Source of the DNA: Actinomycetes bacterium
GTDB taxonomy: Bacteria; Actinomycetota; Actinomycetes; Nanopelagicales; Nanopelagicaceae
NCBI GenBank assembly: GCA_025360085.1
Contig: JANYCW010000036.1
Coordinates: 1-35,422 of the forward strand
DNA length: 35,422 nt
Direction: 5' to 3'
The notes under the pieces are model-generated. The model saw only the letters and a list, made by a program, of their open reading frames with translations, was not told where the DNA came from and made no database searches. The translations under genes were made by a program, and so were the position numbers. Below are positions 1 to 35,422 of this stretch, piece by piece (the first letter of the stretch is position 1; each line of letters opens with the position of its first letter).

Positions 1-77
<77 letters not shown>

Positions 78-227
78 TCGGTAAGTGCCATCTTAGATGT
101 TTGAATAGGTAAAGGCCAAATCCACGTAGCAAAACCGTGAATCTAGCCCTTACCAAGCACTATCTTTTCGAAGATATTGCCTGGCTTTTAGAGATATTTA
201 ACGCTCAGATATTTTATGGAATAGATT

Positions 228-3062
228 TTATTTCTTTGTTTGCGCAGCTATTGCCGCAGCTATCGCAGATTTCAATCGATCTTGGGCTCGACCGTATGCA
301 GCGAAGTCACCCTTAGCAAGAGCGGCCTGACCATCAGCTAAAGCCGCCTTTGCACTTGCAAGCGCGCTAGCAAGAGAGTTATTTGTGGTGCCTGTCGTTG
401 GCGTTGTACCGCCTGGGGGAGAAGTTGTTCCAGAGTTTCCACCGAATACTTGATCGAGTGCTCCCTTTAACGTATCGTCATAACCGATTTGATCACCGAA
501 TGAAACGAGCACCTTTTGCAATAGTGGATAAGCAGCGGCATTTGAAGTCGCGCGCACGTAGACCGGTTGAACATAAAGTAAACCACCACCAACTGGAAGA
601 GTTAACAAGTTACCAAGCACCACATCTGAACCACCTTGGCGCAATAGTGATAACGAGTTTGCGACTTCAGGTTTAGCTTCAAAGTTTGATGCAACTTGCG
701 AAGGTCCGGCAACGTTTGTACTACGTGGCAGTTGTAAGACCGTAATTTTGCCGTAGTTAGGTCCAGCATCGGAGTTAACAACAGCGAATGCAGATAGGTT
801 TTCACGGCCGCCTCGTGGAACAAACGGTGTCGTCATTGCAAACTCTGGCTTTGCCTCACCTGGCATTTGCAGAGTTAAGTAGTAAGGAGGCTGCGCACTT
901 GCGTTAGCTCCAAAAGTTGATGGGTCACGCGGTACTCGCCAGAAATCCTGACCACCATAAAACGCGGCGGCCGTCTTTACGTGATACGCCGAGAGAATTT
1001 CACGTTGGACGCGGAACAAATCCTCTGGATAGCGAATATGTGACATGAGATCTTTCGAAATCTTTGATTTAGGTGTAATCGTGCCAGGGAAGGCCTTGCT
1101 CCAAGTTGCAAGAACTGGATCTTTTTCATCCCATTGATACAAAGTAACGGTTCCGTCATAGGCATCAACGGTCGCCTTGACGGAGTTACGTATGTAGTTA
1201 ATATTTTGATTTCCTTGTGCGGTTACAGCCGATGAGTTAGCCGTTAATGCATCTGAGGTGGCATCAGCAAGTGATGTCTGCTTTGAGTATGGATAACCAG
1301 CGCTGGTCGTATAACCATCGATTATCCATAAAACCTTTCCATCTACAAGTGCTGGGTATGGATCTCCATCAAGAGTCAACCATGGCGCAACTTTTGCTAC
1401 ACGATCACGGGGATGGCGCTCGAAAAGAATCTTTGAATCCTTATTAATCAATGATGAGAGCAAGATACGTTGCTCTTGATATTTGAGCGCGAAAACTATT
1501 TTGTTCATGAGTGAACCAACGGGGACTCCACCGGTTCCTGTATAGGTAAAGTTCTTTTGACCATTGGCCGATGCATCATCTGGATAATCGAACTCAACTG
1601 GTGTGTCAGTCTTTACTCCACCGATAATCGAATAATCAGGAACATTTTCACCAAAGTAAATACGTGGCTCAAAATCGCCTAACCCCTTGGTCGGAGGTAG
1701 GTCGCCAACAGCAAAGGATGGCTTACCATCGGCATCGCGCGTATTTCCAAATGCTGCAACGAAACCAAAACCATGCGTGTAAACAAGGTGGTCGTTAATC
1801 CAGTTACGAGATGGATTGCCCGCGATATTTAATTCGCGCACGGCTACAACGGTGTCGCGCTTTACGCCATTGACCATATATCGATCGACATCGAGTGAAT
1901 CTGGAAAAGTGTAATACGGCTTAATCTGTTGAAGTTGGCGAAAAGTTGCCGGAATAACATTTGGATCCATGAGTCGGATATTGGCAATAGTTGCAGCATC
2001 CTTGGAAAGCTGGCCAGCTGACGTTGTAAGCGTTGCTTGATAGTCACTAACTTTGACCTGATCTAAACCATAAGCCGTGCGGGTCGCATCGATATTGCGC
2101 TGAATAAATGGGGCCTCTTTAGAGGACTCACTTGGCTTTACTTGGAACTGCTGAATTGCACCTGGATACAAACCGGCGATTAAAATCGAAGAGACAACGA
2201 GTAGGGCCGTACCTGCAGCAGGTAGAACCCATGAGCGGCGTACGATGTTGGCAAAAAATAGCAACGCACAAATAACGGCAATTGCCGCCAAGATAGCTTT
2301 CGCAGGTAGCACAGCATTGACATCGGTATACGTAAGACCTGTAATTAATTTACTTTCTTTAAGCGCGAGTGCGTATCGATCAAACCAGTATGCAACGGCC
2401 TTGAGTAAAACCACACCACCCAGTAAAACTGAAAGTTGAACTCGGGCTGCAACGGTGGTGCGATCTTCGCGCACTTGCAATCGAATTCCACCATACAAAT
2501 AGTGCACCACTGCCGATGCGATAATTGCAAGGACTAACGTCGAGATTCCCCAAGCGATGAGCGTTTGCCAAAATGGAAGTCGGAAGGCAAAGAAGGAGAT
2601 ATCCATATTGAACTGAGGATCTTTGATTCCAAAGGGAGTAGAATTCTTGAAAAGTAACCACGTAGACCAGAGCGTTGATCCAGATGTTCCGGCAAAGTAA
2701 AAGAGTGCAACGCCTAAACCAATGACAACCCAACGCTTAATCGGTTCAATTTGTGCGCGATAACGCTCGAGATTATCGGCCTCAATACTCATGGGAACAT
2801 AGAGAGGGCGTCGCTTAAACGCGATAACGATATTGGCAAGAATTACAGCGGCAGTTAATAAACCACCGGTTACAAATAGTTCAATTTTTGTCAATAAAAC
2901 CGTTGACCAGACTGATGTGAAATCAACGGATTTAAACCAGAGCCAATCTGCGTAGAAACCGCTCATTGAGACTAGGGCTACTCCGATGACAACTAAAATT
3001 CCGATAGTAATGGGAAGTGGACCGCGACGACGCTTGAACTGGGGGGTTACGTTACTCATCAT
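228..3062 (-). CDS. UPF0182 family large membrane protein
   Basis: A 944-residue protein matching the actinobacterial UPF0182 (COG1615) family in length and layout. There are about seven TM segments in the first 310 residues, and the second half of TM1 leads into the family's YADWLWFKSV motif. A long extracytoplasmic region of about 550 residues follows, then a Gly/Thr/Pro-rich linker and a short Ala-rich helical tail (ADGQAALAKGDFAAYG) that recurs in the family. The molecular function is unknown. Two ATG codons begin the frame (3062 and 3059). A GGAG lies only 1 nt before the first, so the second may be the one used. The gene sits beside the S16 peptidase and DUF2342 genes, as it does in mycobacteria (the Rv3193c-Rv3195 arrangement, from memory). 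Confidence 0.93.
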   Translation of the reverse strand: MMSNVTPQFKRRRGPLPITIGILVVIGVALVSMSGFYADWLWFKSVDFTSVWSTVLLTKIELFVTGGLLTAAVILANIVIAFKRRPLYVPMSIEADNLERYRAQIEPIKRWVVIGLGVALFYFAGTSGSTLWSTWLLFKNSTPFGIKDPQFNMDISFFAFRLPFWQTLIAWGISTLVLAIIASAVVHYLYGGIRLQVREDRTTVAARVQLSVLLGGVVLLKAVAYWFDRYALALKESKLITGLTYTDVNAVLPAKAILAAIAVICALLFFANIVRRSWVLPAAGTALLVVSSILIAGLYPGAIQQFQVKPSESSKEAPFIQRNIDATRTAYGLDQVKVSDYQATLTTSAGQLSKDAATIANIRLMDPNVIPATFRQLQQIKPYYTFPDSLDVDRYMVNGVKRDTVVAVRELNIAGNPSRNWINDHLVYTHGFGFVAAFGNTRDADGKPSFAVGDLPPTKGLGDFEPRIYFGENVPDYSIIGGVKTDTPVEFDYPDDASANGQKNFTYTGTGGVPVGSLMNKIVFALKYQEQRILLSSLINKDSKILFERHPRDRVAKVAPWLTLDGDPYPALVDGKVLWIIDGYTTSAGYPYSKQTSLADATSDALTANSSAVTAQGNQNINYIRNSVKATVDAYDGTVTLYQWDEKDPVLATWSKAFPGTITPKSKISKDLMSHIRYPEDLFRVQREILSAYHVKTAAAFYGGQDFWRVPRDPSTFGANASAQPPYYLTLQMPGEAKPEFAMTTPFVPRGGRENLSAFAVVNSDAGPNYGKITVLQLPRSTNVAGPSQVASNFEAKPEVANSLSLLRQGGSDVVLGNLLTLPVGGGLLYVQPVYVRATSNAAAYPLLQKVLVSFGDQIGYDDTLKGALDQVFGGNSGTTSPPGGTTPTTGTTNNSLASALASAKAALADGQAALAKGDFAAYGRAQDRLKSAIAAAIAAQTKK

Positions 3063-3179
3063 GCTCCAACGCTAGCGCACTCAAGGACGGTGCACTATCG
3101 GAGTTTTTCTACTTTTAACTCTTGATTTGCGGTCAAATGAGTCCGATAACAGGTGGATTCAGGCGCGGCGAGGGCTGGC

Positions 3180-3929
3180 TTAACTCTGCTTCGTAAGTGC
3201 CACTATTGCCTCGAATAAGGTCGAGACTACAACGACCTTAATCCCTTTCGGGATTTTACCGAGTTCGAGCCGATTACCTTCAGGGGCTAAAAATATCTCG
3301 ACACCTGCCTTTTTTGCCGCAGATATCTTTTCATTGATTCCACCAATCGGACCGATTCGCCCATCAATAGTTATGGTTCCGGTTCCGGCAATATGGCGAC
3401 CGTGCAAAATGTCTCGAGGTGTTAAAAGCTCTATGAGGCCGATCGCAAAGATCATTCCTCCGCTTGGTCCGCCAGTACGCTTGACATCAAAAGATATATT
3501 TTTTTCAATAAGTTGATTCTTCGCAACTCCATAATCGGGATGAGCACTTAAGAAACTCAATGCCGCGCCAATCGCCTTTTTTTGTGAACTCGTCATATCG
3601 GCGGTTGCGGCCTTTTTCTCAGATGCATTGGTTGCGCCAGGCGGATAAATCGCAGCGCGAGGATAAACCGCTTCATCACTTCGAAGCCACGCATACATAA
3701 TCTCAGGTCCAATTATCCAATTGTTGGGATTTGTTACTCGAACCGACATCAAATCCAAGCGCCCGGTCGCTGGATATGTTTTTTGATTCTCAATAGTAAT
3801 AATCTTTTCGAAGATATTCTGCGCGCTTCCCGGCAACACAATTGCAAATGGAAGTGGCGCTAAAAGAGATAAACCAAAAAAAACTCCAAGAACCGCCAAG
3901 ATAGGGCGGGGAAGTGGTGAAAAGCGCAC
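3180..3929 (-). CDS. YlbL-like S16 (Lon-type) peptidase lacking the PDZ domain
   Basis: A membrane-anchored serine peptidase with a Lon-type Ser/Lys dyad. One N-terminal TM segment (about residues 8-30) puts the rest outside the membrane. The catalytic Ser is S156 in GGPSGG and the general base is K201 in GGINEKISAA, a spacing typical of S16 enzymes. The AGTGTITIDGRIGPIGG block between them is also family-typical. Actinobacterial and Bacillus YlbL proteins are about 340 residues with a PDZ domain between the membrane-proximal part and the catalytic domain. Here only about a dozen residues occupy that place, so PDZ appears to be deleted. The start is GTG, 12 nt after the stop of the small membrane protein gene, which suggests cotranscription. 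The S16 family call is firm; the substrate is unknown. Confidence 0.9.
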   Translation of the reverse strand: MRFSPLPRPILAVLGVFFGLSLLAPLPFAIVLPGSAQNIFEKIITIENQKTYPATGRLDLMSVRVTNPNNWIIGPEIMYAWLRSDEAVYPRAAIYPPGATNASEKKAATADMTSSQKKAIGAALSFLSAHPDYGVAKNQLIEKNISFDVKRTGGPSGGMIFAIGLIELLTPRDILHGRHIAGTGTITIDGRIGPIGGINEKISAAKKAGVEIFLAPEGNRLELGKIPKGIKVVVVSTLFEAIVALTKQS

Positions 3930-3941
3930 GTGGTTATGAAA

Positions 3942-4181
3942 TTAAGCAGGGGGTTGGGAGTTCAAGCCATTATTTTCAGGCTTACCGGCAGTTGTATCGG
4001 CATCTCGCGCTTGCGAATCACGCAAGGTCTCTTGAAAGCGCTGAAACTGACCCACAGAGCGTTGTGTTTCCTGGCGATATTTGCCTTGGAATTTGGAGAT
4101 CCACAAAACATAGCCAAGTGCGCCAATTAAGCCCATGGCAGGCACGACCCACCAGATTAAAGCTGAAGCGGCGCTAGACAT
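3942..4181 (-). CDS. Small single-TM protein of unknown function
   Basis: A 79-residue protein with one TM helix (about residues 8-28, Trp-rich at its start). A basic, Gln/Arg-rich, probably helical cytoplasmic stretch follows (RQETQRSVGQFQRFQETLRD), then a polar Asn/Pro/Ala tail. I do not recognise a named family. It lies directly upstream of the S16 peptidase gene (12 nt apart) and is transcribed away from the DUF2342 gene, so it probably shares a transcript with the peptidase and could be an accessory of it. The tight spacing and sensible membrane topology favour a real gene over chance. Confidence 0.65.
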   Translation of the reverse strand: MSSAASALIWWVVPAMGLIGALGYVLWISKFQGKYRQETQRSVGQFQRFQETLRDSQARDADTTAGKPENNGLNSQPPA

Positions 4182-4322
4182 AGGGCAAGCCTATCGTCAG
4201 TTCGCTCTCGTCACGAACTCAGAGCCGCTGACGATGCCAAAGACGGGGCTTGGGAAGAAAAAGGATAAGGCGCGGGAAGAAAATTGCGGAACATGTGGTT
4301 ACAGTTTTAGGAGGATTAATTC

Positions 4323-5639
4323 ATGACGCCATTTGGTTTTACGCCCGATAGTTCAGATGATGCTGAAAAAAATAATGGCGAGGGTGAAGTTGATTTTGCG
4401 GCCATGATGCAACAGATGCAACAACAGATTAAGGAACAGTTTTCAAAGTTGGGAATGAGTGCGCCAGGAATGGGAGCAACGCCTGAAGCACTTCCGAAAA
4501 ATATAGTTCGGGATACGGCAAAAAAATTTGTCACGGGGAAAGGTTCGGCTCCAATCGGCGCAAATGATGTGGCGAAAATTGCAGAGGCTTTTTCGATTGC
4601 CGAACTATGGCTTGATGAAGCGACCTTTTTTCCACAGTCAACGATTGTTGCACATTCAACATTAGCTCGAACAGATTGGGTTGATTCAACATTATCTGGT
4701 TGGCAGATGTGTGTTGAGCCACTTGCAATCGGACTAGCGACAGCAATCTCGGAGCTTTTAAAAAATAATGGCGAGGGTGATGGGCTCGGCTCTGCCGAGA
4801 ACCGGATGCAGATTCCGGTTGAAATGATTGCAACTTTATTGCACTCATTCATCGGGTCAATGATGGCCACACAACTCGGACAATCAGTTGGTGGCTTAGC
4901 GGTCAGTGCTACGGGTATCCACGATGTCGGTCTTCCACTTGTTGAACCAGTATTTCCGGCCTTAGTTCCGCAAAATATTTCCGAGTGGGCACAAGATCTC
5001 GATATTCCAATCGATGAAGTGCGAATTTTTCACGCACTGCGTGAGAGTGCAGGGGCGCGCCTCTTTTCTCATAATCCGTGGTTAGTTTCTTATATTCGAA
5101 CGGCAATTTCAGATTATGGCAAAGGTATTCGGATCGATATCGATGCAATCCAACGGCAAGCACAAGATGCCTTCGAATCGGCATCGGGTACTACTAATGA
5201 ATTTGATCCAAGCAATCCTGAAAGTTTTACGATGGCAATCAATGAGGGAATCTTCACACCTGAAGAGACTCCCGCTCAACGCGAAGCGTTAATAAAACTT
5301 GAAACCGTTCTTGCATTAGTTGACGGGTGGAGTGAGACGGTGGTAAATCTTGCTGCAGGTAATCGCCTACCAAATATTGTGGCTTTACAAGAAACTCTTC
5401 GTCGTCGTCGGGCCACATCCGCACCGACACAGCAGCTCTTTGCAAATCTCTTTGGTCTGCAAGTATCACCGCGTCTTGCGCGAGAAGCATCGTCTTTTTG
5501 GAGCGCCGTTGGAAAACTTCGAGATCTTCAATCACGAGATCACATTTGGAGTGGAATTTTGCCGACGGCACAGGATTTATTAACTCCCGAAATTTATCTT
5601 TCGAGTATGGAAATTCCTGACGACTTATCTTCGTTATAG
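4323..5639 (+). CDS. DUF2342 family protein (putative zinc-dependent metalloprotease/hydrolase)
   Basis: A 438-residue cytoplasmic protein of the actinobacterial DUF2342 family. It has a low-complexity Met/Gln-rich N-terminus (AAMMQQMQQQIKEQF), a central block around residues 225-265 (VRIFHALRESAGARLFSHNPWL, split here as two recognisable halves), and a C-terminal helical block with VLALVDGWSETVV and RRRRATSAPTQQLFANLFGL. Databases call the family zinc-dependent metalloprotease because its central helix resembles a metallopeptidase. No HExxH is visible here, and the expected His after RE-x-A appears to be Gly. The start is well supported: AGGAGG lies 8 nt before the ATG. The gene diverges from the small membrane protein gene and heads a plus-strand series. 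Confidence 0.85.
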   Translation: MTPFGFTPDSSDDAEKNNGEGEVDFAAMMQQMQQQIKEQFSKLGMSAPGMGATPEALPKNIVRDTAKKFVTGKGSAPIGANDVAKIAEAFSIAELWLDEATFFPQSTIVAHSTLARTDWVDSTLSGWQMCVEPLAIGLATAISELLKNNGEGDGLGSAENRMQIPVEMIATLLHSFIGSMMATQLGQSVGGLAVSATGIHDVGLPLVEPVFPALVPQNISEWAQDLDIPIDEVRIFHALRESAGARLFSHNPWLVSYIRTAISDYGKGIRIDIDAIQRQAQDAFESASGTTNEFDPSNPESFTMAINEGIFTPEETPAQREALIKLETVLALVDGWSETVVNLAAGNRLPNIVALQETLRRRRATSAPTQQLFANLFGLQVSPRLAREASSFWSAVGKLRDLQSRDHIWSGILPTAQDLLTPEIYLSSMEIPDDLSSL

Positions 5640-5997
5640 CGGCCTAGTCACTCAGCCACTTTTTCTCACTTGTTTCACAGTTTTCTTTAACCAACGACAC
5701 GTTTAACCAACATTAACCGGAGCAAGGTGTGCACAATTATTTTTTTCTGTTTACTACGTGCGTCGTGCCTCATTATCGAGTGAATGCGAGCGCGGAGGCT
5801 ACGAACTGAAAAGCGAACTCCCCGGGCGCACATTCTGTGTCAGCCTTCCCCTTGCTGACAATGAACGGTTATCCGAGGAGTTCGTGGCTATAACGTAAGT
5901 GTTTTTTCGCGCAGAATCAACTAACATAAGTATTGACAGGCGATAAAGCGTTCCTGTAAGGCGATTTTTTGGGGCCATTAAATCCCTCAACACATAG
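5640..5997 (+). other. 358-nt intergenic region with direct repeats and a possible promoter
   Basis: No convincing gene is present. It holds a direct repeat TTTAACCAAC at 5686-5695 and 5702-5711 (start-to-start 16 bp), followed by ATTAACC. A foldable RNA-like segment lies at 5814-5884 and is listed separately. A TTGACA at 5933-5938 with TGTAAG 16 nt downstream could be a promoter for the metallopeptidase gene. No SD-plus-ORF combination is persuasive. Confidence 0.4.
5814..5884 (+). ncRNA. Candidate structured RNA element (unassigned)
   Basis: A closing stem of 8 bp, CGAACTCC (5814-5821) with GGAGTTCG (5877-5884), encloses a perfect 7-bp hairpin, TGTCAGC (5838-5844) with GCTGACA (5854-5860), whose loop is pyrimidine-rich (CTTCCCCTT). 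The nested arrangement is what a small RNA or cis-regulatory leader would show. No known Rfam family is recognised. A T6 run occurs at 5901-5906 but not directly after the stem, so it is not a simple terminator. The strand is undetermined in principle, and plus is assumed from the downstream gene. Confidence 0.3.
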
Positions 5998-6672
5998 GTG
6001 AGAATGCTCAATAAAGGAGATTTGGCAGATATCTTCTGGAGTATGAGCGTTGATAGTTTTTATGATGATCTAGCCGAAGAATTTCATGGCGGCGATGAGA
6101 TAGATCTTGATGCTACGTTGCCGGGAGTTACAGAGGGTGAGATTGTCGTGATTCGCTCTGCCAGGCGAAAGAAGAATATTTCGGCCTACCGTGCTGGTGG
6201 TCGAATCGTCGTATCCATCCCGGCCCGCCTGAGCAAGGCCCATGAGCGCTCGCTGGTCCCGGAGATGGTTGCCAAAATCCGTGCCCAAGAAGCGGTTGTG
6301 ACTATGAGTCACGATGCTTTAGCTCTGCGAATCGATGCCTTATTGGGCAGGTTGGCCCCTGAAATTTCAATCCGTCCCTCTAATGTCTCGTGGAGAGCGA
6401 TGCGCGAGCGGTGGGGCTCGTGTACAACTCTGGATCGCAGTATTCGTCTCTCAGATCGCCTCAAAGGCGCTCCGCACTATGTACTGGACTACGTTCTCTT
6501 CCATGAGGCGATTCATTTGCAGATCGGCGATCACGGCCAAGGTTTTAGGGCGGTATTAGCCAGATATCCAGGGGCCGATGCTGCCAGTGCCTACTTAGAT
6601 GGCTATGAGGCGGCCGAAACTGCGCTCGCTATGCCTGAGGCGTTGAAAAAACTCCTAAATAAATCTGAATAA
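5998..6672 (+). CDS. YgjP-type M48-like zinc metallopeptidase (DUF45)
   Basis: A 224-residue protein with the YgjP/SprT-like signature. It has a basic N-terminal block (IRSARRKKNISAYR), the conserved RWGSC motif at residues 138-142, and the zinc motif HEAIH at 169-173 with a third ligand candidate His179 in GDHGQGF. All expected metal and catalytic residues are present, so it is probably an active metallopeptidase of the cytoplasm. The substrate is unknown. The start is uncertain: the listed GTG at 5998 has no SD, while ATG at 6004 and ATG at 6043 have purine-rich runs placed unusually close. The conserved core begins only near residue 48, so any of these would encode a full domain. It precedes the DUF5679 gene by 104 nt. 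Confidence 0.88.
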   Translation: MRMLNKGDLADIFWSMSVDSFYDDLAEEFHGGDEIDLDATLPGVTEGEIVVIRSARRKKNISAYRAGGRIVVSIPARLSKAHERSLVPEMVAKIRAQEAVVTMSHDALALRIDALLGRLAPEISIRPSNVSWRAMRERWGSCTTLDRSIRLSDRLKGAPHYVLDYVLFHEAIHLQIGDHGQGFRAVLARYPGADAASAYLDGYEAAETALAMPEALKKLLNKSE

Positions 6673-6690
6673 CTAGGCGTAAATTCACGT

Positions 6691-6750
6691 GGCAGGGGTA
6701 TCGTCATGCTTGATAACGCCTGCCCCATACGGGGAGCATCCCGTAAGGGA
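6691..6750 (+). promoter_or_regulatory. Hairpin-rich leader upstream of the DUF5679 gene
   Basis: Three compact hairpins follow one another: GGCAGG (6691-6696) with CCTGCC (6719-6724), CCCC-ATAC-GGGG (6723-6734), and TCCC-GTAA-GGGA (6739-6750), whose loop is a GNRA tetraloop. The first and second share two bases, so they cannot both form fully, which would allow switching. No T-run follows, so this is not an intrinsic terminator. The SD of the DUF5679 gene lies 16 nt past the last hairpin. Confidence 0.35.
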
Positions 6751-6776
6751 GTGCAAGCGTGGAGTGGAGGACATTA

Positions 6777-6938
6777 ATGACAGAGACATATAAAGGTGAC
6801 GCTTACTGCGTTAAGTGCAAAGAGAAGCGTGACTTCGAGGGAACAGTAAAGGTCTCGGACTCAGGTCGCCGCATGGCGCAGGGCATATGCCCTGTCTGTG
6901 GCACAAAGGTCAATCGCATCCTTGGCAAAGCTCAGTAA
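6777..6938 (+). CDS. DUF5679 small zinc-ribbon protein
   Basis: A 53-residue protein. A CxxC pair at C11/C14 (YCVKC) and a second at C38/C41 (CPVCGTKVNRILGK) form a four-Cys zinc-ribbon, with a basic GRRMAQG stretch in between. This is the pattern of DUF5679, a single-copy small actinobacterial family whose function is not established. Resemblance to topoisomerase C4 zinc fingers suggests nucleic acid or protein binding. The start is firm: GGAGG at 6766-6770 lies 6 nt before the ATG. It is preceded by a hairpin-rich leader and followed by about 145 nt to a strong terminator. Confidence 0.9.
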   Translation: MTETYKGDAYCVKCKEKRDFEGTVKVSDSGRRMAQGICPVCGTKVNRILGKAQ

Positions 6939-7048
6939 TTAAATTTCGCTCTCCTTAATTCGGCTCTATTGTTTTAATGTGGCGGCGACAGTTTTCGTGT
7001 TGACCGGTGTTTAGCTCTTACAGGGCAGGCATCAATAGGAGTCTTCGA

Positions 7049-7081
7049 ATGCACGTAGGTGCGCAGAGCGACGAGCGTTAA
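7049..7081 (+). CDS. Candidate 10-residue leader peptide
   Basis: A short ORF encoding MHVGAQSDER has an excellent SD (AGGAG at 7037-7041, 7 nt spacing) and ends at TAA 7079-7081, 2 nt before the 5' arm of a strong intrinsic terminator. This geometry would let a ribosome stalled near the stop codon block terminator folding. A TTGACC occurs at 7000-7005, but no convincing -10 follows it. It could equally be a chance ORF within the trailer of the DUF5679 transcript. Confidence 0.35.
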   Translation: MHVGAQSDER

Positions 7082-7083
7082 GA

Positions 7084-7119
7084 AAAGCCCCGACTCGCAT
7101 ACGAGTTGGGGCTTTTTTT
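7084..7119 (+). terminator. Strong Rho-independent terminator
   Basis: A 14-bp stem, AAAGCCCCGACTCG (7084-7097) with CGAGTTGGGGCTTT (7102-7115), contains one G-T pair, has the tetraloop CATA, and runs into seven T (7113-7119). It ends the DUF5679 transcript, or acts as an attenuator before the ThiF-like gene 115 nt downstream. Confidence 0.93.
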
Positions 7120-7234
7120 GTTTAAGATACTCATAGTGAGAGCGCACTCGCAACCAGTAATCGCTTTCCCGAATACTCCACACTTTCTTGCTCGTTAGAA
7201 AAATCTTTGCCATAGCACAAAGAGACTTCTGCTT

Positions 7235-8497
7235 ATGACAACAACATATGCACCTGACGAAAAAATCGAGAAGAAAATCAAGCCCATTAAGAATGAGCAC
7301 AGTGAAGTTTCGGTGGATAGAAAAATTTCATCATTGTGCCATACATTTCCGCGTTTAAAAAATGGTGTTTATATTAGTCGCGCAACAGTAGCCGAAGAAA
7401 AATCAATCTATGTTGCAACGTCTAATTACGCAATCGAGATATTTCACCTTGGTGCGCGGGCAATAATTACAGCGCTCAATGGCGCTCGCTCTCCCGAGGA
7501 GATTAGCAAAAATTTGTGCGCGCCAATCGAAGTCATAGAGCGAGTATTAGCTCAACTTAAAGATGCAAATTTTATCGATACCGTCCGCAATAAAATAACA
7601 CTTCACAATAGATTTCAGTCAACTATCGCCGCACGATCGGCACATACGAAGGATCAAAGTCTCGATGGCGCATATTCCCAGTTACAAAAAAGATTAGCCC
7701 CTGAACTCAGTCAAGTGACTTGGCTTGATGGAATAGAAGATGGCGGCGTCGAATTACTTTCTTCGCGCCAAAACTTCGGAGTTGAAATCTTTGGAAATAG
7801 TCGGACGGCGATCTTAATTTGCTCAATTCTTTTAGCCAGTGGTGTCACGAACACGAGAATTGCATTAACTTCCACTCAGAGGCATCCCGTCATAGCTGAT
7901 GACGATTTAGGCTCAGGATCCTTTCGAACAAGTGATATCGGTGTGAATTTCAAGAGCAGAGTTGAAGAGTTGTCGCGTGAATGGTCACTTTTCCCAGTCT
8001 CAACGAACAAAGGAGGCTCATTAACAAGTGAACCTGAATCGATTCCGTTGCGAAATCTTCGAATTGTTGTTGGTGAAAATGACTCTGAGCTCACGAGCCA
8101 TTTCATTCGTGACGAGCAAGACCATCTCTTTGTTGGAAAATTGGCCGGTGCAGTTGCAACGTGTGGTCCTCTTGTGCGACCCGGATTAACTCCTTGTGCA
8201 CAGTGTCTTTCACTCGGTATCGAAGAGCGCTTCGGCAGATTTCACGGCCAATTAACTGCCGCACATGGAACAAGCGAGGAGCTACCGATTGCAATCGCCC
8301 ATCAGCTCGCTGCGATGACTGCACATGCAGTCTTGCGATTTATCGACACGGGCGAATCTGAACTTATGGGCTCCCAGATTCAACTGAATTACCTCCAACC
8401 ACTTAATCCAACGTCATACCGTTTTTCACGTCACCCTCGATGCATGTGTATGTGGAACGAGAGCCCATCTGTGAGCACTAATCAGCACTTGCTCTAG
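7235..8497 (+). CDS. E1/ThiF-like protein with an N-terminal RRE/winged-helix-like part (degenerate adenylation site)
   Basis: A 420-residue protein. Residues about 70-120 (NGARSPEEISKNLC, then VIERVLAQLKDANFI) look like a PqqD/RRE-type or winged-helix leader-binding fold. Residues about 180-405 look like an E1/ThiF Rossmann domain with the paired zinc cysteines C321/C324 (TPCAQC) and C403/C405 (HPRCMC). The expected GxGxxG nucleotide loop is replaced by IFGNSR, so ATP-dependent adenylation may be lost. Database names for such proteins include ThiF family and TOMM leader-peptide-binding protein. A TOMM function is not shown by this neighbourhood, which lacks a YcaO gene. No SD is visible upstream of ATG 7235. 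A terminator and the candidate leader ORF precede it. Confidence 0.7.
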   Translation: MTTTYAPDEKIEKKIKPIKNEHSEVSVDRKISSLCHTFPRLKNGVYISRATVAEEKSIYVATSNYAIEIFHLGARAIITALNGARSPEEISKNLCAPIEVIERVLAQLKDANFIDTVRNKITLHNRFQSTIAARSAHTKDQSLDGAYSQLQKRLAPELSQVTWLDGIEDGGVELLSSRQNFGVEIFGNSRTAILICSILLASGVTNTRIALTSTQRHPVIADDDLGSGSFRTSDIGVNFKSRVEELSREWSLFPVSTNKGGSLTSEPESIPLRNLRIVVGENDSELTSHFIRDEQDHLFVGKLAGAVATCGPLVRPGLTPCAQCLSLGIEERFGRFHGQLTAAHGTSEELPIAIAHQLAAMTAHAVLRFIDTGESELMGSQIQLNYLQPLNPTSYRFSRHPRCMCMWNESPSVSTNQHLL

Positions 8498-8581
8498 ATA
8501 TACACAAGCCAAACCAGTTTAAAAATACTGGTGCAATCGGGGAGAACACTTCGCAACTCAGACATCAATTTAGGAGGAATA

Positions 8582-8815
8582 ATGAAGGATGTACTAACAA
8601 AACTTGTAAAGGCCGAGCTCTCGCTTCGCGATGGTCTAACTCGTGCGCATAGTAACTTTTATGCGCGTCTTCGCGATGAACGTGGCGATGTTCCTGGGTG
8701 GGTACTTGTAGTGCTCATGACAACAGGATTAGTAACGGCGATTTGGACTATTGCTGCACCGCGCCTTACGGCGATTCTTAAGAACTCACTCGATGCCATG
8801 AATGGTATTCGCTGA
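8582..8815 (+). CDS. Small single-TM protein, Flp-pilin/DUF4244-like
   Basis: A 77-residue protein with a basic N-terminal half (about residues 1-38), an ERGDVPGWV motif and one TM helix (about residues 40-62), then a short helical tail. This resembles the small Flp/DUF4244-type pseudopilins that precede TadE genes in actinobacterial tad clusters. There is no clear G-FxxxE prepilin cleavage site, so pilin processing is uncertain. AGGAGG lies 4 nt before ATG 8582, which excludes the longer upstream start. It is the first of four consecutive small membrane genes on this strand. Confidence 0.7.
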   Translation: MKDVLTKLVKAELSLRDGLTRAHSNFYARLRDERGDVPGWVLVVLMTTGLVTAIWTIAAPRLTAILKNSLDAMNGIR

Positions 8816-8898
8816 GGTGTTCGCGGGAAGAGTTCTAAAAGTTAAGTGGAGTGGCGAGTGGCGGCCTTCATTAGTTATAGAGTCTTTCGGATTCATCA

Positions 8899-9303
8899 GT
8901 GATTAAGAAATGGGTAGGCTTCGCAGTTTTTTGGAAAAAGTACTTAGCTCGAACTGCCAAATCACTTCACAAGGACGATGGAAATGTTGAAAGTGCGATG
9001 GTGTTGATTCCACTACTCATTCTCTTTCTTATCGGTATTGAACTCATAATTGCCACAAATCTACGCAATGGTGACGCTGCTCTTGCTCAAGGAGATGCAT
9101 CTAAACGTGCAATCAGTGGCGAAATATATTCAAGGGATGAAGTCATCGAACTCAGTTCACCTGATCGCTTTTCACACATCAAAGTACTCATTACGCATCG
9201 CCGTAACACGCTGCCCCAGATAGTCCCTGGCTTAATTGCCCTCATGGGGGGATCTCCATCAACGGATGTAAACGGAGCGGCAATAATGGAGACAACAGAT
9301 TGA
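8899..9303 (+). CDS. TadE-like pseudopilin
   Basis: A 134-residue protein. A basic cytoplasmic N-terminus leads to DDGNVESAMVLIPLLILFLIG, broken by convention here as DDGNVES plus a TM helix at about residues 33-52. A short polar extracytoplasmic domain follows. The GxxE-S-A pattern just before the TM helix is typical of TadE/TadF proteins, which are anchored pseudopilins of the Tad secretion apparatus. The start is GTG at 8899. The stop overlaps the next gene by 4 nt (TTGA), indicating translational coupling. Confidence 0.7.
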   Translation: MIKKWVGFAVFWKKYLARTAKSLHKDDGNVESAMVLIPLLILFLIGIELIIATNLRNGDAALAQGDASKRAISGEIYSRDEVIELSSPDRFSHIKVLITHRRNTLPQIVPGLIALMGGSPSTDVNGAAIMETTD

Positions 9304-9782
9304 TTGCTCATGCGTGGAGAAAAACTTTTGACACTGTTCGAAAGATTGGGCAGTTATTGTTATTAATAAAGCAAAGTCTGCAATCTCGAATGCGGGAAGA
9401 TCACGGAAGTGCGATCGTTGAATTTGTCGCACTTGCAATTCCACTATTTATTCCAATTTTTATCTACCTCAACCAATTTGCATCTCTCAGTGGTAATGAA
9501 CAGATTGTGCGGGTTCTGGCGCGTGAAGGGGTGCGGGCATATGTTGCCAGCGATAGTGATCATGCGGGACGCGAAGTATCAGCCCAAGCTTTGTCCGTCA
9601 TCGCCACACATTTGGGGCTTACTACACATGAGATTGGCACGCTTTCGGCACGTTATCAATGTTCGGCGAGCCCATGTCTATCGGCAAATGGCCGAATCCG
9701 AATAACGGTTTCATATGTAGATGCGCAATCACATCGAATGATTGAGGCATCTGCTCAGGAACACGTGAGCCCATGGAAGTAA
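9300..9782 (+). CDS. TadE-family pseudopilin
   Basis: A 160-residue protein with the best TadE match in the cluster: REDHGSAIVEFVALAIPLF gives the canonical G-S-A-x-V-E-F motif entering a TM helix (about residues 36-58). An extracytoplasmic domain follows with two Cys (YQCSASPC) likely to form a disulfide. The listed TTG start overlaps the previous stop. An in-frame ATG at 9390 would start right at the motif and is an alternative. It overlaps the next gene by 10 nt, so the three genes are probably one translational unit. Confidence 0.8.
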   Translation: MIAHAWRKTFDTVRKIGQLLLLIKQSLQSRMREDHGSAIVEFVALAIPLFIPIFIYLNQFASLSGNEQIVRVLAREGVRAYVASDSDHAGREVSAQALSVIATHLGLTTHEIGTLSARYQCSASPCLSANGRIRITVSYVDAQSHRMIEASAQEHVSPWK

Positions 9783-10390
9783 ATATCCCCAGCGAAGCTG
9801 TGGAATCCGAGGGAAAATTCGCCACGAAATCGCCAAAGACGAAAAATCACATTGCCGTGTGGAGGAGGCTCAGTGATGATCGTGGATCCTTGAGTGTTGT
9901 CATAATCGGGTTATTTTTCATAACCGTTGCCGCACTTATGGTCATGAGTGATGTTGCCACCGTTTTAGTGGCTAAGCGTTCACTTGCACAAGCGACAGAG
10001 GCCGCCGCCCAGCAAGGTGTTCACACTTTGAATAAATCTGCCTACTACAGAGGCAAAGGAACGATGTTTACTGCTCCTCTTGCGATAATAACAAAGCGTG
10101 AACACACCGCAATTCCAATAGATTGTAATCGCGCGGTATTTGATGTGATGTTAGAGCTCCACAACTGGAGTAATGACGATGGCTCTATGAAGCGGCATGA
10201 ACTACAGGGGATTGTCTTGACCGACTTGCAGTGCGACGGTTCATCCATCGAAATCTCAACGTATTCGCGAGTAAAATTTCCATTTACTGTTCCTTTCTCA
10301 CAAATGAATTCAGCAATACTTACTGCAACTGCCGGAACGACCAATCAGGTCCAAGAGGGCTTCTATCTCTTTGGAATTCGACTCCATTGA
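9773..10390 (+). CDS. TadG/Rv3654c-like pilus-associated membrane protein
   Basis: A 205-residue protein. A polar cytoplasmic leader of about 35 residues is followed by DDRGSLSVVIIGLFF and a TM helix (about residues 40-62). The segment AKRSLAQATEAAAQQGVHTL is typical of TadG-related helicase-type or Rv3654c-like proteins encoded at the end of actinobacterial tad clusters. The remaining 110 residues form an extracytoplasmic domain with two Cys. The ATG lies inside the previous gene (10-nt overlap). No TadA, TadB, TadC or TadZ gene accompanies the cluster in this window. Confidence 0.7.
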   Translation: MEVNIPSEAVESEGKFATKSPKTKNHIAVWRRLSDDRGSLSVVIIGLFFITVAALMVMSDVATVLVAKRSLAQATEAAAQQGVHTLNKSAYYRGKGTMFTAPLAIITKREHTAIPIDCNRAVFDVMLELHNWSNDDGSMKRHELQGIVLTDLQCDGSSIEISTYSRVKFPFTVPFSQMNSAILTATAGTTNQVQEGFYLFGIRLH

Positions 10391-10474
10391 TTCCAACTTC
10401 ACCCACATACATTCGTTATCAGGATTTCGGTATCATGCAAAGCGAGCATCACTGACGGAGATTCAATATTACCG

Positions 10475-10511
10475 TTACATGTTGTAAGAGTACCTGGGCT
10501 ATCCTTCACAT
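10475..10511 (+). promoter_or_regulatory. Candidate promoter giving a leaderless prfB mRNA
   Basis: TATCCT (10500-10505) fits the actinobacterial TANNNT -10 pattern and ends 6 nt before the prfB ATG, so transcription would begin at or next to the start codon. TTACAT at 10475-10480 is a weak -35 with a long 19-nt spacer. No SD is present before prfB, which agrees with leaderless expression. Confidence 0.4.
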
Positions 10512-11612
10512 ATGGCCGCGCGCGAATATGGATTAGAGATTAACTCTATTGATTCAACTCTCGTCTCTATTGAAAAAGTCTTAGATTTACCAAAACTTCA
10601 TCAACAATTAGAAGTTTTGGAAAAAGAGGCGGGTGTCCCCAATCTTTGGGACGATCCTGATAATGCACAGAAAATTACTAGTCGTCTATCACGCGTTCAA
10701 GCGGAGATAAATAAACTCACTAGTTTGCGCCGCAGAGTTGAAGATCTGCCTATTCTTTTTGAGTTAGCGGCAAGTGAACCCGAAGGTTCCGCACTCATTG
10801 ATGCCGAGCGTGAGTTGGATGCAGCAAAGAAATCAATTGGCGAATTGGAAGTTCAGACACTTCTTAACGGCGAATACGATGATCGCGACGCATTGATTAC
10901 GATTCGTTCAGAGGCCGGCGGAGTTGAGGCCGCTGATTGGGCTGAAATGATTATGCGTATGTACCTGCGTTACTGTGAACGACACAGTTTTCCTGTGGAT
11001 GTGTTGGAAACTTCTTATGCAGAAGAAGCTGGAATAAAGTCAACAACATTTCGAGTTAGCGCACCTTATGCATATGGAACTTTGTCAGTGGAGCAAGGCA
11101 CTCATCGATTAGTTCGAATCTCACCTTTTGATAGCCAAAGTAGACGTCACACATCATTTGCAGGAGTAGAAGTGGTTCCAGTAGTTGAGCAGAGTGATCA
11201 CGTAGAGATTGATGAAAAGGAAGTTCGCGTCGATGTATATCGATCCTCAGGTCCCGGTGGTCAAGGCGTCAATACAACGGACTCGGCCGTACGTTTAACG
11301 CACATTCCAACAGGTATTGTTGTCTCTTGCCAAAACGAGCGATCACAGATTCAAAATAAAGCAACTGCTATGGCAGTACTTCAATCGAAGTTATTGGAGC
11401 GTCGCCGCCAAGAAGAAGTGGCAAAGATGGATGCTCTCAGGGGAGATAACTCAGGTTCATGGGGAAATCAAATGAGATCATATGTACTTGCCCCTTATCA
11501 AATGGTTAAGGATTTACGTACGAACTTTGAAACTGGAAATACTTCTGCGGTACTAAACGGTGAGATTGACGAGTTCATCGAAGCGGGAATTCGTTGGCGC
11601 CGATCTAGCTGA
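10512..11612 (+). CDS. prfB: Peptide chain release factor 2
   Basis: A 366-residue class I release factor that reads UGA/UAA in the ribosomal A site and triggers peptide release. The tripeptide anticodon SPF at residues 204-206 identifies RF2 rather than RF1 (which has PxT). The catalytic GGQ is at 249-251 within [17 protein letters not shown]. The N-terminal helical domain is complete, and the reading frame is continuous, so the programmed +1 frameshift of many prfB genes is absent. It heads the conserved actinobacterial order prfB-ftsE-ftsX-smpB. Confidence 0.98.
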
Positions 11613-11784
11613 AGTCCGTAGGCGTCGATCAGGTTAGAAAGAGCAATGATTGGGCCACAGCACGGGGATTACTAGATTAAATTGCGCGTTCAATCGGTCG
11701 ATTATGGCCTTACATCCCTAAACTAAGGGGAGGCCGAAATCGGATTCCCCGATATCCGAGGCGCAGATATAACGGGAGATGCAG

Positions 11785-12474
11785 ATGATTCGCTTTGAAA
11801 ATGTCACCAAAATCTACCCGGGTCAGGTTCGGCCCGCCTTAGAGGCAGTGAACTTAGAGGTCATGAAGGGCGAATTCGTTTTTCTTGTAGGCCTTTCAGG
11901 ATCTGGTAAATCGACTTTTTTACGTTTGATTTTGCGTGAAGATCGCCCAACGACCGGCGTGATTCACGTTGCAGGTAAAGATTTAGGGGCTCTGGCAAAC
12001 CATAAAGTTCCTGAGCTTCGGCGCCAAGTTGGAACGGTTTTTCAAGACTTCCGTTTGCTCCCGAATAAGACTATTAACGAAAATGTTGCATTCACCCTTC
12101 ACGTTTTGGGTTACTCGCAGAAAGAGATTAATCGCGAAGTTCCAGAGGTTTTGGAGCTTGTTGGTCTAGAAGATAAGGGTGACCGACTACCCAGTGAGAT
12201 TTCTGGAGGCGAACAACAGCGCGTGGCAATCGCTCGTGCCTATGTGAGCCGACCTCCGATTTTAATTGCCGATGAACCAACGGGAAACCTTGACCCGGCA
12301 ACAAGTGTTGGAATTATGAAGCTACTTGACCGCATTAATCGCGAGGGCACGACCGTATTAATGGCAACACATGACTCCGGCATCGTTGATCAAATGCGCA
12401 AACGCGTTATCGAATTAGATCTTGGCCATGTTATTCGTGACCAAGTTCGCGGCGTGTATGGCTACACCGGATAA
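11785..12474 (+). CDS. ftsE: Cell division ATP-binding protein FtsE
   Basis: The ABC-type ATPase subunit of the FtsEX complex, which couples ATP hydrolysis in the cytoplasm to activation of peptidoglycan hydrolases outside. It shows Walker [10 protein letters not shown], signature SGGEQQR, Walker [10 protein letters not shown] and the switch His in MATHDSG. Two in-frame ATGs lie 6 nt apart. GGGAG at 11774-11778 sits 6 nt before the second (11785) and abuts the first (11779), so 11785 is chosen, giving 229 residues, the usual family length. A 197-nt gap, rather than the usual overlap, separates it from ftsX. Confidence 0.97.
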
Positions 12475-12486
12475 TCGAGACACCCC

Positions 12487-12669
12487 ATGATTAAAAATAT
12501 AGTTGGTACGAGAAACACACACGTAAGTTGTGCTCAAAGCGAAGGTCTAATCGCAATGCGAATACAGAGTGAACAATTGATTTCAGTAGAGTTGCATGGG
12601 GAGCAAAAAATCTCAGTAACTGCCAACGCCAAATTTCAGTCTAAAAATAACTTCGGTAAAGGAGTATAG
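12487..12669 (+). CDS. Possible 60-residue ORF between ftsE and ftsX
   Basis: A polar peptide (starts MIKNIVGTRN, ends NNFGKGV) with no recognisable domain, signal or TM helix. It has no SD. Its last codons and stop (GGTAAAGGAGTATAG) contain the ftsX ribosome binding site, so translation of it could couple to ftsX. It may equally be non-coding filler in an expanded ftsE-ftsX spacer. Confidence 0.25.
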   Translation: MIKNIVGTRNTHVSCAQSEGLIAMRIQSEQLISVELHGEQKISVTANAKFQSKNNFGKGV

Positions 12670-12671
12670 AA

Positions 12672-13574
12672 ATGCGTGCTCGGTTTCTTTTAAGCGAAGT
12701 AGGAATTGGGCTGCGTCGAAATATGACCATGACTTTTGCGGTGATAGTAACCACTGCAATCTCGCTCTCTTTACTCGGAATCGGCCTGTTGGCAAACGCA
12801 CAAGTTGGCGCGATGAAGGATTATTGGTACGACAAAATTGAAGTCTCGGTTTTTTTATGTGGCTCTTTATCTGAATCGCCTTCGTGTTCTGGGGGAGTTG
12901 TTACCTCTGGACAGCGACTTGCAATCCAACAAGATATTCAAGCAATGCCCGCGGTTGCAAGCGTATTTTATGAATCCCAACCACAAGCATTTGCACGTTT
13001 TCAGGAGCGTTTCAAAGGTTCAGCGATTGCCCAAAATGTCACTGTCGATCAATTACCTGAATCCTTTCGAGTAAAATTAAAGGATCCCACTCAGTTTGCC
13101 GTAATCGTCAGTGCATTTTCAGGGCGTCCTGGAGTTGATGTGGTTCAGGATCAACGCAGTATTTTGGAGAAGTTCTTTAAACTTTTAGAGGTTCTGCGCA
13201 ATGGAGCTTTGCTAGTTGGTTTAGCATCGGTTCTTACGGCTGCACTATTAATTAGTAATACGCTTCGAATCGCGGCTTTTAATCGACGCCGAGAAACTGG
13301 CGTGATGAAACTTGTCGGTGCATCTTCGTGGTCCATTCAACTACCATTTCTACTTGAGGGAGTTATATCGGCGATAGTTGGATGGGCGCTAGCGACCGGT
13401 TTGTTGGCAGCATTAAAATCCGTCGTCGACTCCAAAGTTGCACCTTTACTTACCTTCACCAAATTCTTTGGGTGGCGTGAAGTCTGGGTGACGTCAGGTT
13501 ATTTACTTGCGGCAGGTTTATTTGTATCGACCGTTGCCTCAGTTATCACACTGCGCCGCTACTTAAAGGTTTGA
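12672..13574 (+). CDS. ftsX: Cell division protein FtsX
   Basis: The 300-residue permease-like partner of FtsE. TM1 is at about residues 20-42. An extracytoplasmic loop of about 120 residues follows, with two Cys (FLCGSLSESPSC) probably disulfide bonded as in mycobacterial FtsX. Three further TM helices (about 170-195, 215-245, 270-290) complete the four-TM topology. The cytoplasmic AAFNRRRETGVMKLVGAS stretch between TM2 and TM3 is the conserved FtsE contact region. AAGGAG lies 8 nt before the ATG. The loop relays FtsE ATPase activity to cell-wall hydrolases. Confidence 0.97.
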   Translation: MRARFLLSEVGIGLRRNMTMTFAVIVTTAISLSLLGIGLLANAQVGAMKDYWYDKIEVSVFLCGSLSESPSCSGGVVTSGQRLAIQQDIQAMPAVASVFYESQPQAFARFQERFKGSAIAQNVTVDQLPESFRVKLKDPTQFAVIVSAFSGRPGVDVVQDQRSILEKFFKLLEVLRNGALLVGLASVLTAALLISNTLRIAAFNRRRETGVMKLVGASSWSIQLPFLLEGVISAIVGWALATGLLAALKSVVDSKVAPLLTFTKFFGWREVWVTSGYLLAAGLFVSTVASVITLRRYLKV

Positions 13575-13600
13575 TTTAACTCCAGGCCACGGCATGGTAG

Positions 13601-13674
13601 CCGAAGCCGTGTGATTGCAGCCGAAGCCGTGTGATTGCAGCCGATGCCGTGTGATTGCAGCCGATGCCGTGTGA
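13601..13674. repeat. Tandem repeat, 20-bp unit, 3.7 copies
   Basis: The unit CCGAAGCCGTGTGATTGCAG occurs at 13601 and 13621. A variant with GATGCC for GAAGCC occurs at 13641, and a partial copy starts at 13661. It lies in the 299-nt spacer between ftsX and smpB. No hairpin terminator is evident. The rest of the spacer (13675-13873) shows no gene I can support. Confidence 0.95.
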
Positions 13675-13873
13675 AGCCTTTCTAATATGTGTTCGCGTGT
13701 AGGGCGCTTAATGAGATAATTTGCACGGTAGTTCGGTATCGGTCAGCGTAGCGAACAAGATTCCCCACATTAAATCCGGTGGGAATGTTTATTGTGAGCC
13801 ACTCAACTGGCTCATGTGAATCTAAAACTGGATGTAATGATTTTTTATTTCTAGCGAGGGCGGTGATGCGGTT

Positions 13874-14377
13874 ATGGTTAAAGAGATAGGCCGCAAGGTC
13901 ATTGCTCAAAATAAGAAGGCTCGTCACGATTACTCGATTGAAGATACCTTTGAGTGCGGTTTAGTGCTGTTGGGTACAGAAGTAAAATCACTTCGACTCG
14001 GTCGCGCTTCGCTCATTGATGGTTTTGCAAGCGTCGAAAATGGCGAGTTATGGTTGAGCGGCGTGCACATCCCGGAATACACGCAAGGGACATGGACTAA
14101 TCACGCACCTCGTCGAATCCGCAAACTTCTTGTGCACAAAAATGAACTCACAAAGTTAACTGCCAAACTTAAAGGTTCTGGAAATACCTTGGTTCCGCTT
14201 TCTCTCTATTTTAAGGATGGCAAAGCCAAAGTTGAAATTGCGATAGCGCGTGGAAAGAAAGCCCACGATAAGCGAGAGGCGATCAAAACCCGTGAGGCCG
14301 ATCGTGAAGTTGCACGCGTAACCTCGCGGGGTTCATCTGGCAAGAGTGGCAAGAGCTCTAAGCGCTATGAGGAATAG
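13874..14377 (+). CDS. smpB: SsrA-binding protein SmpB
   Basis: A 167-residue OB-fold protein that binds tmRNA and brings it to stalled ribosomes. It contains the family blocks [43 protein letters not shown] and [10 protein letters not shown], and the Gly-Lys-Lys-containing C-terminal helix GKKAHDKRE that reaches the decoding centre. A Ser/Gly/Lys-rich extension ends the protein. ATG 13874 ([20 protein letters not shown]) gives the expected N-terminus. Its partner ssrA is on the same strand 574 nt downstream, a classical association. Confidence 0.97.
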
Positions 14378-14404
14378 CGGGCGGCCCAAAGATATAGGTT
14401 CGAT

Positions 14405-14524
14405 TTCTAGATTTTCGCAAGATATGCAAGATATGTTTGTGCAATTCATTGAATCTAGCCCGCTATATATGTGCAGTTCCTAGATTCTCGCGAGATATGT
14501 TTGCTCAGTTCCTTGAACCTAGCC
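14405..14524. repeat. Imperfect tandem duplication with palindromic ends
   Basis: Copy 1 (14405-14460) and copy 2 (14477-14524) align along TTC-TAGATT-TCGC-AGATATG-TTTG-CA-TTC-TTGAA-CTAGCC. Copy 1 additionally holds a local 9-bp doubling (CAAGATATG). Copy 1 is bounded by CTAGATT and AATCTAG, an inverted pair. Copy 2 contains the perfect palindrome TCTCGCGAGA (14486-14495). Confidence 0.8.
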
Positions 14525-14737
14525 AGATAAGTGTTCGATTTTTAAAGGCTTACTTTCGAAATTAATTCGATTACTGAGCGTGACAAGTGCATGATTAGCC
14601 AGATTGTGCTTCTATGATTTACACTTACGTTACCGTCGCTTTTATTGCCTGTTTAGTTTCTCAAAAAAACTAACGGTCCTTTAAGTCACGCCAAGAAAAA
14701 TTCTCGTGATTGGAATCTTTCCAGAGTAAACTTTGTT

Positions 14738-14768
14738 GTAAGCAGTAAGCAGTAAGCAGTAAGCAGTA
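14738..14768. repeat. Microsatellite, 7-bp unit GTAAGCA, about 4.4 copies
   Basis: GTAAGCA occurs at 14738, 14745, 14752 and 14759, followed by a partial unit. Perfect 7-bp iterations are prone to copy-number change by slippage. It lies about 190 bp upstream of the tmRNA gene. Confidence 0.95.
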
Positions 14769-14951
14769 AAGTACGGAGTATAGATTAGTAAGCCGTTAAG
14801 AAATAGGAAGAAAACGAGTATTTGACAACTAAATAGAGAATAAGACATACGTTTCTTTTTCTCCAAAGAATATTCTCTATCTGTTTAAGCGAGTTCAAAA
14901 ATCCTATTAGGATCTTTGAAGGTTCAATGAATAGATGCGTGAAAACAACTT

Positions 14952-15319
14952 GGGGGTGAACGGTCTCGACTTTGGATGTTGAGACAGGGGAAGCGGGCCG
15001 AGGAAGCCGGAATGATCTCGTAAACCAATAATCCGTGCAAAAAATAACTGCTAATACATACGCAGACGATTACACAATAGCTGCATAAGCTAGCGTGAAT
15101 CCGTTAGCCCAGATGCCGCTCTCGGTCTGGAATCTAGCGTCGATAGAGGGCTTTTCATCACGTTGGTGTTGCGAACAACGTGAGAGAACAGTTTCGCAAA
15201 TGAGTTCGTCGAAGAGCTGTGTGGCCAAACTTCGGAACTGAGAAAGCGTTAATCACACTACGCCCGTAGAAGCCCTGTTTTTGCACCGAAGGACCCGGGT
15301 TCGATTCCCGGCACCTCCA
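14952..15319 (+). ncRNA. ssrA: Transfer-messenger RNA (tmRNA)
   Basis: A one-piece tmRNA of 368 nt. The 5' end GGGGGTG pairs with CACCTCC near the 3' end (15312-15318, one G-T pair), and the T-arm GGACCCGGGTTCGATTCCCGG completes the tRNA-like domain. The discriminator A is at 15319, and CCA is not encoded. The mRNA-like part has the AAAAAATA-type resume context followed by the tag reading frame 15050-15088. It encodes ANTYADDYTIAA, to which the charged alanine is added first, and ends in TAA. Pseudoknot-rich sequence fills 15089-15290. SmpB is encoded upstream. It rescues stalled ribosomes and tags the products for proteolysis. Confidence 0.97.
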
Positions 15320-15376
15320 CTTGGGCCATCTAACCTTTGCAATAGGGTTGGGCTGACAAATGCTTTAGGTTTATTT

Positions 15377-15407
15377 TTCCAACCTCAAATGCATAAAGTT
15401 CCAACCT
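15377..15407. repeat. Left inverted repeat of the ATPase unit
   Basis: Two direct TTCCAACCT blocks at 15377-15385 and 15399-15407 are separated by 13 bp of A-rich spacer ending AAAG. It matches the reverse complement of 17314-17344 with four mismatches. Confidence 0.85.
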
Positions 15408-15428
15408 GTAAATCCACGCTTAACTACT

Positions 15429-15450
15429 GGACCCGTGTTCGATGCCCGGC
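15429..15450 (+). other. Degenerate copy of the tmRNA T-arm (att-like remnant)
   Basis: The segment from GGACCCGTGTTCGATG to CCCGGC matches the T-arm end of tmRNA (15291-15312) at 20 of 22 positions and lies 138 bp downstream of it. Duplicated tRNA or tmRNA 3' ends are the classical scar of site-specific integration. The copy cannot form a tRNA-like acceptor, so it is not a second RNA gene. Confidence 0.6.
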
Positions 15451-15666
15451 CTCGGCGCCCACGACGAACGTGCGGTGGGTGACGAGCATCATGACGACGA
15501 TGAGCGTGCGGACGATGATGACGACGATGAGCAGGTGAAGGAGTTGGTAGTAGTAGGAAGTAGATCTGGGCTCTACTTGACCAGTGGTTGATTTATTAGC
15601 CCAATCTCTATTTATTTCATCCACCCGGGGCTATGTGACTTTTTCGACGACGTCCAGACTCTAGGG

Positions 15667-15754
15667 TCGTTTGGAAATTTCTTGATTATTCCCGCAATTA
15701 GTCGGTTGGACATGTTATTCGGTGCGGTTGGACACCTAAGGAGTCGGTTGGACA
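15667..15754. repeat. GTCGGTTGGACA-type motif cluster upstream of the ATPase gene
   Basis: GGTTGGACA begins at 15704, 15726 and 15746 (spacings 22 and 20 bp, about two helical turns), and a diverged copy GTCGTTTGGAAA begins at 15667. The core GGTTGGA is also the core of the terminal inverted repeats, and the 22-bp spacing recurs there. This suggests all are sites for the same DNA-binding protein. Confidence 0.7.
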
Positions 15755-15762
15755 CGACTTAC

Positions 15763-15853
15763 TTGACATTACTGTCATAGATGATACTGTCAATGATGAC
15801 AGTATCATTCGTAAAAGTTACTGTCATAGATGTTACTGTCATCATTGACAGTC
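15763..15853 (+). promoter_or_regulatory. Duplicated three-part operator overlapping a promoter
   Basis: The array TACTGTCA-N7-TACTGTCA-N4-TGACAGTA occupies 15770-15804 and recurs with one final-base change at 15819-15853, exactly 49 bp apart. TTGACA at 15763-15768 with TACTGT 16 nt downstream (15785-15790) would be a promoter whose -10 lies inside the first array. A second TTGACA (15845-15850) is part of the last array. The layout is that of an operator for tight, probably cooperative repression of the ATPase gene. Confidence 0.7.
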
Positions 15854-15876
15854 TTTTATAGACTGGAGTAATTATT

Positions 15877-17301
15877 ATGTCTGGGTTTGTAGGGCGCAAG
15901 GACAAGCTCGCTTATTTGGAAAAGAACTTGAGACAAATCGGTTCAGACACCGGAGACAAACCAGGGCGCGCTTTGCTTATGCGAGGACGCCGACGAGTGG
16001 GAAAATCACGCCTAGTAGAAGAGTTTCTGGAAGTTTCAGGCGCGCCAGGCGTCTTTTTTGCCGCCTCGAAGCAGACTCAAGAAGAAGAGTTGAGACTCTT
16101 CTCGGAAGCTGTACTGGAGTCAAACCTGCCAGGGAAAGGTGCATTTAATGGCGTGAACTTTACCAATTGGCCCGCAGCGCTTCGGATGCTGGTTTCAATC
16201 CTGCCAGAAAACGGACCCTCTGTCGTTGTCATTGACGAGCTTCCATATTTGATTCAGACGGATGAGGCTTTTGAGGGAACTTTACAGAAAATCTTTGATC
16301 GGGAAATGTCTCACAAGAGGGTGTTATTCATTGGAATTGGCTCAGACCTAGGAATGATGGAGGCGCTCAATGAATACGGTCGCCCATTTCATCAAAGAGC
16401 TACAGAGATGGTGATACCCCCGTTGAGCCCTGCGGAGGTAGCTGACATGTTGCAATTGAATTCAAAGGATGCCTTAGATGCCTATTTAGTTACAGGTGGC
16501 TTGCCGTTAATTTGTAGGGAGTGGCAGCCGGGAGCCACTCTCGTAGATTTCTTATCAGAATCCTTTGCTACATCAACATCAGCCTTGGTAGTAAGTGGGG
16601 AAAGATCCTTGGCGGCAGAGTTTCCTCCGGACGCACAACCTAGAGAAATACTAAGCGCTATCGGCTCGGGTGAGCGAACTTTTACAAAGATTGGTCTGGC
16701 AGCAGGTGGAATACAGCAAAAGTCGCTGCAACGTGGATTGGAAACACTTGTCGCCAAGAGAATACTTGCAGTAGATCTACCGCTATCTACAAAAATCTCA
16801 GGTGAATCCCGGTACTACATCACCGATCCATACTTACGCTTTTGGTTGAGTTTTATTGGCTCGCATCTGCCCGAGATTGAACGAGGTCGTGGCGATCGAG
16901 TCCTTCAGCGAGTACAAATATCTTGGACAAGCTGGAGGGGGAAAGCAGCCGAACCGATTATTCGTGAATCTATAGAACGGATCCCAAATCCAACTGTTGA
17001 AGGCGCAAGTCCGGTGGTCGGTGGTTATTGGACTCGGAGCAATAATCCAGAGATCGACTTAGTTGTGGCCGATCGAGCACCAGTCGCTAGGACAATTTTT
17101 GAAGTGGGCTCTATTAAGTGGAGAGACTCAGCTGAGTTTTCTGCTTCTGATCTAGCTGAATTAGAGACTCATAGGAGTCAATTGCCGGGTGCGACCCATA
17201 CCACGCCTCTTCTAATGGTTTCGAGGACTGGGTTTGGGGTAGTCGCCACTAGAGATCAACGGTTTTTAGGACCTGACGATCTGGTCAATGCTTGGCGCTA
17301 A
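15877..17301 (+). CDS. AAA-family ATPase with DUF234-like C-terminal domain
   Basis: A 474-residue protein. The N-terminal FVGRKDKLAYLE motif leads into a P-loop ATPase of the archaeal-type/DUF234 class, with Walker A GRRRVGKS (37-44) and Walker B VVVIDE (116-121). A winged-helix-like region is at about 240-300. The C-terminal segment has NPEIDLVVADR and FEVGSIKWRD, which corresponds to the PD-(D/E)xK-like DUF234 fold. Its GSIKW replaces the GEVKW of typical members, so nuclease activity is uncertain. Function of the family is unsettled; proposed roles include mobile-element maintenance and defence. TGGAG lies 8 nt before the ATG. It stands alone between inverted repeats with its own operator array and a terminator downstream. 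Confidence 0.85.
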   Translation: MSGFVGRKDKLAYLEKNLRQIGSDTGDKPGRALLMRGRRRVGKSRLVEEFLEVSGAPGVFFAASKQTQEEELRLFSEAVLESNLPGKGAFNGVNFTNWPAALRMLVSILPENGPSVVVIDELPYLIQTDEAFEGTLQKIFDREMSHKRVLFIGIGSDLGMMEALNEYGRPFHQRATEMVIPPLSPAEVADMLQLNSKDALDAYLVTGGLPLICREWQPGATLVDFLSESFATSTSALVVSGERSLAAEFPPDAQPREILSAIGSGERTFTKIGLAAGGIQQKSLQRGLETLVAKRILAVDLPLSTKISGESRYYITDPYLRFWLSFIGSHLPEIERGRGDRVLQRVQISWTSWRGKAAEPIIRESIERIPNPTVEGASPVVGGYWTRSNNPEIDLVVADRAPVARTIFEVGSIKWRDSAEFSASDLAELETHRSQLPGATHTTPLLMVSRTGFGVVATRDQRFLGPDDLVNAWR

Positions 17302-17313
17302 GGAGTATTTTTA

Positions 17314-17344
17314 GGGTTGGAACTTTTTCCATTTTAGGTTGGAA
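17314..17344. repeat. Right inverted repeat of the ATPase unit
   Basis: GGGTTGGAA (17314-17322) and AGGTTGGAA (17336-17344) are 22 bp apart. The reverse complement matches 15377-15407 at 27 of 31 positions. It begins 13 nt after the ATPase stop codon. Confidence 0.85.
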
Positions 17345-17418
17345 CACTGCCACTTTTGTTGGCCTTCTGGTAGGTCAGAGCAATGGTTAGCAAGCCACTT
17401 GTCATTGGGTACAAGTAA

Positions 17419-17459
17419 AACGACCGGCCCATGTCTACTTGGGTCGGTCGTTCTTTTTC
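17419..17459 (+). terminator. Rho-independent terminator between convergent genes
   Basis: A 13-bp stem, AACGACCGGCCCA (17419-17431) with TGGGTCGGTCGTT (17440-17452), has one G-T pair, an 8-nt loop, and TTCTTTTT after it. A shorter T4 flank on the other strand may let it also stop the RDD gene transcript. Confidence 0.9.
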
Positions 17460-17468
17460 TCGGTTGAG

Positions 17469-17526
17469 TTACTTATTGCACCTCTTACTTATTGCACCTC
17501 TTACTTATTGCACCTCTTACTTATTG
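17469..17526. repeat. Tandem repeat, 16-bp unit, 3.6 copies, reaching into the RDD gene
   Basis: TTACTTATTGCACCTC starts at 17469, 17485 and 17501. The partial fourth copy (17517-17526) forms the last codons and stop of the RDD gene on the minus strand. Each unit therefore carries a copy of the gene's terminal AATAAGTAA, as if the array grew by slippage from the gene end. Confidence 0.95.
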
Positions 17527-18092
17527 AGCCACCCATCAATCTCGTCTACTTTTAACTTCTTGATTATTGTCTTATCGCTGTATTGAATAACCTGCGAACC
17601 AACCATGAGATCGTGAAGCGTTCTTTGGCGGCTGGTGAAAATAAACGAGGCATCAACAATGTAATTGGCCATAAATACAATGCTGCCAAGAAGCCAATTG
17701 AGCAACCCCTTAATGAGAACTTCGCGTACCACCATCTTTTTCCATCCGAATAATTGACCCGTCTTGGCATCCACAACAACTTGACCCATTAAATAGTGAC
17801 CGGGCGTGGTACCTTTTTCGGCAAGAGTTGTAAACCAGATGATCCAGATAATACCTAAGCCAAATCCAAACACTGCGGCATCGATTAAAAAAGCGATCAA
17901 ACGGGATTGGGGAGTAGCGAGCACGCCAAGAGTTTTTATATCAGAACTGCTTGAATTATTTTGATGTGAAAACCCTGCCGAACCCTGGTGATGTGAGGAC
18001 CCTGCGGAGGTAAATGCCGGCTCTGACTGTGAGAATCCAGAACTTGGCGTTGTTTTTGGGACGTCGTACTCGCGGATTATTTTTCTATTCAT
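17517..18092 (-). CDS. RDD family membrane protein
   Basis: A 191-residue protein. An N-terminal Ser/Gly/His-rich disordered segment (about residues 1-50) precedes an RDD domain. RLIAFLIDAAVFG opens TM1 and carries the family's R...D pair, TTPGHYLMGQVVVD follows TM1, and RQRTLHDLMVGSQVI closes the domain. There are two or three TM helices. Function in this family is mostly undefined; some members are proposed transporters. The RDD family is often found near membrane or stress genes without fixed context. Its stop codon lies within a 16-bp tandem repeat. The start has only a weak GGGA upstream. Confidence 0.88.
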   Translation of the reverse strand: MNRKIIREYDVPKTTPSSGFSQSEPAFTSAGSSHHQGSAGFSHQNNSSSSDIKTLGVLATPQSRLIAFLIDAAVFGFGLGIIWIIWFTTLAEKGTTPGHYLMGQVVVDAKTGQLFGWKKMVVREVLIKGLLNWLLGSIVFMANYIVDASFIFTSRQRTLHDLMVGSQVIQYSDKTIIKKLKVDEIDGWLNK

Positions 18093-18190
18093 TCCCGCAG
18101 ATTAGTTAATAGATCATGCGTGATTCGAGAGTATTTCAAATTGTGGATAACTACGTCAATCGGTTGGAGCGCAGAGGTTGTGGCAGAAAT

Positions 18191-18637
18191 TTAATCCTGG
18201 CCTTCAGGGCCATTCCCATCTTTTCCACCAGAGCGTCCAGTTTGACGCCATTTCAAGATTGGCCCATGACGCGAAGTCGATTCACCCTGACCAAGCCCGC
18301 TATTTATTGATTTATTGTTTGAATTTTTCATAAATCCGAATCTTGTAAGCAACGGTGTAATGATTCGTACATGAGGCATGTATTCGCGTCGAAACGCGAT
18401 GTATCCCATAATCAGTCCATAGAGCCCAATGAGATGCACACCGAAAGCAGCATCCGGGTTAATGAAAAACATCATCCCGACCCATAACGATATTGCCACA
18501 AAAAAGCCATGAATAACTCTACGAATGAGAGTGAGCGGAAAGGAACTGGATTTAAACTTCGTCAAGCCAATTGCAATTGGTCCGCTAAGAAAGGCAGTCA
18601 GAAGCAGGATAGAGACGAGAAGTGCCAAACTCTCCAT
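18191..18637 (-). CDS. Membrane protein of unknown function
   Basis: A 148-residue protein with three predicted TM helices (about residues 5-25, 38-58 and 66-84) and a polar, Gly/Ser/Lys-rich cytoplasmic tail after about residue 90. No family is recognised. Its ATG shares one base with the stop of the GNAT gene upstream (TAATG), so it is translationally coupled to that acetyltransferase and probably expressed with it. Confidence 0.65.
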   Translation of the reverse strand: MESLALLVSILLLTAFLSGPIAIGLTKFKSSSFPLTLIRRVIHGFFVAISLWVGMMFFINPDAAFGVHLIGLYGLIMGYIAFRREYMPHVRIITPLLTRFGFMKNSNNKSINSGLGQGESTSRHGPILKWRQTGRSGGKDGNGPEGQD

Positions 18638-19209
18638 TACAACCCTTTCCAGTCGTCTTTAATAACTGAGAACAACGCCATGTCAACGTGGTGACCATCG
18701 TACCTACGAGATTTTTTTCGCAAGATGCCATCAAGAGTGTAGCCTGCCGATTCCAGCAATTTCTTAGAGGCAACATTGTCAACGTCAACGAGTGCTTCTA
18801 TTCGTTCAAAGCCCATAGTTTCAAAACCAAAGTTGGTGAGTACTCGAGCTGCGGTTTTGCCGACACCTTTGCCTCGCATGCCCGCGCTAATCCAGTAGCC
18901 GATTTCTGCGACAAGATCTGGCAGATCCATGCTGTGGAATGAGATGACGCCGGCGAATTTAACGTCGTCCCCGTTGCCGTAATCAATAGCAAAGGGAATC
19001 TCAGTTTTTGCCGCAAGAGACGTGGGAATCTTTTGCTTAACAAAGAACTCTGCATGCTCAATCGTGTAATTTTGTGGAATTCTCGTGAAACGTGGAATTA
19101 CCGGATCTTGGCAACTTTTATAAATTTCCGGGATATCACTCTCAATGACTGGACGCAGAGTAAGTAAGCCAAAAGAAAGGGTTGGAATCCGCGGTGGCCA
19201 CCAAATCAT
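18637..19209 (-). CDS. GNAT family N-acetyltransferase (RimJ/RimL-like)
   Basis: A 190-residue protein of the GNAT fold, transferring acetyl from acetyl-CoA to an amine. LLTLRPVIESDIPEIYKSC is the N-terminal strand and helix. VAEIGYWISAGMRGKGVGKTAAR contains the acetyl-CoA loop (R-G-K-G-V-G-K). IEALVDVDNVASKKLLESAGY is motif B of the RimJ/RimL subgroup, whose members often acetylate ribosomal proteins or small molecules. The substrate cannot be told from sequence. It lies 15 nt after the HNH gene and overlaps the next membrane gene by one base, so the three may form an operon. Confidence 0.92.
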   Translation of the reverse strand: MIWWPPRIPTLSFGLLTLRPVIESDIPEIYKSCQDPVIPRFTRIPQNYTIEHAEFFVKQKIPTSLAAKTEIPFAIDYGNGDDVKFAGVISFHSMDLPDLVAEIGYWISAGMRGKGVGKTAARVLTNFGFETMGFERIEALVDVDNVASKKLLESAGYTLDGILRKKSRRYDGHHVDMALFSVIKDDWKGL

Positions 19210-19224
19210 TGCGAGAGTATGTCA

Positions 19225-20724
19225 TTAAACGCTTTCATTAATGGGCCGAGCCGGGACAAAATAGTTTTTCCCATTAGGAGAAGTCCATTCGCACGAACCA
19301 TCAGCGTTACTTATCAACGCCCAACGACCATGGGTTTTCAATCGGTGATGCCTTCGACAGAGTAAGCCAAGGTTTTCAACATTTGTCTCTCCGCCAGTCT
19401 CCCAACTTTGAGCATGATCAAGGTCGCTTCTTGATGCAGGTTGTCGACAACCCGGGAATCGACAGGTTCGATCTCGAGCAAGTAAGAAGTCAACGAGAGC
19501 TTGAGGCGGTTCATACTTTTCGCGGCCGTAATCTAAAAGATTTCCAGTTTTCGGATCGGTGATAAATCTCTTCCATGTTGCATCCGAAGCTAATTCGCGA
19601 GCAACCGATGCTGGAATTGCGCCATAGCCTGAGAGCTGTCCGGGGTTTTCTGCTAAACCAAGCAGAGTTGGTAAATCAATAGTGACATTTACTGTCACTG
19701 GGCGGCGATGTGACCTAACGTGATCAGCGTTGCTAGCAAGGGCTTGCGAGAGAATTGCAGTGAGTGCATCTGCCCGCTTATTATCGCTTGAAAGCAGCGA
19801 CCAAGTGCTCGTTGCCTCATGAGCAATATTGCCAGAATTGAAAGCATTAGAGGCGAAGTTTTTTCGTTTAGCCTCATCATTCTCATTCATCTTTAAGATA
19901 TAGGCCTCAATCGACTTCATGACCATCTGCGCATCAGGGGCTGGCAAGATTGCAACGACTGTGGCCATTCCATCGGCCTCGTTATAGCAACTAACCCGCC
20001 GGGTTTGATGGGCACGATCGACTACTTCTTCGAATTCGGCAGGAGCAAACTGTGCAATCGTTGTGCGAACCTTATTGGCAACTTGAGCTGGTGTATGGAA
20101 TTCGGCGTGCGCAAGAGCGCTCGTCTCAATCTGGTAGATCGCAAACTCACTGATTCCATCACGGATTGCGGCCGCCGTTTCTTTTGCGATTACCGTTGCA
20201 TGCGATGATGAAATCTCCCCCATTGCAAGGGCTGAACAGGTATTAGGAAGATGATTAATTAAAGTTCGAGCCACATCGATGCGCATTTGAGCGGTATTAC
20301 CCGATAAACGTAATGCAGCAGCGACCTCCTCACGCTCGGCATCGCCAATACCCTCCCACATTTTGTCGGAGGAGGATGCCTCTGAGCCCGCAACTGCGAC
20401 AATCGCCCTTTGCATCACCGCCTGCAACCATGCACTTTGGCGCTCCAGAGCACTTAAATAATCGATACGTCCGCTCTGATTCAACTCATTGGGATCAATG
20501 GCTACCAGGCCGGTAAGTGTGTGAATGCCTGGATATGCAGCAAGTAAGGCAATTACACGGGCATTGAGATCAGTATCGGTATCTAGAGCTGCCACATAAT
20601 CATCTCGTGCGGGCGCATTTCGTGCAGAATCCTTGAGTGCAGAATCCTTGGTGAGCGAATCGCAACCCGCTACTCGTATCGCTGCACTCGTCATAAGTAG
20701 GACTCTCGATGAAGCCACTGACAT
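19225..20724 (-). CDS. DUF222/13E12-type HNH endonuclease-like protein
   Basis: A 499-residue member of the DUF222-HNH family (13E12 repeat family), which is abundant in actinobacteria and often multicopy. DUF222 is a helical region (about residues 75-370). The C-terminal HNH domain has CRFPGC, then SDLDHAQSWETGG, NVENLGLLCRRHHRLKTH and GRW, so the metal-binding His and Cys pairs are intact. The family is thought to be mobile or selfish DNA, but its role is unproven. A 15-nt direct repeat (20622-20651) doubles KDSA near the N-terminus. Alternative starts ATG 20724 and ATG 20694 both lack an SD. Confidence 0.92.
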   Translation of the reverse strand: MSVASSRVLLMTSAAIRVAGCDSLTKDSALKDSARNAPARDDYVAALDTDTDLNARVIALLAAYPGIHTLTGLVAIDPNELNQSGRIDYLSALERQSAWLQAVMQRAIVAVAGSEASSSDKMWEGIGDAEREEVAAALRLSGNTAQMRIDVARTLINHLPNTCSALAMGEISSSHATVIAKETAAAIRDGISEFAIYQIETSALAHAEFHTPAQVANKVRTTIAQFAPAEFEEVVDRAHQTRRVSCYNEADGMATVVAILPAPDAQMVMKSIEAYILKMNENDEAKRKNFASNAFNSGNIAHEATSTWSLLSSDNKRADALTAILSQALASNADHVRSHRRPVTVNVTIDLPTLLGLAENPGQLSGYGAIPASVARELASDATWKRFITDPKTGNLLDYGREKYEPPQALVDFLLARDRTCRFPGCRQPASRSDLDHAQSWETGGETNVENLGLLCRRHHRLKTHGRWALISNADGSCEWTSPNGKNYFVPARPINESV

Positions 20725-20941
20725 TTCAGTTGGGTTATCCCCAATTTAATATCTGAACAGATCGAAGATTCTCTAATTAGCTTGCGCAGTCGCACGTCAA
20801 AATGAATCAGGGTGCCGCCTGCCAACTCGAATCAGGTAGTTCTACCTGTGAGCATTTACCTTTGTAGGAAATTACCTATGGCGGTTTCACTTCTAGAGCT
20901 TTACAAATTAACCGCCATCGCGCAATCCAAATCCACTGCTT

Positions 20942-21553
20942 TTAAGATTGTTTGCGGCTGTAAAAATGCATTCCGATTGAGTTAATTAACAGCCATACTA
21001 GGATTGGGAAGGCCGCTCCTCCAGGTGCTCCAGTAACTGTAGCAACCACAGCCAACAAAACAATTAATGTGGCCAAAAGAGCCATCCACTTCGGAAACTT
21101 TCCTTTCCATCCAAGGATTGCAATTGCACCTGCGAAAACTGCAAGACCAATTAGAAAGGCACCAAGAATATTTGGAGCTAACATTCCCATAGTTCGAACC
21201 GTTAGGTCAGGGAAGGTACCCGCTCCGTATGCGGCGGCAATTACAAACCCATAAGAAAGAATGAATCCAATTGCAGCAATCTGTCCACTCGATTTAGCTA
21301 TCTTAGCCGTGAACTTAGAGTGTTTTGAAATGATTGCAGAAAGCCACTCCACATGTGCAAGCAAAAGAATTACGCTCAGAAGTCCTAATCCAGCGAATCT
21401 TTGTATCGATTGGTGGTCAGTTAAAATTTTATCAATATAAGTCGCATCAGACGATGTTTCATCACCGGTAGCACCAGCCGATAACATAAATAGTGGCATC
21501 GTCAATATTGAAAAAAGTATCCCGGAGTAAACCCCAGTTTTATTTGAATTCAT
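20942..21553 (-). CDS. Multi-TM protein of unknown function
   Basis: A 203-residue integral membrane protein with about five TM helices. The first (about residues 8-28) is followed by a polar loop with Asp/Ser/Thr, and the next helices are at about 53-73, 90-112, 128-150 and 157-190. No named family is recognised; it resembles DUF4386-like proteins only in general layout. The start is firm: AGGAG precedes the ATG by 5 nt. It stands alone, with 217 nt before the HNH gene and 160 nt after the pirin gene. Confidence 0.7.
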   Translation of the reverse strand: MNSNKTGVYSGILFSILTMPLFMLSAGATGDETSSDATYIDKILTDHQSIQRFAGLGLLSVILLLAHVEWLSAIISKHSKFTAKIAKSSGQIAAIGFILSYGFVIAAAYGAGTFPDLTVRTMGMLAPNILGAFLIGLAVFAGAIAILGWKGKFPKWMALLATLIVLLAVVATVTGAPGGAAFPILVWLLINSIGMHFYSRKQS

Positions 21554-21713
21554 TTTCTCTCCTTTAAACCATCAGTTTTGGGGAGGAGGTGGTCTATTAA
21601 AAATAGCACTTTAGTGTTTAGGCAAATAGTTACCGGAGAGTATTATTATTTCTCTGTTCTGATTCGCGCCTAATTTTTGCCAGTTGTGGAAATTCCTTTA
21701 GTGAAAGCTATTT

Positions 21714-22802
21714 TTAGCCCTCTTGCATTTCTGTAGGTGCACCGTGAACTTTAAGGACTTCGGATGCATCACTCTGAACATTTTGTGGGGTAGAAGTTGA
21801 GCTCTGTTTTGAGCCCTCACCACTGCGATTCAAAGGTTTTTTCGCATCATCTTTATAAATGGCTGGAACAGTACCTAGTAAGCCCTTTTGGAAATCTTCA
21901 AATGCCTGTAACACTTCGCGCTTGGTGTTCATAACAAATGGACCCATCCAAGCTACTGGTTCTTTTATCGGAGCTCCACCTAAGATAAATAACTCCATTT
22001 CAGGCGATCGGCTTTCTTGCGCATCAGCGGCGCGCACAACAATCGTGTCACCATCGCCAAAGACGGTGGACTGTCCAGTCTGCACGGGGCGATGCTCGTC
22101 CCCAACATAGCCAAGACCTGCAGCGACATAAACGAGGGCGTTGTAATCCTTGCGCCAAGGAAGACGAAGCTCGGCGCCGGCAGCCAAAGTCGCGTGAATT
22201 AAAGTAATTGGTGTCTGAGTTGTTCCCGGACCTTCACGGCCATCGACCTCTCCGGCAATTAAACGGATCAGCGCACCACCATCGTGTGATGATAGAAGCG
22301 CAACATCTTTGGCTCGAACATCTTGATATGCCGGCGCCGACCATTTCTTTGCCGCAGGTAAGTTGACCCAGAGTTGAAAACCGTGAAACAGGCCGCCGCT
22401 TATCACTAAACTTTCAGGTGGCGTTTCAATGTGCAAAATTCCAGCACCCGCGGTCATCCATTGGGTATCGCCATTTGAAATTCTTCCTCCGCCGCCATTG
22501 TTATCTTGGTGGTCAAAGATTCCATCGATTATGTAGGTCACGGTTTCAAAACCGCGATGCGGATGCCACGGCGTTCCCTTTGGCTCACCTGGTGCGTATT
22601 CGACTTCGCCCATTTGATCCATCATGATGAACGGGTCGAGTTCGGCCATATCAATACCTGCAAAAGTACGGCGAACAGGGAAGCCTTCACCTTCATAGCC
22701 CGAGGGCGCGGTCGTAACGCTCTTTATGGTTCGCGCTCGAGCGCCAGCAACCTCACTCACACGGGGCAAAACGGTGATATCGGCAACGGTTACAGCAGGC
22801 AT
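21714..22802 (-). CDS. Pirin family protein
   Basis: A 362-residue bicupin of the pirin family. The N-terminal cupin has the metal-binding set: two His in WHPHRGFETVTY and HIE in GAGILHIETP, with DHQDNNGG between them. These are the Fe-site residues of human pirin and bacterial YhhW. Some pirins degrade quercetin and others regulate transcription or central metabolism. The sequence cannot decide which. The C-terminal cupin (FVMNTKREVLQAFEDFQKG near the end) is intact. A Ser/Thr-rich tail of about 50 residues makes it longer than usual. Confidence 0.93.
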   Translation of the reverse strand: MPAVTVADITVLPRVSEVAGARARTIKSVTTAPSGYEGEGFPVRRTFAGIDMAELDPFIMMDQMGEVEYAPGEPKGTPWHPHRGFETVTYIIDGIFDHQDNNGGGGRISNGDTQWMTAGAGILHIETPPESLVISGGLFHGFQLWVNLPAAKKWSAPAYQDVRAKDVALLSSHDGGALIRLIAGEVDGREGPGTTQTPITLIHATLAAGAELRLPWRKDYNALVYVAAGLGYVGDEHRPVQTGQSTVFGDGDTIVVRAADAQESRSPEMELFILGGAPIKEPVAWMGPFVMNTKREVLQAFEDFQKGLLGTVPAIYKDDAKKPLNRSGEGSKQSSTSTPQNVQSDASEVLKVHGAPTEMQEG

Positions 22803-22911
22803 GTGGATTCCCCTTCGTTAAATCTAATATTAGTTGAACTTTCAACTATCCGCAACTGGACGTTGGCTCTTGTTGGACGCGGATAGTGAACCCCAAGGCT
22901 GTAGAAGCTGA

Positions 22912-22951
22912 CGAAATATCAGCCTAAAGAGCGAAATATCAGTCTAAAGAG
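22912..22951. repeat. Tandem repeat, 20-bp unit, two copies
   Basis: CGAAATATCAGCCTAAAGAG (22912-22931) is followed directly by a copy with one change, T for C at the twelfth base (22932-22951). It lies in the 229-nt spacer downstream of pntB and upstream of the pirin gene. Both neighbours are on the minus strand. Confidence 0.95.
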
Positions 22952-23031
22952 AGTGTGTAGGTATCTTTTCAGTCGACATGGCTGTATCTGAAATCAGCTT
23001 CTGTACCCACGCCCGCCCACGCATACGATGC

Positions 23032-24423
23032 TTAAAGCGCTTTAAGCGCTGAAACGACCTTGGTCAGCGAAGCCTTGGCGTCGCCAAACAAAAGCATCGT
23101 CTTTGGATCATACAAAAGTTCATTTTCGATTCCAGCAAAACCCGGTCGCATCGATCGTTTTAAGAAGATGACGTTAGCGGCATTGGCAACTTTGAGAATG
23201 GGCATTCCATAGATTGGACAGCCCGGTGTATTTTCGGCAGCCGGATTAACCACGTCATTTGCGCCAATAACGATTGCTACATCGGTCTGGCTAAACGTTG
23301 GATTAATCTCATCCATCTCTTCTAATTGGTCATAAGGAACATTTGCTTCGGCAAGTAAAACATTCATGTGACCGGGCATGCGACCAGCAACTGGGTGAAT
23401 GCCGTATGCGACATCGATTCCCTTAGCAATCATTAAATCAGCTAACTCGCGCACCGTATGTTGTGCTTGAGCAACGGCTAAACCAAAGCCCGGCACTATC
23501 ACAACACGACGCGCATAGTTAAGCAGGATTGCAACATCTTCTGGTGAGCCCGAACGAACTGGGCGCACTTCAGCTGAATCAGAGGCAGCCTGTGGCTTTG
23601 CGGTAAATGCGCCAAATAAAGTTCCAAATAATGAACGACCCATTGCCTCGGCCATTAAACGTGTCAAAATTGTTCCTGAAGCTCCAACGAGAGTTCCTGC
23701 AATGATCAAGAGAACTGAATCAAGGACATACCCACTTGCCGCAACTGTTAAACCTGTAAATGCATTTAAGAGCGAGATGACAATTGGTACATCTGCGCCA
23801 CCAACTGGCAGCACAAAGAGCACGCCAAATAAAAGTGAGAGTCCGGCGAGCACAAGTAATGGTGTGGTGCCAAGTGCTGAAACAACCCAACCACCGACAC
23901 CGATAACGCTGACCAAAGTGGCGGCAATGATGAATCGACCCGCTGGGAAGATAACTGGTCGAGTTGTCATGAGTTCTTGTAACTTCATAAAAGTAATAAT
24001 CGAGCCACTAAATGAAACACAGCCGACAATGACCGTAAATACCGTAAAAATAACTTCGGCTGTTGTGGCTTCGGCCCCTAGGTGAAGATATTCAACGATT
24101 GCAACGAGGGCTGCTGCGCCTCCGCCAACACCGTTAAATAGAGCCACAAGTTGTGGCATCTGTGTCATCTGAACTTTGCGCGCAGCAGGTACTCCGATTG
24201 CTAAACCAATTGCTATCGCACCGAGAATCCAGCCAAGGTTATTTAAGGGCAGCGATGAGCCAGGGTTGGCATAAAAGAAGACAACGATCGTTGCTAAACT
24301 TGCACCGAAGGCACCGATTAAGTTTCCGCGACGTGCAGTTTTTGGATGCGAAAGACCTTTAAGGGCCAAGATAAATGCGACGCCAGCGGCAAGGCCGATG
24401 AGGTCGTACAGAGTGCGGCTCAT
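23032..24423 (-). CDS. pntB: NAD(P) transhydrogenase subunit beta (PntB)
   Basis: A 463-residue inner-membrane subunit that binds NADP(H) and, with PntA, couples proton entry to hydride transfer from NADH to NADP+. About nine TM helices occupy residues 1-260. Domain III (about 285-463) has GFGLAVAQAQHTVREL, GIHPVAGRMPGHMNVLLAEA and GANDVVNPAAENTPGCPIYGMP, the NADP-site motifs. The ATG overlaps the stop of the preceding pntAB gene by 4 nt (ATGA). It is the last gene of argF-pntAA-pntAB-pntB. Confidence 0.97.
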   Translation of the reverse strand: MSRTLYDLIGLAAGVAFILALKGLSHPKTARRGNLIGAFGASLATIVVFFYANPGSSLPLNNLGWILGAIAIGLAIGVPAARKVQMTQMPQLVALFNGVGGGAAALVAIVEYLHLGAEATTAEVIFTVFTVIVGCVSFSGSIITFMKLQELMTTRPVIFPAGRFIIAATLVSVIGVGGWVVSALGTTPLLVLAGLSLLFGVLFVLPVGGADVPIVISLLNAFTGLTVAASGYVLDSVLLIIAGTLVGASGTILTRLMAEAMGRSLFGTLFGAFTAKPQAASDSAEVRPVRSGSPEDVAILLNYARRVVIVPGFGLAVAQAQHTVRELADLMIAKGIDVAYGIHPVAGRMPGHMNVLLAEANVPYDQLEEMDEINPTFSQTDVAIVIGANDVVNPAAENTPGCPIYGMPILKVANAANVIFLKRSMRPGFAGIENELLYDPKTMLLFGDAKASLTKVVSALKAL

Positions 24424-24701
24424 TTCTTTTTCCCTTTGAACATTTCAAGCATTCGATCAGTGACTACAAAGCCACCGACCATGTTGATAGTTGCTAAGAC
24501 AATCGCTGTAACTGCAAGACCGAGTTCGAGATTTGTAGAACTGTGATCTGCCACGATGATTGCACCCACCAAAATCACTCCGTGGATTGCATTAGCGCCA
24601 GACATCAGCGGAGTATGCAATGTCGATGAAACTTTAGATACGACTTCAAAACCAACAAAAACAGCTAGAACGAAGATTGAAACAATCGCCATCGGCTCCA
24701 T
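24420..24701 (-). CDS. pntAB: NAD(P) transhydrogenase subunit alpha, part 2 (PntAB)
   Basis: A 93-residue subunit with three TM helices (about residues 3-22, 33-52 and 58-82) forming the membrane half of the alpha subunit in the split three-gene transhydrogenase. VSKVSSTLHTPLMSGANAIHGVI is the conserved block. ATG follows the pntAA stop immediately (TAAATG), and the SD GGAGG is within the last codons of pntAA, while it overlaps pntB by 4 nt. Such coupling ensures equal amounts of the three subunits. Confidence 0.96.
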   Translation of the reverse strand: MEPMAIVSIFVLAVFVGFEVVSKVSSTLHTPLMSGANAIHGVILVGAIIVADHSSTNLELGLAVTAIVLATINMVGGFVVTDRMLEMFKGKKK

Positions 24702-25829
24702 TTACTTACCTCCCGCATTTCTACGCGATCCGCCATGAGTGACGGCGGCTCCATTTATAATTTCATCCTCGAAGTTAATATTAAAAGCCACGGATGCATC
24801 CTCTGTTGCCGCGATTGTTATGAGAGTTAATAGATTGACTACGTTGCGTGAATACAAGAACGATGCATGGAATGGAAGTTGGCTTGGGACATCTTTACCG
24901 CCCCATATACGAACACCAGTTGATGTTGTAATGATTTCGCCAGGCTTTGATCCTTCAACGTTTCCACCAGTTTCAGCGGCAAGGTCAATAATAATTGTGC
25001 CCGGCGCCATTGAATCCACCATCGTTTGTGTCATCAAACGCGGTGCTTGGCGACCAGGCACCGCCGCCGTTGTTATGACCACATGTGATTTGGCAATGTA
25101 AGGAGTCAGCAACGCCTGTTGTTGTGCGGCACGATCTTGTGTCATCTCGCGCGCATAACCGCCAGCACCTTCCAAAGCTTCAAGTTCGAGTTCGATGAAA
25201 GCGGCACCCATCGAGCGAACCTCATCGGCAGAAGCCGGACGAACATCGTATGCCGAAACAACGGCGCCTAATCTGCGCGCTGTTGCAATTGCTTGAAGGC
25301 CTGCAACTCCTGCGCCCAGAACTAAAACTTGCGCTGGAGTAACTGTGCCTGCGGCCGTCATGAGCATTGGGAAAAATCGTGGCGATAATTCGGCCCCAAC
25401 TAATGCGGCGCGATAACCTGCACACAAGGCTTGAGATGAAAGCGCATCCATGGACTGTGCTCGCGAAATTCTTGGCACTAATTCAAGAGAGAAGGCAGTA
25501 ACACCAGCCGCTGCCGCTGCGTCAATTGATTCAATGGCGGTAACAGGCGACATGAAACTAATGGTTACGGCGCCATTTTTTAATGTCTTGATTTGAGCTG
25601 GAGTTAAAGGTTGGACAGAAAGTACGGCATCAGCTTTAGTGAGAACTTCCGAGGTAGAAATCGATGCACCAGCCTTGGTGTACTCAGCATCCGTTGCTTG
25701 CGAATTAACTCCAGCGCCAGATTCGATGACAACATCGAAACCTAGTCGCTTTAGTTTATTTATGATGTCGGGAACAAGGGCTACACGCTTTTCGCCCTCA
25801 CGAATTTCTTTTGGAATGGCAATAAGCAT
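24702..25829 (-). CDS. pntAA: NAD(P) transhydrogenase subunit alpha, part 1 (PntAA)
   Basis: A 375-residue soluble subunit of the proton-translocating transhydrogenase. It begins MLIAIPKEIREGEKRVALVPD, the conserved N-terminus shared with alanine dehydrogenase. The NAD-binding Rossmann fold has GAGVAGLQAIATARRLGA and DVRPASADEVRSMGA. The segment TQDRAAQQQALLTPYIAKSHVVITTA is also family-specific and separates it from alanine dehydrogenase. It starts 10 nt after the argF stop, so it appears to be cotranscribed with argF. Confidence 0.96.
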   Translation of the reverse strand: MLIAIPKEIREGEKRVALVPDIINKLKRLGFDVVIESGAGVNSQATDAEYTKAGASISTSEVLTKADAVLSVQPLTPAQIKTLKNGAVTISFMSPVTAIESIDAAAAAGVTAFSLELVPRISRAQSMDALSSQALCAGYRAALVGAELSPRFFPMLMTAAGTVTPAQVLVLGAGVAGLQAIATARRLGAVVSAYDVRPASADEVRSMGAAFIELELEALEGAGGYAREMTQDRAAQQQALLTPYIAKSHVVITTAAVPGRQAPRLMTQTMVDSMAPGTIIIDLAAETGGNVEGSKPGEIITTSTGVRIWGGKDVPSQLPFHASFLYSRNVVNLLTLITIAATEDASVAFNINFEDEIINGAAVTHGGSRRNAGGK

Positions 25830-25839
25830 GCGCTACATA

Positions 25840-26784
25840 CTAGTGGCTGGAGCCTTTCAGGTCACCTCTGACAAGGTGGTAGACAAGCGATTGAATTGTT
25901 GTACGTCGATGATATGCCTCACGCCAGACAATAGATTTTGTTCCATCAATCACCGTCGCTTCTACTTCTTCACCACGGTGCGCAGGCAAACAATGCATAA
26001 ACACCGAATCACTCTGCGTCAGCGCCATTAAATCTTCTGTGACAGCAAAGGGGGAGAGTGCTACCACCTTCTCTTCACGTTCGTCTTGCGAATCTCCCAT
26101 AGACATCCATACATCGGTATATAAAACACTCGCATCTTTGGCTGCAGCGTGTGGATCATGAATAATTTCGACTCGGCCACCACTTTGACGAGCAATGGTA
26201 TGTGCGACTTCAATGACATGTGGATCAGGTGCCCACTTACCAGTTGGCGTTGCGGCAACTACATGTGCACCCATGATTGCACCCATGATCAACCAAGCAT
26301 GCGACATATTATTTCCATCGCCAAGGTAAACAAATTTGCGACCTGAAATATCTTTTCCGAACTGTTCTCGAATAGTTAACCAGTCCGCTAATAACTGTGT
26401 TGGATGATCAAAGTCGGTCAATGCATTGATAACTGGAATCGTTGCATGAGCACCTAGCTCATCAACATCTGCTTGATCATAAGTTCGAATAATGAGTGCT
26501 TTACAATATTGACTAATAATTCGAGCCGTGTCGGCAATCGACTCTCCACGTCCTAATTGCAGTTCATCCCCTCGAATAAAAATGGGGGTCCCACCCAAAT
26601 GGGCAATTGCCGACTCAGAGGATAATCGGGTTCGAGTAGAAGGCTTAGTCATATAAATTGCTACTGACTGATGAGCTAACGCAGTACTCGATCGAAGTGG
26701 ATTAGCCGCGAAAGCAGCTGCTGTATCAAGGAGGAGCTCCACATCGGCCCTGCTGAGATCTTGTGTACGTAGTAGGTCCTTCAT
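25840..26784 (-). CDS. argF: Ornithine carbamoyltransferase
   Basis: A 314-residue enzyme joining carbamoyl phosphate and ornithine to citrulline in arginine synthesis. STRTR at 49-53 binds carbamoyl phosphate, HPTQ lies in NALTDFDHPTQLLADW, and the substrate-site HCLPAHRG is near residue 262. All are intact. No other arginine gene is adjacent. It leads the minus-strand set argF-pntAA-pntAB-pntB instead. No SD precedes the ATG. TAGAAT (minus strand, 26796-26791) ends 6 nt before it, pointing to a leaderless transcript. Confidence 0.95.
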   Translation of the reverse strand: MKDLLRTQDLSRADVELLLDTAAAFAANPLRSSTALAHQSVAIYMTKPSTRTRLSSESAIAHLGGTPIFIRGDELQLGRGESIADTARIISQYCKALIIRTYDQADVDELGAHATIPVINALTDFDHPTQLLADWLTIREQFGKDISGRKFVYLGDGNNMSHAWLIMGAIMGAHVVAATPTGKWAPDPHVIEVAHTIARQSGGRVEIIHDPHAAAKDASVLYTDVWMSMGDSQDEREEKVVALSPFAVTEDLMALTQSDSVFMHCLPAHRGEEVEATVIDGTKSIVWREAYHRRTTIQSLVYHLVRGDLKGSSH

Positions 26785-26837
26785 TTGCGAATTCTATCCG
26801 CAAATTCACCGAAGCCGAAGGTATTCTTATCCACCTC
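26783..26837. promoter_or_regulatory. Divergent leaderless promoter region between argF and DUF3039
   Basis: Minus strand: TAGAAT is 6 nt from the argF ATG, a good -10 for leaderless transcription. Plus strand: TATTCT (26822-26827) ends 10 nt before the DUF3039 ATG, also leaving almost no leader. An inverted repeat ATTTGCG (26783-26789) and CGCAAAT (26799-26805) overlaps the argF start and -10, so it could be an operator. It does not match the usual ARG-box pattern. Confidence 0.45.
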
Positions 26838-27107
26838 ATGGGAATCTTTCGAAAAAATCCGTTAGAGACGGAATCAGATCTCGATCTTTTAACTCGACCT
26901 ATTCTGGAAGAAGATGATGGCGGGCACGATCGTTTTGCACACTATGTGAAGAAAGATAAAATCGTTGAATCTGCCGTCACGGGAAAGTCTGTACGGGCTT
27001 TATGTGGCAAAATTTGGACGCCATCACGAGATCCCGAAAAATATCCTATCTGCCCTACATGTAAAGAGATTCACGCGGGTCTGAAAAAAGAGCCTGAAGA
27101 TAAATAA
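26838..27107 (+). CDS. DUF3039 family protein
   Basis: An 89-residue protein. RFAHYVKKDKIVESAVTGKSVRALCGKIWTP and CPTCKEIHAGL are the DUF3039 signature, with three Cys (LCGK and CPTC) that could bind zinc. The family is a small conserved actinobacterial one of unknown function. An upstream in-frame start at 26763 would overlap argF, so ATG 26838 (MGIFRKNPLETES) is chosen. It has no SD and probably is leaderless. The stop lies 2 nt before the GH18 gene. Confidence 0.9.
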   Translation: MGIFRKNPLETESDLDLLTRPILEEDDGGHDRFAHYVKKDKIVESAVTGKSVRALCGKIWTPSRDPEKYPICPTCKEIHAGLKKEPEDK

Positions 27108-27109
27108 TA

Positions 27110-28963
27110 ATGAAGCGTAAGTTTCGTTCAGCTTCTCTAATCGCCCTAGCATTAACAATCACTATGTCTTTCTCGGCACGTGCCGCAGAAATTCAACCTC
27201 GCCCAATTCTCAGTGGATGGATTCCTTACTATTCAGTTAAGACAATTATTCCCTTCATTAAGAAGACACCGTCCACCGTGACACCGGTAACTGGCGCACC
27301 TGTTACGTGTGAGCCAAACGAGTATTCGCCGGAAGATATTTCGATTCTTAATAATTCATATCTATTTACAAATAGAGACCTTCTAAAAGAAGTCATGCCA
27401 TTTTGGTACACGCTTAAAAGCCCAACGGTGGTTCGTGATGACTATACGACCGCTAATCCATCCTGGCCCATTGCCGACACTTTGTGCTTAATGCGAAAGT
27501 CGGGGTTAAAAATTATTCCGACAATTACTGACGGCACAGATAAGTTAGTTCTTTCTGGATTCTTAGCGAAAGCTGAAACTCGTACCACGATTGTTAAATC
27601 AATTGTGGACTTAGTTAAGAAAAATGGCTTCGATGGTATTGATTTAGACTTTGAGGGTTTTGCCTTTGTTGATGGCAATACAACTTGGGCAAAGACAGCC
27701 CCTAACTGGATTTTATTTGTACGAGAGTTAAGTGACCAATTGCATTTATCTCAAAAACTCTTATCAATAACAACGCCCTATGCTTTCAATCCCGCTGAAA
27801 GTTTAAAGGGTTACACCGTCTATTCATGGGCAGATATCGCATCCAGCATCGATCGCCTACGAATCATGACGTATGACTACTCAGTTGCAAAACCTGGTCC
27901 AATAGGTCCAATTAACTGGACTGAAAAAACTTTGCAGTATGCAATCAGCATTATGCCCGCGTCGAAAGTTTATGTGGGTCTTCCGGGTTATGGTCGCGAT
28001 TGGATTACCGCGATAGTGGGTATGTGCCCCGAATCTGCACCGCCTGGATTAACAATGTCAGCGAAGGCGGCAACTTTTAAGATGAACTATGCATATGCTA
28101 AAGCCGCGATTGACCAGGGGATTCCAGTGTTTGATGAAAAGAATAGTGAAATGACGTATTCCTACGTAAAGGTTTTTAATGGGTTAACGGTTAAAGGCGC
28201 TCCAACTTCTTGCAGCGTTTGGCGCACGGTGTGGTTTCAAAATGAGCGAAGTTTTACAGAGCGCATGAACTTAGTGGCAAAGTATCGGCTCGGAGGCGCA
28301 GCGCTTTGGACGCTTGGAATGGAAGACTCAACGGCAACGACGGCAATGCGAAATGTTGCCCTTGCAATTGCTCCAGATGAAGTTATAAGTGGGCTGACGT
28401 TAGAAACGACTGGTGGAACCGGAATTTATTTCGGCGATGTATTTACGCTTAAAGGATTATTGACGCTAAAAGATTTGACCTCGCTGGCTGGCTTAGCCGT
28501 CAATATTGAGATTAAACGCGTAAATGAAACGGCATGGGTCAAAATTGCAGAGTCAGTTACCGCCGTCGATGGAAGCATTTCTGTTCCCATAACTCTTGGT
28601 TCAAGTTCAGCGCTTCGAATAACTACTGAAGGAACTTGGGAGCGCGCAGCGTCAACTAGTCCTCAGTCCGATGTGACTCTCCTGTCAAAAATCATGCTAG
28701 CTCGTCCAACTAGTGTTAAACATGGCAAACAAATTATTATAAGCGGCGCGCTTTTGCCTCAAGCTTTGGGACAAAATGTCACACTTCAAAAATTAACCAA
28801 TGGCAAATGGCTCAATGTAAGTATCGGAGATGCTACAGACGCTGAGGGCTTATTTGTTATTAGTACTGTAGAAAATAAGCGCGGCGTTGTAACAATGCGT
28901 GTTCAGATTACTGGTACACCGATAACAGTTACCTCAAAAGAATTTTCCGTTGTCGTGCGCTAA
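27110..28963 (+). CDS. Exported GH18-type glycoside hydrolase
   Basis: A 617-residue protein. A Sec signal peptide (about residues 1-25, hydrophobic core [12 protein letters not shown], cleavage near ARA-AE) precedes a GH18 TIM-barrel. The catalytic motif DGIDLDFE (175-182, Glu182 as acid) is intact, and RIMTYDYS and [10 protein letters not shown] are typical blocks. Such YaaH/SleL-like enzymes cleave GlcNAc-containing cell-wall or chitin-type glycans. Beta-rich Ig/Fn3-like repeats follow (about 425-617). The ATG is 2 nt after the DUF3039 stop and the stop is 2 nt before clpS, so translation is coupled. Confidence 0.9.
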
Positions 28964-28965
28964 AA

Positions 28966-29274
28966 ATGGTAACAACTAAGGAAACAACTGACGAAAAAGT
29001 TGATGCGGCGATTAAGGAGATTTTCAGCAGTGACAAACCATGGGTCACGATTGTCTGGGATGATCCAGTAAATTTAATGTCATATGTGACATATGTTTTC
29101 ATGGAGTTATTCAGGTTTCCACGGGAAAAAGCCAATGAACTGATGATGAAAGTTCATACCGAAGGTAGAGCAGTTGTTTCCACTGGCAGTCGTGAAGAGA
29201 TGGAACATGATGTTGCTCGGCTTCATGAATACGGATTATGGGCAACGGTGCAACACGGAGAATCTAGTTCATGA
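28966..29274 (+). CDS. clpS: ATP-dependent Clp protease adaptor ClpS
   Basis: A 102-residue adaptor that delivers N-degron substrates to the ClpA/ClpC-ClpP protease. [21 protein letters not shown] and the helices with [16 protein letters not shown] are the ClpS fold. The N-terminal flexible segment is normal. It overlaps the DUF2017 gene by 4 nt (ATGA), the usual actinobacterial pairing. The host ClpC and ClpP genes are not in the window. Confidence 0.95.
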
Positions 29275-29846
29275 ATGAAAAATCGCTAGAGGCGCAGTCG
29301 GGCTTCCATCGCCACGGAAATCTGGCCTACGTTTCTAATTTTTCAGAATCTGAGTGCGAGATTTTAATTAATTTAGTTGGACAGATATTGGAACTTTTGG
29401 GGGAGCGCAGAGATAACCATGGTGACGATTTACTTGCCGCAATGATAGGAATTACCAGTCATGATTCGCCACCTGATGACGATGTTTTACTTCGGTTACT
29501 ACCAAATGCTTATGCCGATCAAGTAGATGCATCTGAGTTTCGAAGGTACACAGAATCGACGTTACGAGCCAAGAAAACCGCAAATGCGATGTCAATGCGT
29601 ATCGATTTAAAAAGTTCACCAGATGGTTGTGTTGAAGTCGATCATGAAGGTGCCAATGCGTGGCTAGGTGCGATGAACGATATTCGTTTGGCGTTAGGAG
29701 TACGCCTGAACGTTCAAGGAAAATCCCGTGACGATTTAGAAATTCTAGGACCGGATGACCCTCTGCGCGGTGTTTATGCCGTTTATAGTTGGCTAGGTTG
29801 GTTGCAAGAGAGTTTAATTCTTGCCCTCATGGATGAGAGGCTTTAG
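29271..29846 (+). CDS. DUF2017 family protein
   Basis: A 191-residue protein found beside clpS in most actinobacteria. The N-terminal half has [20 protein letters not shown]. The C-terminal part has [16 protein letters not shown] and [21 protein letters not shown], which are the family blocks. It has no signal or TM helix. The molecular role is unknown, but its constant neighbour suggests protein turnover. ATG overlaps the clpS stop. Confidence 0.93.
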
Positions 29847-29876
29847 TTCACTGCGGTGCACGCTAGGATTGCAGAT

Positions 29877-30674
29877 ATGAGTGATGCCCCAATTGGAATC
29901 TTTGATTCCGGCGTAGGTGGACTAACCGTTGCTCGAGCGATATTGGATCAACTTCCAAATGAATCCATTCTCTATATTGGCGATACTGCACGTGGTCCTT
30001 ATGGCCCCCGTCCATTGGCACAAGTAAGAGAATTCGCCCTAGAGAGTTTAGATTTTTTAGTTGGTCAAGGCGTAAAAGCTTTGGTAATTGCCTGCAATAC
30101 GGCTAGTGCTGCGATGCTCAGAGATGCCCGTGAGCGCTACTCAATCCCAGTTATCGAAGTAATTCAGCCCGCAGTTCGCCGTGCAGTTGCTGCAACTCGT
30201 AACTCAAAAATTGGTGTAATCGGTACTCGCGCGACTATCGATTCGGCCGCTTATATAGATGCATTTGCTGCAGCTCCACAGCTAGAAATCACTTCAATCG
30301 CCTGCCCGATGTTCGTTGAGTTCGTTGAACGTGGGGAAACTTCGGGAGAAGAGATAACTATTATTGCTCGTCAATATTTAGCTCCAATAATGAATGCAAA
30401 AGTCGACACATTAGTTTTGGGTTGCACTCATTACCCACTTCTTACCGGAGTTATTTCATATGTTATGGGAGATAGTGTCACATTAGTTTCTAGTGCAGAA
30501 GAGACGGCTAAAGATCTATATCGAACATTGATTGAAAATAATCTCTTACGAAAACAACAGAATTCACGACCAACATATAAATTTTTGGCAACTGGTGATG
30601 CAAAGGCATTTGAGGGCTTGGCTCGACGTTTTCTGGGTCCAGAAGTTGCCCGAGTAGAGCATCAAGATCTCTAG
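29877..30674 (+). CDS. murI: Glutamate racemase
   Basis: A 265-residue enzyme making D-glutamate for peptidoglycan. [26 protein letters not shown] (first catalytic Cys) and GCTHYPLL (second catalytic Cys) are intact. ATG 29877 is preferred: AGGA lies 8 nt upstream, and the residues before it in the longer frame (GTG 29856) are not family-like. rph and rdgB follow, the common actinobacterial order. Confidence 0.97.
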
Positions 30675-30705
30675 AAACTACATAACTAAGTAATAGGAGT
30701 AATAC

Positions 30706-31431
30706 ATGGTGCGCAATGATGGACGTGACGTTAGTGATTTACGTGAAATTAAATTCACCCGTGGTTGGTTAGATCACGCCGAAGGATCGGTATTAGTAGA
30801 GTTCGGTAAAACTCGTGTTTTGTGCGTAGCCTCATTTTCACCCGGTGTCCCACGCTGGCTAAAAGACACCGGTACTGGATGGGTTACATCTGAGTATGCA
30901 ATGTTGCCGCGCGCAACGCACACTCGCTCGGATCGTGAAAGCGTTAAGGGAAAACTTGGTGGACGCACACAGGAAATTTCTCGTCTCGTCGGTCGTTCAC
31001 TTCGTGCAATTGTAAATACAAAAGAGCTAGGTGAAAATACTATTGTTATTGACTGCGATGTTCTTCAGGCAGATGGTGGGACCCGAACCGCTGCAATTAC
31101 TGGTGCTTATGTTGCACTCGTTGATGCAATCAATTGGGCTAAAAAGCAGGGTCACATTAAAGTAACTGCCAATCCGTTAGGTGATTCAGTTGCCGCTGTG
31201 AGCGTCGGAATTATCGATGGGATTCCCATGCTAGATCTTTGTTATGAAGAAGACGTCCGCGCTGGAACCGATATGAATGTCGTCGTTGCCGGCGATGGCC
31301 GCTTTATTGAAGTTCAAGGAACTGCCGAAGGTGAACCTTTTGATCGTGAACTTTTAAATCAGTTGCTGGATTTAGCTGTTTCAGGTTGTAAAGTTTTAAG
31401 TGAACTTCAAAAGCACGTTTTATCCAAGTAG
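30706..31431 (+). CDS. rph: Ribonuclease PH
   Basis: A 241-residue phosphorolytic 3'-5' exoribonuclease that trims tRNA 3' ends. It has [43 protein letters not shown] (the phosphate-site Arg region), [23 protein letters not shown] and [17 protein letters not shown]-type blocks, complete to the end. AGGAG lies 8 nt before ATG. As tRNA genes here (the initiator tRNA) do not encode CCA, 3' trimming and CCA addition would be needed. Confidence 0.97.
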
Positions 31432-31470
31432 CCCAATGATGAGATATGGGCCGAGTAAATCTTGAAAACT

Positions 31471-32088
31471 ATGCCCAAGAAACTTGTTATTGCAACGCGC
31501 AACCCTGGAAAGATTGTTGAGTTTCGTAGAATTCTCAATGAGCTTTCTGACGGAGCGGTTGAACTCATTGGTACTGATGAATTTCCGGATTTAGTTGACG
31601 TCGAGGAAACTGGAACAACTTTTGCGGAAAATGCGCTACTTAAGGCGAGATATGTGGCAAATGCGACGGGTTTACCCGCGATTGCCGATGATTCGGGTTT
31701 ATGTGTTGACGCTCTCGGCGGCAAACCTGGATTATTTTCTGCTCGGTGGGCGGGTGTGCATGGCAACGATAGGGCGAATGTAGCGAAAGTTTTAGACGAA
31801 CTAGCTGAAGTTGTAGATGCCAAGAGAGACGCCCACTTTATTTGTGTCGCTGCCCTTGTCATGCCCGATGGCCGCGAAGCCCTAGCAGAAGGCCTTTTTC
31901 ACGGAAGAATTCTTCACGAGCCCGTTGGCGAAAATGGCTTTGGATATGACCCGATTTTTTCACCTCAAGGTATGTCGATATCTAGCGCTCAAATGAGTGC
32001 CGAAGAAAAAGATGCCATAAGCCATCGTGGAAAATCTCTGCGTGCAATCGCACCACATGTTATGGAAATGCTTGAAGGCCTGAGGTAG
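31471..32088 (+). CDS. rdgB: Non-canonical purine NTP pyrophosphatase (RdgB/HAM1)
   Basis: A 205-residue enzyme hydrolysing dITP, ITP and XTP to monophosphates, which keeps inosine and xanthosine out of nucleic acids. KLVIATRNPGKIVEF is the N-terminal P-site, ADDSGLCVDALGGKPG carries the catalytic Asp, and GFGYDPIF and SHRGKSLRAI close the fold. ATG 31471 gives the canonical N-terminus; TTG 31462 is a less likely start. No clear SD is present. It follows rph by 39 nt. Confidence 0.95.
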   Translation: MPKKLVIATRNPGKIVEFRRILNELSDGAVELIGTDEFPDLVDVEETGTTFAENALLKARYVANATGLPAIADDSGLCVDALGGKPGLFSARWAGVHGNDRANVAKVLDELAEVVDAKRDAHFICVAALVMPDGREALAEGLFHGRILHEPVGENGFGYDPIFSPQGMSISSAQMSAEEKDAISHRGKSLRAIAPHVMEMLEGLR

Positions 32089-32143
32089 CCTTGGCTTATC
32101 GACGTACGTTATTTGCGTGCGCATCTTTATCCAAGGAGTCATC

Positions 32144-32995
32144 GTGGCCGCAAAGAAGAAGACCGCAGCAAAGAAAATTGCCAAGAAGGCACCTGTAAAG
32201 CGCACAGTGAAGAAGAGTGCAGTTAAAAAAGCCGCAGTTAAAAAAGCGCCTGTCAGAAAGACGGTTGCGAAAAATAAGGTTGCAAAAAAAGTAACAGCAA
32301 AGCGCGCAGTAAAAAAGAGTGTCGTGAAGAAAAGTGCAGTGAAAAAAGCTGCAGTTAAAAAGACCACTGCGAAGAAGGTTGCGCCCAGGAAAATTGCCAA
32401 GAAGACCGCTACTAAAACTGTTTCAACACCTACGGCAGTTATATCGAGCCCTGTAGTCCCTGTAGTCCCTGTAGTTTCCAAACCCGTTGCGCTCGCGCCA
32501 AAACCGGTGGCCCTTCCAAAGCAGAAGACATCTGGACGCGTCGTATTCCTTGTTGTTATTGGAATAATTCTTTTAGCAATGATTGTCTGGTCAAAATCAG
32601 GAAAAGAGGGTGATGATGTCCCTAAACCTACGCCATCAATGTCGCAAAGCGATCAGCCAACCGAGACGGCCACTGCCCAACCAACTGAAAGTGCTGCGGC
32701 CGTTGCCGCAGTTGAATCTCCATCAAAGTTTGTAGCTCTTAAAAGCGCTGTTGGTCTAACGCTGCGTTGGATAGCGCCGAATGCAATCGATGGTCTGACT
32801 GGATATAACGTTGAGATCCGTGCAAATGGAAAAGGAGATTGGATAGTTATTGCAACGCTTCCAGTTGATCAACTCACACAGAGCGTTTCAAAGAATAGTA
32901 ATAGCGGATGGACACAGTTCCGCGTTTCATCGATTTACCGTGATGGACAAGTTGCATCTGCAACTGCTTTCGGAATTCCTGGAGAGTTCAAGTAA
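32144..32995 (+). CDS. Histone-tail-like Lys/Ala repeat protein with one TM helix
   Basis: A 283-residue protein, from GTG 32144 (AAGGAG 5 nt upstream). Residues about 2-92 are Lys/Ala/Val repeats of the type AVKKAAVKK, matching histone H1-like tails of actinobacterial DNA-binding proteins. A Pro/Val-rich hinge follows, then one TM helix (about 132-149, VVFLVVIGIILLAMIVW), a Thr/Ser/Pro/Glu linker, and a beta-rich Fn3-like domain (about 195-283). Predicted topology puts the basic tail in the cytoplasm and the Fn3-like domain outside. That would allow nucleoid tethering, which is inference. A 9-bp nucleotide triplication (32450-32476) encodes the VVP repeats. Confidence 0.8.
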   Translation: MAAKKKTAAKKIAKKAPVKRTVKKSAVKKAAVKKAPVRKTVAKNKVAKKVTAKRAVKKSVVKKSAVKKAAVKKTTAKKVAPRKIAKKTATKTVSTPTAVISSPVVPVVPVVSKPVALAPKPVALPKQKTSGRVVFLVVIGIILLAMIVWSKSGKEGDDVPKPTPSMSQSDQPTETATAQPTESAAAVAAVESPSKFVALKSAVGLTLRWIAPNAIDGLTGYNVEIRANGKGDWIVIATLPVDQLTQSVSKNSNSGWTQFRVSSIYRDGQVASATAFGIPGEFK

Positions 32996-33007
32996 CGAAT
33001 TAATGAT

Positions 33008-33044
33008 ATTGACCCCAGCGCAACGCGTGGGGGTCAATTTATTT
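33008..33044. terminator. Bidirectional Rho-independent terminator
   Basis: The arms ATTGACCCC (33008-33016) and GGGGTCAAT (33030-33038, with G29 unpaired or shifted) enclose a small CGC-AAC-GCG hairpin. TTTATTT follows on the plus strand. It lies between two convergent genes, the histone-like gene and the acyltransferase gene, and fits both. Confidence 0.85.
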
Positions 33045-33055
33045 AATGTGCAATG

Positions 33056-34801
33056 TTAAAGTTGCGCGAAAATTGCATTGACATATGCACGTACACCTTG
33101 CGGAACAAGATGTACGCCGTCCGGAGCAAAATAGTCTGGATGGCCAGTTGAAATTGCGTTCCAGTCAATGAGTATTGCACCAAATTGCTTTGCGTACAGA
33201 GCGATTAATTCGTTGTTAGCTGTACGCCAATTACGTGGCACCGCAGTATTTACGACAATGATCTTTGGTTGATTTTCTACTTCGGAGAAAATTGCAATAA
33301 CTTGGGATGCGCTTAATTTATTATTATTTCCCAAGTTAAAGATTACAATTGAATTTTTCATTCTCAATTTATCGTGTGACATTACCTGTATAAGTTCGGT
33401 AGCCTGCCGACCAACGCGCGCGTTAATAAGGGTTATTGGTGCACGAGCATCCAATTCATGTCGAATTCCTAGAATTACTGAATCACCCGTAACCCATAGC
33501 CCGGAGCTCGCAGTGGGCTTTGTTTCGGAGATTTCTGAAGGTGCGCTTAACTGCGCTTTTACAATATTCATCGCGACATCACTTTTATGAATTGCGTAGG
33601 TACTAAGCATAGAAATTGTCATTGTGGTGAGCAAGAAACCAATAACAACCGAAATTTTTTGACGTACCTGCACTCTCTTCGTACGATATTTCATTCCTTT
33701 AAACCAGTACTCCACCAATCCACTTCGAATAGGTAACTCAACTAGGCGCAATGAAATGTCGGCCAGTGCCAAGACTATGAGAACTCGTAATACCGTTAGC
33801 GCCCAAGCCGAACCTTCAAGGTCAACGGTTGGACGAGTAACTTGGAAAACTACCCAATGCCATAGATAAATGGCATATGAGCGCTCACCTATCCATACTG
33901 CGGATTTACTACTCAATATTGGCGCGAAACGAGAAGCAGGATGCACGATTGAAGTGATAATCGCGCAACCAAAAATTCCAGCTAAAGGAAAAGCTAATTT
34001 GTAAAGCGTGGCATCACTTTCGTTGATGAAGAGGAAGGTTGCAATCATTCCAATGAAGCCAAAGACTCCAATCCCATCGATAAAATCTTGAGCTCGCTTC
34101 GTAACATTCTCTTTTAGATTTTGTGGAATCCAACTTACAGCCAATGCCGATCCAAGAAATAATCCAATGCTATGAGTATCAGTTCCGAAATAGACATGAC
34201 TTGTTTGAGATGCATTAGAGGCATCGACTCTAAATGAAACTACTAGGAGGGTAACTCCAGATACCGCCGCAATTAACAGCGCAACTCCAGGAATCTTGTT
34301 TTTGCCAAAATAGCGAAGAATAAGTAACAAAATCACTGGCCAAATGAGATAAAACTGGGCTTCAACCCCGAGAGACCACGTGTGCTGTAAGAGCGCGGGA
34401 CGAGCTATGGACTCAAAGTAATCTGTATGGCGAAATACCAGCCACCAGTTCATTGCACCGAGAAGGGCAAAAGGTGAATCACTCATAAAGCGGCGCATAG
34501 TTTCTGGTGCCCATATGCCGATATATATTGATGTCACGAGGATCATAAAAACAAGTGGCGGAATTAACCGACGAATCCGGGCCTTGTAGAAGGATCGAAG
34601 ATCTAATCCACCACTGCGAGCAATAGAATCTAAGAGCAGTCGTGTTATTACGTATCCCGAGATTACAAAAAATAAATCAACACCTAGAAATCCGCCCGGA
34701 ATCCATGCGTACCCCAAGTGATACAACATGACTGCTATAACGGCTACTGCGCGGAGACCGTCGATAGCAGGGATATACCTAATGCCTCTAACTGTTGCCA
34801 T
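33056..34801 (-). CDS. OatA-like acyltransferase with C-terminal SGNH domain
   Basis: A 581-residue protein. An acyltransferase-3 domain of about ten TM helices (residues 1-370) begins IPAIDGLRAVAVIAVMLYHLG and contains GGFLGVDLFFVISGYVIT. An extracytoplasmic SGNH/GDSL esterase domain (about 430-581) follows: GDSV supplies the Ser, Asn comes from NLGNNNK, and the Asp/His pair is in APDGVHLVPQG. This is the OatA architecture, which O-acetylates peptidoglycan or another surface glycan. The substrate cannot be told. The gene starts 6 nt after the coiled-coil gene stop. Confidence 0.93.
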   Translation of the reverse strand: MATVRGIRYIPAIDGLRAVAVIAVMLYHLGYAWIPGGFLGVDLFFVISGYVITRLLLDSIARSGGLDLRSFYKARIRRLIPPLVFMILVTSIYIGIWAPETMRRFMSDSPFALLGAMNWWLVFRHTDYFESIARPALLQHTWSLGVEAQFYLIWPVILLLILRYFGKNKIPGVALLIAAVSGVTLLVVSFRVDASNASQTSHVYFGTDTHSIGLFLGSALAVSWIPQNLKENVTKRAQDFIDGIGVFGFIGMIATFLFINESDATLYKLAFPLAGIFGCAIITSIVHPASRFAPILSSKSAVWIGERSYAIYLWHWVVFQVTRPTVDLEGSAWALTVLRVLIVLALADISLRLVELPIRSGLVEYWFKGMKYRTKRVQVRQKISVVIGFLLTTMTISMLSTYAIHKSDVAMNIVKAQLSAPSEISETKPTASSGLWVTGDSVILGIRHELDARAPITLINARVGRQATELIQVMSHDKLRMKNSIVIFNLGNNNKLSASQVIAIFSEVENQPKIIVVNTAVPRNWRTANNELIALYAKQFGAILIDWNAISTGHPDYFAPDGVHLVPQGVRAYVNAIFAQL

Positions 34802-34807
34802 AACTAA

Positions 34808-35422
34808 CTACTTGCGTGTGGCAGATTTCTTTGCTGCAACTTTCTTGATTGGCTTTTTGGAAGTTTTCTTTGGAGAGCTAATCGCGGGTTTAGTCCGCTC
34901 ACTTGCCACTTTAATCGGACCAGAATTAATAATCGTGTCATCGGCGTTTAAGTTCTCAATGACGCTTTTTTGAAGATCCGCTAAATGAGTAAATGCGGAT
35001 TCAAGTCGAGTCCGGGATTGACGTATCGCACTTTCTGCCGCGTCCAGAGATTGGGTTTGAACTTTGTATAAGCGTTCGGCCTCGGTAATCACTCCAGTCA
35101 ACCATTGGCGGTAATTAGAAACCTCACTTGTTGCATTACTTATAATTCGCTCACCCTCACGGCGTGCAGTCGTAGTTAATGATGTCGCTTCGCGCTTTTT
35201 AGACTCCAATAGAGCTTCAGCATCAGCCTCAGCCTGAGAGAGCATTTGTCCAGCATCTATTTCGGCCGTTTCAATATATTTACGTCCACGAGACTCCGCG
35301 CCACTGAGAATGGACCGGGCTTTTGAATCAGCGGACTCAATCTCTTCCTTTGTAATTCGATTTGTTTCAGCAACAAGTCGAGATGCAATTGAATGCGCCT
35401 TACTTTCACGTGCTTGCGCAGA
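34808..35422 (-). CDS. Coiled-coil protein with Lys-rich C-terminal tail (5' end outside the window)
   Basis: The frame is open to the window edge, giving at least 204 residues; the start lies beyond 35422. Ala/Glu/Arg/Lys-rich heptads (ESKAHSIASRLVAETNRI, ESADSKARSILSGAESRG) predict a long coiled coil over about 150 residues. This recalls DivIVA/Wag31-related scaffold proteins, but no DivIVA N-terminal motif is in view. The C-terminal SPKKTSKKPIKKVAAKKSATRK-like tail is strongly basic, as in DNA- or membrane-binding tails. It precedes the acyltransferase gene by 6 nt, so the two are probably cotranscribed. An internal ATG at 35245 is not the natural start. Confidence 0.75.
   Translation of the reverse strand, partial: SAQARESKAHSIASRLVAETNRITKEEIESADSKARSILSGAESRGRKYIETAEIDAGQMLSQAEADAEALLESKKREATSLTTTARREGERIISNATSEVSNYRQWLTGVITEAERLYKVQTQSLDAAESAIRQSRTRLESAFTHLADLQKSVIENLNADDTIINSGPIKVASERTKPAISSPKKTSKKPIKKVAAKKSATRK

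What the first reader, a model, noticed from the sequence alone, without database searches (positions are those of the whole stretch)
15377..17344. ATPase gene enclosed by matching inverted repeats next to tmRNA: a possible minimal mobile element
Seen: a 31-bp repeat at 15377-15407 recurs inverted at 17314-17344 (27/31 identical). Each end is a pair of TTCCAACC blocks 22 bp apart, and between them is essentially one gene, a DUF234-type AAA ATPase. Inferred: a transposon-like or ATPase-mobilised unit with no recognised transposase. DUF234 ATPases lack a settled function, so a boundary this clean is informative. No target duplication was found, so the ends could alternatively be binding sites that organise DNA around the gene.
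Basis: partly seen in the sequence, partly recalled or inferred. Interest (0 to 1): 0.82.

Follow-up and report, generated by a model that had tools for sequence, protein, structure and literature searches.

The report
ATPase gene with 15-bp promoter array
The inverted repeats around this ATPase gene are real but were found only in this one genome; relatives of the gene in bacteria and archaea instead share a promoter array that repeats every 15 base pairs, which may show how this widespread, unexplained candidate defence gene controls itself.

Summary
In detail: a 30-31 bp inverted repeat (27/31) encloses one ATPase_2+DUF234 gene beyond tmRNA, far above shuffles. 'ATPase-mobilised transposon' is not supported: with up to 3 mismatches the ends occur only in the own genome among 135 genus and 394 class genomes, none of 80 homologous loci has the exact octamer pair, and no target duplication is seen.

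What the family shares is an array just upstream of the start codon (window 15771-15852) repeating every 15 bp: significant in 62 of 78 actinobacterial homologues and the window, and in 15 of 19 homologues at 22-29% identity from archaea and other bacteria. The unit's sequence changes; the period does not. DUF4143 ATPases lack it but carry 22-24 bp arrays. The product models as an ORC/Cdc6-like AAA+ ATPase with winged helix plus DUF234 domain. Best account: a stand-alone candidate defence gene (PADLOC PDC-S27) whose product assembles on its own promoter (inferred). Six of 72 homologues lie between close direct repeats (4 of 415 control positions), so single-gene mobility by another route is plausible.

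The parts
14952..15320 (+). tmRNA (ssrA); the gene lies beyond its 3' end
   Evidence: ARAGORN; Rfam RF00023, 147 bits, 14952-15322
15377..15407 (+). left inverted repeat: TTCCAACC-N14-TTCCAACC
   Evidence: 27/31 to the right arm; only pair of copies found in the genome
15431..15452 (+). degenerate second copy of the tmRNA 3' end (18 of 22), attachment-site-like, between ssrA and the ATPase
15701..15754 (-). three iterons TGTCCAACCG, 22 and 20 bp apart; share TCCAACC with the inverted repeats
   Evidence: two-iteron pattern found only in the own genome among 394 class genomes
15771..15852 (+). 15-bp-period promoter array of inverted half-sites (core ACTGTCAT / ATGACAGT); 24 bases separate it from the start codon
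   Evidence: inverted repeats 15771-15809 / 15814-15852; lag-15 score 24, shuffle p 0.005, best other lag from 8 to 29 scores 5; arrays of the same period in the family
15877..17301 (+). DUF234 AAA+ ATPase, 474 aa (PADLOC PDC-S27 type)
   Evidence: structure model pLDDT 89
15877..16521 (+). AAA+ domain with Walker A GRRRVGKS (residues about 1-215)
   Evidence: Pfam ATPase_2 15-209; 2QEN Z 19.6 (rmsd 3.5, 298 aligned), 2FNA Z 18.2 (rmsd 3.7, 295 aligned), model residues 1-326; K43 in 37 of 37
16624..16824 (+). predicted winged helix (residues about 250-316), the likely DNA-reading domain
   Evidence: three helices plus two strands in the model; aligned range reaches residue 332 in 1W5T and 314 in 2QBY (the latter at rmsd 9.1). 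Boundaries by eye
16843..17133 (+). DUF234 domain, PD-(D/E)XK-like, with S-x-K in place of E-x-K
   Evidence: PF03008 38.9 bits; S412 in 37 of 37 aligned actinobacterial proteins, E-x-K in the 14 distant ones aligned
17314..17344 (-). right inverted repeat; 12 bases after the stop codon

Best explanation
This is a horizontally acquired, stand-alone gene of the DUF234 AAA+ ATPase family (candidate defence family PDC-S27). Its family-wide cis-element is not the inverted repeat but the 15-bp-period array in its promoter (15771-15852). Mechanism proposed: the product, an ORC/Cdc6-like AAA+ ATPase, assembles as a row of subunits on its own promoter through its winged helix, one two-fold-symmetric contact per 15 bp, and thereby represses itself; nucleotide state or a foreign-DNA signal changes the assembly and frees or redirects the fused PD-(D/E)XK-type domain. 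Shown here: the array, its 15-bp period, its conservation across Bacteria and Archaea while the unit sequence changes, and its absence from DUF4143 ATPases, which have a 22-24 bp period instead. Inferred: horizontal acquisition, that the protein itself is the binder (it is the only factor known to be common to all these hosts), that binding represses, and that the role is defence. The inverted repeats 15377-15407 / 17314-17344 were found at this locus only; they are probably the ends or traces of an insertion that brought the gene to the variable site behind ssrA, not a part the ATPase needs.
For: Lag-15 self-similarity upstream of 75 homologues: 0.41 against 0.22-0.32 at other lags; control just downstream of the gene 0.29, and 300-400 bp upstream 0.34, no higher there than at other multiples of three. 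63 of 79 sequences (78 homologues plus the window) individually p <= 0.05; after removing sequences above 78% protein identity 35 of 42, above 65% 12 of 13. Score >= 10 in 39 of 78 homologues vs 18 of 581 other long ORFs of the same loci (Fisher p 2e-27). The array lies at about -65 to -20. Tested on distant homologues: 15 of 19 significant, mean score 12.2 at lag 15 vs 3.3-5.3 at every other lag from 8 to 40. Lag 15 is the top lag in 49 of 78 actinobacterial and 14 of 19 distant homologues, but in 1 of 23 DUF4143 genes, where lag 23 is top in 15. Dyad centres recur at 7.5 and 15 bp, clearly in the actinobacterial set, more weakly (7.5 bp strongest) in the distant one. Fold: archaeal ATPases 2QEN and 2FNA, then ORC/Cdc6, including DNA-bound entries. 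PDC-S27 match E 6e-25. Gene in none of the 72 other same-genus genomes searched; best eight homologues of that search at 51-60% in other families, 66%.
Against: No binding data. The test for covariation between array sequence and protein regions was not significant (42 sequences; peak at residues 343-363, p 0.23; a winged-helix window, 268-288, ranked fourth; array similarity hardly follows overall identity, r 0.07). 16 of 78 actinobacterial and 4 of 19 distant homologues lack a significant 15-bp signal, as do 9 of 18 homologue loci scored. A host regulator or a DNA/RNA-structure role for the array is not excluded. Defence is a database label; PMC12988326 (passages) says most PDCs lack experimental validation. 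The catalytic E of E-x-K is S in this subfamily, so nuclease activity may be lost.
Confidence: 0.62

Rival explanations
1. Transposon-like unit: the inverted repeats are the ends of a non-autonomous element, moved by a transposase supplied in trans, with the ATPase as cargo. The doubled 22-bp octamers would be transposase-binding sites.
For: Identity stops at the outer octamers on both sides; doubled sites 22 bp apart at each end; far above chance; gene missing from the 72 other same-genus genomes, at a variable site behind ssrA.
Against: No target duplication, no transposase-sized second ORF in the unit, no second copy in the genome, own genome only among 135 genus and 394 class genomes with up to 3 mismatches, no match of the pattern in viral contigs; 0 of 80 homologue loci have the octamer pair.
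Confidence: 0.25
2. Site-specific integration module: the gene was carried to the 3' end of ssrA on a segment bracketed by attachment-type direct repeats, integrated by an integrase in trans, as seen around some homologues; the inverted repeats are incidental.
For: Direct repeats closely bracket the gene in 6 of 72 homologues vs 4 of 415 shifted control positions (Fisher p 0.001): tRNA-Gly 3' ends in L132 and L141 (four partial copies in L141), the 3' end of an upstream ORF in L092, 57 bp in L134 with no further full copy in that genome. tRNA 3' ends face the gene within 400 bp in L090, L139 and L132. Window: tmRNA 3' end plus a degenerate copy.
Against: In the window the degenerate copy lies between ssrA and the gene, not beyond it, and no third copy was found; the best direct repeat around the window gene is 12 bp. 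66 of 72 homologues show no such bracket, and at a lower score threshold (14) the excess shrinks to 8 of 72 vs 27 of 415.
Confidence: 0.3
3. The 22-bp doublets and the three internal iterons are leftover promoter arrays of a second, lost ATPase of the DUF4143 type, whose arrays have a 22-24 bp period; their inverted placement around the DUF234 gene reflects successive insertions of ATPase units at one site.
For: DUF4143 genes have repeated sites at 22-24 bp: 16 of 23 significant at 23 bp, two of the rest with strong arrays at 22 and 24; the window has 22, 22, 20 and 22 bp spacing of a shared TCCAACC core; contig G077:C31 (L134) has a DUF234 and a DUF4143 gene side by side.
Against: No DUF4143 match in this genome. 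In the 16 DUF4143 loci with strong arrays the sites cluster near the start codon in one orientation; only scattered single sites with 2 mismatches lie elsewhere (L215, L216, L218, L221). Two copies are a weak signal.
Confidence: 0.12
4. The 15-bp array is bound by a host factor or acts as RNA or DNA structure, and the ATPase does not bind it.
For: Covariation between array and winged helix not shown; many arrays are palindromic and could form hairpins (53 of 79 significant).
Against: The same period in actinobacteria, haloarchaea, Bacteroides, rhizobia, Vibrio and Arcobacter, with different unit sequences, leaves the gene product as the only evident shared factor; DUF4143 ATPases have a different period.
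Confidence: 0.2

Closest known systems
PDC-S27 (PADLOC putative defence candidate; ATPase fused to PD-(D/E)XK)
   Same: Whole-protein match E 6e-25 over residues 1-397; same domain plan as the ATPase + PD-(D/E)XK fusion described in PMC12988326 (passages)
   Different: E of the E-x-K motif is S in this actinobacterial subfamily. The promoter array is not mentioned in the passages read.
Archaeal AAA+ ATPases SSO1545 (2FNA) and PABY2304 (2QEN)
   Same: Best solved-structure matches, Z 18.2 and 19.6, model residues 1-326
   Different: The C-terminal DUF234 part (after about residue 333) is barely tested by these matches; sequence identity 17-20%
ORC/Cdc6 initiators (2QBY, 1W5T and others)
   Same: AAA+ plus winged helix; from recall, they bind repeated origin boxes, so the working mode on an iterated DNA array is comparable
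   Different: 9-17% identity; fused DUF234 domain; the array here is a promoter next to its own gene, not an origin
DUF4143 ATPases (Pfam PF13635; from recall, PDC-S01-like)
   Same: ATPase genes with a periodic array directly upstream
   Different: Array period 22-24 bp with repeats in one orientation instead of 15 bp with inverted half-sites
CIME / att-bracketed genomic island modules (concept from recall)
   Same: Some homologues sit between direct repeats of tRNA 3' ends with little more than the one gene between them
   Different: Not met in the window itself

Membership tests
DUF234 ATPase / PDC-S27 | AAA+ (ATPase_2) domain with Walker A | tested here: met
   PF01637 37.4 bits over cut-off 33.2; K43 in 37 of 37
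DUF234 ATPase / PDC-S27 | C-terminal DUF234 domain | tested here: met
   PF03008 35.2 bits over cut-off 22.5
DUF234 ATPase / PDC-S27 | intact PD-(D/E)XK catalytic set (D ... E-x-K) | tested here: not met
   D394 (36 of 37) and K414 (37 of 37) kept, E replaced by S412 in 37 of 37 actinobacterial proteins; E-x-K in the 14 distant homologues aligned
DUF234 ATPase / PDC-S27 | PADLOC profile match | tested here: met
   PDLC04984 E 5.7e-25; PADLOC's own cut-off is not given by the tool
DUF234 ATPase / PDC-S27 | anti-phage activity | not testable with these tools
   no experiment; most PDCs described as unvalidated in PMC12988326 (passages)
Insertion sequence / transposon | terminal inverted repeats | tested here: met
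Insertion sequence / transposon | target-site duplication | tested here: not met
   read
Insertion sequence / transposon | transposase in the unit | tested here: not met
   besides the ATPase only ORFs of 85 aa (partly inside) and 91 aa; these two were not searched against families
Insertion sequence / transposon | further copies with the same ends | tested here: not met
   viral contigs by pattern. Metagenome contigs not searched
Insertion sequence / transposon | empty site closing at the repeats | tested here: inconclusive
   an RDD-family gene follows ssrA without the ATPase between in G052, G125, G017 and G057 (39-45% identity, two with an internal stop), but flanks are not alignable to the window
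att-bracketed integrative module | direct repeats of the target around the gene | tested here: not met
   window: best direct repeat 12 bp, tmRNA copy on the wrong side; homologues 6 of 72
ORC/Cdc6 | AAA+ followed by winged helix | tested here: met
   model and structural matches
ORC/Cdc6 | origin binding and helicase loading | not tested
   no data; membership not claimed, only a similar build

The most novel reading that the evidence does not exclude
Stand-alone ATPase-nuclease genes of Bacteria and Archaea (DUF234 and DUF4143, the PDC-S27 and, from recall, PDC-S01 candidates) form one class of self-addressing systems: each carries in its promoter a DNA ruler with a family-specific pitch (15 bp; 22-24 bp) on which its own AAA+ product assembles, and this assembly is the resting or sensing state of the system. 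The paired 22-bp octamers around the window's gene would be a second such ruler from a related system, so that successive ATPase units have piled up at one site.
Probability: 0.4. Interest if true: 0.85.

Novelty: new variant of a known kind. Interest (0 to 1): 0.66.

Why it matters
DUF234 and DUF4143 ATPases belong to the commonest candidate defence genes: a 2026 census counts 3503 PDC-S27 systems in Archaea and 4562 in Bacteria and ranks PDC-S01 fourth among defences (PMC12988326, passages; that PDC-S01 is the DUF4143 type is recall). A cis-element with a fixed, family-specific pitch that survives when the sequence and even the domain of life change gives a direct handle: it predicts a DNA ligand, a protein arrangement and a reporter assay. 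It also warns that striking repeats around one copy (here the inverted repeat) can be local, while the shared feature is the less conspicuous one.

Tried and rejected
Chance inverted repeat: rejected. Known IS ends: no other copies found; the two extra pattern hits are single ends with other spacers (G067, which reads as a coding repeat; G110, not looked at). The three GGTTGGACA iterons as the end of a known IS: the two-iteron pattern was found only in the own genome among 394 class genomes; blastn of 15321-15876 against plasmids gave one 49-base match to a haloarchaeal plasmid, not followed up. Viral homologues: 49 stretches matched the peptide patterns, none encoded a relative. Array copies also downstream of the gene: one clear case, L163, among 67 loci tested, window included. 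Array/protein covariation: not significant. NCBIfam: no family; PDB sequence search up to E 1: nothing. The C-terminal domain was not folded alone; the structural lists barely test residues after 333.

Limits of the counts. In one search two loci with too short upstream DNA (L097, L165) were left out; the window is one of its 79 rows. Start codons of these loci are the starts of the protein match, not annotated. Of the 18 homologue loci scored, 9 were significant at lag 15 (L008-L013, L017, L022, L024) and 9 were not (L006, L007, L014-L016, L018, L019, L023, and L021, whose upstream DNA is masked). The 19 distant loci are 19 of 145 plasmid records with a match, chosen by me for taxonomic spread in two rounds (7, then 12), each before its arrays were scored; L181, a close Streptomyces homologue, was fetched but kept out of that count. 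For DUF4143, 30 loci were returned; I took 24, left out 6 (L210, L212, L213, L220, L222, L223; mostly short, partial or broken frames), and L195 dropped for short upstream DNA, leaving 23, of which L214, L200 and L207 show no Walker A in the frame chosen. The 23-bp period was found by looking over all lags, so its per-locus p values are after the fact; the 15-bp period was found on the actinobacterial set and then tested on the distant set. The direct-repeat count depends on a score threshold of 17 (at 14: 8 of 72 vs 27 of 415).

Literature: searches (open-access PMC only) listed no title or abstract start that reports such arrays; passages were read only of PMC12988326 and PMC13356809. That the array is unpublished rests on these alone.
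Full report
Check of the observation. The inverted repeat is present as described: 15377-15407 and 17314-17344, 27 of 31 identical, each arm TTCCAACC-N14-TTCCAACC. Between the gene's flanks it scores 21, against a mean of 8.1 and a maximum of 12 in 300 shuffles. It encloses one gene of family size, 15877-17301, with Pfam ATPase_2 and DUF234, beyond tmRNA at 14952-15320. The same TCCAACC core occurs three more times inside the unit, so 7 of 12 sites in the 35.4 kb window lie there, with neighbour spacings of 22, 22, 20 and 22 bp. No target duplication is visible.

Is it a mobile element made by the ATPase? No other copy of the ends was found in the genome. With up to 3 mismatches they were found only in the own genome among 135 genus genomes and 394 genomes drawn from the class. 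The pattern has no match in viral contigs. Of 80 actinobacterial homologue loci (52-66% identity) none has the exact octamer pair, and of 75 that could be tested none has a comparable inverted repeat within 600 bp upstream and 300 bp downstream (best 15). With 1.5 kb flanks two loci reach scores of 21 and 27, with the upstream arm over 1.3 kb away. So the repeat is not part of what the family carries along.

The site. In one search none of the 72 other same-genus genomes (G001-G072, many incomplete) has the ATPase, while the best eight homologues, at 51-60% identity, lie in other families of the class; the gene was therefore probably acquired horizontally (inference). In several relatives fetched, DNA similar to the window's gene at 18191-18637 lies close behind ssrA (for example L060, L061, L062, L066). 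G037 has an RDD-family gene (66% identity) 2.8 kb beyond ssrA with other, unsearched ORFs between, and G052, G125, G017 and G057 have an RDD-family gene near ssrA without the ATPase between. Alignable sequence with G037 begins at window 17516. The stretch 15321-17515 is thus variable DNA, but no relative examined preserves an alignable empty site.

The family feature. Directly upstream of the start codon the homologues carry repeats with a period of exactly 15 bp. Mean self-match at lag 15 is 0.41 against 0.22-0.32 at other lags; the same measure is 0.29 downstream of the genes and 0.34 at 300-400 bp upstream, where the multiples of three are raised in general. Individually, 63 of 79 sequences (78 homologues plus the window) reach p <= 0.05 at lag 15, and 53 have significant palindromes. 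In sets thinned by protein identity it is 35 of 42 (below 78%) and 12 of 13 (below 65%). A score of 10 or more occurs in 39 of 78 homologues but in 18 of 581 other long ORFs of the same loci. The array lies at about -65 to -20. In the window it is 15771-15852, with a lag-15 score of 24 against 5 for the best other lag from 8 to 29. Dyad centres recur at 7.5 and 15 bp, so a unit holds inverted half-sites; in the distant set only the 7.5-bp signal is clear. The half-site differs between lineages: GATACTATC-like in many actinobacteria, TTTGG-type in some Streptomyces, ACTGTCAT in the window.

Test on distant homologues. Nineteen homologues on plasmids of other lineages (22-29% identity), chosen for spread from 145 records, were fetched and scored. 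Fifteen are significant at lag 15: Halorubrum, Haladaptatus (two), Halorussus, Halobaculum, Natrinema, Halobacterium, Haloferax, Haloarcula, Mesorhizobium, Rhizobium, Vibrio, two Bacteroides and Arcobacter. Four are not: Haladaptatus sp. QDMS2, Desulfosarcina, Emticicia and Natrialba (p 0.058). The mean score at lag 15 is 12.2; at every other lag from 8 to 40 it is between 3.3 and 5.3.

Control family. In 23 DUF4143 ATPase genes of the class the lag-15 score is at background (3.96), but lag 23 stands out at 13.2. Sixteen of 23 are significant at 23 bp, and two of the rest have strong arrays at 22 and 24 bp. In 16 loci with strong arrays the sites cluster near the start codon in one orientation, not at both ends of the gene. 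Lag 15 is the top lag in 49 of 78 and 14 of 19 DUF234 genes; lag 23 in 15 of 23 DUF4143 genes. The period thus goes with the ATPase family.

The protein. The AlphaFold model (37 sequences, mean pLDDT 89) shows an AAA+ domain, a winged helix at about 250-316 and an alpha/beta C-terminal domain (domain reading by eye from the secondary structure). The nearest solved structures are the archaeal ATPases 2QEN and 2FNA (Z 19.6 and 18.2, residues 1-326), then ORC/Cdc6 proteins, some bound to DNA. PADLOC names it PDC-S27; PMC12988326 (passages) describes PDC-S27 as an ATPase fused to a PD-(D/E)XK member and most PDCs as unvalidated. In the DUF234 domain the 14 distant homologues aligned have E-x-K, whereas all 37 aligned actinobacterial proteins have S-x-K, with D394 and K414 kept in 36 and 37 of 37. 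From recall, S-x-K with a displaced acid occurs in some restriction enzymes, so activity is open.

Mechanism. A fixed pitch with a drifting sequence, in hosts as far apart as haloarchaea and actinobacteria, points to the gene product as the binder: a row of subunits whose geometry sets 15 bp. Position over the promoter region points to self-repression. This is inference; the direct covariation test was not significant.

Mobility by another route. Direct repeats bracket the gene closely in 6 of 72 homologues against 4 of 415 control positions: tRNA-Gly 3' ends in L132 and L141 (L141 has four partial copies), 71 bp or more at the 3' end of an upstream ORF in L092, 57 bp in L134 with no further full copy in that genome, and 38 and 23 bp in the Frankia loci L115 and L130. 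tRNA 3' ends face the gene within 400 bp in L090, L139 and L132. In the window, a degenerate tmRNA 3' end lies between ssrA and the gene, which recalls such an event but does not bracket the gene. So single-gene movement, probably by outside recombinases, is plausible in the family; the window's inverted repeats remain unexplained. Their 22-bp pitch resembles DUF4143 arrays, which is recorded as a speculative reading only.

Verdict. Observation confirmed; interpretation partly supported. The lasting result is the family-wide, family-specific promoter array.

Noticed in passing
15431-15452: Degenerate copy (18 of 22) of the tmRNA 3' end between ssrA and the ATPase, like an old attachment site.
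   Followed up: partly
15701-15754: Three iterons CGGTTGGACA spaced 22 and 20 bp, sharing TCCAACC with the inverted repeats; two-iteron pattern only in the own genome among 394 class genomes.
   Followed up: partly
17469-17526: Tandem repeat of 16 bp (TTACTTATTGCACCTC), more than three copies, running into the 3' end of the RDD gene.
   Followed up: no
14738-14769: Heptamer tandem repeat (GTAAGCA) upstream of ssrA, read by eye.
   Followed up: no
L194, L196, L197, L198, L201, L215-L218, L221 and others: DUF4143 ATPase genes carry promoter arrays with a 22-24 bp period (lag 23 top in 15 of 23).
   Followed up: yes
L141:417, 4654, 6599, 7944: Four partial tRNA-Gly 3' ends, the ATPase lying between two of them; reads as tandem accretion at a tRNA gene in Streptomyces.
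   Followed up: partly
L163:6417-6502: A diverged copy of the promoter array also lies just downstream of the gene (Nonomuraea); the only clear case among 67 loci tested.
   Followed up: partly
ssrA of same-genus genomes: In a number of assemblies ssrA is split or cut at contig ends, suggesting strain-level variation right at ssrA.
   Followed up: no
16843-17133 (residues 392-414): Actinobacterial DUF234 proteins have S-x-K where the distant homologues aligned have E-x-K.
   Followed up: partly
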